A DNA stretch of 64,000 nucleotides from Achromobacter ruhlandii (GTDB lineage Bacteria; Pseudomonadota; Gammaproteobacteria; Burkholderiales; Burkholderiaceae_B), in contig NZ_CADIJL010000012.1 of NCBI RefSeq assembly GCF_902859695.1, positions 62,001 through 126,000 on the forward strand. Direction: 5' to 3'. Each line of letters opens with the position of its first letter. The stretch's first letter is position 1. A model generated the notes under the pieces. It was given only the letters and a program-made list of their open reading frames with translations, did not search any database and was not told the origin of the DNA. Positions 1-64,000 of this stretch are shown piece after piece. The position numbers were made by a program, and so were the translations under genes.

Positions 1-142
1 GCAGGCAATGGCCATCCTGCGGCGTCACCGGCCGGTAGTTGCCATAGAAGGCCTTGCTGCCGCCGCCCATGACGAACAGCGGCTTGTGACCGGCGCGAGC
101 CGTCATGACCTGGTCGCACAATTCCGACAGGACGAAGTCCAT
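1..142 (-). CDS. glcE: Glycolate oxidase FAD-binding subunit GlcE, N-terminal fragment
   Basis: Only the first 47 codons lie in the window; the gene runs off the left edge. The N-terminus reads as a short helix followed by a GGGSKAF-type stretch and a Pro-Val-Thr, matching the GSNSKAF start of the FAD-binding fold in GlcE. GlcE is the second flavin subunit of glycolate oxidase (GlcDEF), which oxidises glycolate to glyoxylate at the membrane. The ATG at 142 lies only 12 bases behind the glcD stop, so the two are surely co-transcribed, and glcF is expected off the edge. Identification rests on a short segment plus its position after glcD. Confidence 0.8.
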   Translation of the reverse strand, partial: MDFVLSELCDQVMTARAGHKPLFVMGGGSKAFYGNYRPVTPQDGHCL

Positions 143-154
143 AAGGGAGACGTC

Positions 155-1654
155 CTAGAAGCGTGCGAGATCCGGGAAGCGCAGCTCGCCCGCGTGTACG
201 TGCATCTTGCCGTACTCGGCGCAGCGGGCCAGCGTAGGGATGACCTTTTCGGGATTGAGCAGGCACGGCGGATCGAATGCCCGCTTGACCGCCAGGAACG
301 CGTCGAGTTCTTCGCGAGAGAATTGCACGCACATTTGATTTATTTTCTCCATTCCCACACCGTGCTCTCCAGTCACGGTTCCTCCCACCTGCACGCACAG
401 TTCGAGTATGGCCGCGCCGAACTTCTCGGCGCGTTCCACTTCGTCCGGTTTATTCGAATCGAACAGGATCAACGGATGCAGGTTGCCATCGCCCGCATGG
501 AACACGTTGGCGCAGCGCAGGCCGAACTCGTCTTCCATTTGCTCGATGGCGCCCAGCACCCGGGCGAGATGACGGCGCGGAATCGTGCCGTCCATGCAGT
601 AGTAATCGGGCGACACGCGCCCGGCGGCGGGAAACGCGTTCTTGCGTCCCGCCCAGAATTTGAGCCGCTCGGCCTCCGAGGCCGACACCTGGCAGCGGGT
701 GGAACCGGCCGCGCGGAAGATGGCTTCCATGCGCGCGATCTCGTGCGCCACTTCCTCGGGCGTGCCATCGGATTCGCACAGCAGGATGGCCTGCGCGTCC
801 ATGTCGTAGCCAGCGCGCACGAAGGGCTCGACCATGTGCGTCGCGCGCCGGTCCATCATCTCCAGCCCGGCGGGAATGATGCCGTCGGCGATCACCCGCG
901 TTACCGCGTTGCCCGCGGCCTCGACGCTGGCAAAGCTCGCCATCACCACCTGGGCGCAGGCCGGCTTGGGAATCAGCTTGACCGTCACCTCGGTCACCAC
1001 GCCCAGCATGCCTTCCGAGCCGATGAACACCGACAGCAGGTCCGGCCCCGGGGCGTCCGGCGCCTCAGAGCCCAGTTCGACCACGTCGCCGTCGATGGTG
1101 ACCATGCGCACCCGCAGCACGTTGTGCACCGTGAGGCCGTATTTCAGGCAATGCACCCCCCCGGAATTCTCGGCGACGTTGCCGCCGATCGAACAGGCGA
1201 TCTGGCTCGACGGGTCGGGCGCGTAGTACAGCCCGTAGGGCGCCGCGGCTTCCGAAATGGCCAGGTTGCGCACCCCGGGTTCAACCACCGCGGTCGCGCT
1301 GGCCAGGTCGATGTGCTTGATGCGATTGAACTTGGACAGGCCCAGCAGCACGCCCTGGCTATGCGGCATCGCGCCGCCCGACAGGCCGGTGCCGGCGCCG
1401 CGCGCCACCACCGGCGCATTCAGGCGCTTGCAGATGCGCATCACGGCCTGCACCTGTTCCTCGGTCTCGGGCAACGCCACCACCGCGGGCAATGCGCGGT
1501 AGAGCGACAGGCCGTCGCACTCGTAGGGGCGGGTGTCCTCTTCACGAAACAGCACGCAATGCGACGGCAGCGCGGCCGACAACGCCTCGACGAGTTGCTG
1601 CAACGAATAAGGCGCCGGCACTTGTGCCAGGCCGGTTTCGACCAGTGAATTCAT
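155..1654 (-). CDS. glcD: Glycolate oxidase subunit GlcD (FAD-linked)
   Basis: Oxidises glycolate to glyoxylate with GlcE and GlcF, feeding electrons to the respiratory chain. The protein is 499 residues from the ATG at 1654, the same length as E. coli GlcD. An upstream in-frame start would add 54 Arg-rich residues with no family match, so the internal ATG is preferred, although no strong Shine-Dalgarno precedes it. Visible features are the PCMH-type FAD-binding stretch with RGAGTGLSGG near residue 100, a GSEGMLG motif near 210 and the C-terminal FAD-oxidase motif with HAGDGNLHP and GEHGVGMEK. It starts the glcD-glcE operon, separated by a terminator from the related flavoprotein upstream. 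Confidence 0.93.
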   Translation of the reverse strand: MNSLVETGLAQVPAPYSLQQLVEALSAALPSHCVLFREEDTRPYECDGLSLYRALPAVVALPETEEQVQAVMRICKRLNAPVVARGAGTGLSGGAMPHSQGVLLGLSKFNRIKHIDLASATAVVEPGVRNLAISEAAAPYGLYYAPDPSSQIACSIGGNVAENSGGVHCLKYGLTVHNVLRVRMVTIDGDVVELGSEAPDAPGPDLLSVFIGSEGMLGVVTEVTVKLIPKPACAQVVMASFASVEAAGNAVTRVIADGIIPAGLEMMDRRATHMVEPFVRAGYDMDAQAILLCESDGTPEEVAHEIARMEAIFRAAGSTRCQVSASEAERLKFWAGRKNAFPAAGRVSPDYYCMDGTIPRRHLARVLGAIEQMEDEFGLRCANVFHAGDGNLHPLILFDSNKPDEVERAEKFGAAILELCVQVGGTVTGEHGVGMEKINQMCVQFSREELDAFLAVKRAFDPPCLLNPEKVIPTLARCAEYGKMHVHAGELRFPDLARF

Positions 1655-1865
1655 GAGCGCAACAATAGCGCGACCGCAGGCTGGACGCAGGCCGGGATTT
1701 ACCCGCATCCTGCGTACATCCAACGGCCGCGCGTGACCGCGGACGTAACCAGCCGTAAAACCCCTGCGCGCGGCGTGGACAAGCGCGCGGCGGGCAGGAC
1801 CGCTCGCCATTCCCATCCCTTGGGAATTTTTATCCGCCGCGCCGGCGGGGGTTTTCCTGAGGCCG

Positions 1866-1896
1866 AAAAAAAACCGGCGGATCGCCCCGCCGGCTT
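1866..1896 (-). terminator. Rho-independent terminator after the D-lactate dehydrogenase-like gene
   Basis: On the minus strand a stem of CCGGCGG pairing with CCGCCGG around a six-base loop is followed by eight T residues. It lies 25 bases past the stop of the gene ending at 1921 and so separates that gene from glcD. The rest of the 1655-1920 gap holds nothing else I can name. Confidence 0.85.
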
Positions 1897-1920
1897 CTTC
1901 GTTGCGCCCCTGCGGACGCC

Positions 1921-3330
1921 TTACCAGGACACGATCTTGCCCGGGTTGAGAATGTTGTTCGGATCGAACGCGTGCTTGAGGCTGCGCATCAGCGCCAGCG
2001 CGTCATCGCCGTGCTCTTCGGCCATGAACTGCATCTTGTGCAGGCCGACGCCATGCTCGCCCGTGCAGGTGCCATCGGCCGCGATGGCTCGGCGCACCAG
2101 GTTGTGATTGATGGTCTCGGACTCCTGCCATTCGCGCTCGCTGTCGGCGTCCAGCAGCATCAGCACGTGGAAGTTGCCATCACCGACGTGGCCGACGATG
2201 GTGTACGGGAAGCTGGCGCGGTCCAGTTCCTCGACCGTGTCGCGCACGCAGTCGGCCAGGCGCGAGATCGGCACGCACACGTCGGTGGTGCTGGCGCGGC
2301 AGCCGGGGCGCAATTGCAGGCCGGCGAAGTAAGCGTTGTGGCGCGCGGTCCACAGGCGGCTGCGGTCCTCGGGGCGCTCGGCCCATTCGAAGTCCATGCC
2401 GCCATGCTCGGCGGTGATGGCCTGCACGGTCTCGGCCTGCTCCTGCACGCCCGCCGGACTGCCGTGGAATTCAAACACCAGCAGCGGCGTTTCGCGCAGC
2501 GTCAGCTTGCTGTGCAGGTTGACAGCGCGCACGCTGGCCGCGTCCATGAACTCGACGCGCGCCACCGGCACGCCCATCTGGATGATTTCGATCACGCTCT
2601 GTACCGCGGCATCGAGCGTGGGGAAGTTGCAGACCGCGGCCGACACGGCCTCGGGCTGCGGATACAGGCGCACGGTGACTTCGGTGATGATGCCCAGCGT
2701 GCCTTCGCTGCCCACGAAGATGCGGGTCAGGTCGTAGCCGGCCGACGACTTGCGGGCGCGGCCGGCGGTGCGCACGATGCGGCCGTCGGCGGTGACCACG
2801 GTCAGCGACATGACGTTCTCGCGCATGGTGCCGTAGCGCACGGCGTTGGTGCCGGAGGCGCGCGTGGCGGCCATGCCGCCCAGGCTGGCGTCGGCGCCCG
2901 GATCGATCGGGAAGAACAGGCCGGTGCCGCGGATCTCTTCATTGAGCTGCTTGCGCAGCACGCCGGCCTGCACGGTGGCGGTCAGGTCTTCGGCGTTGAC
3001 GGCCAGCACCTTGTTCATCTGCGACAGGTCCAGGCTGATGCCGCCCTGGATCGCCAGGATGTGGCCCTCCAGCGACGACCCCGCGCCGTAGGGAATCAGC
3101 GGCACGCGGTGTTCGTTGCACAGCCTGGCGACCTCGGCGACTTCCTCGGTGCTCTGGGCGAAGACCACGGCATCGGGCAGCATCGCCGGATACGGCGACT
3201 CATCGCGGCCATGGTGTTCGCGCACCGCGGCGGATTCGGAGAAGCGGTCGCCGAAGCGGGCGCGCAGGGCCTCGAGACAAGCGGCCGGCACCGCGCGGCG
3301 CAACGATTCAGCGTGCAAGGGAGCGTTCAT
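1921..3330 (-). CDS. FAD-linked oxidase, D-lactate dehydrogenase (cytochrome)-like
   Basis: 469 residues from the ATG at 3330. It is a paralogue of GlcD in the FAD-binding oxidase family, closer to the mitochondrial-type D-lactate dehydrogenase (LDHD). Supporting motifs are PYGAGSSLEGH near residue 85 for the FAD pyrophosphate, GSEGTLGIITEV near residue 205, and the C-terminal HVGDGNFHV and GEHGVGLHK that carry catalytic and metal-binding residues. It probably oxidises a D-2-hydroxy acid such as D-lactate to the 2-oxo acid. A strong terminator follows it, so it is not simply the first gene of the glc operon although it points the same way. The exact substrate cannot be read from sequence. Confidence 0.85.
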   Translation of the reverse strand: MNAPLHAESLRRAVPAACLEALRARFGDRFSESAAVREHHGRDESPYPAMLPDAVVFAQSTEEVAEVARLCNEHRVPLIPYGAGSSLEGHILAIQGGISLDLSQMNKVLAVNAEDLTATVQAGVLRKQLNEEIRGTGLFFPIDPGADASLGGMAATRASGTNAVRYGTMRENVMSLTVVTADGRIVRTAGRARKSSAGYDLTRIFVGSEGTLGIITEVTVRLYPQPEAVSAAVCNFPTLDAAVQSVIEIIQMGVPVARVEFMDAASVRAVNLHSKLTLRETPLLVFEFHGSPAGVQEQAETVQAITAEHGGMDFEWAERPEDRSRLWTARHNAYFAGLQLRPGCRASTTDVCVPISRLADCVRDTVEELDRASFPYTIVGHVGDGNFHVLMLLDADSEREWQESETINHNLVRRAIAADGTCTGEHGVGLHKMQFMAEEHGDDALALMRSLKHAFDPNNILNPGKIVSW

Positions 3331-3427
3331 GATCAGCGGATTCTCGGATGGGGAATCCGGATATTCTACGCCGCCCGCCTTGCTGCGCCGCAAACCGTCC
3401 GCCTGGACGGCTCGCGGCCGTTGCGGC

Positions 3428-4501
3428 TCATTTGCCGGAGGTAAGCGCAACCCGGCGGCGCTCCCGCACGGCATGCGCCAGGCGCTCGAGCACGGCCACC
3501 GAGGCGTCCCAGTCGATGCAGCCGTCAGTGATGCTCTGGCCGTAGACCAGCGGCGTGCCCGGCACCATGTCCTGGCGGCCGCCGAGCAGATGGCTTTCGA
3601 CCATCACGCCGACAAGACGCGCGTCGCCCGCTTCCATCTGACGCGCCACGTCCTCGATCACCAGAGGCTGGTTCTCGGGCTTCTTGCTGCTGTTGGCGTG
3701 GCTGGCGTCGATCATGATGCGTTGCGCCAGGCCGGCCTTGGACATGTCCTGGCAGGCCGCATCGACACTGGCGGCGTCGTAGTTCGGCGTCTTGCCGCCG
3801 CGCAGGATGACGTGACAGTCCTCGTTGCCGGCCGTCGAGACGATGGCCGAATGCCCGCCCTTGGTCACCGACAGGAAATGGTGCGGCTGCGATGCCGCCT
3901 TGATCGCGTCCACGGCGATCTTCACATTGCCATCCGTGCCGTTCTTGAAACCCACCGGACACGACAGTCCGGATGCCAGTTCGCGATGCACCTGGCTCTC
4001 CGTCGTGCGCGCCCCGATCGCCCCCCAGGAAACCAGGTCCGCAATGTACTGCGGCGTAATCATGTCCAGGAACTCGCACCCCGCCGGCAGCCCCAGGCTG
4101 TTGATATCCAGCAGCAGCTCGCGCGCCACGCGCACGCCCTTGTTGATGTCGAAGCTGCCATCCAGGTCCGGGTCGTTGATCAGCCCCTTCCAACCGACCG
4201 TGGTGCGGGGCTTCTCGAAATACACGCGCATCACGATTTCCAGGTCCGCGCTGAGACGGTCACGCACCGGCTTCAGGCGCTTCGCGTATTCGATCGCGGC
4301 GCGGGTGTCGTGGATCGAACACGGGCCGATCACGACGATCATGCGGTCGTCCATGCCATGCAGGATGCGGTGCATCGACTGCCGGGCGGCGAACACGGTG
4401 TCGGAAGCTTCCTTGGTGCAGGCGAACTCGCGCATGACGTGCGCGGGCGGGTTCAGCTCTTTGATTTCTCGGATGCGAAGGTCGTCGGTATTGTGTGACA
4501 C
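3428..4501 (-). CDS. aroG: 3-deoxy-7-phosphoheptulonate (DAHP) synthase, class I
   Basis: Condenses phosphoenolpyruvate with erythrose 4-phosphate, the first step of the shikimate pathway to Phe, Tyr and Trp. The protein is collinear with E. coli AroG, including VVIGPCSIHD, MRVYFEKPRTTVGWKG, GARTTESQVHRELASGLS and IDASHANSSK. I take the GTG at 4501 as the start (357 residues): AGGAG lies seven bases upstream and the family N-terminus (NTDDLRIREIKEL) begins right after it. An ATG at 4555 would add 18 unrelated residues overlapping the leader RNA. Upstream sits a leader peptide rich in Phe and Tyr codons plus a terminator, implying attenuation control by charged Phe/Tyr tRNA. Which amino acid inhibits the enzyme itself is not evident. 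Confidence 0.95.
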   Translation of the reverse strand: MSHNTDDLRIREIKELNPPAHVMREFACTKEASDTVFAARQSMHRILHGMDDRMIVVIGPCSIHDTRAAIEYAKRLKPVRDRLSADLEIVMRVYFEKPRTTVGWKGLINDPDLDGSFDINKGVRVARELLLDINSLGLPAGCEFLDMITPQYIADLVSWGAIGARTTESQVHRELASGLSCPVGFKNGTDGNVKIAVDAIKAASQPHHFLSVTKGGHSAIVSTAGNEDCHVILRGGKTPNYDAASVDAACQDMSKAGLAQRIMIDASHANSSKKPENQPLVIEDVARQMEAGDARLVGVMVESHLLGGRQDMVPGTPLVYGQSITDGCIDWDASVAVLERLAHAVRERRRVALTSGK

Positions 4502-4566
4502 GGTACTGCTCCTGGGTTTCCCGCCACCGGGATCGGTCCCGGGGTTGTTCCTCAAGCTGACGGCAC

Positions 4567-4593
4567 AAAAAAAGCCGCCAGTTCGCTGGCGGC
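4567..4593 (-). terminator. Attenuator terminator in the aroG leader
   Basis: On the minus strand GCCGCCAG, a CGAA loop and CTGGCGGC are followed by seven T residues, forming an eight-base-pair intrinsic terminator. It sits between the leader peptide stop (4620) and the aroG start (4501), inside the aroG leader rather than behind an upstream gene. Its 5' arm (CCGCCAGCG, 4592 down to 4584) is complementary to CGCTGGCGG in the leader peptide frame (4651 down to 4643), so an antiterminator can replace it. Confidence 0.85.
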
Positions 4594-4619
4594 TTTTTTG
4601 GGGGGATTCTTTCCAAACT

Positions 4620-4703
4620 TCAGATTGAGCGCTTCCCTTCCTCCGCCAGCGGCTTCAGAAAACCAAAAAAATAAAAGTAAAAGGCGGGGGAAGCGAATTT
4701 CAT
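4620..4703 (-). CDS. Aromatic leader peptide of aroG (27 residues)
   Basis: ATG at 4703, TGA at 4620-4622. The peptide begins MKFASPA, and residues 8 to 15 are F-Y-F-Y-F-F-G-F, seven aromatic residues out of eight with no Trp. The C-terminal part is charged and ordinary (ending GKRSI). This is the layout of attenuation leaders such as the pheA leader. Codons 4-7 (GCTTCCC and CCGCC, 4694 to 4683) can pair with GGCGG and GGGAAGC (4647 to 4631), placing the Phe/Tyr codons in the loop; a ribosome stalled there would free the downstream segment to form the antiterminator. No strong ribosome-binding site is visible, and the predicted transcript starts almost at the ATG. Translation is inferred, not shown. 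Confidence 0.78.
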   Translation of the reverse strand: MKFASPAFYFYFFGFLKPLAEEGKRSI

Positions 4704-4711
4704 GGGAAAAG

Positions 4712-4740
4712 ACTCTAGCACAATTTTTTCGGGCCGTCAC
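4712..4740 (-). promoter_or_regulatory. Predicted aroG leader promoter
   Basis: On the minus strand GTGACG (4740 to 4735, TGAC core of the -35), a 17-base spacer, and TAGAGT (4717 to 4712) preceded by TGC, giving an extended -10. A start six to eight bases downstream would fall at about 4705, only two or three bases before the leader peptide ATG at 4703. Confidence 0.55.
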
Positions 4741-4789
4741 GCCGGTTTATGACGCGGCGTGGCGGCCCTGCTGGCGGCCTGGCGCCCGG

Positions 4790-6250
4790 TCAGGCCGTCC
4801 CGCCGACGGTCAGGCCTTCCATGCGCACCGTGGGCATGCCCACGCCCACCGGCACGCTCTGGCCATCCTTGCCACACGTGCCCACGCCGGAATCCAGCTT
4901 CAGGTCGTCGCCGATCATGCTGACGCGGGTCATGGCGTCGGGGCCGTTGCCGATCAGGGTGGCGCCCTTGACCGGATACGTGATCTTGCCGTCTTCGATC
5001 ATGTAGGCCTCGGAGGCCGAGAACACGAACTTGCCGTTGGTGATGTCGACCTGCCCGCCGCCGAAATTGGCCGCGTACAGGCCGCGCTTGACGGACGAGA
5101 TGATTTCCTCGGGCGCCTTGTCGCCGGCCAGCATGTAGGTATTGGTCATGCGCGGCATGGGCAGATGCGCGAACGATTCGCGGCGGCCGTTGCCGGTGGC
5201 GGCGGTCTTCATCAGGCGCGCGTTCAGCGTGTCCTGCATGTAGCCGCGCAGGATGCCGTCTTCGATCAGCACGTTGCGCTGGGTGGCGTTGCCTTCATCG
5301 TCGATGTTGAGCGAGCCGCGGCGATCGGGAATGGTGCCGTCGTCGACCACGGTCACGCCCTTGGACGCGACACGCTCGCCGATGCGGCCCGAGAACACGC
5401 TGGAGCCTTTGCGGTTGAAGTCGCCTTCCAGGCCGTGGCCGACGGCTTCGTGCAGCAGGATGCCGGGCCAGCCGGATCCCAGCACCACCGTCATCTCGCC
5501 AGCGGGCGCCGGGCGCGCCTCCAGGTTGACCATGGCTTCATGCACGGCGCGCTCGACGTAGCCCTGCAGCATTTCGTCGGTGAAATACGCCAGCCCCAGG
5601 CGGCCGCCGCCGCCGGCATGACCCATTTCGCGGCGGCCATTGCGTTCGGCGATGACGGTCAGCGACAGGCGCACCAGCGGCCGCACGTCCGCTGCCAGGC
5701 GGCCATCGCTGCCAGCCACCAGCACAACGTCATATTCGGCCCCCAGGCCGGCCATGACCTGGATCACGTGCGGATCGCGGGCCCGCGCCATGCGCTCGAT
5801 GCGTTCAAGCAGCGCGACCTTCTCGGGCGCGCTCAGGGTCGCCACCGGATCGATGTCGGCATACAGGCTGCGGCCCATTTCGGCCTCGACTTGCGCCGCC
5901 ACCTTGACCTTGCCGGCGCCGCGGCGGGCGATGCCGCGCACCGCATGGGCCGAGGACAGCAAGGCGTCGGCCGAGAGCGAATCGGAATAGGCGAACGCGG
6001 TTTTCTCGCCGCTGACGGCGCGCACGCCGACGCCCTGGCTGATCGAGAAGCTGCCGGTCTTGACGATGCCCTCTTCCAGGCTCCAGCCCTCGCTGCGGGT
6101 GTACTGGAAATACAGGTCGGCATAGTCGACCTTGTGGGTGAAGATTTCGCCCAGCGCGCGCGCCATGTCGGCCTCGGTCAGCCCCCAGGGGTCGAGCAAC
6201 AGCGATTTGGCGGTGGCCAGGGATGCAATAGCGGGATCGATGATTTTCAT
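4790..6250 (-). CDS. tldD: Metalloprotease TldD
   Basis: 486 residues from the ATG at 6250 (E. coli TldD is 481). TldD pairs with TldE/PmbA to form a heterodimeric zinc protease that degrades or matures unfolded peptides, including microcin B17 and CcdA. The catalytic HEXXXH motif appears as [11 protein letters not shown] near residue 220, and the C-terminal [19 protein letters not shown] and [12 protein letters not shown] blocks are typical. An in-frame start ten codons earlier is possible but adds no family sequence. The partner pmbA is not in this window. Confidence 0.93.
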
Positions 6251-7020
6251 AGGACTCTGTTCGGGGGCGCCGGCGCGCACACGCGGCTGCCAGGACGCTC
6301 AAGGCTATATCGTACCGCCGACACGGGTCCGACGTCGCGCCGCTCGAATATTGTCTAGCAAGTTAACCAATTTGCGGCCGCTCCCAAACTGGCGCCAACG
6401 CTAGCCGAAAATAGGATCCTGCCGCCACGCATTGCTTCCAGCGGCCCCTGCCGACCGCAATGCAGCATGGCGGAAGACAGTGCCAAACTTGTCATACAAC
6501 TCAACAACAAAATAGAGATACCGGGGAGAATGACGAAAATCTTTACACCGACATAACTTTCCCGAGAATCGGGAAGGAAAATCCGTATACCCGCTCAAAT
6601 CGCTGAAATACGCGCAATGCCCCAGTCGTCCGATCTCTGGAAGATCAGTCCGAGACGATGCGGACGCGCTTTCCGAAACCGGGGTGACGCATTCTTACCT
6701 ATCGCTGAAATTTCCGGATCTTTCATCCATCCGCTCGCTTCCTGAAACAAAAGCACGCAATTCCGGCGCCATGAAGTTGCATTCGTCCGCCCCGTGAACC
6801 AAAGCGGGTTTTGTTTCAATTGGTCCCAAATTTGAGAATATCATTCCCAAAACTTGTTCCTTGCGGGAACCCGCAAGACTAAAGACTCTCCGGCGGTTTT
6901 GATACAAAGTAATTAGTCCAAAACTGCGGCACTCGACCGGCAATTTCTGTATTATGCGAGGCACAACAAATAAACATAACTCCGCCGGCGATTAAAGCAG
7001 TTCCATAATCAGGAATAACC
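6251..7020. other. A+T-richer intergenic region between tldD and the H-NS gene
   Basis: This 770-base gap has no convincing gene. Four 60-base lines counted by hand between about 6480 and 6960 average near 44% G+C, against about two-thirds in flanking genes. The short reading frames inside have no ribosome-binding sites, family features or codon bias. A perfect inverted repeat lies at 6559-6575 (TTCCCGA, GAA, TCGGGAA). A -10-like TATTAT at 6950-6955 probably belongs to the H-NS gene. Such low-G+C DNA next to an H-NS gene could be an autoregulatory binding zone or a relic of transferred DNA. Confidence 0.6.
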
Positions 7021-7404
7021 ATGGCCCGAGAAACCTACGCAGCTCTGCAAGCAAAGATCGAAAAGGAAATCAACAAGCTCCAAAAGAAGGCTGAAGTCCT
7101 CCAAACCAAGCGTCGCAAGCCGGTGATCTCGTCGATCATCACGTCGATGCGCGAGTACGACATCACCCCCGAAGAGATCGCCGCCGCCTACGGCGCCGGC
7201 AAGCCTGTCCGCGCCGCCAGCGCCGGCCGCCGCAAGGCTGGCGCCGCCGGCCGCCCCGCCAACGCCGCCAAACGCGCCGTTGCGCCCAAGTACCGCCACC
7301 CCCAAACCGGGGAAACCTGGAGCGGTCGTGGCAAGGCGCCGCGCTGGCTCGCCGCGGAAGAAGCCGCCGGCGCCACGCGCGACAGTTTTCTCATCAAAGA
7401 ATAA
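7021..7404 (+). CDS. H-NS family nucleoid protein (BpH3-like)
   Basis: 127 residues. H-NS proteins bind A+T-rich DNA, oligomerise and silence genes, often horizontally acquired ones. The N-terminal 60 residues form a charged helical oligomerisation region with KIEKEINKLQKKAEVLQ. An Ala/Lys/Arg-rich linker spans about residues 60 to 90, and the C-terminus carries the DNA-binding YRHPQTGETWSGRGKAPRWL motif with the GRG hook. AGGA lies seven bases before the ATG. The gene stands alone between an A+T-richer upstream region and a strong terminator. The linker resembles the basic Ala-rich tails of Burkholderiales H-NS proteins. Confidence 0.93.
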   Translation: MARETYAALQAKIEKEINKLQKKAEVLQTKRRKPVISSIITSMREYDITPEEIAAAYGAGKPVRAASAGRRKAGAAGRPANAAKRAVAPKYRHPQTGETWSGRGKAPRWLAAEEAAGATRDSFLIKE

Positions 7405-7425
7405 AACCTATTTTTCAGTAAGAAA

Positions 7426-7466
7426 AATAAAGGCGCACCATTGTGGTGCGCCTTTATTATTTTTGG
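7426..7466. terminator. Bidirectional terminator between the H-NS gene and the DUF4136 lipoprotein
   Basis: A 15-base-pair perfect stem, AATAAAGGCGCACCA against TGGTGCGCCTTTATT with a TTG loop, is flanked by A-rich sequence on the left and ATTTTT on the right. It can end transcription from both the plus-strand H-NS gene (stop 7404) and the minus-strand gene ending at 7491. Confidence 0.9.
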
Positions 7467-7490
7467 CTTGCCGCCCGCGGCGGCTGAAAT

Positions 7491-8129
7491 TTACTGAACG
7501 GGAAATTGGATTTCACGCTCGGCGCCATTATTTCCCGGGAAGTTGTCAAATATTGCACGAACCAGGTAGGGCATCATGCGGACGAAATTGTCCTGCTCGC
7601 TGAGTATGAAGGCGCTGGACCGGTAGACCTCGGCCCCGCCGCGCTGGCTGTCGTGGATCTGCAGCGAGAGCGTATTGCGCTGGGCCACCACGGGCACGTC
7701 CACCCATTCCGGGCCCCAGTAGCCGTAATAGCCGCCCCACGGACGCGGACCATAGAAGCCGCCGTAGCCATACCCGCCGTTGAAATATGGGTCATAAGGC
7801 CGCCGCACCATGACTTGCGTCTGTGCCGTGCCATAACGGAACGACACGTCGAAACGGGCCTTGGCGCCGGCCGGGGCTTCCACCAGGCCGGTGGCGCCGA
7901 TACCGGCACGAACCATGTCCTGGTAGGACTGGTATTCAAGATTATTGGCCTGTGACGGTTCGGCGGGCACGAATTGATAGGTCTGGCCTTCGACGCCGGT
8001 GGGCCATTGCTGGAACGAGGTGACGCGCGCCGACACGGTGGGAGTGGCGCATCCGCTCAGCACCAGCGCCCCCAGTACGGCCAGGACGGCGGCCCAACGG
8101 CCGGTATTGAACGGTACGGAACGGAACAT
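7491..8129 (-). CDS. DUF4136 family lipoprotein
   Basis: 212 residues from the ATG at 8129, which has AGGAG six bases upstream; a TTG two codons earlier is too close to that site. The N-terminus is a lipoprotein signal with lipobox LSGC, giving an acylated Cys about 25 residues in. The mature part has the DUF4136 pattern and a Gly/Tyr-rich loop near residues 115 to 140 (YGYGGFYGPRPWGG). Members are outer-membrane or periplasmic lipoproteins of unknown role. The gene is alone, convergent with the H-NS gene and divergent from pepN. Confidence 0.82.
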   Translation of the reverse strand: MFRSVPFNTGRWAAVLAVLGALVLSGCATPTVSARVTSFQQWPTGVEGQTYQFVPAEPSQANNLEYQSYQDMVRAGIGATGLVEAPAGAKARFDVSFRYGTAQTQVMVRRPYDPYFNGGYGYGGFYGPRPWGGYYGYWGPEWVDVPVVAQRNTLSLQIHDSQRGGAEVYRSSAFILSEQDNFVRMMPYLVRAIFDNFPGNNGAEREIQFPVQ

Positions 8130-8279
8130 TTGCAACTCCTCATTGCGCGACGGCGCCCATCATACTGAGCTTTGACCGCGCGGGCCGCCGAAAGTTTACG
8201 CTCCCCCGGGGCCGATGCGCCTGTGTGTCACGGCCCAGCCACTACAATAGGACTCTCGTTCATACAGGACTGCAATCCC

Positions 8280-10985
8280 ATGCGCACAGACACGCCCGTT
8301 ACCGTATACCGCAAGGATTACCAGCCCTACCCCTACGACATTCCGCAAGTCTCCCTGGCCTTCGACCTGGCGCCCGACAGCACCGAGGTGCGCTGCATCA
8401 TGCAGGTGCGGCGCAAGGCCGATGCCAGCGCCGACGCCGCCCTGGTGCTGGACGGCGAAGAGCTGGAACTCGTCTCGGTAGGCGTGGACGGCCAGGCCCT
8501 GCCGGCCGACCGCTACCACCTGTCCGAACACAGCCTGGCGCTGTACGGCCTGCCCGCCGAAGCCACCGTGGAGATCGTCAGCCGTTGCAAGCCCTCGGCC
8601 AACTCAACGCTGATGGGCCTGTACGTCTCGGGCGGCAATTTCTTCACCCAATGCGAGGCGGAGGGATTTCGCCGCATCACCTGGTTCGCCGACAGGCCGG
8701 ACGTCATGTCGCGCTACCGCGTGACCTTGCGCGCCGCGCCGGCCTATCCGGTGCTGCTGTCCAACGGCAACCTGGTTGCCTCGCGCCAGTTGCCCGACGG
8801 CCGCAACGAGGTGGAATGGGAAGACCCGTTCCCCAAGCCCTGCTATCTGTTCGCGCTGGTGGGCGGCAACCTGACGCAGCGCGAAACCAAGGTCAAGACC
8901 GCCAGCGGCCGTGACGTGCTGCTGCAGGTCTACAGCGACCCGGGCGCCGAGACCAAGACCGAATGGGCGCTGGACTCCCTGGTGCGCGCGTTGCGTTGGG
9001 ACGAAACCCGTTTCGGCCTGGAACTCGACCTGGACCGCTTCATGGTGGTGGCCGTCCATGACTTCAATATGGGCGCGATGGAGAACAAGGGCCTGAACAT
9101 CTTCAATGCCGCCTACGTGCTGGCCGACGCGGATACCGCCACGGACGCCAATTACGAGGGCATCGAATCGGTCATCGGCCACGAGTACTTTCACAACTGG
9201 ACCGGCAACCGCGTCACCTGCCGCGACTGGTTCCAGTTGAGCCTGAAGGAAGGGCTGACCGTCTTCCGCGACCAGGAATTCAGCGCCGACATGATGGCGC
9301 AAGGCATGGACGAAACCGCCGCCGCCAGCGCCCGCGCGGTCAAGCGCATCGACGACGTGGTGACACTGCGCGCGGCGCAATTCCCGGAGGACGCGGGTCC
9401 GATGGCCCACCCGATCCGCCCCGACAGTTATCAGGAAATCGGCAACTTCTATACCGCCACGGTGTACGAGAAAGGCGCCGAGGTCATCCGCATGCAGCAC
9501 ACGCTGCTGGGCGAAGCCGGTTTCCGCGCCGGCATGGACGAGTATTTCCGCCGCCACGACGGCCAGGCCGTGACCTGCGACGACTTCGTCGCCGCCATGG
9601 AATCGGTCTACACCCGTCAGCACCCGGGCCGCGATCTGTCGGTGTTCCGCAACTGGTACCGCCAGGCCGGCACGCCGCGCGTTAGCGTCCAGTTGACGCA
9701 CGACGCCGCCGCGCGCCGCTGCACCGTGACGTTGTCGCAGGAATGCCAGCCGGTCGGTGTCGAGAAAAAGGCCCCCGCCGGCTTCGTCAAGGCGCCCTAC
9801 CATATCCCCTTCGCCATCGGCCTGCTGGACCGCAATGGCCGCGCCCTGCCCTTGCGCCATGACGGCGCGGTCAAGGACACCGCGCTGCTGGAACTGACCA
9901 CGCAGAGCCAGCAATGGCATTTCGACGACATCGACGAAATGCCGGTGCCGTCGCTGCTGCGCGACTTTTCCGCGCCGGTGATCGTCGATTACGACTGGAC
10001 CGACGAGGAGTTGGCGCTGCTGTCGGCCCACGACGGCAACCCGTTCGCGCGCTGGGAAGCCGGCCAGGAACTGGCCACCCGCCAGATCCTGGCGCTGGCC
10101 GAGGCGCGCCAGGCCGGCCGCACGCTGCACGCCGACCCGGCCTTCATCGCCGCCTGGCGCGCGCTGTTGACCGACCCGGCGCTGGATGCCGCTTACCGCG
10201 CCCGCGCCCTGGCGCTGCCCTCGGAAAAGACCCTGGCCGAACGCATGCAGGCCGTCGATCCGCCGGCGCTGGCGGTGGCGCGCGATTTCCTGCGCGCCGA
10301 GCTGGGCCGGCAGTTGGCGGCCGAATTCCGCCAGGCCTTCGACGACAACCAGACGCCGGGCGAATACAGCCCCGCGCCCGTGCCGGCCGGCAAGCGGGCC
10401 ATGAAGAACCTGGCGCTCAGCCACCTGATGGCGGCCGGCGAGCACGAGGCGCAGCGCCTGGCCGAACAGCAATACGAACACGCCGGCAACATGACCGACA
10501 GCATGGCGGCATTGTCGGCCCTGATCAACTACGGCCAGGGCGACTTCCCGCAACGGGCGCTGGCGGCGTTCTACGACAAATGGCATGACAACGCGCTGGT
10601 GGTGGACAAGTGGTTCGCGCTGCAGGCGGCGGCGCGCTACACCACGGTGCAGACCGCGCGCGAACTGATGACGCACCCGGCGTTCACGCTGCGCAACCCG
10701 AACCGGGCGCGCGCGCTGATTTTCCAGTTCTGCCTGAACAATGCCCGCGGCATGCACCACCCGGATGGCTCGGGCTACGCCTTCTGGGCCGACCAGGTGC
10801 TGGCGCTGGACGCCCTCAACCCGGAAATCGCCGCCCGCCTGGCGCGCGCGCTGGACAACTGGTCGCGCTACGTGCCGGCCCTGCGCGGCCCCATGCAGGA
10901 AGCGCTGCAGCGGGTGCGCGCCCACGAAGGGCTGTCGCGCAACGTGCAGGAAATCGTATCCAAGGCTTTAGAATTCGCAGCATAG
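8280..10985 (+). CDS. pepN: Aminopeptidase N (M1 family)
   Basis: 901 residues from the ATG at 8280 (E. coli PepN is 870). It removes N-terminal residues from peptides in the cytoplasm. The exopeptidase motif GAMENKGLN is present, as is the zinc site [11 protein letters not shown] followed 18 residues later by the third ligand in LKEGLTVF. A longer in-frame start at 8172 would add 36 residues not seen in the family. fbp begins ten bases after the stop, so the two probably share a transcript. Confidence 0.96.
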
Positions 10986-10995
10986 GGAGAACCTC

Positions 10996-12015
10996 TTGAA
11001 ACGTAAAACACTTACCCAATACCTGGTGGAGCAGCAACGCTCCGCGCAGGCCCTGGCCCCCGAAGTGCGGCTGCTCATCGAAGTGGTGGCGCGCGCCTGC
11101 AAGGCGATCAGCCACGCGGTCAGCAAGGGCGCGCTCGGCGGCGTCCTGGGCAGTCTCGAAAGCGAGAACGTGCAGGGCGAAGTGCAGAAGAAGCTGGACG
11201 TGCTGTCCAACGAGATCCTGCTCGAAGCCAACGAATGGGGCGGCCACCTGGCGGCCATGGCCTCGGAAGAGATGGAGACCATCCACCTGATTCCGAACCG
11301 TTACCCCAAGGGCGAATACCTGCTGCTGTTCGATCCGCTGGACGGCTCCTCGAACATCGACGTGAACGTGTCGATCGGCACCATCTTTTCGGTGCTGCAC
11401 GCCCCGCACAACGTGTCGGGCGCGCCGGTCTGTGAGGCCGACTTCCTGCAGCCGGGCAACAAGCAGGTGGTGGCCGGCTATGCCGTCTACGGCCCGCAGA
11501 CCATGCTGGTGCTGACCATCGGCAACGGCGTGGTCGGTTTCACGCTGGACCGCGAGATGGGTTCCTGGGTGCTGACCCACGAGAACATCCGCGTGCCCGA
11601 AGACACCAAGGAATTCGCCATCAACATGTCGAACATGCGCCACTGGGCCGCCCCGGTCAAGCGCTACATCGACGACTGCCTGGCCGGTTCCACCGGCCCC
11701 CTGGGCAAGGACTACAACATGCGCTGGATCGCCTCGATGGTGGCCGATGTGCATCGCATCCTGACCCGCGGCGGCATCTTCATGTACCCCTGGGATGCGC
11801 GCGAGCCGGGCAAGGCCGGCAAGCTGCGCCTGATGTACGAAGCCAACCCCATGAGCTTCCTCATCGAACAGGCCGGCGGCGCGGCAATCAACGGCACGCA
11901 GCGCATCCTCGACATCCAGCCGGACAAGCTGCACCAGCGCGTCAGCGTGATCCTGGGCTCGAAGAACGAAGTCGAACGCGTGGGCCGCTACCACGCCGAG
12001 GACGCGGGCAAGTAA
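10996..12015 (+). CDS. fbp: Fructose-1,6-bisphosphatase, class I
   Basis: 339 residues, starting with TTG at 10996 behind AGGGAGA. It hydrolyses fructose 1,6-bisphosphate to fructose 6-phosphate, the committed step of gluconeogenesis. The metal and phosphate site [12 protein letters not shown] lies near residue 115, and a C-terminal [18 protein letters not shown] matches class I enzymes. The unusual start is supported because [14 protein letters not shown] is the normal N-terminus of the family. It ends in a strong terminator. Confidence 0.95.
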
Positions 12016-12036
12016 GCCCGGTGTTCGCCCAACAAA

Positions 12037-12065
12037 AAGCCCCGGCCTGAGCCGGGGCTTTTTTT
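12037..12065. terminator. Bidirectional terminator between fbp and a small lipoprotein gene
   Basis: AAGCCCCGGC, a CTGA loop and GCCGGGGCTT form a perfect stem with A residues before and T residues after. It serves fbp on the plus strand (stop 12015) and the minus-strand lipoprotein ending at 12087. Confidence 0.93.
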
Positions 12066-12086
12066 CGTCGGGATCCGGCGAAGGGC

Positions 12087-12308
12087 TTACTTGACCTCTT
12101 CGATGGACTTCACATCGTCCTTGTTGATCTGGACCTTCTTGCCGTCCTTGTCGTACTCGTACATGCCGGACTTCTTGTCATAGGTCGGCGTGTCGGGCGT
12201 CACGGTCGAGGTCCCGTCCCGTTGCTGAATAACCGAGGGCGACGAGCATCCGGCCAGCACCCCTACTCCGGTCACCACCAGGGCCAACGTCATGGTCTTC
12301 AGGTTCAT
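12087..12308 (-). CDS. YgdI/YgdR family small lipoprotein
   Basis: 73 residues with a signal peptide and lipobox LAGC, so the mature chain starts at Cys21. The mature domain (TPDTPTYDKKSGMYEYDKDGKKVQINKDDV) has the two-strand DUF903/YgdI-YgdR pattern with the YEYxDxxGK core. These are small envelope lipoproteins of unknown function in E. coli and relatives. It is monocistronic, between the fbp terminator and the thrC terminator. Confidence 0.85.
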   Translation of the reverse strand: MNLKTMTLALVVTGVGVLAGCSSPSVIQQRDGTSTVTPDTPTYDKKSGMYEYDKDGKKVQINKDDVKSIEEVK

Positions 12309-12400
12309 GGGCGTGTTCTCCGAGTGTGAATGGTGGATTCACTGTATCGGATGCGCGCCGAAAAAAAGTGACGGCATGTGGCCAAAATGCGTATGAAAGT

Positions 12401-12432
12401 AAAAAACCCCTCGCGGCTCACACCGCGAGAGG
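12401..12432 (-). terminator. Terminator of the alaC-hom-thrC cluster
   Basis: On the minus strand CCTCTCGCGG pairs with CCGCGAGGGG (one G-T wobble) around a six-base loop and is followed by six T residues. It lies about 30 bases past the thrC stop at 12462. Confidence 0.88.
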
Positions 12433-12461
12433 TTGCAACCCCATACAACCGCAAGCTGCCT

Positions 12462-13871
12462 TTACACCTTGGCGTGGGCCTCGATGTAGCGGCGCACGGC
12501 GGCGGCATCGCAGTCCATGACTTCAACGCGCTGCGGCAAGGATTCCAGGTTGGCCAGATTGCCCGGCGGCGTGGCCGGACGGCCCAGCGCGGCCTCGATG
12601 GTTTCCGAGAACTTGGCCGGCAAGGCGGTTTCCAGCACCAGCATCGGCACGCCGGGCTCGACGTGCTCGCGCGCGACCTTGACGCCGTCGGCGGTGTGCG
12701 GATCGACCAGCACGCCGGTCTCGTCGTAAAGCGAACGGATCGTGGCCAGGCGGTCTTCGTGCGAGCTGGCGCCCGAGACGAAGCCGTACTGTGCCTCGAA
12801 TTGCGGCTTGAGCGCCGACAGGTCGAAGAAACCGTCGCGCGCCATGTCGGCCCACAGCGCCTTGACGCGGTCGGCATCGCGGCCGACCAGGTCGAACACG
12901 AAGCGCTCGAAGTTCGAGGCGCGCGAAATGTCCATCGACGGGCTGGAGGTGGCGTAGGTCTGCTCGGCCGGGCGTGGGCGATAGATGCCGGTGCGGAAGA
13001 ATTCTTCCAGCACGTTGTTCTCGTTGGTGGCCAGCACCAGGCGGCGTACCGGCAGGCCCATGCCGCGGGCGATGTGGCCCGACAGGATGTTGCCGAAGTT
13101 GCCCGAGGGCACCGTGAACGAGACCTGCTGGCCCGGCTTGTCGGTGGCGCGCAGCCAGCCGTGAAAGTAGTACACCACCTGGGCGGCGATGCGCGCCCAG
13201 TTGATCGAGTTGACCGCGCCCAGGCGGTACTTGGCCTTGAAGGCCAGGTCGCCGGCCAGCGCCTTGACGATGTCCTGCGCTTCGTCGAACACGCCGCGCA
13301 CGGCGATGTTGTGGATGTTCTCGTCCTGCAGCGAGTACATCTGGGCGCGCTGGAACGCGCTCATGCGGCCGTGCGGCGACAGCATGAATACGGCCACGCC
13401 GCGTTTGCCGCGCAGCGCGTATTCGGCCGCCGAACCGGTGTCGCCCGAGGTGGCGCCGACGATGTTGAGCGTGGTGCCGCGTTGGGTCAGCACGTACTCG
13501 AACACCTGGCCCAGGAACTGCATGGCCATGTCCTTGAAGGCCAGCGTCGGGCCTTCGGACAGCCCCAGCAGCGACAGGCCGTCGTTCAGCGGACGTAGCG
13601 GGACGATGTCTTCGCTGTTGAAGATCTGCGAGGTGTAGGCGGCGCGGGTCAGGCGGCGCAGGTCCTCGGCCGGGATGTCGGTGGCAAAGCGCGACAGCAC
13701 TTCGAACGCCAGGTCGGCGTACGGCAGGCCACGCCACGATTCCAGCGTCTCTGCCGAGATCTGCGGCAGTTGCTCCGGCACGGCCAGGCCGCCATCCGGC
13801 GCCAGCCCTTCGAGCAGGATGTCGGAGAACGGCAGGGGCGCCATGCCCCCCCGCGTAGAAATGTAGTTCAT
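12462..13871 (-). CDS. thrC: Threonine synthase
   Basis: 469 residues from the ATG at 13871. It converts O-phosphohomoserine to threonine with PLP. The N-terminal MNYISTRGG and the PLP-lysine motif LAFKDMAMQFLGQ near residue 110 are typical of the longer proteobacterial class, as is the phosphate-binding GATSGDTGSAAEYA. A start seven codons earlier would break the family N-terminus. It follows hom on the same strand with a GC-rich repeat in the 123-base gap and ends in a terminator. Confidence 0.96.
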   Translation of the reverse strand: MNYISTRGGMAPLPFSDILLEGLAPDGGLAVPEQLPQISAETLESWRGLPYADLAFEVLSRFATDIPAEDLRRLTRAAYTSQIFNSEDIVPLRPLNDGLSLLGLSEGPTLAFKDMAMQFLGQVFEYVLTQRGTTLNIVGATSGDTGSAAEYALRGKRGVAVFMLSPHGRMSAFQRAQMYSLQDENIHNIAVRGVFDEAQDIVKALAGDLAFKAKYRLGAVNSINWARIAAQVVYYFHGWLRATDKPGQQVSFTVPSGNFGNILSGHIARGMGLPVRRLVLATNENNVLEEFFRTGIYRPRPAEQTYATSSPSMDISRASNFERFVFDLVGRDADRVKALWADMARDGFFDLSALKPQFEAQYGFVSGASSHEDRLATIRSLYDETGVLVDPHTADGVKVAREHVEPGVPMLVLETALPAKFSETIEAALGRPATPPGNLANLESLPQRVEVMDCDAAAVRRYIEAHAKV

Positions 13872-13910
13872 GTCATTGACTCCACAATGCACTGCGTCCC
13901 GCCAGGCCAG

Positions 13911-13992
13911 GCCGCGCGGAGCCGGCTCCGCCGGGCCGCCGCCGGCGCCCCCTTGAGGGGGAAGCGCCGCAGGCGCTTCGGGGGTGGGCCTT
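13911..13992. repeat. GC-rich intergenic repeat, copy A (hom-thrC gap)
   Basis: The plus strand shows CCGGCTCCGCCGG, then CCCCC...GGGGGAAGCGC, then GCGCTTCGGGG. The same ordered blocks recur at 15403-15473. Inverted arms CCCCC/GGGGG and AAGCGC/GCGCTT can fold as RNA. This copy ends two bases before the hom stop (13995). Confidence 0.75.
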
Positions 13993-13994
13993 CC

Positions 13995-15299
13995 TCATGC
14001 CAAATGCTCCACGCGCAGGCGCGTGACCTTGGACCGCACGAACGGCAAGGCCTCGATGCGCTCGATGGCCTGGTTGACGTTGCCCTCCACCGCTTCGTGC
14101 GTCAGGAAGATGATGTCCGCGCCGCCGATGTGCGAGGGCTGCTGGATCATCGAGCCGATCGAGATCGAGCGGTCGGCCAGGAGGCGCGCGATGTCGGCCA
14201 GCACGCCCGGCTGGTCGTCCACGCGCAGGCGCAGGTAGTAGGAGGTGCTGACCTGCTCGATCGGCAGGATCGGCGTGTCGGCCATGGCGTCCGGCTGGAA
14301 CGCCAGATGCGGCACGCGGTTGCCCGGATCGGCGGTATGCAGGCGGGTCACGTCGACCAGGTCGGCCACCACCGCCGAGGCGGTCGGCTCTTCGCCGGCG
14401 CCCTGGCCGTAGTACAGCGTCGGGCCGACGGCGTCGCCCTTGACCAGCACCGCGTTCATGGCGCCTTCGACGTTGGCCAACAGGCGCTCGGCCGGCACCA
14501 GCGCGGGATGCACGCGCAGCTCGATACCGTCGGCGCGGCGCTTGGTGATGCCCAGCAGCTTGATGCGGTAGCCCAGGCGCTCGGCGTGCTCGATGTCCTC
14601 GGCGGCCAGTTGCGAGATGCCTTCGATGTAGGCGCGGTCGAACTGCACCGGCACGCCGAAGGCCAGCGAGGCCAGCAGCGTCAGCTTGTGCGCGGCGTCG
14701 ACGCCTTCCACGTCGAACGTGGGATCGGCTTCGGCGTAGCCCAGGCGCTGGGCTTCGGCCAGCACGTCGGCGAACGGCAGGCCGCGCGAGCGCATTTCCG
14801 ACAGGATGAAATTGGTGGTGCCGTTGATGATGCCGGCGACCCACTGGATGCGGTTGGCGGTCAGGCCTTCGCGGATGGCCTTGATGATGGGGATGCCGCC
14901 GGCGACGGCGGCTTCGAAGGCCACCATCACGCCGCGCTCGGAGGCCGCGGCGAAGATCTCATTGCCGTGCTTGGCCAGCAGCGCCTTGTTGGCGGTGACC
15001 ACGTGCTTGCCGTTGGCGATGGCTTCCAGCACCAGCTCGCGCGCCAGCGTATCGCCGCCGATCAGCTCGACCACGATGTCGATCTCGGGATCGCGCACCA
15101 GCGCGTGCACGTCGGTATCCACGGGCAGCGTGTCGCCGACGCGGGCGCGCGCCTTGGGCACGTCGCGCACGGCGGCGCGGGTCACTTCAATGCGGCGACC
15201 GGCGCGGCGCGCGATCTCTTCCGCATTGCGCGACAGCACCGTCCAGGTGCCGCCGCCGACCACGCCCAGGCCCAGCAGGCCCACTTTCATGGGATTCAT
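13995..15299 (-). CDS. hom: Homoserine dehydrogenase
   Basis: 434 residues from the ATG at 15299. It reduces aspartate semialdehyde to homoserine, the branch step to threonine and methionine. The N-terminal NAD(P) motif is GLLGLGVVGGGTW, the central part carries the catalytic region with PTFDVEGVDAAHKL, and the C-terminus has an ACT domain (YYLRLRVDDQPGVLADIA) for threonine feedback. An ATG at 15338 has GGAG seven bases upstream and would give 447 residues. I prefer 15299 because it matches the usual family length and has AGGG eight bases upstream, but the longer form is possible. It lies between alaC and thrC. Confidence 0.94.
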   Translation of the reverse strand: MNPMKVGLLGLGVVGGGTWTVLSRNAEEIARRAGRRIEVTRAAVRDVPKARARVGDTLPVDTDVHALVRDPEIDIVVELIGGDTLARELVLEAIANGKHVVTANKALLAKHGNEIFAAASERGVMVAFEAAVAGGIPIIKAIREGLTANRIQWVAGIINGTTNFILSEMRSRGLPFADVLAEAQRLGYAEADPTFDVEGVDAAHKLTLLASLAFGVPVQFDRAYIEGISQLAAEDIEHAERLGYRIKLLGITKRRADGIELRVHPALVPAERLLANVEGAMNAVLVKGDAVGPTLYYGQGAGEEPTASAVVADLVDVTRLHTADPGNRVPHLAFQPDAMADTPILPIEQVSTSYYLRLRVDDQPGVLADIARLLADRSISIGSMIQQPSHIGGADIIFLTHEAVEGNVNQAIERIEALPFVRSKVTRLRVEHLA

Positions 15300-15402
15300 C
15301 GCGGCGCCCTCGGCGGGCGGGCGTTGAGGGGAATTCATTTCAGTTCTCCAAACACTCACGCAATAACGGCTGCAGTCCACAAACGCGCCCCCCGATCGGG
15401 AT

Positions 15403-15473
15403 GCCGCGGATCCGGCTCCGCCGGTCCGCCAGCATGCCCCCCTGGGGGGAAGCGCGCAGCGCTTCGGGGGGGA
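15403..15473. repeat. GC-rich intergenic repeat, copy B (alaC-hom gap)
   Basis: Homologous to copy A: the 13-base block CCGGCTCCGCCGG, then CCCCC, GGGGGAAGCGC and GCGCTTCGGGGGG in the same order and spacing. It ends two bases before the alaC stop at 15476, the same position relative to the stop codon as copy A has to hom. Confidence 0.75.
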
Positions 15474-15475
15474 CC

Positions 15476-16660
15476 TTACCTATAGCCGTCCTTGCGGAAC
15501 ATATCCTTGATGCCGCGCACCGCCTGGCGGGTGCGCTGCTCGTTTTCGATAAGAGCGAAGCGTACGTATTCGTCGCCATACTCGCCGAAGCCGATCCCGG
15601 GGGACACGGCCACTTTCGCATCCGACAGGACGCGCTTGGCAAATTCCAAAGAGCCCATTGCCCGGTAGGGTTCGGGGATCTGCGCCCAGATGTACATGGA
15701 CGCCTTGGGAATTTCCACATTCCAACCTGCTTCGTGCAGACCGCGCGCGAGCACGTCGCGGCGGCTTTGGTACTGCGCCACGATCTCGTTCACGCAGTCC
15801 TGCGGGCCGTCCAGGGCGGCGATCGAGGCCACCTGGATCGGCGTGAACGTGCCGTAGTCGTGATAGCTCTTGATGCGCGCCAGCGCGCCGACCAGCTCGC
15901 GGTTGCCGACCATGTAGCCGATGCGCCAACCCGCCATGTTGTAGCTCTTGCTCATGGTGAAGAACTCGACCGCGACATCCCGCGCGCCGGGCACCTGCAT
16001 GATCGAGGGGGCGACATAGCCGTCGAAGGTGATGTCGGCGTAGGCCAGGTCGTGCACCACCAGGATGTCGTGTTCCTTGGCCAGGGCCACCACGCGCTCG
16101 AAGAACGACAGGTCGACGCACTGGGCGGTCGGGTTGCTGGGGAAGCCCAGCACCATCATCTTGGGTTTGGGAATCGACTCGCGCACGGCGCGCTCGAGTT
16201 CCTCGAAGAAGTCCACGCCCGGCGTCATGCGCACGGAACGGATGTTGGCGCCGGCGATGACCGCGCCATAGATGTGGATCGGGTAGCTGGGGTTGGGCAC
16301 CAGCACGGTGTCGCCGCGGTCCAGGGTGGCCAGCATCAGGTGCGCCAGGCCTTCCTTGGAGCCGATGGTGACGATGGCTTCGGAATCGGGGTCGAGTTCG
16401 ACCGCGTAGCGGCGCTGGTACCAGTCACAGATGGCCTTGCGCAGGCGCGGGATGCCCTTGGACACCGAGTAGCCGTGGGTGGTCGGGCGGATGGTGGCCT
16501 CGACCATCTTGTCGACGATGTGCTTGGGGGTGGCGCCGTCCGGATTGCCCATCGACATGTCGATGATGTCCTCGCCGCGCCGACGGGCTGCCATCTTGAG
16601 CTCGCCGGTAATGTTGAAAACGTACGGGGGCAAACGCTCAATGCGAGAGAACTTCCTCAT
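15476..16660 (-). CDS. alaC: Alanine transaminase AlaC (class I/II aminotransferase)
   Basis: 394 residues from the ATG at 16660. AlaC makes alanine from pyruvate and glutamate. The protein is nearly collinear with E. coli AlaC/Yfd[58 protein letters not shown] and the PLP lysine in [21 protein letters not shown] lies eight bases upstream of the chosen start. Burkholderiales often place this gene directly before hom and thrC, as here, which suggests a link between pyruvate/alanine and threonine synthesis, but no test of that is visible in the sequence. Confidence 0.93.
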
Positions 16661-16771
16661 GATGGGAATCCTTAGGGGGCGAAGGGGCAAAAATCCAGGG
16701 CGCGAGGGCGCGAAGGGGAAACGGGCTCAAAGGCCGCGCCAGCAAAGGTTTGCGGCGCAGCAAAACCCTGT

Positions 16772-16800
16772 AATCTAGCGCAAGGACGCCTGGGCGGCAA
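16772..16800 (-). promoter_or_regulatory. Predicted alaC-hom-thrC promoter
   Basis: On the minus strand TTGCCG (16800 to 16795), a 17-base spacer and TAGATT (16777 to 16772). This would give a leader of about 105 bases before the alaC start at 16660. Confidence 0.5.
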
Positions 16801-16855
16801 ATGGAACAAAAATAGGGCCTGTTTGAGGGCAAAATTGGTGGCAAAAATGCCCGTC

Positions 16856-16927
16856 CGGCCGCCGGGCCGCCCCCAAGGGCGGGCAGCCCCCGCGGGGCAG
16901 AGTGCGCAGCGAGCAAGGCGTGGGGGT
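16856..16927. repeat. GC-rich repeat-like element upstream of the Mth938/bcp pair
   Basis: A low-complexity G/C block with CCGGCCGCCGGGCCGCCC, GGGCGGGCAGCCCCCGCGGGG and a tail GTGCGCAGCGAGCAAGGCG. It lies in the 332-base gap between alaC and the plus-strand gene at 16993 and differs from copies A and B. It has the look of a dispersed REP-like element, but only one copy is in the window. A TATTAT -10 candidate follows near 16962. Confidence 0.45.
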
Positions 16928-16992
16928 ATTCCCTTTGCAACATGCCGCCATCCTGATGCGCTATTATCGGAGCCATAAAGCCGGAGTATTTA

Positions 16993-17454
16993 TTGAAGCT
17001 GCATACCGATCCTGCGACGGCCGCCCTGAACACCGTCACCGCCTACGGTGACGGTTATATCGAGGTCAACCAGGTACGTTTTTCCTCCTCGGTCGCTTTT
17101 GGCCCCGAAGGCGAAGTTGCCCCTTGGCCCGTTCAGTCGCCGGCCGACATCACCCCCACCCTCTTGCGTCAGGCGGCCGGATTGTCCGAACCCGTCCGCG
17201 ACCCCTTGGCGTTCCTGGACGAACCCGAAGCCACCCCCAGCCGCCCGGCCAATGCGCCGGAAGTGCTGCTGGTCGGCACGGGCGGCCGCCAGCAGTTCCT
17301 GCGCCCCGAAGTGCTGCGTCCCCTGTTGGCCGCGGGCATCGGCGTGGAAATCATGGACACCCACGCCGCCTCGCGCACCTACAACATCCTGATGGCGGAG
17401 GGCCGGCGCGTGGTCGTCGCCCTCATCCCCCCGAACGGAGAACCCCAGACATGA
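16993..17454 (+). CDS. Mth938/Xcc1710-like domain protein (DUF498)
   Basis: 153 residues, starting with TTG at 16993 with GGAG six bases upstream. The N-terminus has the family pattern YGDGYIEVNQVRFSSSVAFGP, and the C-terminal half has the conserved LLVGTGGRQQFLRPEV and IGVEIMDTHAASRTYNILMAEGR. The fold is known in bacteria, archaea and the mitochondrial factor NDUFAF3, but the bacterial role is unclear. Its stop overlaps the bcp start (ATGA), so the two are translationally coupled. Confidence 0.88.
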   Translation: MKLHTDPATAALNTVTAYGDGYIEVNQVRFSSSVAFGPEGEVAPWPVQSPADITPTLLRQAAGLSEPVRDPLAFLDEPEATPSRPANAPEVLLVGTGGRQQFLRPEVLRPLLAAGIGVEIMDTHAASRTYNILMAEGRRVVVALIPPNGEPQT

Positions 17455-17918
17455 TGATGCCCATCATCGGCAAGCCCGCCCCGCTGTTCACCGCTGAAAG
17501 CACCATCGGGCCGATCAGCCTGGAGCAGTGCCAGGGTCGCGCCGTGATCCTGTATTTCTATCCCAAGGACAACACCCCTGGCTGCACGACCGAGAGCCAG
17601 GATTTCCGCGACCTGCACGCCGACTTCCTGTCGGCCAGCGCCGTGGTGGTCGGAATCTCGCGCGATTCGCTGAAGTCGCACGAGAACTTCAAGGCCAAGT
17701 ACGAGCTTCCTTTCCCTCTCATCTCCGACGCCGACGAAACCGTGTGCAATCTGTACGGCGTCATCAAGCAGAAGAACATGTACGGCAAGCAGGTGCGCGG
17801 CATCGAGCGCAGCACCTTTCTGATCGACGCTTATGGCGTGCTGGTGCAGGAGTGGCGCGGGGTGAAGGTCCCGGGCCACGCCAAGGAAGTCCTGCAGGCC
17901 GCCAAGAGCATCGGTTAG
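17451..17918 (+). CDS. bcp: Thioredoxin-dependent peroxiredoxin Bcp
   Basis: 155 residues. It reduces hydrogen peroxide and organic peroxides through a peroxidatic cysteine. That cysteine is Cys45 in the PKDNTPGCTTES motif. The resolving cysteine found five residues later in E. coli Bcp is absent (Gln50); other cysteines exist at position 27 and in ETVCNLYG. The start overlaps the previous stop by four bases; the run of three Met codons leaves the exact first codon open, with GGAG ten bases before the first ATG. Downstream is the PhoH-like gene on the same strand. Confidence 0.93.
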   Translation: MMMPIIGKPAPLFTAESTIGPISLEQCQGRAVILYFYPKDNTPGCTTESQDFRDLHADFLSASAVVVGISRDSLKSHENFKAKYELPFPLISDADETVCNLYGVIKQKNMYGKQVRGIERSTFLIDAYGVLVQEWRGVKVPGHAKEVLQAAKSIG

Positions 17919-17976
17919 CCGTGCACAGGAATACCCGTCAGGTGCCATAGCCGGCCCATACTGGAGAGTGACGCAT

Positions 17977-19683
17977 ATGCCGCTTCCGAAGTTGCCCACC
18001 CGCCCCGCAGCCATCCTGACCTTCCCCTCGGGCGATAACGCCCGGGCGCAGGCCCGCAGCACCAAGACCGCCGCTGCGCGGTCGAACACCCAGGCCGTCC
18101 TGGCCGAAGACGACGAGGACGAGCTGCTGGTCCAGCCCGAACTCGACGGCATGGCCCATCCCGCCCGCAAGGCCCAGATTCCGGCCCGCCAGGTGCCGCC
18201 GCCGGCCCCCGCCGCGCCGGCCCCGGCGCCGCGCGCCCAGGCGCGCCAGGCCAAGCCCGCCGCGACTCCGGCCAAGCGCGCCAAGCCGCGCGCCCAGAAC
18301 GAGCCGCGCAAGCTGTTCGTGCTGGACACCAACGTGCTGCTGCACGACCCCAGCTCGCTGTTCCGCTTCGAAGAGCACGACATCTTCCTGCCGATGATGA
18401 CGCTCGAAGAACTGGACCACCAGAAAAAGGGCATGTCCGAAGTGGCGCGCAACGCCCGCCAGGTCAGCCGTTCGCTCGACGCCCTGGTGCAGGACGCGAC
18501 CCAGCTGGACGAAGGCCTGGAACTGGCCAAGCTGGGCAACAAGGACGCCACCGGGCGCCTGATGTTCCAGACCACCGCCATCCACAGCACCCTGCCCTCG
18601 GACCTGCCCATGGGCAAGGCCGACAATCAGATCCTGGGCGTGGTGCGGGCGCTGCAGGAAAAATACCCGCAGCGCGAAGTCGTGCTGGTGTCCAAGGACA
18701 TCAACATGCGCTTGAAGGCGCGCGCGCTGGGCATGGCCGCGGAAGACTACTTCAACGACCACGTCCTGGAAGACTCGGACCTGATGTACTCGGGCGTGAT
18801 GCAGCTGCCCGAGGATTTCTGGAACAAGCACGGCAAGGACGTCGAATCCTGGCAACAGGGCGGCACCACCTTCTACCGCATCCACGGCCCGCTGTGTTCG
18901 CAGTTCGTGGTCAACCAGTTCGTCTACTTCGAAGGCCAGATGCCGCTGTACGCCCAGGTGCGCGAGGTCAGCGGCAAGATGGCGGTGCTGGCGACGCTGC
19001 GCGACTACACCCACGGCAAGAACAACGTCTGGGGCATCACCGCGCGCAACCGCGAGCAGAACTTCGCCATGAACCTGCTGATGAACCCGGAATGCGACTT
19101 CGTGTCGCTGCTGGGCCAGGCGGGCACGGGCAAGACGCTGCTGGCGCTGGCGGCCGGCATCACCCAGGTGCTGGAGACCAAGCGCTACACCGAGATCATC
19201 ATGACCCGCGTCACGGTGCCTGTCGGTGAAGACATCGGCTTCCTGCCCGGCACCGAGGAAGAGAAGATGCTGCCCTGGATGGGGGCGCTGGAAGACAACC
19301 TCGACGTGCTGAACATGGGCGAAGGCGAAGGCAACGGCGACTGGGGGCGCGCCGCCACCATGGACCTGATCCGGTCGCGCATCAAGGTCAAGTCGCTGAA
19401 CTTCATGCGCGGGCGCACCTTCCTGAACAAGTACCTGATCATCGACGAGGCCCAGAACCTGACGCCCAAGCAGATGAAGACGCTGGTGACGCGCGCCGGC
19501 CCCGGCACCAAGGTGATCTGCCTGGGCAACATCGCCCAGATCGACACGCCTTACCTGACCGAAGGCAGTTCGGGCCTGACGTTCGTGGTCGACCGCTTCA
19601 AGGGCTGGCCGCACTCGGGCCACGTAACCTTGCAGCGCGGCGAGCGCTCGCGCCTGGCGGACTACGCCGGGGACGTGCTGTGA
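17977..19683 (+). CDS. PIN-PhoH family ATPase (YlaK-like)
   Basis: 568 residues from the ATG at 17977, eight bases after GGAGAG; a GTG at 17968 lies inside that site and is rejected. About 110 N-terminal residues are low-complexity, with a Pro/Ala-rich stretch. Next is a PIN domain starting LFVLDTNVLLHDPSSL, with further acidic residues spaced as in RNA-cleaving PIN folds, then a PhoH ATPase domain with Walker A GQAGTGKT and Walker B YLIIDEAQNLTP. Such fusions are proposed RNA helicase/ribonucleases, but the target is unknown. It is 58 bases past bcp and ends in a terminator. Confidence 0.9.
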   Translation: MPLPKLPTRPAAILTFPSGDNARAQARSTKTAAARSNTQAVLAEDDEDELLVQPELDGMAHPARKAQIPARQVPPPAPAAPAPAPRAQARQAKPAATPAKRAKPRAQNEPRKLFVLDTNVLLHDPSSLFRFEEHDIFLPMMTLEELDHQKKGMSEVARNARQVSRSLDALVQDATQLDEGLELAKLGNKDATGRLMFQTTAIHSTLPSDLPMGKADNQILGVVRALQEKYPQREVVLVSKDINMRLKARALGMAAEDYFNDHVLEDSDLMYSGVMQLPEDFWNKHGKDVESWQQGGTTFYRIHGPLCSQFVVNQFVYFEGQMPLYAQVREVSGKMAVLATLRDYTHGKNNVWGITARNREQNFAMNLLMNPECDFVSLLGQAGTGKTLLALAAGITQVLETKRYTEIIMTRVTVPVGEDIGFLPGTEEEKMLPWMGALEDNLDVLNMGEGEGNGDWGRAATMDLIRSRIKVKSLNFMRGRTFLNKYLIIDEAQNLTPKQMKTLVTRAGPGTKVICLGNIAQIDTPYLTEGSSGLTFVVDRFKGWPHSGHVTLQRGERSRLADYAGDVL

Positions 19684-19780
19684 GCCGCCACGCGGCGTGG
19701 GCTAGCTGCCCGCCGAGGGGACTGTTTCCCCTTGGAGCGGCTGGCAGGGAATCCCCGTAACGCCGCGCCCGGCCAAAGAA

Positions 19781-19812
19781 AAAGCCCCTTGAGCGATCAA
19801 GGGGCTTTTTTT
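19781..19812. terminator. Bidirectional terminator between the PhoH gene and an entericidin-like gene
   Basis: AAAGCCCCTTGA, a GCGA loop and TCAAGGGGCTTT form a 12-base-pair stem followed by further T residues. The A-rich left flank also allows use from the minus strand, for the gene ending at 19830. Confidence 0.92.
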
Positions 19813-19829
19813 TCCACACGGCCGGACGA

Positions 19830-19961
19830 TTATTTGTCGGCGGCGTTGGTGATGGCGTTGCCGGCCCGCGACATGTCCTTGCCCATGCCCGCCACGGTAT
19901 TGCAACCGGCGAGTACGAAGCCGAACACGACGAAGGCGGTCAGCACGATCTTGCTGCGCAT
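19830..19961 (-). CDS. Entericidin A/B family lipoprotein
   Basis: 43 residues from the ATG at 19961 with AGGAG eight bases upstream. A signal peptide ends in lipobox LAGC, and the mature chain begins CNTVAGMGKDMSRAGNAI, the entericidin pattern (E. coli EcnB has CNTTRGVGEDISDGGNAI). EcnA/EcnB are small envelope lipoproteins described as an antidote/toxin pair; here no partner gene is adjacent, so a toxin role should not be assumed. A second family member lies at 58292-58423. Confidence 0.88.
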   Translation of the reverse strand: MRSKIVLTAFVVFGFVLAGCNTVAGMGKDMSRAGNAITNAADK

Positions 19962-20002
19962 GCTGGCGCTCCTGAAGTGAAGAAACGGTTCCGGGGCGTA
20001 CT

Positions 20003-20698
20003 TTAAACGATCTGGACGCGAAGTTCGCCCAGGCCATCCACGCCGCCGGTGATGACATCGCCCTGCACCACGGCGCCCACGCCCTCGGGCGTGCCGGTGA
20101 AGATGATGTCGCCCGGCTGCAGCTCGAACAGGCCCGACAGGTAGGCAATGCTTTCGGGGATGTTCCAGATCATCTGGGAGATATCGCTGGCCTGCTTGCG
20201 CTGGCCGTTGACGTCGAGCCAGATGGCGCCCTTGTCGAGCGTGCCGACCACGCTGCGCGGGTGGATCGGCCCCAGGGGCGCGGACAGGTCGAACGCCTTG
20301 CCCACTTCCCAGGGACGGCCCTGCTTCTTCATTTCGCCCTGCAGGTCGCGGCGGGTCATGTCCAGGCCCAGGGCGTAGCCCCAGACGCAATCGTTGGCCT
20401 GATCCACCGGAATGTCCCGACCGCCCTTGCCCAGCACCACCACCAGTTCCATTTCGTAGTGCAGGTTGGAGGTCTTGGGCGGATACGGCATCTTGCCGGT
20501 CTCGCCATCGGCCACGCTCAGCACGGCGTCGGCGGGCTTGCAGAAGAAGAACGGATCTTCACGGCCGGTGAAGCCCATTTCCTTGGCGTGCTCGGCGTAG
20601 TTGCGGCCGACGCAATAGACGCGGCGCACCGGGAACAGCGCGGCGCTGCCAGCAACGGGAACCGCGGTCAGCGGCTGGGGAGGCAATACGTAGTCCAT
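20003..20698 (-). CDS. Fumarylacetoacetate hydrolase (FAH) family protein
   Basis: 231 residues. The FAH fold cleaves carbon-carbon bonds in 2-oxo-acid intermediates. Motifs include VYCVGRNYAEHAKEMG, FFFCKPADAV, the metal-binding HYEMELVVVLGKGG and GDIIFTGTPEGVG. The length and pattern resemble fumarylpyruvate or maleylpyruvate hydrolases of the gentisate pathway and 5-oxo-hexenedioate-type enzymes, but the substrate cannot be fixed. It lies 82 bases past the Dabb gene in the same direction and may be the last gene of the transporter operon. Confidence 0.88.
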   Translation of the reverse strand: MDYVLPPQPLTAVPVAGSAALFPVRRVYCVGRNYAEHAKEMGFTGREDPFFFCKPADAVLSVADGETGKMPYPPKTSNLHYEMELVVVLGKGGRDIPVDQANDCVWGYALGLDMTRRDLQGEMKKQGRPWEVGKAFDLSAPLGPIHPRSVVGTLDKGAIWLDVNGQRKQASDISQMIWNIPESIAYLSGLFELQPGDIIFTGTPEGVGAVVQGDVITGGVDGLGELRVQIV

Positions 20699-20780
20699 GA
20701 TCTATCAACCTATGACGGGTGGAACGGTCCGATGGCAAAAAATCATCCGCGAGTGTATCCCTTTCCGGGAACGCGAATAT

Positions 20781-21083
20781 TCAGGGAATTGTAGGGATTT
20801 CCCCGTCAAACACCACCAGGCGCGTGATGAAGTCGGCCATGTAGGCTTTCATTTCCTGATGCGCGGGCGACACCTGATAGCGGTCGTGGGCGGCGACGTC
20901 GGCGAAGCCGGCCACCACCGCATGGGACAGGCCATCCGAGCGGCTGGCCTCGTTGGGCCGGAAGGCATAGGCGGCCACCCCGTCGCATTCGGCCATGATG
21001 CGGGCACAGTATCCCTGCACCCGTTCATGGAAGCGCGCGTCGGCGGCGCCGGAAAGCTGCAGCATCACGACATGCAGGAACAT
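20781..21083 (-). CDS. Dabb domain (stress-responsive alpha/beta barrel) protein
   Basis: 100 residues from the ATG at 21083. It begins MFLHVVMLQLSGAAD, matching the Dabb/ferredoxin-like fold of small dimeric proteins, and has the central SHAVVAGFADVAAHDRYQVSPAHQEM with the DxxYxxxPxH pattern of that family. Members include stress proteins and enzymes of polyketide and aromatic breakdown. Its ATG overlaps the permease stop by one base (TGATG), so it is coupled to the transporter operon. The catalytic role, if any, is unknown. Confidence 0.82.
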   Translation of the reverse strand: MFLHVVMLQLSGAADARFHERVQGYCARIMAECDGVAAYAFRPNEASRSDGLSHAVVAGFADVAAHDRYQVSPAHQEMKAYMADFITRLVVFDGEIPTIP

Positions 21084-22960
21084 CACGACTCCTTTTTCGA
21101 ACGGGCGACGGCCAGCCAGGCGCGCGACACCAGCCCCATGATGCCGTCGCGGAACAACAGGACGCACAGGATGAAGATAGCCCCCTGCACGATCAGCACC
21201 CAGGACCCCAGCGGCGCCAGGTAATTCTGCAGCGACACGAAAGTGAACGCGCCGGCCAGCGGACCGAACACCGTGCCAATGCCGCCCAGCAGCGCCATCA
21301 GCACCACTTCGCCGTTGGCGTGCCAGTGCACGTCGGTCAGCGAGGCCACGCCGAACACCAGCACCTTGAGCCCGCCGGCCAATCCCGCCACCGAGGCCGA
21401 CAACGTAAACGCCAGCAGCTTGTAGCGCGACGTCGAATAGCCCAGCGAGCGGGCCCGTTGCTCGTTGTCGCGCACGGAACGGATCACCTCGCCGAACGGC
21501 GAATTGAGCACCCGCAGCACGAAGGCGTAACCCAGGGCGAACACCGCCAGCGTGAAGTAGTACATCGGCATCACGCTGTCCAGGTCGAACAGACCGAACA
21601 GCTTGCCGCGCGGCACGCTCTGCAGGCCGTCCTCGCCGCCGGTGAAACCCGCCTGCACCGCGATGAAGTACACCAGCTGCGACAGCGCCAGCGTGATCAT
21701 GGCGAAGTAGATACCCTGGCGCCGGATCGCGATGGCGCCGAACGCCAGCCCGAGCAGGCCGCCGGTCAGCACCCCGGCCAGCAGGCCCAGTTCGGGCGTG
21801 GCGCCCAGCAGCTTCATGACAATGCCGGTGGCATAGGCCGCCGCGCCGAAGAAGGCGGCGTGGCCGAACGACAACAGGCCGACATAGCCCACCAGCAGGT
21901 TGAAGGCCGCGGCGAACAGCGCGAAACACAGCACCTTCATCAGGAACGTGGGATAGACAAACCAGGGCGCGGCCAGCGCCACCAGCGCCAGGGCCGCCAT
22001 GCTCCAGCGCATGGCGCGACGACCCAGCTGCACCGGTTCGCGCGTGGCTTCGGCCGCCAGCACGTTCTGCACCTGCAGCGGCTTGCCGAACAGGCCGGCA
22101 GGCTTGCACAGCAGCACCAGCACCATGATGAGGAAGATCGCCAGGTTGGCGGCTTCCGGATAGAACACCTTGGTCAGCCCCTCGATGATGCCCAGCCCGA
22201 AGCCGCTGACGATGGCGCCCATGATGGAACCCATGCCGCCTATCACCACCACCGCGAACACCACCACCACCAGGTTCGAGCCCATCATCGGGCTGACCTG
22301 GTAGATGGGCGCGGCGATCACGCCGGCCACCGACGCCAGCGCCACGCCGAGCGCGTAGGTCAGCGTGATCAACAGCGGCACGTTGATGCCGAACGAGCGC
22401 ACGATGGTCGGGTTCTCGGTGGCCGCGCGCAGCATGGCGCCGACGCGGGTCTTCTCGATCAGCACCCACACCGCCAGACACAGCACCAGCGACACCGCCA
22501 CCGCCCAGCCGCGGTACCACGGCAGGAACATGAAGCCCAGGTTGACCCCGCCCGTCAGCGCCTTGGGGATGGTGTACGGCAACCCCGACACGCCGTAGGC
22601 CTGGCGCAGCCCGCCTTCAATCAGCAGCGCCAGCCCGAAGGTCAGCAGCAAGCCGTACAGATGGTCCATGCGGTAGGTGCGCGAGATCAGCACGCGCTCG
22701 ATCACGATGGCGAACGCCGCCATGATGAGCGGCACCAGCACCAGCGCGGCCCAGTAGTTCACGCCCAGGTAATTGAGCAGCATCCAGGCCAGGAACGCGC
22801 CCGCCGTGTACTGCGCGCCATGGGCGAAGTTGATGATGTTCAACAGGCCGAAGATCACCGCCAGCCCGATCGAGAGCAAGGCGTAGAACGAACCGTTGAT
22901 CAGGCCGAGCAGGAGCTGGCCGAACAGTGCCGTGGACGGCACGCCAAAAATTTCGAACAC
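21083..22960 (-). CDS. Fused LivH-LivM-type ABC transporter permease
   Basis: 625 residues from the GTG at 22960, which has GGGGGAG six bases upstream; an ATG at 23011 would start inside livF. The N-terminal half (about residues 1-300) is a LivH-like permease with GLINGSFYALLSIGLAVIFG and several membrane helices. The C-terminal half (about 320-625) is a LivM-like permease with NLLVGYVGLLSFGHAAFFG. Normally these are two genes; here one polypeptide supplies both membrane subunits of a branched-chain amino acid-type importer. livF and livG lie upstream in the operon and the binding protein is in the divergent arm. Confidence 0.92.
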   Translation of the reverse strand: MFEIFGVPSTALFGQLLLGLINGSFYALLSIGLAVIFGLLNIINFAHGAQYTAGAFLAWMLLNYLGVNYWAALVLVPLIMAAFAIVIERVLISRTYRMDHLYGLLLTFGLALLIEGGLRQAYGVSGLPYTIPKALTGGVNLGFMFLPWYRGWAVAVSLVLCLAVWVLIEKTRVGAMLRAATENPTIVRSFGINVPLLITLTYALGVALASVAGVIAAPIYQVSPMMGSNLVVVVFAVVVIGGMGSIMGAIVSGFGLGIIEGLTKVFYPEAANLAIFLIMVLVLLCKPAGLFGKPLQVQNVLAAEATREPVQLGRRAMRWSMAALALVALAAPWFVYPTFLMKVLCFALFAAAFNLLVGYVGLLSFGHAAFFGAAAYATGIVMKLLGATPELGLLAGVLTGGLLGLAFGAIAIRRQGIYFAMITLALSQLVYFIAVQAGFTGGEDGLQSVPRGKLFGLFDLDSVMPMYYFTLAVFALGYAFVLRVLNSPFGEVIRSVRDNEQRARSLGYSTSRYKLLAFTLSASVAGLAGGLKVLVFGVASLTDVHWHANGEVVLMALLGGIGTVFGPLAGAFTFVSLQNYLAPLGSWVLIVQGAIFILCVLLFRDGIMGLVSRAWLAVARSKKES

Positions 22961-22973
22961 AGGATTCTCCCCC

Positions 22974-23665
<692 letters not shown>

Positions 23666-23666
<1 letters not shown>

Positions 23667-24427
23667 CAGTCGTCTCCCTCGTCGGCGCCCATGTAGGCGG
23701 TAATGACGCGCTCGTCGCGCGACACCGTGGCGTAGTCGCCCTGCGCCAGCACCGCGCCGCGCGCCAGCACCGTAATGGAATCGGACAGGTCCGCCACCAC
23801 CGACAGGTTGTGCTCCACCATCAGGATGCTGCGGTTGGCCGACACGCGCCGGATCAGCGCCGCGATGCGGGCCACGTCTTCCTGGCCGAGGCCGGCCATT
23901 GGCTCGTCCAGCAGCATCACTTCGGGCTCCAGGGCCAGCGTCATCGCGATTTCCAGCGCCCGCTTGCGGCCGTAGGGCAACAGGGCCGCCGTGGTGTCGG
24001 CCAGGCCCGCCAGACCGACCGCCTCCAGCAGGGCCAGGCCCTGGTCGTTGAGGCGATCGACACTGCGACGGCTGCGCCAGAACCGCATCCCGTCGCCATG
24101 CTGGCGCATCAGCGCCACGCGCATGTTCTGCAGCACGGTCAGCCCCAGGAACACCGCCGAAATCTGGAACGAGCGCACGATGCCCAGGCGCGCGATCTGC
24201 TCCGGCGCCAGCGCGGTGATGTCGCGGCCGCGATAATGGATTGCGCCCTGGTCGGGCGTCAGGAACTTGGTCAGCAGGTTGAAGCAGGTGGTCTTGCCGG
24301 CGCCGTTGGGGCCGATCAAGGCATGGATGGAACCTTCCCGCAGGGCCAGGGACACGCCGTCGACGGCATTGAAGCCGCCGAACCGCTTGACCAGCCCCTG
24401 GGCGGACAGAACCGCTTGGGTGCTCAT
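23666..24427 (-). CDS. livG: ABC transporter ATP-binding protein, LivG type
   Basis: 253 residues from the ATG at 24427. Walker A is GPNGAGKTTCFN, Walker B is VMLLDEPMAGLGQEDVARIA, and the H-loop is in LMVEHNLSVV. The signature is atypical: the position of LSGGQ reads LLPYGRKRALEIAM, as is common in LivG proteins. An upstream in-frame start would overlap the SDR gene by some 100 codons and is rejected. It follows the SDR gene by ten bases and is coupled to livF. Confidence 0.93.
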
Positions 24428-24437
24428 GGCCGTTCTC

Positions 24438-25217
24438 CTACATGCGGGCCAGCAGGCCGCCGTCGATCGCCAACACGTGGCCGTTGACGAACGAAGCCCC
24501 CGGCGAGGCCAGGTACACCACCGCCGGCGCGATGTCCTCGGGCGTGGCCCACCGTCCCACCGGCACCGCCGTCGACAGGAACGACTGGAACTGCGGATTG
24601 TCCTGCAGCCCCTGGGTGAAGTCCGTGCGCACGAAGCCCGGCGCCAATGCGTTGCAGGTGATGCCCTGACCGCCATACTCGACCGCCAGCGCGCGGGTGA
24701 ACGCCGCGATGGCGCCCTTGGCGGTGGCATAAGCGGCGATGTTCGGCATGGTGGCCTGACCCGCGACGGAGGACATCAGCACGATGCGGCCAAAGCCGCG
24801 CGCCGCCATCCCCGGCAGCACGGCGCGGGCGCAATGGAAGGCGCCATTCACGTGCACGTTCTGCAGCGCCTGCCATTCGGCGGGCGCCATCTCGACCACC
24901 GGTTTGCGGTTCTGGTTGCCGGCATTGCTGACCAGCACGTCGACGGCCACGCCATCGGCATCCAGTCGCGCCACCGCGCGTTCGACGGCGGCGCCGTCGG
25001 CCACATCGAACACCGCGCTGCGCGCGGCGATGCCGGCCGCGGCCAGCCGTTCACAGGCGGCATCGCAGGCCGCCTGCGACAGGTCGTTGATCACCACGCC
25101 GGCGCCGGCCTGGCCCAGCCCGGCCGCGATGGCGAAGCCCAACCCGCGCGCCCCCCCCGTCACCAGCGCCGTGCGCCCGGCCAGCCCGAAGGTCTGGCCC
25201 AGATAGTCCTGATTCAC
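24438..25217 (-). CDS. Short-chain dehydrogenase/reductase (gluconate 5-dehydrogenase-like)
   Basis: 259 residues, starting with GTG at 25217 behind AGGAG (seven-base spacing). It has the NAD(P) motif [12 protein letters not shown], the NAG motif (SNAGNQN), a catalytic Ser in VLMSSVAGQ and the YxxxK in YATAKGAI. The C-terminal block with [24 protein letters not shown] is usual for sugar or hydroxy-acid SDRs. It is the first gene of the minus arm of the cluster, so it probably acts on the imported compound or its product. The substrate is not readable from sequence. Confidence 0.88.
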
Positions 25218-25340
25218 AGCTTGTCTCCTTGTTTTATTGGCGCCGGATCTCTAGCGGCATGCGCGCCGGGATGACTCCCTTGACGCGTGCTCCCCCTGGT
25301 CCGGCCCGTGTCGCTCCGTCATCCTTGGTGGAAAACGTGA

Positions 25341-25369
25341 TTGACATAAATCTCAATATACGCGACTAT
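25341..25369 (+). promoter_or_regulatory. Candidate promoter for the cupin arm of the catabolic cluster
   Basis: A perfect -35 TTGACA at 25341-25346 is followed after 17 bases by a weak -10 (GACTAT). The surrounding 25330-25420 is A+T-richer than its neighbours. The 217-base gap also has to hold the divergent promoter for the SDR-liv arm and any IclR operator; I see no clear operator palindrome. Confidence 0.45.
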
Positions 25370-25434
25370 TTTCAAACACTCAATAACAAGATTTTTAGTT
25401 TTTCTTCCATAACGAGTTTTGGCTAGGAGACATC

Positions 25435-25833
25435 ATGGCCCTCGAAACCCCTGGCTGCCCTGCGGCCAACGCGCTGCCCCCACTGGCATCGCGCTTCCTG
25501 AAAGTGGATGAATTGCCCTGGAAACCCACGCAGGTCGAAGGCATCGACATGAAGGTGCTGATGCAGGACAAGGAGTCCGGCCTGCTGACCGCGCTGTTCC
25601 GCTGGCAGCCCGGCACCGAGCTGCCGCTACATGAACATGTCGAGGTCGAGCAGACCTACGTGCTGGAAGGCTCGATCGTCGACGCCGAAGGCGAAGTGCG
25701 CGCCGGCGACTACGTCTGGCGCCCGCGCGGCAACCGCCACGTGGCCCGTGCTCCGCATGGCGCGCTGGTGCTGAGCTTCTTCCTGAAACCCAACCTGTTC
25801 ATCGACGCCTACGCCGGCCAGACGCTGGAATAG
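25435..25833 (+). CDS. Cupin domain protein
   Basis: 132 residues. Single cupin barrel: the first metal motif is in ELPLHEHVEVEQTYVLEGS (two His and Glu) and the second in GDYVWRPRGNRHVARAPHG. The shape resembles ChrR-like or small metal-dependent cupins rather than large dioxygenases. It opens the plus arm of the divergent cluster, upstream of the binding protein, so it may bind or isomerise the transported compound. TAGGAGACATC precedes the ATG. Confidence 0.85.
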   Translation: MALETPGCPAANALPPLASRFLKVDELPWKPTQVEGIDMKVLMQDKESGLLTALFRWQPGTELPLHEHVEVEQTYVLEGSIVDAEGEVRAGDYVWRPRGNRHVARAPHGALVLSFFLKPNLFIDAYAGQTLE

Positions 25834-25912
25834 GCTCGCCCCGGCAAGACCCCGCGCGACCGCCCGGCACAGGACGGCGCGCCAAGCGACAAGCCCCCGA
25901 GGAGACAAAACC

Positions 25913-27124
25913 ATGAAGATCCGTTTCAAGCATTGCCTGGCCGCCTGCGCGCTGGGCGCCGTTTCGCTGTCGGCCCAGGCCCAGGTGTCCGACGACGTCG
26001 TCAAGATCGGCGTGCTGGGCGACCAGTCCGGCATGATGGCCGACCTGTCCGGCAAGTTCGGCGTCGAGGCCGTGAAGATGGCCGTCGAGGATTTCGGCGG
26101 CAGCGTGCTGGGCAAACCCATCGAGGTGGTGTCCGCCGACCACCAGAACAAGGTGGACATCGGCGTCTCGATCGCGCGCCGCTGGTACGAGAACGACAAG
26201 GTCGACCTGATCCTGGACGTGCCCAACTCCGCCATCGCCCTGGCGGTGCAGGACCTGACCCGCCAGATGAAGCGCGTGGTGATCTTCACCAGCGCCGGCT
26301 CGGCCGACCTGACCGGCAAGGCCTGCTCGCCCAACGGCATGCACTGGACCTACGACACCTACGCCTACGCCACCGGCGTGGCCAGCGGCGTCATGGAAGA
26401 TGGCGGCAAGAGCTGGTTCTTCATCACCTCCGACTATGCATTCGGCCACTCGCTCGAACGCGACGCCATGGCGGTGGTCAAGGCCAAGGGCGGACAGGTG
26501 GTCGGCAGCGTGCGCCACCCCATCGCCAGCGCCGACTTCTCGTCGTTCCTGCTGCAGGCGCAGGCCTCCAAGGCGCAGGTGATCGGCCTGGCCAACGGCA
26601 GCGGCGACACCATCAACAGCATCAAGCAGGCGTTCGAGTTCGGCATCATGGGCAGCAAGCAGCGCGTGGCCGCGCTCTTCATGAGCATCGTCGACGTGCG
26701 CAGCGTCGGGCTGGAATACGCGCAGGGCCTGAACCTGGTGGAGCCGTTCTACTGGGACCAGGACGACAAGGCGCGCCAATGGTCCGAGCGCTACTTCAAG
26801 CGCACCGGCCGCATGCCATCGATGGTGCAGGCCAGCAACTACAGCGCCACCATGCACTACCTGAACGCGGTCAAGGCCGCCGGCACCGATGCGTCCGAGG
26901 CGGTGCTCAAGAAGATGCATGACACCCCCATCAACGACTTCATGACCGAGAACGGCCGCATCCGCGAGGATGGCCGGGTGATGCGCGACCTGTATCTGTT
27001 GCAGGTGAAGAAGCCGTCGGAATCCAAGCGCGACTGGGATTACTACAAGCTGGTGCGCAAGATTCCCGCCGAACAGGCGTTCCGTCCGCTGGACCAGGGC
27101 GGCTGCGCGCTGGTGAAGCCATGA
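25913..27124 (+). CDS. Periplasmic substrate-binding protein of the Liv-type transporter
   Basis: 403 residues. A signal peptide ends at AQA before QVSDDVVK, and the mature part is a type I periplasmic binding fold (Peripla_BP_6) with KIGVLGDQSGMMADLSG and WFFITSDYAFGHSLERD. It delivers a ligand to the fused permease encoded divergently at 21083-22960. Its stop overlaps the next SDR start (ATGA). The family binds amino acids, amides, urea or aromatic acids; no residue here decides between them. Confidence 0.9.
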   Translation: MKIRFKHCLAACALGAVSLSAQAQVSDDVVKIGVLGDQSGMMADLSGKFGVEAVKMAVEDFGGSVLGKPIEVVSADHQNKVDIGVSIARRWYENDKVDLILDVPNSAIALAVQDLTRQMKRVVIFTSAGSADLTGKACSPNGMHWTYDTYAYATGVASGVMEDGGKSWFFITSDYAFGHSLERDAMAVVKAKGGQVVGSVRHPIASADFSSFLLQAQASKAQVIGLANGSGDTINSIKQAFEFGIMGSKQRVAALFMSIVDVRSVGLEYAQGLNLVEPFYWDQDDKARQWSERYFKRTGRMPSMVQASNYSATMHYLNAVKAAGTDASEAVLKKMHDTPINDFMTENGRIREDGRVMRDLYLLQVKKPSESKRDWDYYKLVRKIPAEQAFRPLDQGGCALVKP

Positions 27125-27885
27125 GCGGCGGCGCGCCCGGCCTGCTGGCAGGCAAGCGCGCCGTGATCACGGGGGGCGCCAACCCCCGTGGCATCGGCGC
27201 CGCCATCGTCGCGCAATTCCTGGCGCAAGGCGCCAGCGTCGCGGTGCTGGACCGCGATTACCCCGACCACGCCGACGCCGGCCTCGTCGGCGGCCGCGCC
27301 AATCTGCACTGCGACGTGTCGAGCAGCGCCTCCTGCGAGCAGGCCGTGGCGCGGGCGGCGCAGGCGCTGGGCGGCATCGACGTGCTGGTGAACAACGCCG
27401 GCATCGTCGCCGCGACCCGCATCTGGGACCTGCCCGAGGACGAGTTCCGCCGCATGATCGACGTCAACCTGACCGGCACCTACAACGTGACGCGCGCCGC
27501 CCTGCCCCACTTGCTGGAAAGCGAGCGCCGCCCGGCCATCGTCAACCTGGGCTCGACCGCCGCCCTGCGCGGCGGCGGCCTGCTGGGCGGTTCGCACTAT
27601 GCCGCGTCCAAGGGCGGCGTCATCAGTTTCACCAAGGCACTGGCGCGCGAACTGGGCCCACGCGGCGTGCGCGCCAACTGCGTGGCGCCGGGCATCATCG
27701 AGACCGACATGACGCTCGGCAAATTCGGCGAAAATTGGGAACAAGAACTCAAACAGGGCATTCCGCTGCAACGCTTCGGCTCCCCGGCCGAAGTGGCGCA
27801 GGCCATTCTGTTCCTGGCCTCGGACCTGTCCTCCTACTCAACCGGCATCGTGGTCGACGTCAACGGCGGCTTCCACATTCACTAG
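27121..27885 (+). CDS. Short-chain dehydrogenase/reductase, FabG-like
   Basis: 254 residues. NAD(P) motif TGGANPRGIGAAIV (a GxxxGxG variant with an inserted Pro-Arg), NNAG, a catalytic Ser in NLGSTAAL and YxxxK in YAASKGGV. It is translationally coupled to the binding protein (four-base overlap) and sits 14 bases before the IclR regulator. With the second SDR at 24438-25217 it suggests two successive oxidations or a reduction-oxidation of the substrate. Confidence 0.9.
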   Translation: MSGGAPGLLAGKRAVITGGANPRGIGAAIVAQFLAQGASVAVLDRDYPDHADAGLVGGRANLHCDVSSSASCEQAVARAAQALGGIDVLVNNAGIVAATRIWDLPEDEFRRMIDVNLTGTYNVTRAALPHLLESERRPAIVNLGSTAALRGGGLLGGSHYAASKGGVISFTKALARELGPRGVRANCVAPGIIETDMTLGKFGENWEQELKQGIPLQRFGSPAEVAQAILFLASDLSSYSTGIVVDVNGGFHIH

Positions 27886-27899
27886 GCGCATCAGCAGCA

Positions 27900-28736
27900 A
27901 TGAGCACTCCCGATCGCATGTTGTCCATCCTCGACCTCTTCCGCGACGACACCACCGCCGCGTTCCAGGAGGACGTCATGGCGCATCTGGAGTGTTCGCG
28001 CGCCACCGCCTACCGCTATCTCAAGTCACTCACCGAAAGCGGCCTGCTGGCGCCGACCGCCGGCGGCGCCTACGTGCTCGGCTCGCGCATCATCGAGCTG
28101 GACCGGCACCTGCGCCAGCACGACCCGCTGATGCGCGCGGCCCGTGAGGTCATGCGCGCCACGGGCGACGAACTCAACGCCAACCTGATGCTGTGCAGCT
28201 ACTACGGCGACAAGGTCATGTGCGTGGACCGCTACTGGACCGACCATTCCATCGAATCCAGCTACGCGCGCGGCCGCCCCTTCCCCATGTTCCGCGGCGC
28301 CACCGCCAAGCCCATCCTGGCCAATCTGCCGCCTTACCAGTTGCGCAACCTGATGCTGTGGCACGCCGCCGAGATCCGCGAGGCCGGCCTGGGCGAGGAC
28401 TGGGATGCGTTCCGCGCCAACCTCAAGCAATTGCGGGCGGCCGGCGTCTGCGTCTCGCACGGCGAGGTCGATCCGGGATTGATGGGGATCGGCTCGGCGA
28501 TCTTCACGCCGGACCAGAAGGTGGTGGGCAGCCTGGTGTTCATCGCCGCCGAGGCGCGCACGCCCGCCAAGCGGCTGGCGCTGCTGCAGGAACGCATTCA
28601 GGAGGCGGCGGCGCAGGTGACGCAGAATCTGCAGGGCCTGCAAGACAACGGCGCGGCGGCGATCGGCATCATGCCGTCGCGGCCGCGCCGCTTGAAGGCG
28701 CCCGCCGGTGCGACACCGGCGCGGCGCAAGGCCTGA
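27900..28736 (+). CDS. IclR family transcriptional regulator
   Basis: 278 residues from the ATG at 27900. The N-terminal winged helix (MLSILDLFRDDTTAAFQEDV and SRATAYRYLKSLTESGLLAP) is followed by the IclR effector domain with GRPFPMFRGATAKPILANLP. The C-terminal 25 residues are Arg/Pro-rich. It ends the plus arm of the catabolic cluster and is the obvious local controller of both arms. Its stop abuts the ppa stop on the other strand with no gap. Confidence 0.92.
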   Translation: MSTPDRMLSILDLFRDDTTAAFQEDVMAHLECSRATAYRYLKSLTESGLLAPTAGGAYVLGSRIIELDRHLRQHDPLMRAAREVMRATGDELNANLMLCSYYGDKVMCVDRYWTDHSIESSYARGRPFPMFRGATAKPILANLPPYQLRNLMLWHAAEIREAGLGEDWDAFRANLKQLRAAGVCVSHGEVDPGLMGIGSAIFTPDQKVVGSLVFIAAEARTPAKRLALLQERIQEAAAQVTQNLQGLQDNGAAAIGIMPSRPRRLKAPAGATPARRKA

Positions 28737-29267
28737 TCAGCCCTTGTTGTAGCGCTCGGCGCTCTTGAGGATTTCCTCGTGGGCGGCATCAACGCCCTTC
28801 CAGCCCTTGACCTTGACCCACTTGCCCTTTTCCAGGTCCTTGTAGTGCTCGAAGAAGTGCTGGATGCGGGCCGTGTCTTCGGCCGGCAGGTCTTCGTACG
28901 ACTTGATGTTGCGGTACGGGGGGTAGAGCTTTTCGATCGGCACGGCCAGCAGCTTGGCGTCGCCACCCGACTCGTCGTCCATTTCCAGCACGCCGATGGC
29001 GCGGCAGCGCACTACGGCGCCGATCTGGATGGGGAACGGGGTCAGCACCAGCACGTCGGCGGGGTCGCCGTCTTCCGACAGCGTTTGCGGGATATAGCCG
29101 TAGTTGCACGGGTAGTGCATGGCCGTCAGCATGAAGCGGTCGACGAAGATCGCGCCCGATTCCTTGTCGACCTCGTACTTCACCGGGTCGGCGTTCATGG
29201 GGATCTCGATGATCACATTGAAGTCTTCCGGCAGCTTCTTGCCGGGGGACACGCGGTCATAACTCAT
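28737..29267 (-). CDS. ppa: Inorganic pyrophosphatase
   Basis: 176 residues. Family I soluble enzyme that hydrolyses pyrophosphate to drive biosynthesis. The active-site signature [13 protein letters not shown] is present, with the usual N-terminal [18 protein letters not shown]. It begins 28 bases after the hemY stop on the same strand, so readthrough from the hem operon is likely. Confidence 0.96.
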
Positions 29268-29295
29268 GATTGAACCTTGTCAGTCTGAAAGAGGA

Positions 29296-30915
29296 TCAAA
29301 GCGAGCCGTCGTCCTTGAACGGCGGCTTGGTGGTCGGGACCGGCACGGCGGCCGGCTTGGGCGTGGCCGGCGCAGGCGGCACGGCCGGGGCGGCGGGAGT
29401 GTAGGTCGGCACGGGGTTGTCGAACGCCGCCGCCGGAATCGGCGCGCTGTCGAAATACTCGTCGATGTCGGACGTGCCGCCCACCACCGGCGCGTCCTCG
29501 GGCGCCAGCGCGCGGGCCTGCTGCTCCTTGCTGGCCCGGGCATCCGGATCCAGCACGTAGTCCGAGGCCGACGCGGCCACCGCCGGAGGCAGCGCGGGAT
29601 AGTCGCCGCCGATCTCGGCGTCGCCATCCGACAGGCCCACCGCGTAGCCACCCTCCGCGTCCAGATGGTAGGGATCCGAACCGGTATCCGCGGCCGGCAA
29701 TGCCGCGTCGGCGGCCAGCACCGGCAGCGCCATGCTGGCGGCGGTTGCCAGGCGCCAGTGGCGCACCGCATCGGCCGGACGGTCGAGGCGGTCGTACAGG
29801 CTGCCCAGCAGCGCGTGGGTCTGGGCATCGCCACGGCGCGACAGGCTGCGCAGCAGATAGCGTTCGGCCTGCCCCCACAGCTGGCCATTCAGGCACAGCA
29901 TGCCCAGCGCGGTCAGCAGGTCGGGATCGGTCGGGCGCTGCTGCAGCCAGGTCTCGGCCTTGGCCAGGCGGCGCGACACTTGCGCGGCATCACAACGGGC
30001 GTAGGCCGCCACCAGGGCGGGATTGAACTTCACGGCAATGGCGGCCTCGAGCACCTTGGCGGCCTCGTTGGCCTCGCCCGCCGCCTCGAAGGCGGAAGCG
30101 CCGGCCAGCGCGATTTCCGGCAACAGCCGTTCCTCGGCCTTGAGATCCTTCCAGATGGCGCGCCAGGCGTCGTTGGCGGCGCCCGCCCGCAGGCGCGCGG
30201 CGCCGGCCACGTCGATCAGGTGGTCGCCTTCGCTGCGCGCCAGCGCGTTACGGCGCAACAAACCGCGGGCCAGCGTGAAGACCTGCTCGTCGTGGCGCAG
30301 GGCCGTGTGCGCGCGCAGCAGCAGGCGCATGGTGTGCAAGTGGCGCGCGCCGCCGTCGGCAAGCGGCGCCAGCACGGCCAGGGCGCGTTCGGCGCGGCCC
30401 TGGTCGAGCAGCATGTCGGCCGAAACGGTCGCGGTGGCTTCGACCAGGCCGGGATCGGTGCCAGCCTGTTCCTGCGCGGTCGCCAGCAGGCGGTCGCGGC
30501 GGTCGAATTCACCCAGGCCATGCGCCGCCCGCGCGGCCGACAAGGCGGCCAGCACGCGGCGGGTCTGCACCTTGGTCTGCTCGAGCAGACGGGTCAGGTC
30601 CTTCTCGGCGTGCGAGTAGCGCCCTTCCAGCAGGCCGATCCAGCCGCGCTCGAGCAATTCGTGATCGCGCGCCTGGGCGCGCTTGCCGCGCCAGGCGCGG
30701 ACACGGTCGGGAATGGCCAGCAGCCAGGCCAGCAGGCGCAGGCCCACATACAACACCACGAAGGCGGCCACGATCAGCAGCACGGCCAGCGTCAGCGACA
30801 TCGAGATGCGCCACGGCCACACCAGCAGCAGCACGTTGCCGGAATGGGAACGCAGCACCACCGCCAGGGCGACGGCGATGACGGCGAGCAGCAGAGTCCA
30901 GAACCAGGTACGCAT
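29296..30915 (-). CDS. hemY: HemY, TPR-containing membrane protein of heme synthesis
   Basis: 539 residues from the ATG at 30915; a TTG at 30924 overlapping the hemX stop is an alternative. Two N-terminal membrane helices span about residues 3-25 and 38-60, followed by a charged helical TPR region. The last 100 residues are Pro/Ala-rich and probably disordered. This is the gamma/betaproteobacterial HemY, not the oxidase of the same name. Its role is not settled, though it is proposed to help assemble heme enzymes at the membrane. It lies directly after hemX. Confidence 0.85.
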   Translation of the reverse strand: MRTWFWTLLLAVIAVALAVVLRSHSGNVLLLVWPWRISMSLTLAVLLIVAAFVVLYVGLRLLAWLLAIPDRVRAWRGKRAQARDHELLERGWIGLLEGRYSHAEKDLTRLLEQTKVQTRRVLAALSAARAAHGLGEFDRRDRLLATAQEQAGTDPGLVEATATVSADMLLDQGRAERALAVLAPLADGGARHLHTMRLLLRAHTALRHDEQVFTLARGLLRRNALARSEGDHLIDVAGAARLRAGAANDAWRAIWKDLKAEERLLPEIALAGASAFEAAGEANEAAKVLEAAIAVKFNPALVAAYARCDAAQVSRRLAKAETWLQQRPTDPDLLTALGMLCLNGQLWGQAERYLLRSLSRRGDAQTHALLGSLYDRLDRPADAVRHWRLATAASMALPVLAADAALPAADTGSDPYHLDAEGGYAVGLSDGDAEIGGDYPALPPAVAASASDYVLDPDARASKEQQARALAPEDAPVVGGTSDIDEYFDSAPIPAAAFDNPVPTYTPAAPAVPPAPATPKPAAVPVPTTKPPFKDDGSL

Positions 30916-30920
30916 AGGCC

Positions 30921-32114
30921 TCAATCCTGGTCGCTGGTCTTGAAGCCGGCGGCGCGCAACGCGGCCACGGCGTTCAGGCTGTCGGACACATCGGGCATGC
31001 GCACGGCGATGTCGGTCTGCGCCAGTTCACGGGCCAGGTTCTGGGCCGCGACGGTGTCGGGGGACCGGTTGTCGAAATACTTGGCCAGCGTGGCGCCGAT
31101 ATTGTCGAGTTCGCTCTTCCAGACCGTCGGCTGGCGCATCAGCATGGCCAGTTGCACGGTCAGCAGGCGCTGGCGCAGCGTGCCACGCACCTGGTCAGCC
31201 TGTTCCGGCGACAGCAGCAGCGCGGCGGGCTCGTCGACGCGCTGGATGGTGATCAGCCCGCCCAGCTCATGGGCCAGGGCCGAACCGGCGCGGCCTGGCC
31301 AGGAGGCCACTTCGGCGCGCCAGCGTTGCCACCAGGGCGCGTCGGCGGGCAGCGCCGCCTGCGGATCGACCGCGACCGGCGCGGGCGTGGCGGGACGGGT
31401 CTCGCCGGCGGGCGCGATGCCGGGCGCGGCGGCGTCCGGCACCAGCAGCGGCGCCTTGCCAACCAGCGCGGTCAGGCGCTCGATGCGGGCCGACTGGGCG
31501 GGAATATCCACGGTGGACACGGCGCGCAGGCGGTCCAGGTCGCCATTGATGGCTTGTTGCAGGCTGGAGAAGCGTGGACGGTCGGCGCGGGCCAGGCGCG
31601 CTTGCGCCGTTTCCAGCGCGACGATGGCATTGGAGACGTTGCCGGCCAGGCGCAGTTGCTGGCTGCCGATGGTGAGCAGGCGCTCGACGTCGTTGGCCAG
31701 CAGCTCGTCGCTGGCGCTGTCGTTGAAGTTCTGCCAGGCCTGTTGCAAGGCGTTGTACTGGCTCTGGGTCTCGCGCACGCTTTCCTCGAGGTCGCCCAGG
31801 CGGCCAGCCTGGGCTTGCGCCAGGGCCAGGGCCTCACGGGTGTCCTTGCGAGCCTGCGCCACGTCGGCCGTCAGCGTGTCGAGGCGCGAAGCGACCTCGC
31901 GGCCCGCCGCGACGAACTGGGTGCGTTGCTGCCAGAGGGCGTAGCCCAGGCCGACAGCCAGCAGGATGACGATGATGAGCGCGGTGACCAGAGGGCCACT
32001 GCCGCGCTTGGCCGGACGGGCCTTGACGGAATCGGCCGGGGCCGATGCGGGCGCGCTGGCGCCCGGGGCAGCCGCATGAACGGCCGGATCGGTAGCGGGA
32101 GTCTTGTCTGTCAT
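30921..32114 (-). CDS. hemX: HemX-like membrane protein
   Basis: 397 residues from the ATG at 32114. A Pro/Ala-rich cytoplasmic tail (about residues 1-45) is followed by one membrane helix (LVTALIIVILLAVGLGYALW) and a coiled-coil-prone stretch. The family is annotated uroporphyrinogen-III C-methyltransferase, but this branch (HemX) lacks the methyltransferase domain. In some betaproteobacteria it is fused to HemD; here the two are separate with a 37-base gap. Confidence 0.85.
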   Translation of the reverse strand: MTDKTPATDPAVHAAAPGASAPASAPADSVKARPAKRGSGPLVTALIIVILLAVGLGYALWQQRTQFVAAGREVASRLDTLTADVAQARKDTREALALAQAQAGRLGDLEESVRETQSQYNALQQAWQNFNDSASDELLANDVERLLTIGSQQLRLAGNVSNAIVALETAQARLARADRPRFSSLQQAINGDLDRLRAVSTVDIPAQSARIERLTALVGKAPLLVPDAAAPGIAPAGETRPATPAPVAVDPQAALPADAPWWQRWRAEVASWPGRAGSALAHELGGLITIQRVDEPAALLLSPEQADQVRGTLRQRLLTVQLAMLMRQPTVWKSELDNIGATLAKYFDNRSPDTVAAQNLARELAQTDIAVRMPDVSDSLNAVAALRAAGFKTSDQD

Positions 32115-32151
32115 GACGCGATTGTATTCGGTGTCCGTCCGAAGCAACGAA

Positions 32152-32964
32152 TCAAGCAGCAACAAAAGCCTGGAAAATCGACTCGTCGTTGGGCAAGCAG
32201 ATTTTTACCATTGCTTGCGGGCCCATGTCAGGCGCATGCCGCGGCAGGCGCCGGGCCAGTGAAGGATGGGTCACCACGAAGCCGCAGCGGCCCCACCAGT
32301 CGGCCAGTCCGGCCCCTCGCAGTTGCTCTTCCACCGCATCGGCGCCCTCGCCGCTCGTGATCAGCCAGGTGGCGGCCACGCCCTGCGTGGCCCAGCGCCG
32401 CAGGGGGGCGAAGGCGGATTCGTTCCATTGCGCGGGGCGGCGCACATAGGCCGCATGACGTGTCACGGCAACGCCATGTGCCTGCAGCCGGTCACCCAGC
32501 CAATCGCGCCCCTGCGTGCCGCGCACCAGCAAGACCCGTGCCGGCAGCCGTGGCAGGCCGCAAAGCACCTCCCAGAGCGCCTCCGAATCATGGCTGGCGG
32601 CCTGGTCGCCGGGATGCAGGACTGTTGTATTCGCGCCAAAAGCCGGCAGCTCGCGCAGGCCCGCGGCACTGGCCGGGCCGACCGTGGCGGCCATCACGCC
32701 CGCCGGCCAGGGCGCCTGGCCGTCCGCCCGCGCCAGTTGATCGAGATAGAAGCGGGCGGCATTGCCGCTGACGAACACCACCAGATCGTAGTCCGCCGGC
32801 CGCGGCAAGTCGGCCGCGGCGACGGCCAGAGGCTGGATATCGAGCGCGGGCAGGATGCAGGGCATCCAGCCGGCCCCGCGCAGGCGGTCCGCCAGCCCCT
32901 CATTGCGACCGGCGGGCCGTGTCAGCACGGCCACGCGCGGCGCTTGGGCGGTGGCCCCGTCCAT
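32152..32964 (-). CDS. hemD: Uroporphyrinogen-III synthase
   Basis: 270 residues from the ATG at 32964, overlapping the hemC stop by one base (TGATG). It cyclises hydroxymethylbilane to uroporphyrinogen III. The chain is poorly conserved across bacteria, but VAVLTRPAGRNEGLADRLR at the start, YDLVVFVSGNAARFYLDQL and WLITSGEGADAVEEQL match HemD. Identity is supported by coupling to hemC and by hemX and hemY following. Confidence 0.92.
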   Translation of the reverse strand: MDGATAQAPRVAVLTRPAGRNEGLADRLRGAGWMPCILPALDIQPLAVAAADLPRPADYDLVVFVSGNAARFYLDQLARADGQAPWPAGVMAATVGPASAAGLRELPAFGANTTVLHPGDQAASHDSEALWEVLCGLPRLPARVLLVRGTQGRDWLGDRLQAHGVAVTRHAAYVRRPAQWNESAFAPLRRWATQGVAATWLITSGEGADAVEEQLRGAGLADWWGRCGFVVTHPSLARRLPRHAPDMGPQAMVKICLPNDESIFQAFVAA

Positions 32965-33908
32965 CACTCGGGCGCGGAGTCTTGCAGCAGTTCGTCGAGA
33001 ATGGCCTGGGCGCCGGCGTCGAACAGCTCGGCGGCGACCGCCTCGCCGATCGCCTGCGCCTGGGCCACCGGGCCACTGCCTTCGGCGCGCAGCATGCGCG
33101 TGCCGTCGGGCGAGGCCACCAGCGCGCGCAGGTGCAGGCCATCGCCCTCGATTTCGGCGTAGGCCGCCAGCGGCACCTGACAGGAACCGCCCAGCCGGCG
33201 CGACACCGCGCGCTCCGCCAACGCGATCGAGGTGGCGCCCGCATCGTTCAGCGGGGCCAGCCAGGCGCGCAGATCGTCGCGGTCGTCGCGGATCTCGATG
33301 GTCAGCGCGCCCTGCCCGGCCGCAGGCAGGCAATCCGCCGGATCGAGCAGGCAACGGATGCGGTCGGCCAGGCCCAACCGGTTCAAGCCCGCGGCGGCCA
33401 GCACGATCGCATCGTATTCATCGCGATCGAGCTTGGCCAGGCGGGTGTCGAGGTTGCCGCGCAGGGGCTTGACCACCAGTTGCGGAAAGCGCGCGCGGAT
33501 CTGCGACTCGCGCCGCAGGCTGGAGGTGCCCACGACGGCCCCGGCCGGCAGGTCGGCCAGCGTGGCATGGCGATTGGAGACGAAGGCATCGCGCGGATCG
33601 GCGCGATCGAGGACGGCGCACAGCTCGAACGGCGCCTGCAGATCGACCGGCATGTCCTTCAGACAATGCACGGCCAGATCGGCGCGGCCGTCGAGCAAGG
33701 CGTTTTCGAGTTCCTTGACGAAGAGCCCCTTGCCGCCCACCTTGGAGAGGGTGCGGTCGAGGATCTGGTCGCCTCGGGTCGTCAGGGTGAGGAGTTCAAC
33801 CGCGCACGCCGGATACAGCGTGCGCAGCCGATCGCGCACATGCTCGGCTTGCCACAGGGCAAGCCGGCTGGCGCGGGTCGCGATGACCAAGCGTTGCGGT
33901 AGCGACAC
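32964..33908 (-). CDS. hemC: Hydroxymethylbilane synthase (porphobilinogen deaminase)
   Basis: 314 residues, starting with GTG at 33908. It joins four porphobilinogens into hydroxymethylbilane using a dipyrromethane cofactor on a cysteine, visible in [17 protein letters not shown] near residue 240. The N-terminus [19 protein letters not shown] and the loop [16 protein letters not shown] are typical. It heads hemC-hemD-hemX-hemY. No strong ribosome-binding site is evident, and the upstream small membrane gene may supply readthrough. Confidence 0.95.
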
Positions 33909-33917
33909 GTCGCGCCA

Positions 33918-34040
33918 TCAAACGAAGTTTGAGACGATGACCGTCGCCACGACCCCGAGGATGGCCAGCACGAACAGGCCCTGCAGGAGGCTCAGGCCTG
34001 ATTCGGTTTGCTGGGGATCGGCGGATCTACGCAGACTCAT
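33918..34040 (-). CDS. 40-residue single-helix membrane protein
   Basis: ATG at 34040 with AAGGA eight bases upstream, TGA at 33918. It starts MSLRRSADPQQTESG, then has one hydrophobic helix (about residues 17-38, LSLLQGLFVLAILGVVATVI). The start overlaps the last 14 bases of the upstream TerC gene in another frame, and hemC starts nine bases after the stop, which suggests a tightly packed transcript. I do not recognise a family with confidence. The good ribosome-binding site, clean membrane helix and spacing argue that it is real. Confidence 0.65.
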   Translation of the reverse strand: MSLRRSADPQQTESGLSLLQGLFVLAILGVVATVIVSNFV

Positions 34041-34746
34041 GTACGGATTCCTTGGAGGCGGTTTTGCGGCTTGCCAGCCACCGTCCAAGGACAACAACGA
34101 GCAAGGCGCCGAAGATTTCTACGCCGATTTTAACCGCAGTGGGCTGGACGCCGAATTGACCTTCGACAAACACGTCCGTGACCAGCATGCCGCCCGCGAT
34201 CCAGCCCAGCAGCGCCGCGCCGAAGGTCACCACCAGCGGATAGCGGTCGATCAGCTTCAGCACCAGCGTGCTGCCCCAGATGATGATGGGCACGCTCACG
34301 ACCAGGCCGAAGATAACCAGACCGATCTGATGATCAGCGTGAGCGTTCTGGGCCGCGCCGGCGATGGCGATGACGTTGTCCAGGCTCATCACGAAGTCGG
34401 CGATGATGATGGTCTTGATGGCGGCGATGATGGATGTGCCGCCCTTCACATTGCCATGGGCGTCATCCTCGGGCACCAGCAGCTTGACGCCGATCCAGAC
34501 CAGCAGCAGGCCGCCCACTACCTTCAGGAACGGGATCGACAGCAGGGTCAGCGCGAAGGCGATCAGGACCACGCGCAGCAGGATGGCGCCGGCGGTGCCC
34601 CACAGAATGCCCTGCATGCGCTGCTTGGGCTCCAGGTTGCGGCAGGCCAACGCGATCACCACCGCATTGTCGCCGCCGAGCAGGATGTCGATGAGGATGA
34701 TCTGGAATACCGCTGCCCAACTCAGCGTCTGGAAAAACTCAAGCAA
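34027..34746 (-). CDS. TerC family membrane protein (paralogue 1)
   Basis: 239 residues, starting with TTG at 34746 after GGGGG. TerC/YjbE proteins have about seven helices with conserved acids: IDILLGGDNAVVIALAC near the N-terminus and ADFVMSLDNVIAIAGAA centrally. Relatives export manganese or calcium, or supply metals to secreted enzymes. The adjacent gene at 34851-35549 is a clear paralogue. Terminator-like hairpins separate the two, yet the same-strand order suggests partial readthrough. Confidence 0.88.
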   Translation of the reverse strand: MLEFFQTLSWAAVFQIILIDILLGGDNAVVIALACRNLEPKQRMQGILWGTAGAILLRVVLIAFALTLLSIPFLKVVGGLLLVWIGVKLLVPEDDAHGNVKGGTSIIAAIKTIIIADFVMSLDNVIAIAGAAQNAHADHQIGLVIFGLVVSVPIIIWGSTLVLKLIDRYPLVVTFGAALLGWIAGGMLVTDVFVEGQFGVQPTAVKIGVEIFGALLVVVLGRWLASRKTASKESVHESA

Positions 34747-34770
34747 TTTGAACCCCCGAAGGCATTTATC

Positions 34771-34821
34771 AAAATAAAGGCCGGCCCCGTGCCGGCCAGC
34801 CCGCCGCCGTGGCGGCGGGCT
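34771..34821 (-). terminator. Tandem hairpins between the two TerC genes
   Basis: On the minus strand AGCCCGCCGCC-CGGCGGGCT is followed at once by GGCCGGC-ACGGG-GCCGGCC and TTTATTTT. The second hairpin with its T-rich tail is a plausible intrinsic terminator for the gene ending at 34851, leaving 25 bases to the next TerC start. Confidence 0.7.
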
Positions 34822-34850
34822 TGGAACAACTTATTATTGTAGTTCAGCTT

Positions 34851-35549
34851 TCAGTCAGCTTTCTGGCGCAGAAGCAAAACTTTGCCGATCGCCAGGACCA
34901 GCACCGCGCCCAACGCGCCGCACATGAGCGCGAAGCTGTGCTGGGTCACGCCCAATGCCGCATCGATGCGCGCCACCGGCTCCTGCAGGGCGGGATCACC
35001 CACCAGCAATTCGCCGGCAATGAAGCCCAACAGCGCCGCGCCCACCCAGACGATGAGCGGGAAGCGTTCGATGACCTTGAGCAGCAGCGTGCTGCCGAAA
35101 ATCACAAGCGGAATACTGATCGACAGGCCCAGTACCAGCAGCGTGGTGTCGCCCATCGCCGCGGCAGCCACGGCCACCACATTGTCCAGGCTCATGACCA
35201 GGTCGGCGATCATGATAGTGCGGATTGCGGTCAGCAGATTGCCATGGGTCTTGCCGTCCCCCTCTTCCTCGCCTTCCGGCAGCAACAGGGTCACGCCGAT
35301 ATACACCAGCAGCAGTGCGCCGATGAGCTTGAGCCACGGCAGCATCAGCAGCTTGGCGGCCACCAGCGTCAGCACGATACGCATGATGATCGCGGCGGCC
35401 GAGCCGATCACGATCGCTTTCTTTTGCTGCGCCGGCGGCAGCGAGCGCGCGGCCAGCGCAATCACCACGGCGTTATCGCCCGACAGCAGAATGTTGACCC
35501 AAATGATCTGGAGCAACGCTAACCAGAATGCCGCTGAACTGAGTTCCAT
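34851..35549 (-). CDS. TerC family membrane protein (paralogue 2)
   Basis: 232 residues from the ATG at 35549 with AGAGAGG just upstream. It shows the same two acidic helix motifs as its neighbour (VNILLSGDNAVVIALAA and ADLVMSLDNVVAVAAAA) and a central charged loop (EGEEEGDGKTHG). The two are tandem duplicates that have diverged considerably. A perfect -10 (TATAAT) about 130 bases upstream gives a long leader containing a weak terminator-like hairpin, so metal-responsive leader control is possible, but I could not match a known riboswitch. Confidence 0.88.
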   Translation of the reverse strand: MELSSAAFWLALLQIIWVNILLSGDNAVVIALAARSLPPAQQKKAIVIGSAAAIIMRIVLTLVAAKLLMLPWLKLIGALLLVYIGVTLLLPEGEEEGDGKTHGNLLTAIRTIMIADLVMSLDNVVAVAAAAMGDTTLLVLGLSISIPLVIFGSTLLLKVIERFPLIVWVGAALLGFIAGELLVGDPALQEPVARIDAALGVTQHSFALMCGALGAVLVLAIGKVLLLRQKAD

Positions 35550-35559
35550 ACCTCTCTTT

Positions 35560-35583
35560 CCTAGGACGTGATCCCCCTAGGAC
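35560..35583. repeat. Direct repeat CCTAGGAC upstream of TerC paralogue 2
   Basis: CCTAGGAC occurs at 35560-35567 and again at 35576-35583, 16 bases apart, just upstream of the ribosome-binding site. Each copy contains the palindrome CCTAGG. A third CCTAGG lies at 35740-35745. Confidence 0.6.
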
Positions 35584-35608
35584 AAACCAAATGAATGGGT
35601 GGAAAAGA

Positions 35609-35631
35609 CAAAAAGACGTACTGACCGTCTT
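35609..35631 (-). promoter_or_regulatory. Terminator-like hairpin in the TerC leader
   Basis: On the minus strand AAGACG, a seven-base loop and CGTCTT are followed by TTTGTCTTTT. The six-base-pair stem is weak for an intrinsic terminator but lies inside the predicted leader, between the TATAAT at 35685-35680 and the start at 35549. It may be a conditional terminator. Confidence 0.4.
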
Positions 35632-35679
35632 GGTGCGAGCCCGACGGCATTCTTGCTGGGTACGTGCAGAATTTCTTTC

Positions 35680-35685
35680 ATTATA
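35680..35685 (-). promoter_or_regulatory. -10 element for TerC paralogue 2
   Basis: A perfect TATAAT on the minus strand, about 69 bases beyond the sucD terminator and 130 before the TerC start. The -35 region 17 bases upstream is poor (ACATAC), so an activator may be needed or the site may be weak. Confidence 0.5.
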
Positions 35686-35753
35686 GTTTCGTTCAGCTTT
35701 CCGTATGTTTCGCCGGCCGCATCATGGACGCGGGATTTCCCTAGGCTGGAACG

Positions 35754-35780
35754 AAAAAAAGGCCCGCCAAGGCGGGCCTT
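35754..35780 (-). terminator. Terminator after sucD
   Basis: On the minus strand AAGGCCCGCC, a short loop and GGCGGGCC are followed by seven T residues, 17 bases past the sucD stop at 35797. Confidence 0.93.
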
Positions 35781-35796
35781 CTTCATGCACACAACC

Positions 35797-36678
<882 letters not shown>

Positions 36679-36703
36679 TTGTGAATCCTTGGATTTTTTC
36701 TCT

Positions 36704-37864
<1,161 letters not shown>

Positions 37865-37874
37865 GTGTTACCTG

Positions 37875-38477
37875 TCAGGACGTATGAGAAAGAGAAGGTG
37901 AATCGGAGGTCGAATCGGCCGATGCCTCAGCGCTACCCCCGGTGTACCACTTGGGATAGTGCTCAGCCACCACCGGGCCGTCGGTGCTCAGGGCATGACA
38001 GCCGTCCAGTTGGAATGGACGCCGGTTCGGGTTGCTTTCCTGCCGTCGGCGGTTGGCCATGGTCTGCACCGCCGCGGTGGGAAGCACCTGCGACAGCTCG
38101 GTCATGTGCGTACAGCCCTCGACATGGCCGAAGCGCTCCTTGACCTGACGGCGGAACCCCTTGAGCAGGTTCATGCCGACCAGGTCAGCGTAGGCGGATT
38201 CGATGGCCATGCAGTGCTCGCCGTAGGGAGCGGCATCATAGACGGCCCGCGCGGCCACGATGGTGAAATCGCCATCGATGGTGATGCGCAGGTGCATATG
38301 GTGGATGGGTTGCCCCGCCTTGAACATCTCGCCGTCGCGCTTGGGAAAATCGTACGCCTTGACGTCGATGAGCTCGGCTTCCAGGTCCCAGTTGCCGTCA
38401 TCGCGCGCATACGACTGCACGCGTATGGAACGCGTGTGCAGCGGCTGGCGAGGACAATCCGGCGGTGGCAAGGGCAT
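37875..38477 (-). CDS. DUF2889 family protein
   Basis: 200 residues from the ATG at 38477; a start at 38570 would add 31 residues without family match. The DUF2889 core is visible as RSIRVQSYARDDGNWDLEAELIDVK and MHLRITIDGDFTIVAARAVYDAAPY, with Cys and His in HCMAIESAYADLVG and HVEGCTHMTELSQVLP. The function is unknown. It is the first gene of the sucC-sucD group, ten bases ahead of sucC, an arrangement repeated in many Burkholderiales. Confidence 0.85.
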   Translation of the reverse strand: MPLPPPDCPRQPLHTRSIRVQSYARDDGNWDLEAELIDVKAYDFPKRDGEMFKAGQPIHHMHLRITIDGDFTIVAARAVYDAAPYGEHCMAIESAYADLVGMNLLKGFRRQVKERFGHVEGCTHMTELSQVLPTAAVQTMANRRRQESNPNRRPFQLDGCHALSTDGPVVAEHYPKWYTGGSAEASADSTSDSPSLSHTS

Positions 38478-38619
38478 GCTTGGGGCCTGCGGGGCAGAGA
38501 CGGCCGGCGCATGGTGCGCGGCAACAAAACCTTCAAAGTATAGCGCAGCCCGCCCTGCCCCGACCGTCAAAATGCGCGCCGCGCCCGCCCCGGCGGCCGG
38601 CGGGCGGGCGTCCGCCGGC

Positions 38620-41600
38620 TCAGCGCCGCGTCCACGGCGTGGCCGGGCTGCCCATCCAGGCCTGCCCGGCCGGAATGCTCTCTCCCTTGAGCACCAGGGT
38701 CAGCGGCCCCAGGCGGGCGCCGTCCTCGACCCGGGTGTCGTACAGGATGGTGCTGCGCGGGCCGACGTTGACGCCATTGCCGATCCGCACCGGCCCGATT
38801 TTCATGACGCGGTCCTCGAACAGGTGCGTCTGAGGCCCCGACCAGGCGTGCATGACAGAATCGTCCCCAATTGATACGCAGTCGTACTCGGTGACGTCGG
38901 TGGTATCCATGAACACACGTTTGCCGATGCGCGCGCCCATGCAGCGCAGGGCCAACGGCAGCCAGGGCGTGGCGCGCAGGAAGTTGAAGAAGTTGGGCAC
39001 CGCGATGGATTCGTACAGGCTGGTGACAGCCTCGCTCTTCCAGACGAACGGCGTCCACATGGGCTCGGCGCGCGGCCGGTAACGGCCGATCAGCAGCCAC
39101 TTCAGCAGGATCAGGAACAGGAAGGTGCCCACCCCGTACAGCACGCCCGCCAGCATCAGCTCGTCGAACGCCGCCACGAAACCGTCGCGCACCGCGATCG
39201 GGATGACTTTCATGACCGTCAGGTAACCCACCGCGATCACCACCGCCAGCGGCAGGATCATGCGCATCAGCTCGACCGCGCCGCGCGCCACCTTGCGGCC
39301 CAGGCTCGGGCGGAAAGTCAGGTGCTCGGGAAAGCCGGCCGCCTGTTCGCGCGCCGGCAGCGCCAGCGGCGGATTGCCGAGCCAGGTCTGGCCGCTGGCC
39401 ATGCGGGCGTTGGCCGGCGCCCGGCTCTGCACGCCGATCAGCACGTCGTCGGGCAGCACCGAGCCGTCCGGCACATAGGCGCCGTTGCCGACAAAGCTGC
39501 GGTTGCCGATGACGGTGGGCCGCATGGTCATCCAGCCGCGATCGACTTCCTCGTCGCCCAGCATCACGCCGTCGGCGATGAAACTGTCGCGGCCCAGCGT
39601 CAACATGTCCGGCACGATGCCCATCGCGGTCGATATCTCGGTGCCGCGCCCGACCTTGGCGCCCAGCAGGCGGTACCAGGTGCCGGCGTAGATCGATGCG
39701 TACAGCCCGTGCAGCACGCTCAGGCTGGACTCCTGGATCTGGTTGGTCAGCCAGCGCCGCAGGTAGATCTGGCCATACACCGGCCATCGGCCGCTGGCCA
39801 GACGCGGCAGCAAGGTCCAGCGCAACAGGGCGGACACCAGCACCGTCAGGAACAGCAGCAAGGCGCTGGCCGGCAGCGCCAGCAACAGGTAGACCAGGAA
39901 CGCGTACGGCCAGGATACGCGCGACCCCATCAGGTCGAGCCAGCGAGCGTCGATCCAGTCGATCAGCACGAAGCTCGGGAACACCGGCATGAAGAACAGC
40001 GCCGCGATCAGCGTGCCGCCGGCCGCATAGGCCAGCATGTCGAGCCGCGCCCAGCGGCCTTCCCGCGCCGGGCGCTCGGGCAATTCTGGGGCCCGCGCCT
40101 GCGGGTCGTGGCGCGCCGGGGCGCCGGTCCAAATCTCGCCGGCGCCAATGCGGGCCCCCGCGGGCAGCGACGACAGCCCTTCCAGCCGGCCGTCGGCCTC
40201 GATCACGACATCGCCCTGCACCACCGCGTAGGAGCCGATGTAGGCATTCTCGCCCAGCGTGATGGGCGCGACTTCCCAATGCGCGCCGCGCACCTCGAAG
40301 TTCTCCAGGTTCACCGCGGCGCCGATGCTGGCGCCATCGCCCACCGTCAGCAGGTCGGGGGCGCGCACCGAAATGCGGCTGATGGCGGCATCGCGGCCGA
40401 TGCGCGCGCCCAGCGCCCGCAGGTACCAGGCCTGCAGCGGCGAGCCCGCCAGCAGGTACGCGGGCGGGATATCGAGGATGCGGTCGACCAGCCACCAGCG
40501 GTAGAAGGTCCAGCCATAGAGCGGATAGCGGCCCGCCTTGAGCCGGCCCAGGATGCCCCACTTACAGACCACCGCGACGCCGAAGCTGAGCAGGTTGCAG
40601 GCCAGGTAGCTGGCGATTGACAGGGCCACCGCGCGCCACACCGAATCCCCCTCGTCGCCAGTAAAGTAGTGATAGGTGAAGAACGGCGTCAGCCAGATCA
40701 GCATGCGCACGCCGATCAACAGCGGCAGCACCGCCAGTTGCGCCAGGCCACAGGTCCAGCGGCGCCATTCGGGCGCGCGTTCGATCGGCGCCTGTTGCGC
40801 CGGCGCCGCCGCGGCCGCCGATTCGGCCGCCAGCGCGTCGAGCCGCGCCGCCAGCGCGCCCAGCACGGAATGCTGGTAGAGCTCGTGCATGGTCAGCGCG
40901 GAAAACTGTGGATGCTTGCGCAGCGAGGACACCAGCCGCGCCGCCAGCAGCGAATGGCCGCCCAGGTCGCGGAAGAAATCGCTCGCCAGCCGCAGCGGCT
41001 GCCCCGGGAACAGCGGCCGCAGCGCCTCGAACAAGGCGTGTTCGGCGGGCGAGACCGGGGTGTCGTCCTCGCCGCTGGGCTCGGACGCGGTGGCCAGTTC
41101 GCGCGCCTTCAGGGCCTTGCGGTCGATCTTGCCCGAGGTCAGGCGCGGCACTTCGGCCACCAGCTCGAATCGGGCCGGAATCATGTAGGCGGGCAGTTCG
41201 GCCGCCAATGCCGCGCGCAGCGTGTGCGGGTCGAGCCGGGCATCGCCTTCCGGCGTCAGGAACGCCACCAGTTGGTCGATGCCCGCCAGGTCGCGCAGCA
41301 CCACGGCGGCCGCGCCGACGCCGGCCTGCCGGTACAGCGCGGCTTCGATCTCGCCCAGCTCGACGCGAAAGCCACGCACCTTGACCTGGTCATCGCTGCG
41401 GCCCAGGCACTGGATCTGGCCATTCTCGTCGATGCGCGCCAGATCGCCGCTGCGGTACATGCGGGTGTCATGTTCGCCGCTAGGGCGCGGATTGGTCAGG
41501 AACTTCTCGGCCGTCAGTTCGGGCCGCCCCAGATAGCCGCCGGCCACGCCGGGGCCGGTGATACAGAGCTCGCCGGTCTGGCCCTGCGGCAGCACGGCGC

Positions 41601-42591
41601 CGTCCTCGCCGCGGATCAGCATGCCGTAGTTGGGCAGCGGCGTGCCGATGGTCACGGGCTGGCCCGGCAGCAGCTCTGCCAGGCTGGCCGATACGGTGGT
41701 CTCGGTGGGACCATAGGTATTGAACAGGCGCCGTCCGGGCGTGGCCCAGCGCTGCACCAGGAACTCCGGGCACATCTCGCCGCCCAGGTTGACGATGCGC
41801 AGGCCAGGCACGTCGCGCGCGAACAGCGCCAGCAGTGTCGGCACCGCGTGCAGCACCGTCACGCCCTCGCGCACCAGCGCGTCGGGCAGCGCCTCGGGAT
41901 CGGTGGTCAGCATCTTGGGCGCCACCCAGAGCGTGGCGCCGACCAGGTAGCTGATCCAGATTTCCTCGAACGACATGTCGAAGGCGACCGAGAAACCCTG
42001 GTAGACCTTGTCGCCATGGCGCACGCCCAGCACTTCGTTCTCGCTGCGCAGGAAATGGCAGATGCTGGCCTGGCTGATCGGCACGCCCTTGGGCTTGCCG
42101 GTGGATCCCGAGGTATAGATGACGTAGGCCGGATGTTCCGGCAGCAGGCCGTCGCGCCGGCGCAGCGCCCCCTCGACCGGCACCGACAACTGCCAGGTGG
42201 TCCAGGTGATCATGCCGTCCAGTTGCACCTCGCCGCCGGCCACCAGCCCGCGCGCGCCGGCGTCCTGCAGGCAAACCAGCATGCGGTCGGGCGGCGTGTC
42301 GGATTCGAACGGCAGCCAGGCCGCGCCCGCCTTGGCGATGGCGGCCTGCATCACCAGCAGATCGTCGCCGCGCGGCAGGCACAGGCCGACGATATCGCCG
42401 GGACGCACGCCAGCCTCGATCAGGTGGTGCGCCGCCAGGTCGGCACGGCGCCCGAGCGCCTCGTAAGTCAGGGATTGATCCAGCCAATGAATGGCGATGG
42501 CGGCGGGATACCGCAGGATCGTGGCTTCCAGAATATCGGGCAGCGTCTCCGCTCGGAGCAGATCCGGCCGATAGGGGCCTTGGAGAATCAT
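38620..42591 (-). CDS. Pls/PosA-type non-ribosomal peptide synthetase
   Basis: 1323 residues from the ATG at 42591. An adenylation domain spans about residues 10-500, with VIYTSGSTGKPKG, Asp205 in FDMSFEEIW, NTYGPTETTV and Lys488 in SGKIDRKAL. A carrier domain follows with the phosphopantetheine Ser547 in LGGHSLLAAR. The rest is membrane-bound: about six helices separate three domains rich in left-handed beta-helix hexapeptides, each with a GARIG or GAKVG turn. There is no condensation or thioesterase domain. This is the layout of epsilon-poly-lysine synthetase (Pls) and PosA, which make homopolymers of basic amino acids, so a cationic poly-amino acid is the likely product. It is monocistronic, with no export or modifying genes beside it. 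Confidence 0.85.
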   Translation of the reverse strand: MILQGPYRPDLLRAETLPDILEATILRYPAAIAIHWLDQSLTYEALGRRADLAAHHLIEAGVRPGDIVGLCLPRGDDLLVMQAAIAKAGAAWLPFESDTPPDRMLVCLQDAGARGLVAGGEVQLDGMITWTTWQLSVPVEGALRRRDGLLPEHPAYVIYTSGSTGKPKGVPISQASICHFLRSENEVLGVRHGDKVYQGFSVAFDMSFEEIWISYLVGATLWVAPKMLTTDPEALPDALVREGVTVLHAVPTLLALFARDVPGLRIVNLGGEMCPEFLVQRWATPGRRLFNTYGPTETTVSASLAELLPGQPVTIGTPLPNYGMLIRGEDGAVLPQGQTGELCITGPGVAGGYLGRPELTAEKFLTNPRPSGEHDTRMYRSGDLARIDENGQIQCLGRSDDQVKVRGFRVELGEIEAALYRQAGVGAAAVVLRDLAGIDQLVAFLTPEGDARLDPHTLRAALAAELPAYMIPARFELVAEVPRLTSGKIDRKALKARELATASEPSGEDDTPVSPAEHALFEALRPLFPGQPLRLASDFFRDLGGHSLLAARLVSSLRKHPQFSALTMHELYQHSVLGALAARLDALAAESAAAAAPAQQAPIERAPEWRRWTCGLAQLAVLPLLIGVRMLIWLTPFFTYHYFTGDEGDSVWRAVALSIASYLACNLLSFGVAVVCKWGILGRLKAGRYPLYGWTFYRWWLVDRILDIPPAYLLAGSPLQAWYLRALGARIGRDAAISRISVRAPDLLTVGDGASIGAAVNLENFEVRGAHWEVAPITLGENAYIGSYAVVQGDVVIEADGRLEGLSSLPAGARIGAGEIWTGAPARHDPQARAPELPERPAREGRWARLDMLAYAAGGTLIAALFFMPVFPSFVLIDWIDARWLDLMGSRVSWPYAFLVYLLLALPASALLLFLTVLVSALLRWTLLPRLASGRWPVYGQIYLRRWLTNQIQESSLSVLHGLYASIYAGTWYRLLGAKVGRGTEISTAMGIVPDMLTLGRDSFIADGVMLGDEEVDRGWMTMRPTVIGNRSFVGNGAYVPDGSVLPDDVLIGVQSRAPANARMASGQTWLGNPPLALPAREQAAGFPEHLTFRPSLGRKVARGAVELMRMILPLAVVIAVGYLTVMKVIPIAVRDGFVAAFDELMLAGVLYGVGTFLFLILLKWLLIGRYRPRAEPMWTPFVWKSEAVTSLYESIAVPNFFNFLRATPWLPLALRCMGARIGKRVFMDTTDVTEYDCVSIGDDSVMHAWSGPQTHLFEDRVMKIGPVRIGNGVNVGPRSTILYDTRVEDGARLGPLTLVLKGESIPAGQAWMGSPATPWTRR

Positions 42592-42667
42592 AGGTACGGC
42601 GACAATCCGGCAGAAGGGATGTTTGCGTATTGACCCACAAGGCGCGAAATCGTTCAAGCCCGGACGC

Positions 42668-42710
42668 AAAAAACCCCTGTGGTGTGCATCCCGCACGCAA
42701 CACAGGGGTT
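42668..42710 (-). terminator. Terminator after metE
   Basis: On the minus strand AACCCCTGTG and CACAGGGGTT pair as a ten-base-pair stem around a 19-base loop and are followed by further T residues (TTTTGCG). It lies about 50 bases past the metE stop at 42758 and before the synthetase start at 42591. Confidence 0.85.
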
Positions 42711-42757
42711 CCGGATTGCCGGCCCGGGCAAACGCCCGACCGGCCGGCCGCCTCGCG

Positions 42758-45055
42758 TCAGGCGGCCTCGCGCAGCGCGCGGGCGGCTTGCACCATGCCG
42801 ATCAGCGCCGCTTCGGTTTCCGGCCAGGCGCGGGTCTTCAGGCCGCAATCCGGGTTCACCCACAGGCGCTCCTTGGGCAGACGGGCGGCGGCTTTGCGCA
42901 TCAGGCCGACCATCCAGTCCACCTCCGGCACGTTGGGCGAGTGGATGTCATAGACGCCCGGGCCGATGTCGTTCGGATAGCGGAAGTCCTCGAACGCCTT
43001 GAGCAACTCCATGTTGGAGCGCGACGTTTCGATCGTGATCACGTCCGCGTCCATGGCGGCGATCGATTCGATGATGTCGTTGAACTCCGAATAGCACATG
43101 TGCGTGTGGATCTGCGTCTCGTCGCGCACGCCGGCGGTCGCCAGGCGGAAGCAGTCCACCGCCCAGTCCAGGTACGCCTGCCAGTCGGCGCGGCGCAGCG
43201 GCAAGCCTTCGCGAATGGCCGGTTCGTCGATCTGGATGACGCTGATGCCGGCGGCCTCCAGGTCCACCACCTCGTCGCGCAGCGCCAGCGCCAGCTGGCG
43301 GCAGGTCTGTTCACGCGGCTGGTCGTCGCGCACGAACGACCACTGCAGAATGGTGACCGGCCCGGTCAGCATGCCCTTGACCGGCTTGTCGGTCAGCGAC
43401 TGGGCGTACGAGGACCAGCCCACCGTCATCGGCGCGGGCCGGGCCACGTCGCCGAAGATGATCGGCGGCTTGACGCAGCGCGAGCCGTAGCTCTGCACCC
43501 AGCCATTCTTGGTGAAGGCGAAGCCGGCCAGCAGCTCGCCAAAGTATTCCACCATGTCGTTGCGCTCGGGTTCGCCGTGCACCAGCACGTCCAGGCCGAC
43601 CTTTTCCTGGAAGCGGATCACCTCCTCGATTTCCTTGCGGATGGCGGTCTCGTAGCCCGCGTCCGTCAGCGCGCCCGACTTCCAGTCGCGGCGCAGCGCG
43701 CGGATCTCGGCGGTCTGCGGGAAGGAACCGATGGTGGTGGTGGGATAGGCCGGCAGGCCCAGCTCTTGCTGCTGGCGCGCGATGCGGCCGGCGAACGGCG
43801 CGCGGTCGCGCGACACGCTGGCCGAGGCCGCCATGCGCTGCGCCACGGCGGGGTTGTGGATGCGGGTCGACGCGCGGCGCGCGGCCAGGGCCGCGCGCTG
43901 CCTGGCCAGACCCTCCTGCACGCCGGCATCGGCCACGCCGTCCAGCGCGCGGCCCAGCAGGCTCAGTTCTTCCAGCTTCTGCGCCGCGAAAGACAGCCAG
44001 CTCTTGAGTTCGGCGTCCAGCTCGGTTTCGTTGGCCAGATCCACCGGCACGTGCAGCAGCGAGCACGACGGCGCCAGCCACAGGCGTTCGCCCAGTTGCT
44101 GCCTGACCGGCGCCAGCGTGGCGAGGGCGGCGTCCAGGTCGGTGCGCCAGATGTTGCGGCCATTGATGATACCGGCGGACAGCACCTTGTCGGCGCCCAG
44201 GCCGGCCAACACCTCGGTCAGTTGCCCGGGCGCGCGCACCAGGTCCACGTGCAGGCCGGCCACCGGCAGGCCCAGCGCCGTGCCCAGGTTGTCCTTGAGG
44301 CCGTCGAAATAGGTGGCGATCAGCAGCTTGACCGGGCTGGCCGACAGCGTGGCGTACACCTGCTTGAAGGCGTCGCGCCAGGCTTGCGGCAGGTCCAGCA
44401 CCAGGATCGGTTCGTCGATCTGCACCCACTCCACGCCCAGCTTGGCCAAGCGCGCCAGCACTTCTTCGTACACGGGCACGAGGTTGGCCAGCAGTTGCAG
44501 CTTGGCCGCATCGGCCGCGCCCTCGCCGAAAGCGTCGCCCTTGCCCTGGAACAGCCAGGTCAGCGGCCCCGGGATCACCGGCTTGACGGCGTGGCCCAGC
44601 GCCTGCGCTTCCTGGACCTGCTCGAACAGCGATTCACGCGCAATACGGAAGGTCTGGCCAGGCACCAGCTCCGGCACGATGTAGTGGTAATTGGTGTCGA
44701 ACCACTTGGTCATTTCGCAGGCGGCGGCGGGCTTGCCCGACGGGGCGCGGCCGCGTCCCATGCGGAACAGCGTGTCCAGCGAGACCGGCTCGTTGTCCTT
44801 CTGGCCGAAACGCGCCGGCACGGCGCCCAGCAGCGTGGTCCATTCCAGGATCTGGTCGTACCAGGCGAAATCGCCCACGGGCACGAACTTGACGCCAGCG
44901 TCGGCCTGCACCTTCCAGTGCCGGGCGCGCAACTCGCGGCCCGTCTGTTCCAAAGCCTCGCCAGTCTGCTTGCCCGCCCAATAGGCTTCGACGGCGCGCT
45001 TCAGTTCCCGCTGGGCCCCAATGCGGGGAAACCCCAAATTATGAATCGTAGTCAT
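42758..45055 (-). CDS. metE: Cobalamin-independent methionine synthase
   Basis: 765 residues from the ATG at 45055 (E. coli MetE is 753). It transfers the methyl of methyltetrahydrofolate to homocysteine with a zinc-activated thiolate. Two collinear halves are seen: the N-terminal part starts [19 protein letters not shown], and the C-terminal catalytic half has zinc ligands in [14 protein letters not shown] (His-x-Cys), a Glu further on and the last Cys in [10 protein letters not shown]. It is divergent from metR, its usual activator, and ends in a terminator. Confidence 0.97.
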
Positions 45056-45146
45056 GGCAATCCCGTCATCAGACAAAATTTATTCAAGTGCCAGCTATTC
45101 TGAAGCCAAACAAAAATGAATCAAAATCAATGTCTACATTTATAAG

Positions 45147-45161
45147 ATGAAAAAACCTCAT
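45147..45161. promoter_or_regulatory. Candidate MetR/LTTR box in the metE-metR gap
   Basis: ATGAAAAAACCTCAT has ATGA/TCAT arms and is one base off the MetR consensus TGAA-N5-TTCA (TGAA-N5-CTCA). It lies in the 181-base A+T-rich divergent region, the expected location for a LysR-type operator. Other TGAA or TTCA half-sites near 45070-45120 are imperfect. Confidence 0.5.
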
Positions 45162-45236
45162 AAAATATAAGCTCATTGCCGCCCACCTCCGTGGCCAGCC
45201 CCGACCGTGCCGGTCTGCCTTTCCTATCGCCCTCCC

Positions 45237-46154
45237 ATGCTGGAAATCCGCCATCTCGAAACCCTGACCGCCATCCGTGAAGGCGGCAGCCTGCAGGAAG
45301 CAGCCGATCGCCTGCACCTGACCCAGTCGGCCCTGTCGCACCAGTTGCGCGACCTGGAGACCCGGCTCGGCACGCCGCTGCTGAACCGCCGCACCCGGCC
45401 CGCGCGCCTGACCACCGCGGGCCTGCGCGTGCTGGCCCTGGCCGACGAGGTGCTGCCGCGCATGCGCGCCACCGAAAGGGAATTGCAGCGGCTGGCCGCC
45501 GGCCGCACCGGCCGGCTGCACCTGGCGATCGATTGCCATTCCTGCTTCCAATGGTTAATGCCGTCGCTGGACGCATTCCGCGCGCAATGGCCCGACGTGG
45601 CGCTGGACCTGTCGGCGGCGTTCTCCTTCGCGCCCCTGCCCGCGCTGGTGCGCGGCGACCTGGACCTGGTCATCACGTCCGACCCGCAGCAACTGGACGC
45701 CGTCGAATACCTGCCGCTGTTCAAGTACGAACTGGTGCTGGCCGTGTCCGAATCGAATCCGCTGGCCGGCAGCAAGTTCGTCATGCCGGATCAACTGGCC
45801 GACCAGACGCTCATCACGTACCCGGTGGACAAGCAGCGTCTGGATATCTTCACGGCCTTCCTGGACCCCGCCGACGTCGAACCGGCCGCCATCCGCAAGG
45901 CGGAGCTGACGCCCATCATCGCGCAGCTGGTGGCCAGCAACCGCGGCGTGGCCGCCCTGCCCAACTGGGCACTCACCGAATACATGAACCAGGGTTGGCT
46001 GCGCCAGTGCCGGCTGGGGCCGCAAGGCGTGTGGCGCACCTTGTACGCGACGGTGCGCAGCGAGGACACCGACGCCTCGTACATCGACGAATTCCTGACG
46101 CTGACGCGCGATGTCTGCTTCAAGACGCTGACCGGCATCAAGTCGGCGAAATAG
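45237..46154 (+). CDS. metR: LysR-type regulator MetR
   Basis: 305 residues from the ATG at 45237; a start at 45207 lengthens it by ten residues without match. The N-terminal helix-turn-helix is ETLTAIREGGSLQEAADRLHLTQSALSHQL, and the effector domain includes IDCHSCFQWLMPSLDAF and the homocysteine-sensing region typical of MetR. Divergence from metE supports the call: MetR with homocysteine activates metE. No strong ribosome-binding site is evident. Confidence 0.92.
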   Translation: MLEIRHLETLTAIREGGSLQEAADRLHLTQSALSHQLRDLETRLGTPLLNRRTRPARLTTAGLRVLALADEVLPRMRATERELQRLAAGRTGRLHLAIDCHSCFQWLMPSLDAFRAQWPDVALDLSAAFSFAPLPALVRGDLDLVITSDPQQLDAVEYLPLFKYELVLAVSESNPLAGSKFVMPDQLADQTLITYPVDKQRLDIFTAFLDPADVEPAAIRKAELTPIIAQLVASNRGVAALPNWALTEYMNQGWLRQCRLGPQGVWRTLYATVRSEDTDASYIDEFLTLTRDVCFKTLTGIKSAK

Positions 46155-46212
46155 GAAAAACAGGAAAAATGGGCAAGGGCGGGCCGGCACCGGCCTTCGC
46201 CGCGCGGCCCGC

Positions 46213-46950
46213 TCAGTCGTCGTCGCGGGCGCCCAGGATGCGGCGGATGACGTCGTGCGCAAAGCCGCGGCTGGCCAGGAAGCGCGCCTGCTTGGCATAG
46301 GCGGCGCGGTCCTCGGGCCTGGCGCCGAAGCGTTTCTGCCAGACCTCGAGCGCGCGCTCGTATTCGGTGGCGCGCAATTGCTCGCGCAGCTCGGACACCT
46401 GGGCGTCATCCACGCCGTGCTGGCGCAATTCCTGCACGATGCGGGCCGCCCCCTGGCGCGACGCGCGGCGATGCACCAGGCTTTGCGCAAAACGCTCGGT
46501 CGACAGCCAGCCTTCCTTTTCCAGCGCGTCCAGCACGCGTTCGACCTCATCGGGGTCTTCGGCATGGGGCGCGAGTTTGCGCGCCAGCTCATCGCGGGCA
46601 TGCTCGCGTCGCGACAGATAACCCACCGCGCGCATTTTCAGCGACGGCCCCTTGGGAGGCGTGCGGGGCTTGTCTTCGGATGTCCGCGCGCCCTCGCCCG
46701 TGTCATCGCCCTCGCCGTCCTTGCCACGCCGGCCGCGTCCGCTGGCCGCGCGCCGTTCGGAGCTGCGCTGCCACTGCGACGCCGGGGCGCTCGCGCCCTC
46801 GGGATCCTGGCCGGCCGCCGCGGAGGCTTCGGCAGCCCGCCGCAGGTCAGACGTGCGGCGCAGCCCCTCGGGCTTGGCCACGGTCTCGAATTCATCGTCC
46901 AGCCTGGCGCGCAGGCGATCAGCGGACGTGACGGGCGGTTTCCAGCTCAT
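46213..46950 (-). CDS. recX: Regulatory protein RecX with long N-terminal extension
   Basis: 245 residues. RecX binds RecA filaments and limits their growth. The C-terminal 145 residues hold the three-helix repeats (AVGYLSRREHARDELARKL, VLDALEKEGWLSTERFAQSLV and ASRGFAHDVIRRIL). The first 100 are Arg/Gly/Glu-rich and probably disordered, unlike the usual 150-160-residue RecX. It follows recA after a GC hairpin at 47008-47027. Confidence 0.9.
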   Translation of the reverse strand: MSWKPPVTSADRLRARLDDEFETVAKPEGLRRTSDLRRAAEASAAAGQDPEGASAPASQWQRSSERRAASGRGRRGKDGEGDDTGEGARTSEDKPRTPPKGPSLKMRAVGYLSRREHARDELARKLAPHAEDPDEVERVLDALEKEGWLSTERFAQSLVHRRASRQGAARIVQELRQHGVDDAQVSELREQLRATEYERALEVWQKRFGARPEDRAAYAKQARFLASRGFAHDVIRRILGARDDD

Positions 46951-47007
46951 GCGCTTCCTCTATGTGCCAGCGGCAGGTCTCCCGGTAAGGGAGCCTGCCG
47001 CTGGCGG

Positions 47008-47027
47008 CCGGGCTGGCGAGCCCGGCG
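47008..47027 (-). promoter_or_regulatory. GC hairpin between recA and recX
   Basis: A perfect eight-base-pair stem GCCGGGCT / AGCCCGGC with a four-base loop, 24 bases past the recA stop, with no T run. In E. coli a terminator between recA and recX keeps recX expression low; this hairpin is positioned to attenuate or stabilise in a similar way. Confidence 0.5.
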
Positions 47028-47051
47028 CTATCCGATGACGCGACGACGCGA

Positions 47052-48116
47052 TTACTCGTCGCTGTCGTCTTCAGCGGTGGGCACGAATTCCGCGGCGCGG
47101 CTGACGATGCCCTGGTTCTCGCGGACCCGGTTCTCGATCTCGATGGCCAGTTCCTTGTGTTCCTTCAAGTATTCGCGGACATTGTCCTTGCCCTGGCCGA
47201 TGCGGTTGCCGTTGTAGCTGTACCAGGCGCCGGACTTGTCCACCACATTGGCGGCCACGCCCAGGTCGATGATTTCGCCTTCACGCGAGATGCCGGCGCC
47301 GTACATGATGTCGAACTCGGCCTGCTTGAACGGGGGCGCGACCTTGTTCTTGACCACCTTGACGCGGGTTTCGTTGCCGACCACCTCGTCGCCCTTCTTG
47401 ATCGAGCCGATGCGGCGGATGTCCAGGCGCACCGAGGCGTAGAACTTGAGCGCATTGCCGCCGGTGGTGGTTTCGGGGTTGCCGAACATCACGCCGATCT
47501 TCATGCGGATCTGGTTGATGAAGATGACCATGCAGTTGGTCTTCTTGATGGTGGCGGTCAGCTTGCGCAGCGCCTGGCTCATCAGGCGGGCCTGCAGGCC
47601 GGGCAGCGAATCGCCCATTTCGCCTTCGATTTCGGCCTTGGGCACCAGCGCCGCGACCGAGTCGACCACGATCAGGTCGACCGAGCCCGAGCGCACCAGC
47701 GCGTCGGTGATTTCCAGCGCCTGCTCGCCCGTGTCCGGCTGCGAGATCAGCAGGTCGGCCAGGTTGACGCCCAGCTTCGAGGCGTACTGCACGTCCAGCG
47801 CGTGTTCGGCGTCGACGAAGGCGCAGGTGCCGCCCAGCTTCTGCATTTCGGCCACGACCTGCAGGGTCAGGGTGGTCTTGCCCGAGGATTCCGGACCGTA
47901 GATTTCCACCACGCGGCCGCGCGGCAGGCCGCCGACGCCCAGCGCGATGTCCAGGCCCAGCGAGCCGGTCGACACCACCTGGATGTCATGCGAGACCTCG
48001 TTGTCGCCGTAGCGCATGATCGAGCCCTTGCCGAACTGCTTTTCGATCTGCGAGAGCGCGGCGGCCAGCGCCTTGGCTTTTTCCGAAGCGGCGGCCTTGG
48101 TGGTTTTGTCGTCCAT
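47052..48116 (-). CDS. recA: Recombinase A
   Basis: 354 residues. It forms filaments on single-stranded DNA for homologous recombination and triggers LexA self-cleavage. Walker [12 protein letters not shown] lies near residue 68, the L1/L2 region includes [23 protein letters not shown], and the C-terminus is acidic (EDDSDE). A perfect LexA box sits upstream. The leader of about 160 bases can fold over the ribosome-binding site. Confidence 0.98.
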
Positions 48117-48286
48117 GTAGTGTCCTGTCAGGTCTGGGTCTGTAACGTATCGGGGCGCGGCACGGGGTGTCGGTCAGCGCACGGGTTGTCGCAAGGGGTG
48201 ATCGGGCCGTTGCCTGACAGCTGTTGCCAGAAAACTGGCAGTGCAAACTGTGGCGCTCAAGCGTGATCAGTAAAGCGATAGCGCAG

Positions 48287-48321
48287 ATTATGGCATCGGA
48301 TTGTACTGTACAAAAAAACAG
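48287..48321 (-). promoter_or_regulatory. recA promoter with LexA (SOS) box
   Basis: CTGT-N8-ACAG is perfect at 48306-48321. On the minus strand it is followed by a CATAAT -10 (48292 to 48287), and a -35 (TTTTGT) lies inside the box, so LexA would block polymerase. This is the SOS control expected for recA. Divergent transcription of the response regulator starts in the same 380-base gap. Confidence 0.9.
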
Positions 48322-48496
48322 TGTGCCACAGTTTTCCACGTATTCCCTGAGTGGGCAAGCCCGGTGCCGTATGACAGAATCGAGGAAAAAACTGGCGCTA
48401 TGTCCCCATTGCGCTCCCGGCACGCCGCCCCGGCCTCCCACCGAGGGCGGCACGCGTGCGCCGCTCACCCGGCGCCCTTCTTCTTTTCGACTGCCC

Positions 48497-49186
48497 ATGC
48501 GCATCCTGATCGCGGAAGACGACAGCATCCTGGCCGACGGCCTGTCACGCTCGTTGCGTCACAACGGCTACGCGGTCGATGCCGTGCGCGACGGCCTGGC
48601 GGCCGATTCGGCGCTGGCGGCCCAGGCCTTCGACCTGCTGATCCTCGACCTCGGCCTGCCGCAACTGGCCGGCCTGGAGGTCCTGCGCCGGCTGCGGGCC
48701 CGCAATTCCGCCCTGCCTGTCCTGATCCTGACCGCCGCCGACAGTATCGAGCAACGCGTCAAGGGACTGGACCTGGGCGCCGACGACTACATGGCCAAGC
48801 CCTTCGCCCTGTCCGAGCTGGAAGCCCGCGTGCGCGCCCTGACCCGCCGCGGCGCCGGCGGCGGCGCCACGCTGCTCAAGCACGGCCGTCTCGTGTTCGA
48901 CCAGACCGGGCGCGTTGCCATGGTCGACGACCAGACGCTGGACCTTTCCGCGCGCGAGGTCAGCCTGCTGGAGATCCTGCTGACCCGCAGCGGGCGCATG
49001 GTCAGCAAGACCCAGCTGGTCGACCATCTGTGCGAATGGGGCGAGGAAGTCAGCACCAATGCCATTGAGGTCTACGTGCACCGCCTGCGCAAGAAACTCG
49101 AGCCCAGCGGCGTGAAGATCGTGACGGTGCGCGGCCTGGGCTATTGCCTCGAACGGGACCAGGGTGCGGCCTACCTCGCAAGCTGA
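48497..49186 (+). CDS. OmpR-family response regulator (TctD-like)
   Basis: 229 residues from the ATG at 48497. The receiver domain has IAEDDS, phospho-acceptor Asp51 in [12 protein letters not shown], Thr in LTAAD and Lys in AKPFALSEL. The C-terminal winged helix has the recognition helix in [17 protein letters not shown]. It overlaps the sensor kinase gene by 23 bases. The pair resembles TctD-TctE, which controls tricarboxylate uptake, and the MHS transporter downstream may be its target. Confidence 0.9.
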
Positions 49187-50678
49187 ACCGCCACAGCCGG
49201 AGGCGCTCAACCAGGAAGCGCTGGATGTGATGCGGGCCGGGGCCCGCGGCCCCAGCTTTGCGCCGCCGCAACGTTCGCTGCTGGGCGAGATCCTCGACTG
49301 GATGCTGGCGCCGCTGTTCCTGCTGTGGCCCATGAGCGTCGCCATCACCTACGTGGTGGCGCAGAACATCGCCAACGTGCCGTACGATCGCGCGCTGGCC
49401 AACAACCTGCACGTGCTGACGCGCCAGGTCCACGCCCAGGACGGCCGCGCGGTGCTGCGCATGACCGACCCGGCGCGCGAGGTGCTGCGCGCCGATGAAA
49501 CCGACAGCGTGTTCTGGCTGGCGCTGGGCAGCCGCGGCGAATACCTGGGCGGCGATCGCGCCCTGCCCCTGCCGGCGTCGGTCGGCCAGCCGCGCCCCGG
49601 CGAGGTGCAATACGAAGACGACACCCTGCGCGGCTTCGGTATCCGCCTGGCCTTCACCTGGGTCGACCTGAACCTGCCCAATACCCAGCCGGCGCTGCTG
49701 ATCGTGGCCGAGACGGTGGAAAAGCGCACCCAACTGGCCAACGACATCATCAAAGGCGTGATCATTCCCCAGTTCGTGGTGCTGCCGATCGCGGTGCTGC
49801 TGGTGTGGTTCGGACTGTCGCGCGGCGTGGCGCCGCTGAACGCGCTGCAACAGCGGCTGCGGGCGCGCCGACCGGACGATCTTTCGCCCATCGACGAGCG
49901 CGCCGCGCCCTCCGAGATCGCGCCGCTGGTGGCGGCCATGAACGATCTGCTCGACCGCCTGTCGGCCAACGTGCAGGCGCAGCGCCGCTTCGTCGCCGAT
50001 GCCGCGCACCAGTTGAAGACGCCGCTGGCCGGTCTGCGAACCCAGGCCGAGCTGGCCCTGCGCGATGCCAGCCCCGAGGAAATGCAGGCCAGCCTGCGCC
50101 AGCTGGTGACCGGGTCCGAGCGCGCCACCCGCCTGGTGAACCAGTTGCTGCTGCTGGCGCGGGCGGAAAACCCCAGCGCCATCGGCCTGGCCGCCACCGA
50201 TCTGAACGCCATCGCCTACGAGCAGGCCATGCACTGGGTGCCACAAGCGCTGTCGCTGGGCACCGATCTGGGCTTCGAAGGCTCGGAGACGCCGGTGCTG
50301 ATCAACGGCAACCCGCTGCTGCTGGCGGAGCTGCTCAACAACCTGGTCGACAACGCCCTGCGCTACACGCCGCGCGGCGGCCACATCACGGTGCGGGTGC
50401 AAGGCCACGGCGGCCAGGGCATCCTGGAGGTAGAGGACTCCGGCCCCGGCATCGCGCCGGAGGAGCGCGAGCGGGTCTTCGACCGCTTCTACCGGGTGCT
50501 GGGCACGCTGTCCGACGGCAGCGGGCTGGGCCTGGCGATCGTCAGGGAGATCGCCCAGAAGCACCAGGCGACGGTGCTCATCAGCGACCATCCGACGCCC
50601 CATTCCGAGCTGCCGGGCACCCGCATCCGCGTGGTCTTCCCGCTTTACGCCGAGCCGGTCGACGACCTCGGCGACTAG
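49164..50678 (+). CDS. Sensor histidine kinase (TctE-like)
   Basis: 504 residues with a GTG start at 49164; an ATG at 49230 is possible and gives 482. Two membrane helices (about residues 47-70 and 198-218) bracket a periplasmic 2CSK_N-type sensor domain. The H box contains His282 in [14 protein letters not shown], the N box is [14 protein letters not shown], and the G boxes are [10 protein letters not shown] and GSGLGLAIV. It is read from within the response regulator gene by frame overlap. The ligand is unknown; organic acids are the family guess. Confidence 0.9.
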
Positions 50679-50732
50679 GTGCGCCCGCCCTGCGCGAATG
50701 CGGCGATGTGGCGCCAGGAGTTCCTCGTTCCG

Positions 50733-50751
50733 TCCCTAGGATTATCCCTAG
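50733..50751. repeat. TCCCTAG direct repeat upstream of the MHS transporter
   Basis: TCCCTAG at 50733-50739 recurs at 50745-50751 (12-base period). The joint sequence also reads as an imperfect palindrome, CTAGGAT-T-ATCC-C-TAG. It lies in the 240-base gap between the sensor kinase and the transporter, about 165 bases before the transporter ATG. Half-sites at such spacing suit an OmpR-family regulator. Confidence 0.5.
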
Positions 50752-50918
50752 CCTCCCAGGGGGAAATTACTTTTTGTTTCAATTTTAAGATTCAGGTAAG
50801 GGTCGCGTCAGAACCTCGTCAGCCTCGCGCTCCAACCTTGCCATAGCTCGATGTCGGCTCGCCGGCGGAGGGTCAAGCACGGCGGAAAACCGCCGGCCAG
50901 AAAAATCGAGGAGACATC

Positions 50919-52595
50919 ATGAGCACAACTACCATGGCAGGTCGCGGTCCATCCGCGGATCCGCGCCCGATGACCAAGGATGAACGCCGTGTCATCTTTG
51001 CCTCGTCGCTGGGCACGGTGTTCGAGTGGTACGACTTTTATCTTTACGGTTCGCTGGCCGCGATCATCGCCCAGCACTTCTTCTCCGGCGTGAACCCGAC
51101 CGCGGGCTTCATCTTCGCGCTGCTGGCCTTCGCCGCCGGCTTCGCCGTGCGTCCGTTCGGCGCGCTGGTGTTCGGCCGCCTGGGCGACCTGGTCGGACGT
51201 AAATACACCTTCCTGGTCACCATCGTGCTGATGGGCCTGTCCACCTTCCTGGTGGGCGTGCTGCCCAGCTATGCCAGCATCGGCATCGCCGCGCCCGCCA
51301 TCCTGATCGTCCTGCGCCTGCTGCAAGGCCTGGCGCTGGGCGGCGAATACGGCGGCGCCGCGACCTACGTCGCCGAACACGCGCCGCATGGCCGCCGCGG
51401 CTTCTACACCTCCTGGATCCAGACCACCGCGACGCTGGGCCTGTTCCTGTCGCTGCTGGTGATCCTGGGCATCCGCTCGTTCATGGGCGAAGACGACTTC
51501 AAGGCCTGGGGCTGGCGCATTCCGTTCCTGATCTCGGTCGTGCTGCTGGGCATCTCGGTGTGGATCCGCCTGCAGCTCAATGAATCGCCGACCTTCCAGC
51601 GGATGAAGGCCGAAGGCAAGGGTTCGAAGGCGCCGATCGCCGAATCGTTCGGCCAGTGGAAGAACCTGAAGGTCGTGCTGCTCGCCCTGCTGGGCCTGAC
51701 CGCCGGCCAGGCCGTGGTCTGGTACACGGGTCAGTTCTATGCGCTGTTCTTCCTGACGCAGACGCTCAAGGTGGACGCCAACACCGCCAACATCATGATC
51801 GCGATCGCGCTGCTGATCGGCACGCCGTTCTTCGTGATCTTCGGCGCGCTGTCGGACAAGATCGGCCGCAAGCCCATCATCATGGCGGGCTGCCTGATCG
51901 CCGCGGCGACCTACTTTCCGATCTTCCAGGGCCTGACGCACTTTGCCAACCCCGCGCTGGAAAAGGCGCAGGCAACCGCGCCGGTGACGGTCATTGCCGA
52001 CCCGACCACCTGCTCGTTCCAGTTCAACCCGGTGGGCACCGCCTCGTTCACCAGCTCGTGCGATGTGGTCAAGTCGTTCATGGCCCGCAACTCGGTGAAC
52101 TACAAGAACGAAGCCGCCCCGGCCGGCTCGGTGGCCAAGGTCAAGATCGGCACCGACGAGTTCGCCTCGTTCGACGGCAAGGGCATGGCCCCGGCCGACT
52201 TCAAGGCCAAGGCCGCCGAACTGGACAAGGCCCTGACCGCCGCCATCCGCAGCCACGGCTACCCCGCCAAGGCGGACCCGGCGCAGAGCAACAACGTCAT
52301 GGTCGTCGTGCTGCTGACCATTCTGGTGATCTACGTGACCATGGTCTACGGCCCGATCGCGGCGATGCTGGTGGAAATGTTCCCGACCCGCATCCGCTAC
52401 ACCTCGATGAGCCTGCCGTACCACATCGGCAACGGCTGGTTCGGCGGCTTCCTGCCCCCGGTCGCCTTCGCCGTGGTGGCCGCCACCGGCAACATCTACG
52501 ACGGCCTGTGGTACCCGATCATCATTGCGGTGATGACCCTGGTCATCGGCACGCTGTTCGTGCGCGAATCCAAGGACAACGACATCAACGCCTGA
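50919..52595 (+). CDS. MHS family (major facilitator) transporter
   Basis: 558 residues; GAGGAG lies five bases before the ATG. Twelve-helix MFS of the metabolite:H+ symporter group, with FEWYDFYLYGSLAAI at helix 1, GRLGDLVGRKYTFL in the loop 2-3 signature, and RLLQGLALGGEYGGAATYVAEHA at helix 4. An extra segment of about 110 residues lies between the middle and C-terminal helices (about residues 345-455), with a Cys pair (TTCSF and SSCDV). The likely substrates are organic acids or osmolytes. It follows the TctDE-type regulators and ends in a terminator. Confidence 0.9.
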   Translation: MSTTTMAGRGPSADPRPMTKDERRVIFASSLGTVFEWYDFYLYGSLAAIIAQHFFSGVNPTAGFIFALLAFAAGFAVRPFGALVFGRLGDLVGRKYTFLVTIVLMGLSTFLVGVLPSYASIGIAAPAILIVLRLLQGLALGGEYGGAATYVAEHAPHGRRGFYTSWIQTTATLGLFLSLLVILGIRSFMGEDDFKAWGWRIPFLISVVLLGISVWIRLQLNESPTFQRMKAEGKGSKAPIAESFGQWKNLKVVLLALLGLTAGQAVVWYTGQFYALFFLTQTLKVDANTANIMIAIALLIGTPFFVIFGALSDKIGRKPIIMAGCLIAAATYFPIFQGLTHFANPALEKAQATAPVTVIADPTTCSFQFNPVGTASFTSSCDVVKSFMARNSVNYKNEAAPAGSVAKVKIGTDEFASFDGKGMAPADFKAKAAELDKALTAAIRSHGYPAKADPAQSNNVMVVVLLTILVIYVTMVYGPIAAMLVEMFPTRIRYTSMSLPYHIGNGWFGGFLPPVAFAVVAATGNIYDGLWYPIIIAVMTLVIGTLFVRESKDNDINA

Positions 52596-52642
52596 CCGAC
52601 CATCCCCCGCCGGGCGGGACTGCTGCGCCTGCCCGGCCTTTC

Positions 52643-52669
52643 AAAAGCTCCCCTGGGAGCTTTTTTTTT
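52643..52669 (+). terminator. Terminator after the MHS transporter
   Basis: AAAAGCTCCC and GGGAGCTTTT pair around a short loop, followed by more T residues, about 48 bases past the transporter stop at 52595. Confidence 0.92.
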
Positions 52670-52804
52670 GCGCGCGAAAAATGGCGGACACAAGGCGCTT
52701 CCGATTCAGGACGCTGTCAGACCCCCGCCGTTAGACTGGCGCCTCAGATTACGGCCTTGCGCCTCTTCGCCCGGCGATTGATCCCCCTGCCAGGCGATTG
52801 CAGG

Positions 52805-52908
52805 GCTAGTGTTCTGACACCGATACCGCGTTCCCCGCGAGCCTTTTATGACGCGGTATTGTGTGCTCCCGTACCGGCCCGGCCTCTATTGAGCCGGGCC
52901 GCTTTTTT
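52805..52908 (+). ncRNA. Candidate small RNA ending in an orphan terminator
   Basis: The 383-base gap between the transporter and the minus-strand gene at 52979 carries a second plus-strand terminator: CGGCCCGGC at 52874-52882, loop, GCCGGGCCG at 52892-52900, then seven T residues. A hairpin ATACCGCG (52823-52830) / CGCGGTAT (52852-52859) precedes it. No plus-strand gene lies between the transporter terminator (52669) and this one. A 14-codon frame (ATG 52848) ends in the terminator loop and is probably chance. The promoter is unclear: TTGCAG at 52798 with a weak GATACC, or TAGTGT at 52807. Confidence 0.45.
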
Positions 52909-52928
52909 TGGCGGGGTACCGCCGGCGC

Positions 52929-52955
52929 AAAAAAAGGCGGCCGCAAGCGGCCGCC
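52929..52955 (-). terminator. Terminator after the DUF3185-like gene
   Basis: On the minus strand GGCGGCCGC and GCGGCCGCC pair with a minimal loop and are followed by seven T residues, 24 bases past the stop at 52979. Confidence 0.92.
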
Positions 52956-52978
52956 TCCGGTTTCCCGGGGGATGCGCC

Positions 52979-53188
52979 TCAACGGCGCATGCCGACCCCG
53001 ATGACCAGCACGCCGGCCACGATCGCGGCAATACCGGCCCACATCGGAATCGGCACGGACTTCTCGGTTTCGGCCGTGGCCTTGACCGAGCCAACCTGCA
53101 GCACGGTTTCCTCGGACTTGTAGCTAAAGCCCTTGTAGGCCAGGGCGGCAATGCCCAGCACGATCAGGATGGCACCGACAATCTTCAT
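52979..53188 (-). CDS. Small two-helix membrane protein (DUF3185-like)
   Basis: 69 residues from the ATG at 53188, with AGGAG eight bases upstream. A hydrophobic helix at 2-18 (KIVGAILIVLGIAALAY), a polar stretch with SEETVLQVGSVKATAETEK, and a second helix at about 47-66 ending in Gly-Met-Arg-Arg. This resembles DUF3185 inner-membrane proteins of unknown role. It stands alone between its terminator and rdgC. Confidence 0.75.
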   Translation of the reverse strand: MKIVGAILIVLGIAALAYKGFSYKSEETVLQVGSVKATAETEKSVPIPMWAGIAAIVAGVLVIGVGMRR

Positions 53189-53339
53189 GCTTCTTCTCCT
53201 ATTGCACAGGGGTGACGCGGACATTACCGCAAGGCCGTCCCCCTGTCAGTGACAGAACGTGTCGCCTGGCCCCATCCTATTGCGACGCTACGGCAAAGCA
53301 GCCGGCGTCGTATAGAATCAACCCTTTTGGCCGACGCTC

Positions 53340-54239
53340 ATGTGGTTCAAGAATCTCAAGATTTACCGTCTCTCCTCGCCGTGGACGCTGACCGGCGAGC
53401 AGCTTGAAGAAACGCTTGCGCGGCATGCCTATCAGGCCGGCAACAACCTCGAAATGCAAAGCCTGGGCTGGGTCCCGCCGCGCGAAAATGGCGGGCTGGC
53501 GCACGTCGTGGGCGGACAGATCCTGCTGAATCTGCGCGCCGAGAAAAAGCTGCTGCCCAGCACCGTGGTCAACCAGGTCGCCAAGGCGCGCGCCCAGGAA
53601 ATCGAAGAGCAGCAAGGCTACAAGCCGGGCCGCAAGCAGATGAAGGAAATCAAGGAGCGCGTCACCGACGAACTCCTGCCGCGCGCCTTCAGCGTGTACC
53701 GCGACACCCGCGTGTGGATCGACCCGCAGAACCACTGGCTGGTGATCGACGCCGCCGCCTCGGCCAAGGCCGATGAAGTCATCGGCCTCTTGGCAAAATG
53801 CGTGGATCCGTTCCCGCTCGAGAACCTGTACGTGGCCCAATCGCCCGCCTCCGCCATGACGGGCTGGCTGGCCGAGGATGAAGCGCCGTCCAATTTCAGC
53901 ATCGACCAGGACACCGAATTGCGCTCCTCCGGTGAAAGCGGCGCGGCCATCCGCTACGTCAAGCACTCGATCGACGCCGACGACGTGCGCCGCCACATCC
54001 AGTCGGGCAAGCAGTGCACCCGCCTGGCCATGACCTGGGCCGACCGCATCTCGTTCGTGCTGACCGAAGGCCTGGACGTCAAGCGCGTCGCGCCGCTGGA
54101 CGTGCTCAAGGAAGGCAACGACACCGTCGCCGCCAATGACGACGAGAAGTTCGACTCCGACATGATGCTCATGACCGGCGAGCTGGCCAAGATGCTGGCC
54201 GAGCTGGTGGAAGCACTGGGCGGCGAAAAGAAGATCTGA
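53340..54239 (+). CDS. rdgC: Recombination-associated protein RdgC
   Basis: 299 residues. RdgC forms a DNA-encircling ring and modulates RecA-dependent recombination. The start [15 protein letters not shown], the [16 protein letters not shown] block and [17 protein letters not shown] are typical. A perfect palindrome CTGTCAGTGACAG lies at 53243-53255, about 85 bases upstream, but it is not a LexA box (spacing too short). It ends in a strong terminator. Confidence 0.95.
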
Positions 54240-54264
54240 GCCTTGCGCCTTGGTCCGCGGCAAG

Positions 54265-54293
54265 GGCCGCTCCTGTGAGGGAGCGGCCTTTTT
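54265..54293 (+). terminator. Terminator after rdgC
   Basis: GGCCGCTCC and GGAGCGGCC pair around a short loop and are followed by five T residues, 25 bases past the rdgC stop at 54239. Confidence 0.92.
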
Positions 54294-54380
54294 CATGGCG
54301 CTGCCATTCGCATGGCGCCTTGCATGCCGCTTGAATCGGCGCGGCGGCGCGCGGCCACGGGCAGGACAGCCGTGTGCGCG

Positions 54381-55793
54381 TCAGGCGGCGACGCTGCGAT
54401 CGCGGCCCGACTGCTTGGCCTGGTACAAGGCCTTGTCGGCGCGGTCGATCAGATAGGCGTAGTCGGGATGCCCGTCGAAGGTCGCCACGCCGATGCTGGT
54501 GGTGATGCGCAGGCCGCCCGCCTCCGGAATGGAGAAGGCATGGCGGCGGATTTCGGCGCCCAGCTTCTCGGCCACGGCCAGCGCGGCCTCGCGCCCCGTA
54601 TCCACCAGCACCACCAGGAACTCCTCGCCGCCGTAGCGGAACACGAAATCGCTCGAACGACAGGACTGGTGCACCACTTCGGCGAACTGGCGTAGCACCT
54701 GGTCGCCGCCCGCATGGCCGTGCTGGTCATTGATCGCCTTGAAATGGTCGATGTCCAACAGCAGCACCGAAAACATCGACCGCTCGCGCGTGGCAATCAG
54801 GATTTCGCGGCCGATCACCGACGGCAGGAAGCGGCGGTTGAGCACATTGGTCAGCGGATCGCTGCCGCTTTCGATCTCGGCCACCATGTCGAACAGCCCA
54901 TTGAGCAGGTGTTTGATGCGCGCCACCAGTTCCTGAAGTTCGCGCACCTGGTCGGGCAGGGATTCCGGCCCGACCAGCAACAGGCTCGGCAGCACCACGT
55001 CATCCAGCCGCGCCACCGCCTCGGTAATCTGCCGCAGGGCCGGCGCGCTCTCGAACAGTACGCCGCCCTTGTGCTGCAACCACAGACCGAATTCGGAGGC
55101 CGCCAGCCGCGGCAGCACCTGCTCGGGCGCGCGGTAGTGCAGCCCGATCAGCACCGCCTGGCTCCATTCGAGCAGCGCGGCGCGCTGGCGCTCGCGTTCG
55201 GTCGAAATGTTCTGGCCCAGCGCGAACAGGCGGTAGGCTTCGTCATTGCGCGCGCCGCGGTTGATGTCGCGCATGAAGGCGCGGCTCATCTGCTCGATGG
55301 CCAGGTCGAACAGGTTGCAGACGTACTGGGTCGCGATCGAAGCCGCCACGCCATCCAGGTCGCTGGCGCGCAGGCGTTGCGCGATCTCGTTCTTCAGGAT
55401 GCGGGCGCCGGCCATCACCAGATGGATCGGAATATGCACGCGCGCATGCACTTCGCCGACCTTTTTCTGGATCGCCATCAACGCCGCGATATCGCCTTGT
55501 TCGCGCACGCACAGCAGGCCCCTGAGCCAACCCTTCATGCCCTGGTGCAGGCGGGTGGCGACGATCTCGTGCGACAGGCGCGGACCGGCCTCGGCATCGG
55601 CCAGCAGGGTGGAATAGAAGGCGTCGACCAGTTCGTTGGCGCTGTCCGACACCACCGCCGCGACCTGGCCGCGGGTGTAGGCATCGACCGAGGAATAGAC
55701 GGCTTGCCAGGCCTGGGCGTTGGAGGCGCTCAGATAGCACGCCTGCCCGGCGGGATCAGGAGAAGACGGGACTGCGCGACTGCTCGAAGACAT
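54381..55793 (-). CDS. Globin-coupled heme-sensor diguanylate cyclase
   Basis: 470 residues from the ATG at 55793. The N-terminal globin fold (about residues 25-180) has a distal Tyr60 in DAFYSTLLAD and a proximal His116 in GEVHARVHIP. Both are offset by 17 from Tyr43 and His99 as I recall them for BpeGReg of B. pertussis. A helical middle domain (about 190-310) leads to a GGDEF domain with RYGGEEF and an inhibitory I-site RSSD five residues before it. It should make cyclic di-GMP when heme binds oxygen, linking oxygen to biofilm behaviour. It lies alone between rdgC and pyrB. Confidence 0.93.
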   Translation of the reverse strand: MSSSSRAVPSSPDPAGQACYLSASNAQAWQAVYSSVDAYTRGQVAAVVSDSANELVDAFYSTLLADAEAGPRLSHEIVATRLHQGMKGWLRGLLCVREQGDIAALMAIQKKVGEVHARVHIPIHLVMAGARILKNEIAQRLRASDLDGVAASIATQYVCNLFDLAIEQMSRAFMRDINRGARNDEAYRLFALGQNISTERERQRAALLEWSQAVLIGLHYRAPEQVLPRLAASEFGLWLQHKGGVLFESAPALRQITEAVARLDDVVLPSLLLVGPESLPDQVRELQELVARIKHLLNGLFDMVAEIESGSDPLTNVLNRRFLPSVIGREILIATRERSMFSVLLLDIDHFKAINDQHGHAGGDQVLRQFAEVVHQSCRSSDFVFRYGGEEFLVVLVDTGREAALAVAEKLGAEIRRHAFSIPEAGGLRITTSIGVATFDGHPDYAYLIDRADKALYQAKQSGRDRSVAA

Positions 55794-55925
55794 AGGACCT
55801 TCCGACCGAAGATTCCCCCGCGTGTCTCGGAACGACACGCGGCGGGAAAAACCAGCGCGGATTATGCTTGAAATCGCCGGCGGCGGCCGTCATGACGGCC
55901 GTGCCGCGCCGCCTCGCGCGGCGCC

Positions 55926-57218
55926 CTATTCCAGGCCGTGGAACACCGAGTCGTCCGGACCGATGTGCGAGGGATGCTGCCAGGTCACATCGCGCAGCGA
56001 ATGCTGCACCAGCCCTTCCACGCCCAGCAGCACGGCGAAGATGGCCATGCGGATGGGAATGCCATTGTCGGTCTGGCGGAAGATCGCCAGGCGCGGATCA
56101 TGATTCAGGTCCACGCTCAGGTCGTTGGCGCCCGGCCGGCTGTCGCGCGGCAGCGGGTGCATGACGATGGTATCCGGGCCGCAATAGGCGTCGATGATGG
56201 CGCGGTTGATCTGGAAGTCCGGCGTGTAGCCCTCGTTCTCTTCGTTGGCGAAGCGCTCTTTCTGCACGCGCGTGGCGTAGATCACGTCGGCGCCCGCCAG
56301 GCCCTCGGCCAGCGAAGTCTTCTGTTCGATGATGTTGCCGTTGCGGCTGGCCTGCTCGATGATGTAGGAGGGCATCTCCAGGCCCTTGGGCGACACCAGC
56401 GAGAACTTGACGTTCTTGTACAGCGCCATCAGCTTGATCAGCGAATGCACCGTGCGGCCGTACTTCAGGTCGCCGACCATGGCGATGTGCGCGCCGTCGA
56501 GCAGCTTGCCCAGGCGCGAGAACTCGGTGAGGATCGTGTACAGGTCCAGCAGCGCCTGGCTCGGGTGCTCGCCGGGGCCGTCGCCGCCGTTGACCACCGG
56601 GATGTTGGTGGCGCGCGCGAATTCGGCCACCGAACCCTGGTCGGGATGGCGGATCACCATCGCGTCGACATAGCCGCTCATGACGCGGCTGGTGTCGTAG
56701 ATCGATTCGCCCTTGGCCATCGACGAGAAGGTGAAGCCGGTGGTGTCGCAGACCGAGCCGCCCAGGCGGCAGAAGGCCGAGCCGAAGCTGACCCGGGTAC
56801 GGGTGCTGGCCTCGAAGAACAGGTTGCCGAGCACCGCGCCTTCCAGGACGCGCGAGACTTTCTGCCGGCGGGCGATGGGCTGCATCATGTCGGCCACGCG
56901 GAACAGGTCCTCGACCGATTCCCGGGTGAACTGGTCCACCGACAGCAGTTGGTGCTTGCCCTCTACCGCGATCCGCTCGCGCAGCGGCCCGTCTTGTACG
57001 CTTTGCGTATATTTTTCGAGCAGTACGCCGTTCTGAACGATTTCGCTGACGAAACGCTGCACCACTTCCGGCATCGCGCGGAACTCCTGCGATCCCTCCG
57101 GCAGCAGCCAGGTATCCAGTGCGCGGCGCTTGACGCCGATCCGGGTCGCGAACACGTCGCGCGTGAGGTTCAGGCGTCGCATGGCGTCGCGCAGGAAGGC
57201 TTGCTGGGAAATGGTCAT
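55926..57218 (-). CDS. pyrB: Aspartate carbamoyltransferase with N-terminal HTH-like extension
   Basis: 430 residues. It joins carbamoyl phosphate and aspartate in pyrimidine synthesis. The catalytic part starts near residue 90 and has FFEASTRTRVSFGSAFCRLGG, HPDQGSVAEFA, GDGPGEHPSQALLDLYTI and MHPLPRDSRPGANDLS. The first 75 residues are extra: AMRRLNLTRDVFATRIGVKRRALDTWLLPE reads as a Cro/XRE-like helix-turn-helix. This longer form is familiar in Bordetella and relatives. Its promoter is at 57258-57287. Confidence 0.92.
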   Translation of the reverse strand: MTISQQAFLRDAMRRLNLTRDVFATRIGVKRRALDTWLLPEGSQEFRAMPEVVQRFVSEIVQNGVLLEKYTQSVQDGPLRERIAVEGKHQLLSVDQFTRESVEDLFRVADMMQPIARRQKVSRVLEGAVLGNLFFEASTRTRVSFGSAFCRLGGSVCDTTGFTFSSMAKGESIYDTSRVMSGYVDAMVIRHPDQGSVAEFARATNIPVVNGGDGPGEHPSQALLDLYTILTEFSRLGKLLDGAHIAMVGDLKYGRTVHSLIKLMALYKNVKFSLVSPKGLEMPSYIIEQASRNGNIIEQKTSLAEGLAGADVIYATRVQKERFANEENEGYTPDFQINRAIIDAYCGPDTIVMHPLPRDSRPGANDLSVDLNHDPRLAIFRQTDNGIPIRMAIFAVLLGVEGLVQHSLRDVTWQHPSHIGPDDSVFHGLE

Positions 57219-57257
57219 GACAGGTCCCGGAGAGAGGGGTTTATATACGCACTGCGC

Positions 57258-57287
57258 ATATTATTCCCTGCGCCAGTGCATGTCCAA
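57258..57287 (-). promoter_or_regulatory. Predicted pyrB promoter
   Basis: On the minus strand TTGGAC (57287 to 57282), an 18-base spacer and TAATAT (57263 to 57258), about 40 bases before the pyrB ATG at 57218. A second A+T-rich TATATAA follows. Confidence 0.55.
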
Positions 57288-57319
57288 CACTTTTGCGCAC
57301 ACGGGTTTACCCTCGAAAT

Positions 57320-57733
57320 TCAGCGCCGAGCGTAAGTCGTCATGTGTGGCGCCGCGTCCGTCGTGGCCTGCCCGGCGGCCAGCCAGCAACCGACGCAGAA
57401 AGCCAGCGCGCTGGCCAGGTAACAAAGCAGCGCCAGCGCCTGCGCCGGCAGGTGCGCGCGGGTCAGGCGGCCGTTGTAGCCCTGGCGCAACAGGCTGACC
57501 TGCGCCAGGTAGGCGAACACCGCCCCCAGGCAAGCCAGCAACAGACCGGCCAGCAACGACAACAGCGGCAATTGCAGATCGGGGGCGGCGATATCGCCGC
57601 CCACCATGCCCAGCGCGAATGCCGTCAGGCCCAGCGCCGCGCCCCCGTTGAGCCAGCCCAGCAGGCGGAATGCGCCGGCCAGCAGCGCGAACGGCGAGCC
57701 GGCGGCGCGGAGCTGCTGGGCGCGCGGGTCCAT
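57320..57733 (-). CDS. Small integral membrane protein, unknown
   Basis: 137 residues from the ATG at 57733. About three membrane helices: near residues 28-45 (GGAALGLTAFALGMVGG), 53-80 (LPLLSLLAGLLLACLGAVFAYLAQV) and 100-122 (ALALLCYLASALAFCVGCWLAAG). I do not recognise a family. It starts four bases after the lipoprotein stop, so the two share a transcript pointing toward pyrB. Confidence 0.75.
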   Translation of the reverse strand: MDPRAQQLRAAGSPFALLAGAFRLLGWLNGGAALGLTAFALGMVGGDIAAPDLQLPLLSLLAGLLLACLGAVFAYLAQVSLLRQGYNGRLTRAHLPAQALALLCYLASALAFCVGCWLAAGQATTDAAPHMTTYARR

Positions 57734-57737
57734 GGCC

Positions 57738-58163
57738 CTAGTCGCCCTTGCGGCAGACCGGCGTGGCGCTCTGGATCGAGGCGCGCGCGGCGGCGATCTC
57801 GGCCGCGTCCCAGCGACCCTGGCCAAGGACCGTGATGGTGACCTTGGCCTTGGCCGGACCGTCGGACTCGGCCGCGATCAATTCGAGGATCTTGGCGGTT
57901 TCGCCCACTTTGTAGACCTGCACCTCGTCGGGCGCGCCCTTCTCGCCCAGGACGTGTTTCCAGGCGTAGGCGACGTTGTAGGGGTGCTGAACATTGACGT
58001 GGCACGTGCGCACGTATTCGCCGGCCCGGCGGAACGCCGCCTGGTAGTTGGTGTCCACGCTGAACGTCTCTTTCAGCACGGTCTCGGACTCGTACACGCC
58101 GGTGCTGGCGCACCCGCCCAGCAAAGCCATCAACGTGACGCCCACCCACACAGACTTGCGCAT
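57738..58163 (-). CDS. Small lipoprotein, unknown
   Basis: 141 residues from the ATG at 58163. A lipoprotein signal ends in lipobox LGGC (acyl Cys about residue 18). The mature part has two further cysteines (RTCHVNV and TPVCRKGD) that could form a disulphide. The family is not recognised. It is followed closely by the membrane protein at 57320-57733, suggesting a joint envelope role. Confidence 0.78.
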   Translation of the reverse strand: MRKSVWVGVTLMALLGGCASTGVYESETVLKETFSVDTNYQAAFRRAGEYVRTCHVNVQHPYNVAYAWKHVLGEKGAPDEVQVYKVGETAKILELIAAESDGPAKAKVTITVLGQGRWDAAEIAAARASIQSATPVCRKGD

Positions 58164-58291
58164 GATTCTTCCTGCCATCGGATTCGGATTCCCGCGATTA
58201 TGCCAGCGGCCGCAAAAAGGCCACGCCCGAAATGCCGCAACATTTCCGCGTGGCCCTGAACGCGCCCGGGCGCGTGGAACGCCCGGCACCC

Positions 58292-58423
58292 TTATTTAGT
58301 CGCGGCGCCCTCGATCTTTTCACCACCGCGCTGGATGTCCTTGCCAGCCCCCGCGACGGTATTGCAGCCCGCCGACATGGCGGCAATCGAAAGCAGCATG
58401 ACGAGAATCACTTTGTTCTTCAT
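58292..58423 (-). CDS. Entericidin A/B family lipoprotein (second copy)
   Basis: 43 residues from the ATG at 58423 with AGGAG eight bases upstream. Lipobox MSAGC, mature start CNTVAGAGKDIQRGGEKI. It shares the CNTVAGxGKD core with the copy at 19830-19961 but differs in the C-terminus (EGAATK). Its neighbours are unrelated, and no entericidin partner lies next to it. Confidence 0.85.
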   Translation of the reverse strand: MKNKVILVMLLSIAAMSAGCNTVAGAGKDIQRGGEKIEGAATK

Positions 58424-58594
58424 GGAGCATCTCCTATCGAGGCGTGGAAACCGACGCCAGCATACCGCAAAGGCCGCCATTTGCGCAGATGCCGGTGACC
58501 AACCCCGCCGCCGACCAGGCGGTCACATGACCGCGCCGCGCGCGGCTTTCGCGCAGCTGTCGCGTATTTGGCGGCAATGGATTAGGATGCGCTA

Positions 58595-58954
58595 ATGACC
58601 AAGAAACACGTATCGGAAAACAGCGGCGGCTCGCCTGTCGCCTGGGGCTGGGAGCAGCCACAGTGCCGCGGACAGGCGGCATTGGCCCTCTTCATCGACG
58701 ATCTGCATCGCATCCTCCAGGCGCACGCCGCCGGCCAGCTCGCTGCCAGCAGCACCCTGGCCGACGCCCAGGAGCAGGTCGACGACCTGCTGGCCCGATA
58801 CAACGAGATAGCCGGCGCGCCCGAGATCTTCCTCGGCCAGTCGGTGCAACTCAAGGAAGGTGTCGACCGCAGCGGCGTCTCGCATACAGTACCTATTTTT
58901 TCCGCACGCCTGAAGCAGTCGCTGGTCGCGATGCTTGGACAAGGCCCCGGCTGA
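58595..58954 (+). CDS. Hypothetical protein
   Basis: 119 residues; AGGA lies seven bases before the ATG. The central helical part (about residues 25-75, ALFIDDLHRILQAHAAGQ and DAQEQVDDLLARYNEI) looks amphipathic, with no signal peptide or membrane helix. I do not recognise a family. It is followed by another unknown gene 57 bases later on the same strand, so they may be co-transcribed. Confidence 0.6.
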   Translation: MTKKHVSENSGGSPVAWGWEQPQCRGQAALALFIDDLHRILQAHAAGQLAASSTLADAQEQVDDLLARYNEIAGAPEIFLGQSVQLKEGVDRSGVSHTVPIFSARLKQSLVAMLGQGPG

Positions 58955-59011
58955 CACAACGCCCCCTGGCCGCCACCCAGAACAGCGCAAACAAGAGAGG
59001 GAGACCGCAGT

Positions 59012-59413
59012 ATGAATACAGACAATGTCGTAGAGTTTCTCCGCCTGCTGTCGCTGGATGTCTCGCTGGGCGCCGCCGCCCAGCACGCCGCGAGCCAGGC
59101 GGATGCGCCTCTGGCGTTGGCCCGGCTGGCCACCGCGCACGGCTTGCCTTGCAGCGCCTCGGACTGGTCGATATTCGCCCGCGATTGCCTGGACGCCTCG
59201 GACGAGGCGCCCGCCAGCGTCCTTCCGCGCGACGCCAAGATCTGGCAATTGGTGCAGGATCCCGGCCAGGGCACCAGCGTGCCGGCCAGCGCCGTCACCC
59301 GCGTCATCGGCATCATCACGCAGCCTGATGGCCCGGCGGTCGTCGGCCATGTGGTCAACGATCTCGCGCCACGCCCGCCGCAGGGCGCGTCGTCCTATCC
59401 GCGCGGCTCCTGA
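59012..59413 (+). CDS. Hypothetical protein with a Nif11-like N-terminal helix pair
   Basis: 133 residues, GAGAGGGAGA upstream. The first 50 residues (VVEFLRLLSLDVSLGAAA, ALARLATAHGLPCSASDW) follow the pattern of Nif11 leader-type domains: a helix, a short loop, a second helix with A-x(2)-G, then an acidic end. The rest is Pro/Gly-rich and unremarkable. No peptide-modification genes are nearby, so a RiPP precursor role is doubtful. It converges with the flavoprotein gene with a six-base gap. Confidence 0.55.
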   Translation: MNTDNVVEFLRLLSLDVSLGAAAQHAASQADAPLALARLATAHGLPCSASDWSIFARDCLDASDEAPASVLPRDAKIWQLVQDPGQGTSVPASAVTRVIGIITQPDGPAVVGHVVNDLAPRPPQGASSYPRGS

Positions 59414-59419
59414 CGCGGC

Positions 59420-60703
59420 TCAGCGTCCCGCCAGGAAATCCGCCACACCCGCCGCGGCGACCACGCCGCTGGCCATGCAGGCGGTCAACAGGTAGCCGCC
59501 CGTCGGCGCCTCCCAATCCAGCATTTCCCCCGCGCAGAACACGCCGGGCGCGGCCCGCAGCATCAGGCCGGGCGTCAGCGCCTCGAAGCTGACGCCGCCC
59601 GCCGTGCTGATGGCCTCGTCCATCGGCCGCGGGCGTTCCAACCGCAATGGCAGCGCCTTGACCAGCCGGCCCAGGCGTTCGGGATCGCGGAAGTCCTCCG
59701 CCCCGGCACACTCGCGCAACAGGCCCGCCTTGACACCCGTCAGCCCCAGCCGGCTCTGCAGATGGCTCGACATCGAGCGCGCGCCGCGTGGGTGGGTCAC
59801 CGCCGCCAGTACCTTTTCCTGCGTCCAGCCGGGCGCGAGGTCCAACAGCGCGAGGGCGTGACCGGCGGACTCGATCCGGTCGCGCAAGGACGCCGACAAG
59901 GCATAAACCAGGCTGCCCTCGATGCCGTTTTCCGTGACCACGAATTCGCCCTGGCGCGCCGGCCCGGGGCCAGCCTCCCCCACGCAACGCAAGGTCACGG
60001 ATTTGACCGGCTGCCCGGCATGGCGTTGGCGGAAGTGCTGGGACCAGGCCACCTCGAAGCCGCAGTTGGCGGCGCGCAATGGCGCCGTGGCGATGCCGTG
60101 CGCGGCCAGCCCCGGCAACCAGGCGCCGTCCGACCCCAGCTTGGCCCAACTGCCCCCGCCCAGGGCCAGCACTACGGCATCGGCCGCCAGCGCCAGTGCA
60201 CCCTCGGGGGTATCGAAATGCAGTTCGGCCGCCCCAGGCGCAATGGCCGGCGGCCAGCCCAGCCAGCGATGGCGCATGTGAAAGCGCACGCCGCTGGCGC
60301 GCAGCCGGGCCAGCCATGCCCGCAGCAGCGGCGCCGCCTTCATCTCCGCGGGAAAAACACGGCCCGACGAGCCCACGAAGGTCTCGATGCCGAGTTGCCG
60401 CGCCCAGTCGCGCAAGCCGGTCGCATCGAGTTCGCGCAGCCAAGGCTCGATCAGCGCGGCCCGCTCGCCATAGCGCGCCAGGAACGGCGCCGCGGCTTCG
60501 CTATGCGTCAGGTTCAAGCCACCACGGCCCGCCATCAGGAACTTGCGCCCCACCGACGGCATCGCGTCGTACACATCGACCTGCGCGCCGCGCGCGGCCA
60601 GCTTCTCGGCCGCCATCAGCCCCGCCGGTCCGCCGCCGATCACGGCCACGCGCCTGCCGCACGGATTCTGGGCGCGATGGGAGGAATGCGGATCGGAAGG
60701 CAT
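59420..60703 (-). CDS. NAD(P)/FAD-dependent oxidoreductase, HI0933-like (BaiN/PP4765 type)
   Basis: 427 residues from the ATG at 60703; a longer frame to 61078 overlaps a terminator and adds no family sequence. The dinucleotide-binding motif VAVIGGGPAGLMAAEKL is at the start, followed by MPSVGRKFLMAGRGGLNLTHSE, a signature of this flavoprotein family. The C-terminus has FCAGEMLDWEAPTGGYLLTACMASG. The closest group is TIGR03862-type. The exact reaction is not established; related BaiN works on bile acids, which is unlikely here. Confidence 0.88.
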   Translation of the reverse strand: MPSDPHSSHRAQNPCGRRVAVIGGGPAGLMAAEKLAARGAQVDVYDAMPSVGRKFLMAGRGGLNLTHSEAAAPFLARYGERAALIEPWLRELDATGLRDWARQLGIETFVGSSGRVFPAEMKAAPLLRAWLARLRASGVRFHMRHRWLGWPPAIAPGAAELHFDTPEGALALAADAVVLALGGGSWAKLGSDGAWLPGLAAHGIATAPLRAANCGFEVAWSQHFRQRHAGQPVKSVTLRCVGEAGPGPARQGEFVVTENGIEGSLVYALSASLRDRIESAGHALALLDLAPGWTQEKVLAAVTHPRGARSMSSHLQSRLGLTGVKAGLLRECAGAEDFRDPERLGRLVKALPLRLERPRPMDEAISTAGGVSFEALTPGLMLRAAPGVFCAGEMLDWEAPTGGYLLTACMASGVVAAAGVADFLAGR

Positions 60704-60799
60704 GGAAACGGGATTCAGGATGACCAGGGCGGGACGAACCGCCGGGGCTGCGATTGTCGCATGGGACGGCCACGCCTCCTGCCGCAGCGGGCGTCGGAT

Positions 60800-60829
60800 A
60801 AAAAAATGCCCCGCGCGGGGCATTTTTTT
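60800..60829. terminator. Palindromic bidirectional terminator
   Basis: AAATGCCCCGCG and CGCGGGGCATTT form a self-complementary stem with A and T runs on both sides. It lies about 110 bases past the stop of the minus-strand gene at 60940 and before the flavoprotein start at 60703. Confidence 0.9.
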
Positions 60830-60939
60830 ATCGTTGCGGCCAAGCCTTTGATATTGCTGCGATATCGCGACATGCGCAACGCCTATCCCAAGGCTTGTCC
60901 ACAGTCGCTGTGGGTAACCGGCCTCCTGACCCGCGGGGC

Positions 60940-61284
60940 CTAGGCGTTGCCCGCGGCCTGCATGGGACCCGGCCAGGGCTCGGCATCGAGCTGAAAGCGC
61001 AATTCCTGGTATTCGCCATCGACCGCCACCGAGCGCAGCAGCCCCGCGCCCAGGGCCTGCCCCAAAGCGCGGCGGCACAGGGTCTCGGGGTCATCCGGCA
61101 GGGACTGGAACACCCCATCTGGAATGCGCAGCCGCAACAACGCCCGGGGATCGCCCTGCTCGGCAGGCCGGCCGATATGGATGTGGGCGGGATAGCCGTG
61201 CGGGCACCAGATGCCCACGTGATACTTGCCTTCGGTGCCGGTATCGGCGACGTAGCCGGGATGATCGTATTTTGCCGTGCCCAT
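60940..61284 (-). CDS. Hypothetical protein
   Basis: 114 residues from the ATG at 61284, which has a strong AGGAGG seven bases upstream. The N-terminal third is His- and Gly-rich (YHVGIWCPHGYPAHIHIGRP), with six His or Cys residues in 25, so metal binding is possible. The rest is ordinary (PDDPETLCRRALGQALGAGLL). There is no signal peptide, membrane helix or recognised family. It is isolated between two terminators. Confidence 0.65.
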   Translation of the reverse strand: MGTAKYDHPGYVADTGTEGKYHVGIWCPHGYPAHIHIGRPAEQGDPRALLRLRIPDGVFQSLPDDPETLCRRALGQALGAGLLRSVAVDGEYQELRFQLDAEPWPGPMQAAGNA

Positions 61285-61417
61285 GGACCCTCCTCGTGTG
61301 CGCGGCGGACGCGCGCGCTTGAGCCATGGTAGCGCAGCGCCCGGCCCCTGTGCGGCCGGCGCCCCCCGGGAAACTCCGGACTGGAACGATGGCTTGATGC
61401 AAGGCAAGCGCGGGACG

Positions 61418-61449
61418 AAAAAAAACCGCGACGAGCGTCGCGGTTTTTT
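61418..61449 (-). terminator. Terminator after tRNA-fMet
   Basis: On the minus strand ACCGCGAC, a GCTC loop and GTCGCGGT are followed by T residues. It sits about 60 bases past the 3' end of the tRNA (61511). Flanking A residues on the other side make it usable in both directions. Confidence 0.88.
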
Positions 61450-61510
61450 CTGCTGGGCGGGCGGCGGGCCTGGATTGCGGACCGCGCCGGGCGCCGATGC
61501 TGCTTGAATC

Positions 61511-61587
<77 letters not shown>

Positions 61588-61607
61588 TCTGATGTGTGAA
61601 TCATACA

Positions 61608-61988
61608 TCATTTTGAAATGTTGTGCAGCGCACCGAGGCGATTCGGCGGATTATTTTTGCCCACAAGGCGCCGCAGGCAGCGGGCGAAGGCCAAGATCCA
61701 CGCCTTTGCGCCGGGGGCTTGCAGGCAGATCAGTTGCGCCTTCCCGAGCGCCGTCACGGTCAGCGTCCCCCGCTCCGGAAGGAAGAAGCTCTCGCCCGCA
61801 TGCAGGCGCGTGGGCGGCGGCAAATACGTGCCTGGCGGCAGTTCCGAGCGGTAGGCGGGCTCGGCCACCAGCACGCGGCCGCTGACGCAGATGACCGTTG
61901 CGCCGCCCCGCAGGCGCAGCTGGCGGCTGGCGCCGGACGGGAGATCGAAACGTTGCGAATGCGGGTCGGGTGCGGGAAAAAGGGCCAT
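61608..61988 (-). CDS. DUF2917 family protein
   Basis: 126 residues from the ATG at 61988 with GGAG six bases upstream; an ATG two codons earlier is too near that site. The core LRLRGGATVICVSGRVLVAE and GESFFLPERGTLTVTALGKAQLIC has the beta-rich DUF2917 pattern (a small cupin-like sheet). The function is unknown. It lies upstream of tRNA-fMet on the same strand and divergent from the MocR-type regulator, whose regulation it may follow. Confidence 0.82.
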   Translation of the reverse strand: MALFPAPDPHSQRFDLPSGASRQLRLRGGATVICVSGRVLVAEPAYRSELPPGTYLPPPTRLHAGESFFLPERGTLTVTALGKAQLICLQAPGAKAWILAFARCLRRLVGKNNPPNRLGALHNISK

Positions 61989-62156
61989 GGTCATCTCCAA
62001 TCTGATGCCCACAGTCTGCGCCCGCCCTGCTTTGCGCAACAGCCACACAATTTGCCTTTCTGTACCGATGCAGGCTATCAGTTTTGGCACTGTTATGGTG
62101 TACTTTGCGGAAATCTGTGCCTACCTCAACCTACCCTCGGGGAGCATGATCGGCGC

Positions 62157-63596
62157 ATGGACCCGCAACCGCTATATCTACGCCTGGCGAACCACTACCG
62201 GCGCGCCATCCAGACCGGGGTCCTGGCCCCGGCGCAGCGCATGCCGTCGGTGCGCACCCTGGTACGCACCCACCATGTCAGCCTTTCGACCGCGCTGCAG
62301 GCCTGCCGGCTGCTCGAAGACGATGGCCTGATCGAGGCCCGCCCCCGCTCAGGCTATTTCGTCCTCAAGCCGCGCCGCAACAGTATCCCGCCGGTCAACG
62401 AGCCGGACATCCGCCAGGCGCTGGGCACCGCCCAGTATGTCGGCATCCATGACCGCGTGTCGGACTTCGTGGCGAAGTGCGAAGCCCACCCCGTCAGCGC
62501 CAACTTCGCGCTGGCCGCCGCGGTGCCGCAAGCGTATCCGATGGAGGAACTCAAGCAGGCCATGATCCGCACCCTGCGGCAGTCGCCGCAAGTGCTGGTC
62601 AGCCCGGTGCCGCCGCAAGGCCATCCGCTGTTGCGCACGGTGCTGGCGCGGCGCGCCCTGGCCAACGGCATCAATGCCACGCCCGACGACGTCATCGTCA
62701 CGCACGGCTGCATCGAGGCCCTCAACCTGGCGCTGCGCGCGGTGGCGCGTCCGGGCGACACCATCGCGGTCGAATCCCCCACCTACTTCGGCCTGCTGCA
62801 GATCCTGGAAAGCCTGGGCATGCGCGCGCTGGAAATCCCCACCAGTCCGCAACACGGCCTGTCCATCGAGGCACTGGACCTGGCCTTCCAGACCCACGGC
62901 AACATCCGCGCGGTGGTGGTGGTGCCCAACTTCCAGAATCCGCTGGGCTGCGTCATGCCCGACGCCGAAAAGGCCCGCCTGGTGGCCCTGTGCGAGCGCC
63001 AGCAGGTGCCCCTGATCGAAGACGACACCTACGGCGCCCTGAACGATGACGACACGCCGCTGGCGGCAGCCAAGTCCTGGGATCCGACTGGCAATGTCAT
63101 CTATTGCTCGTCGCTGCACAAGACGCTCGCGCCGGGCATGCGGCTGGGCTGGTTGCTGGGCGGGCGCTGGAAAGCGCGCATCGCCATGCTGAAGTTCGCG
63201 CAGAGCCGGCCCAACGAACCGCTGGCGCAAATGGCGGTGGCCGAATACCTCGGCTCGCGCGCGTACGACCGGCACCTGACACGGCTGCGCCGACAACTGA
63301 AAATGCAGCGCGACCAGACCGCCGAAGTCATCGCCGCGCATTTCCCGCGCGGCACGCGCCTGAGCATGCCCACGGGCGGCATGCTGCTGTGGGTGGAGAT
63401 GCCGGATGGCCGTTCCGGGCTGGAGGTATTCGAGGCCGCGCTGCGGCAGGGCATCCGCGTGGCGCCCGGCGCCATGTTCTCGAACAGCACGCGCTACAAC
63501 CATTTCCTGCGCATCAGTTGCGGCCAGCGCCACACACCAGAGATCGCGCGGGCGCTGGCCACGCTGGCGCGCATCGTCGCGGAGCGCCAGCCATGA
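62157..63596 (+). CDS. MocR/GntR-type regulator with aminotransferase domain
   Basis: 479 residues from the ATG at 62157. A GntR winged helix (about residues 1-75, LANHYRRAIQTGVLAPAQRMPSVRTL) is fused to a class I aminotransferase domain. The PLP lysine is in SSLHKTLAPGMRLGW, and the PNFQNPLGCV block positions the cofactor. Such proteins sense PLP or amino compounds and act mainly as transcription factors. It overlaps the DedA start by four bases (ATGA). Confidence 0.9.
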   Translation: MDPQPLYLRLANHYRRAIQTGVLAPAQRMPSVRTLVRTHHVSLSTALQACRLLEDDGLIEARPRSGYFVLKPRRNSIPPVNEPDIRQALGTAQYVGIHDRVSDFVAKCEAHPVSANFALAAAVPQAYPMEELKQAMIRTLRQSPQVLVSPVPPQGHPLLRTVLARRALANGINATPDDVIVTHGCIEALNLALRAVARPGDTIAVESPTYFGLLQILESLGMRALEIPTSPQHGLSIEALDLAFQTHGNIRAVVVVPNFQNPLGCVMPDAEKARLVALCERQQVPLIEDDTYGALNDDDTPLAAAKSWDPTGNVIYCSSLHKTLAPGMRLGWLLGGRWKARIAMLKFAQSRPNEPLAQMAVAEYLGSRAYDRHLTRLRRQLKMQRDQTAEVIAAHFPRGTRLSMPTGGMLLWVEMPDGRSGLEVFEAALRQGIRVAPGAMFSNSTRYNHFLRISCGQRHTPEIARALATLARIVAERQP

Positions 63597-64000
63597 ACCC
63601 GCAGCTGCACCAGTTCATCGTCGACTACGGCCTGTGGGCCGTGCTGGGCGGCACGCTGCTCGAAGGCGAAAGCGTGGTGGTGCTGGCGGGATTCCTGTCG
63701 CACCAACGCCTGCTGCATCTGCCTTATGTAATGCTGTGCGCGTTCGCCGGTTCGTTCATCGCCGACCAGGGCCTGTTCTACCTGGGCCGGCGCTACCGCG
63801 AACACCGCTACGTCCAGCGGATCCGCGCCCAGCCGGCGTTCGGCAAGGCATTGGCGGCGATCGACCGCTATCCGCACGGATTCATCCTGGCGCTACGCTT
63901 CCTGTATGGCCTGCGCACGGTGGGGCCGGTGGCGCTGGGCGTATCGCAGGTTTCGCCCATGCGCTTCCTGGCGCTCAACGCCATCGCCGCGGCCATCTGG
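63593..64000 (+). CDS. DedA family membrane protein, N-terminal part
   Basis: 136 codons are present and the gene continues beyond the window. The N-terminus is WAVLGGTLLEGESVVVLAGF, where the acidic Glu in the first helix is typical of DedA/VTT proteins, and ALRFLYGLRTVGPVALGVSQ carries the conserved Arg residues. DedA proteins flip lipid carriers or act as proton-dependent transporters. It is translationally coupled to the MocR-type gene. Confidence 0.85.
   Translation, partial: MNPQLHQFIVDYGLWAVLGGTLLEGESVVVLAGFLSHQRLLHLPYVMLCAFAGSFIADQGLFYLGRRYREHRYVQRIRAQPAFGKALAAIDRYPHGFILALRFLYGLRTVGPVALGVSQVSPMRFLALNAIAAAIW

Follow-up and report, generated by a model that had tools for sequence, protein, structure and literature searches.

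The stretch between tldD and aroG in this Achromobacter ruhlandii DNA very probably encodes a ribosome-mediated transcription attenuator of aroG. Hallmarks of such an element are found here: a short leader ORF with many codons for the end products and an intrinsic terminator between that ORF and the structural gene are present at the locus, an antiterminator that is mutually exclusive with the terminator is conserved among relatives, and masking of the RNA by a stalled ribosome in silico frees that antiterminator. The gene product is a DAHP synthase, which sets the flow into all of the aromatic amino acids, and if our reading is right many betaproteobacteria, Xanthomonadales and Rhizobiales control entry into the pathway by tRNA charging, unlike E. 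coli, in which the TyrR and TrpR repressors are described as controlling it (PMC5343134).

The aroG locus and the pairings of its leader

On its minus strand the window (the whole stretch of 64,000 nucleotides that was analysed) carries tldD (6280-4790), then the leader ORF and its intrinsic terminator, and then aroG; the features are collected in Table 1. The aroG product matches NCBIfam NF006723 at 584.7 bits (cut-off 568) and also Pfam PF00793. Downstream of aroG lie tandem genes for FAD-linked oxidases, at 155-1816 (by Pfam) and 1921-3474 (GlcD-like), both on the minus strand. The genome is 6.86 Mb in size, and its AroG shares ~89% identity with the AroG of Bordetella genomosp. 2. The same genome has a second class I DAHP synthase (paralogue L002, G000:C43:12491-13531), which is 59% identical to AroG and has neither an aromatic leader nor a terminator within 600 nt upstream. 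A class II DAHP synthase as cover for control by tryptophan was rejected for this genome, since a search of it with PF01474 was empty.

Table 1. Features of the aroG leader region (positions in the window)
Feature	Position	Strand	Details
Candidate -35, GTGACG	4735..4740	-	17 nt upstream of the -10 hexamer; putative function
Extended -10, TGCTAGAGT	4712..4720	-	ends 8 nt ahead of the leader AUG
Leader ORF	4620..4703	-	27 codons plus stop, MKFASPAFYFYFFGFLKPLAEEGKRSI; ATG 4703-4701, stop 4622-4620
Segment 1	4683..4694	-	GCTTCCCCCGCC; in the fold, base-paired to segment 2 and the purine tract 3' of it
Control codons 8-15	4659..4682	-	F Y F Y F F G F; TTT TAC TTT TAT TTT TTT GGT TTT
Segment 2	4643..4651	-	CGCTGGCGG; 5' strand of the antiterminator, within the leader ORF
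Purine tract GGGAAGC	4631..4637	-	partner of segment 1; possible 2b strand of an extended antiterminator
TCCCCCC	4600..4606	-	directly 5' of the terminator; possible 3b strand (fold)
Intrinsic terminator	4567..4599	-	3:4 hairpin with A tract; T-run 4573-4567
Segment 3	4584..4592	-	CCGCCAGCG; common to antiterminator and terminator
aroG Shine-Dalgarno, AGGAG	4509..4513	-	from the sequence
aroG	3428..4501	-	class I DAHP synthase, 357 aa, start codon GTG

The initial annotation described a 27-codon frame with seven Phe or Tyr codons in eight positions, followed by an intrinsic terminator and then by aroG. Re-reading of the sequence gave exactly this frame, with aromatic residues at seven of the eight codons 8-15 and every Phe encoded by TTT, and the terminator and the gene after it are borne out by the sequence and its fold. 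The aromatic leader ORF is not due to chance: none of 5000 dinucleotide shuffles of the locus's 630-nt stretch (600 nt upstream plus 30 nt of the gene) reached seven aromatic codons in eight and one reached six, and a short ORF with at least six in eight is present in 136 of 191 upstream regions (below) as against 6 of 3820 dinucleotide shuffles. In the aromatic runs of this leader and its relatives 416 of 510 Phe codons are TTT, compared with 8 of 82 in a reference set of five ORFs from the window, one of which (8604-10925) matches no family and is perhaps not a gene. TTT and TTC are normally read by one tRNA, and the preference for TTT favours either an unstructured, U-rich run or slow decoding.

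Three mutually exclusive pairings had been proposed for this leader (mutually exclusive pairings also characterize the pheA attenuator), and their coordinates and pair counts all proved correct in the sequence. Segment 1 (4694-4683) pairs with 4647-4631 (GGCGG-AGGAA-GGGAAGC) over 12 base pairs interrupted by a bulge of 5 nt; segments 2 and 3 form nine perfect base pairs, and segment 3 pairs with segment 4 in the terminator hairpin. Segment 2 sits inside the leader ORF, about 7-10 codons ahead of the stop. The arrangement had been likened to that of trp and phe leaders; the aromatic codons do lie between segments 1 and 2, but the likeness to trp is loose, since segment 1 contains the control codons in the trp leader of E. 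coli but precedes them in the aroG leader. Folding of the 161-nt leader (4720-4560) gave the form that has the 1:2 helix and the terminator. Its energy is ordinary (z of -1.54, with 12 of 200 shuffles at least as stable, and z of -1.57 without segment 1), and being scarcely better than that of shuffles it was rejected as evidence for the element. Because fold energy alone is unexceptional, the case rests on comparison.

Conservation of the codons, antiterminator and terminator

The comparison covered 191 upstream regions, 111 loci and 80 regions, which include the aroG of this genome, its paralogue L002, five other paralogues and many near relatives. They were obtained as follows: a family sample of 151 searched genomes, 146 of them with a match, supplied loci L001-L031 and the 80 regions (five from paralogues), and a further 80 loci, from mostly named genomes, are the best 80 of a longer list. 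An ATG-initiated leader with at least four aromatic codons in eight was found in 157 of the 191, and 154 of these have a terminator; selection on length and score left 147, removal of near-duplicates left 123, and 66 were picked by hand for alignment A1, which consists mainly of leaders of the PLAEEG type, with four from Xanthomonadaceae and none from Burkholderia, Oxalobacteraceae or alphaproteobacteria. Subsets of the 123 were 106 leaders with both cores (below), 115 for the 1:2 helix, 122 for the promoter and 60 for codon usage.

The terminator, defined as a hairpin of -10 kcal/mol or lower plus a T-run, is present in 154 of 157 leaders as a raw count, with an overlap of the chosen ORF's end in two. 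No aromatic ORF is present in the six paralogue regions (L002 and five elsewhere), of which one contains a terminator-like hairpin. In A1 the strand CCGCTGGYGGAGGAAGGG and the terminator are strongly conserved. Segment 2 mostly begins 8-19 nt past the aromatic run and matches the 5' arm of the terminator, and the best 2:3 helix is better than in shuffles at p<0.05 in 104 of 147 leaders, near relatives included (p>=0.05 in the other 43). Cores GGYGG and CCGCC are both present in 106 of 123 leaders. Rows were found by this near-invariant segment 2/3 core, which therefore gives no information through covariation, and because the two cores pair by definition only their flanks are informative. These flanks co-vary in several groups, for example CTGGCGG:CCGCCAG, CCTGGCGG:CCGCCAGG, ACTGGCGG:CCGCCAGT and AGGCGGT:ACCGCCT. 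Of 424 cells at four flank positions, 279 can pair; 2000 permutations, which ignore relatedness, give 252 on average and 265 at most, and sliding the partner by 1-3 nt lowers the number to 29-188. If the antiterminator is extended by strands 2b and 3b (GGGAA:UUCCC), p<=0.05 is reached in 25 of 106 leaders, which gives such an extension modest support. Conservation of the aromatic codons and pairings among relatives had been set as a test of the original proposal, and the codons, 2:3 and 3:4 do recur in Burkholderiales, Xanthomonadales and several alphaproteobacteria, with the exact cores missing in 17 of 123 leaders.

The residues past the aromatic run are also conserved (PLAEEG or PLVEEG) in many leaders, as would be expected if the nascent peptide, through its PLAEEG part, arrested the ribosome on a free aromatic compound in the way that TnaC does with tryptophan. 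Is this stretch conserved as peptide or as RNA? Codon usage was compared across the 60 leaders that fit P-[LR]-[AV]-x-[EK]: CTG accounts for 57 of 59 Leu codons, GAG for 50 of 50 at the first Glu and GAA for 57 of 59 at the second, and the same codons and their neighbours vary at first and second positions (GAG to CAG or GTG, GCG to GTG); the outer codons are freer (Pro CCG 52 of 60, Gly GGG 43 of 53, Arg CGC 22 and CGT 22). Third positions of Leu and Glu that scarcely vary while first and second positions do indicate that the stretch is constrained as RNA. The peptide moreover changes by lineage (PLADREG, SNPKAVE, DSSLAAGG) while the GGCGG strand is kept. We consider arrest by the peptide quite unlikely, and favour an attenuator that reads tRNA charging through the position of the ribosome.

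The predicted start and the position of the ribosome

The extended -10 box of this locus is so close to the leader ATG that transcription would start at or very near the AUG itself, and similar spacing is common in other leaders. In 66 of 122 leaders the motif TGnTAnnnT ends 6-9 nt 5' of the ATG, and the best -10 match ends 6-11 nt 5' of it in 81 of 122 (letter-shuffle mean, 17.2). Shine-Dalgarno-like 4-mers precede the leader ATG in 24 of 122 leaders and aroG in 115 of 122. The candidate -35 sequence GTGACG is at the same position in six relatives of the same genus (L003-L008). These features suggest a leaderless mRNA, with a predicted start no more than about 3 nt from the leader AUG. In Bradyrhizobium japonicum an extended -10, TGnTA, is given as the motif upstream of leaderless mRNAs (PMC4842269). 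The main texts of the transcription start site papers on Burkholderia cenocepacia (PMC4603805) and B. japonicum (PMC4842269) do not contain aroG by word search. Many leaders of the Burkholderia type and of Oxalobacteraceae have TATAAAG or TATAGT about 25-40 nt upstream instead, so the leaderless feature is not universal.

We propose that the attenuator would work as follows: RNA polymerase would start at or adjoining the leader AUG, and a ribosome would load on this 5' AUG. When charged tRNA-Phe or tRNA-Tyr is scarce the ribosome would stall on codons 8-13, where it would cover segment 1 and leave segment 2 free; segment 2 would then pair with segment 3 ahead of segment 4, no terminator would form and aroG would be transcribed. 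When these tRNAs are charged the ribosome would pass over segment 2 as segment 3 emerges, the 3:4 hairpin would form and transcription would stop near 4567.

The ON side of this scheme was modelled by placing one ribosome footprint at each codon in turn and asking whether 2:3 forms before segment 4 is made. On the present leader 2:3 forms with the ribosome on codons up to 13 and fails to form beyond. Over 106 leaders the probability of 2:3 exceeds 0.5 at 616 of 694 aromatic codons, so that the suggestion that stalling favours the antiterminator holds up in silico; the first aromatic codon is permissive in 100 of 106 leaders. The block to 2:3 begins 0-3 codons past the last aromatic codon in 90 of 106, earlier in 15 and later in one. 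In this model the geometry of the leader is that of a stall sensor. A ribosome at the stop codon permits 2:3 in 67 of 106 leaders, and because of this, and of the early block in 15 of 106, the OFF state needs either timing or the 1:2 helix. In the model OFF probably depends on a moving ribosome that lies over segment 2 while segment 3 emerges.

The segment 1 sequence varies by lineage and still fits its partner in many leaders. Matched 1:2 helices are CGCTTCCC:GGGAAGCG at this locus and CGCGTCCC:GGGACGCG in sister species, and, in other lineages, CGCAATCC:GGATTGCG, GCGTATCC:GGATACGC and CTGTGTC:GACACAG. When 1:2 was scored over 115 leaders, 27 reached p<=0.05 against a shuffled region 1, 15 ranked within the top 5% when partners were swapped and 73 exceeded the median; the Burkholderia-type leaders among the 115 have no 1:2 helix. 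For this pairing the two strands change in step among close relatives and in some other lineages, but leaders of the Burkholderia type do not show this. At equilibrium, for the sequence of this locus before segment 4 exists and with no ribosome present, the calculated probabilities are 0.95 for 2:3 and 0.05 for 1:2, and because 1:2 loses to 2:3 it need not protect strongly. A moving ribosome that occludes segment 2 is a better-supported OFF step than protection by 1:2, which may act as an accessory OFF or pausing element here and in some other lineages.

Occurrence, related systems and descent

A covariance model, R1, was built from A1 with the terminator alone paired and was run on 398 genomes of the phylum, this genome included. 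At E<=0.01 a match is present in 103 of the 398 genomes, many on the terminator part only. Below E 1e-4, a line that was set after the list had been viewed, there are 45 full-length matches, and inspection of all 45, that of the window among them, placed 40 before aroG with an aromatic leader (at least four in eight), four before pheA and one before pheS. The five pheA and pheS matches are Rfam Phe_leader RF01859 at gathering and constitute an unplanned positive control. The matches in Xanthomonadaceae are not independent, because A1 held four leaders from that family. Between E 1e-4 and 0.01, 4 of 16 full-length matches are before aroG with an aromatic leader and 12 are not, and most of the 12 look like chance; two of them (L257 and L265) contain short aromatic ORFs, MKVLVVPYSIYYFRFFIS and MQSYVIDNFWWSFWWS. 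In the genome of this locus a single full-length copy is present among eight R1 matches at E<=1.

Two further explanations of the leader were weighed. The predicted RNA is a small leaderless mRNA, as is rnTrpL (PMC7298713, PMC10117765), and the terminated RNA or its peptide might act mainly in trans, like rnTrpL/peTrpL of Sinorhizobium, with control in cis secondary; that 40 of the 45 strong full-length matches are directly before aroG and the other five before pheA or pheS, and that the conserved pairings are those of an attenuator, makes this highly improbable. The alternative of an ordinary tldD terminator with an aroG promoter after it, and a short ORF that arose by accident, is hardly credible and was rejected even though tldD is directly upstream here and in many of the searched loci, because the aromatic ORF far exceeds chance and the leader and tldD are mismatched across loci: the leader is present with no tldD within the 1.5 kb flank in loci of Xanthomonas, Bradyrhizobium, Mesorhizobium and Devosia, and four Rhodocyclaceae-type loci (L079, L095, L101 and L110) have tldD upstream and no leader.

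Is the attenuator already represented in Rfam? Searches of the window at gathering gave no family for the aroG element, and permissive searches of this locus and ten others gave no fitting match over the leader. The stretch before aroG is therefore unlabelled in the searched loci. RF01859 scores 24.0 bits on this leader (gathering, 55) in a match, 4629-4565, that omits the aromatic codons, and membership of Phe_leader was rejected since the score is below the cut-off. BjrC1505 (RF02356) gave a weak full-length match over the leader (13.7 bits), as if the leader yielded an already described small RNA, and was also rejected; it has above-cut-off copies elsewhere in four alphaproteobacterial genomes. 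The aroG leader resembles the RF01859 pheA/pheST attenuator in its aromatic-codon leader ORF and intrinsic terminator, and the model of the aroG leader finds RF01859 elements; it differs in its gene and lineage, in the added Tyr (elsewhere Trp) codons and in having segment 2 well within the ORF. It also resembles Sinorhizobium meliloti trpL/rnTrpL, a ribosome-dependent attenuator whose mRNA is reported to begin at the leader AUG (PMC7298713, PMC10117765), but there the codons are Trp, the controlled gene is trpE(G) and the leaderless start is a reported one, whereas for aroG it is predicted only.

The initial annotation also knew of no attenuator described for a DAHP synthase in this family. 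In the titles, abstracts and passages among the matches listed none is described for aroG in these bacteria (Vitreschak 2004 is outside this scope), and the matches listed from a survey of premature terminators (PMC2965389) include no aroG. There are nevertheless precedents in other bacteria. For Acholeplasma, uORFC-13-1 has been proposed as a Phe uORF with a terminator before the DAHP synthase gene aroF (PMC8632094); it comprises 24 sequences from Acholeplasma and environmental DNA with a ribosome binding site and at least one Phe codon, and we liken it to the aroG leader by this description. The same paper refers to an older idea of an attenuator for E. coli aroF. Database-predicted attenuators before DAHP-synthase operons are given for Vibrio and other bacteria (PMC1173090), and in two Vibrio species (Table 7 of that paper) a putative attenuator precedes aroA-I-alpha-Y > tyrA, in which the DAHP synthase is of class I-alpha; these are database predictions by name, and the passages on them describe no leader peptide or pairing. 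Two Phe/Tyr uORFs at shikimate genes are listed among five other genomes (PMC6429828). Because DAHP-synthase attenuators were proposed earlier in other bacteria, the mechanism is of a known kind; what is new is the gene, the breadth, the apparent leaderless start and the retuning of the codons. If our reading is correct, the leaders also make up a natural set, Phe/Tyr or Phe/Tyr/Trp and with and without an apparent 5' UTR, for ribosome-polymerase coupling on leaderless messages.

A quick tree of 124 AroG proteins, with SH-aLRT support only, was made from loci chosen by likeness to this AroG or leader; rows were labelled as leader-bearing if they had at least five aromatic codons in eight, plus five loci with four that were named by hand, and two labelled rows (L047 and L091) have no terminator after the chosen ORF. 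Nearly all leader-bearing rows from Xanthomonadales and alphaproteobacteria cluster within Burkholderiales, beside the Bordetella group, and many of their leaders include Trp codons (YFWYF, FYFWYY); a Lysobacterales MAG row (L102) is near the root. A single group of the leader-bearing Burkholderiales rows was rejected (AU p 0.00066, with 10 long or odd rows removed and the group named post hoc). The leader state changes at least nine times on the full tree and four times on the pruned one. Joint transfer of aroG and its leader is plausible from these sequences. We offer more tentatively, at somewhat less than an even chance, the view that aroG and a leaderless aromatic attenuator form a travelling cassette that moved among Burkholderiales-like, Xanthomonadales and several alphaproteobacterial lineages and was retuned with Trp codons, so that the entry enzyme would sense all three aromatic amino acids through tRNA charging with an antiterminator strand that lies in coding sequence. 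Leader-bearing rows L225, L076, L102, L086 and L224 branch near the root, outside most of the leaderless Rhodocyclaceae rows, and because of this we lowered our estimate for the cassette from only just short of even and claim no Burkholderiales origin; the leader may be older and have been lost in Rhodocyclaceae, which argues against a simple origin in Burkholderiales.

Aromatic leaders, most starting MQ, are also present at L224, L243, L244, L250 and L252-L255, whose aroG copies are only about 59-63% identical to the one of this locus, so the attenuator reaches more distant AroG groups. In one group of family genomes (L188, L190, L191 and L171) a distinct type of leader, for example SFYAFFGFFAWFGQAAEEGCA, precedes aroG; its segment 2 matches the terminator over a short stretch (5 nt in L188, L190 and L171, the leaders scored), and it may be a derived form or a different architecture.
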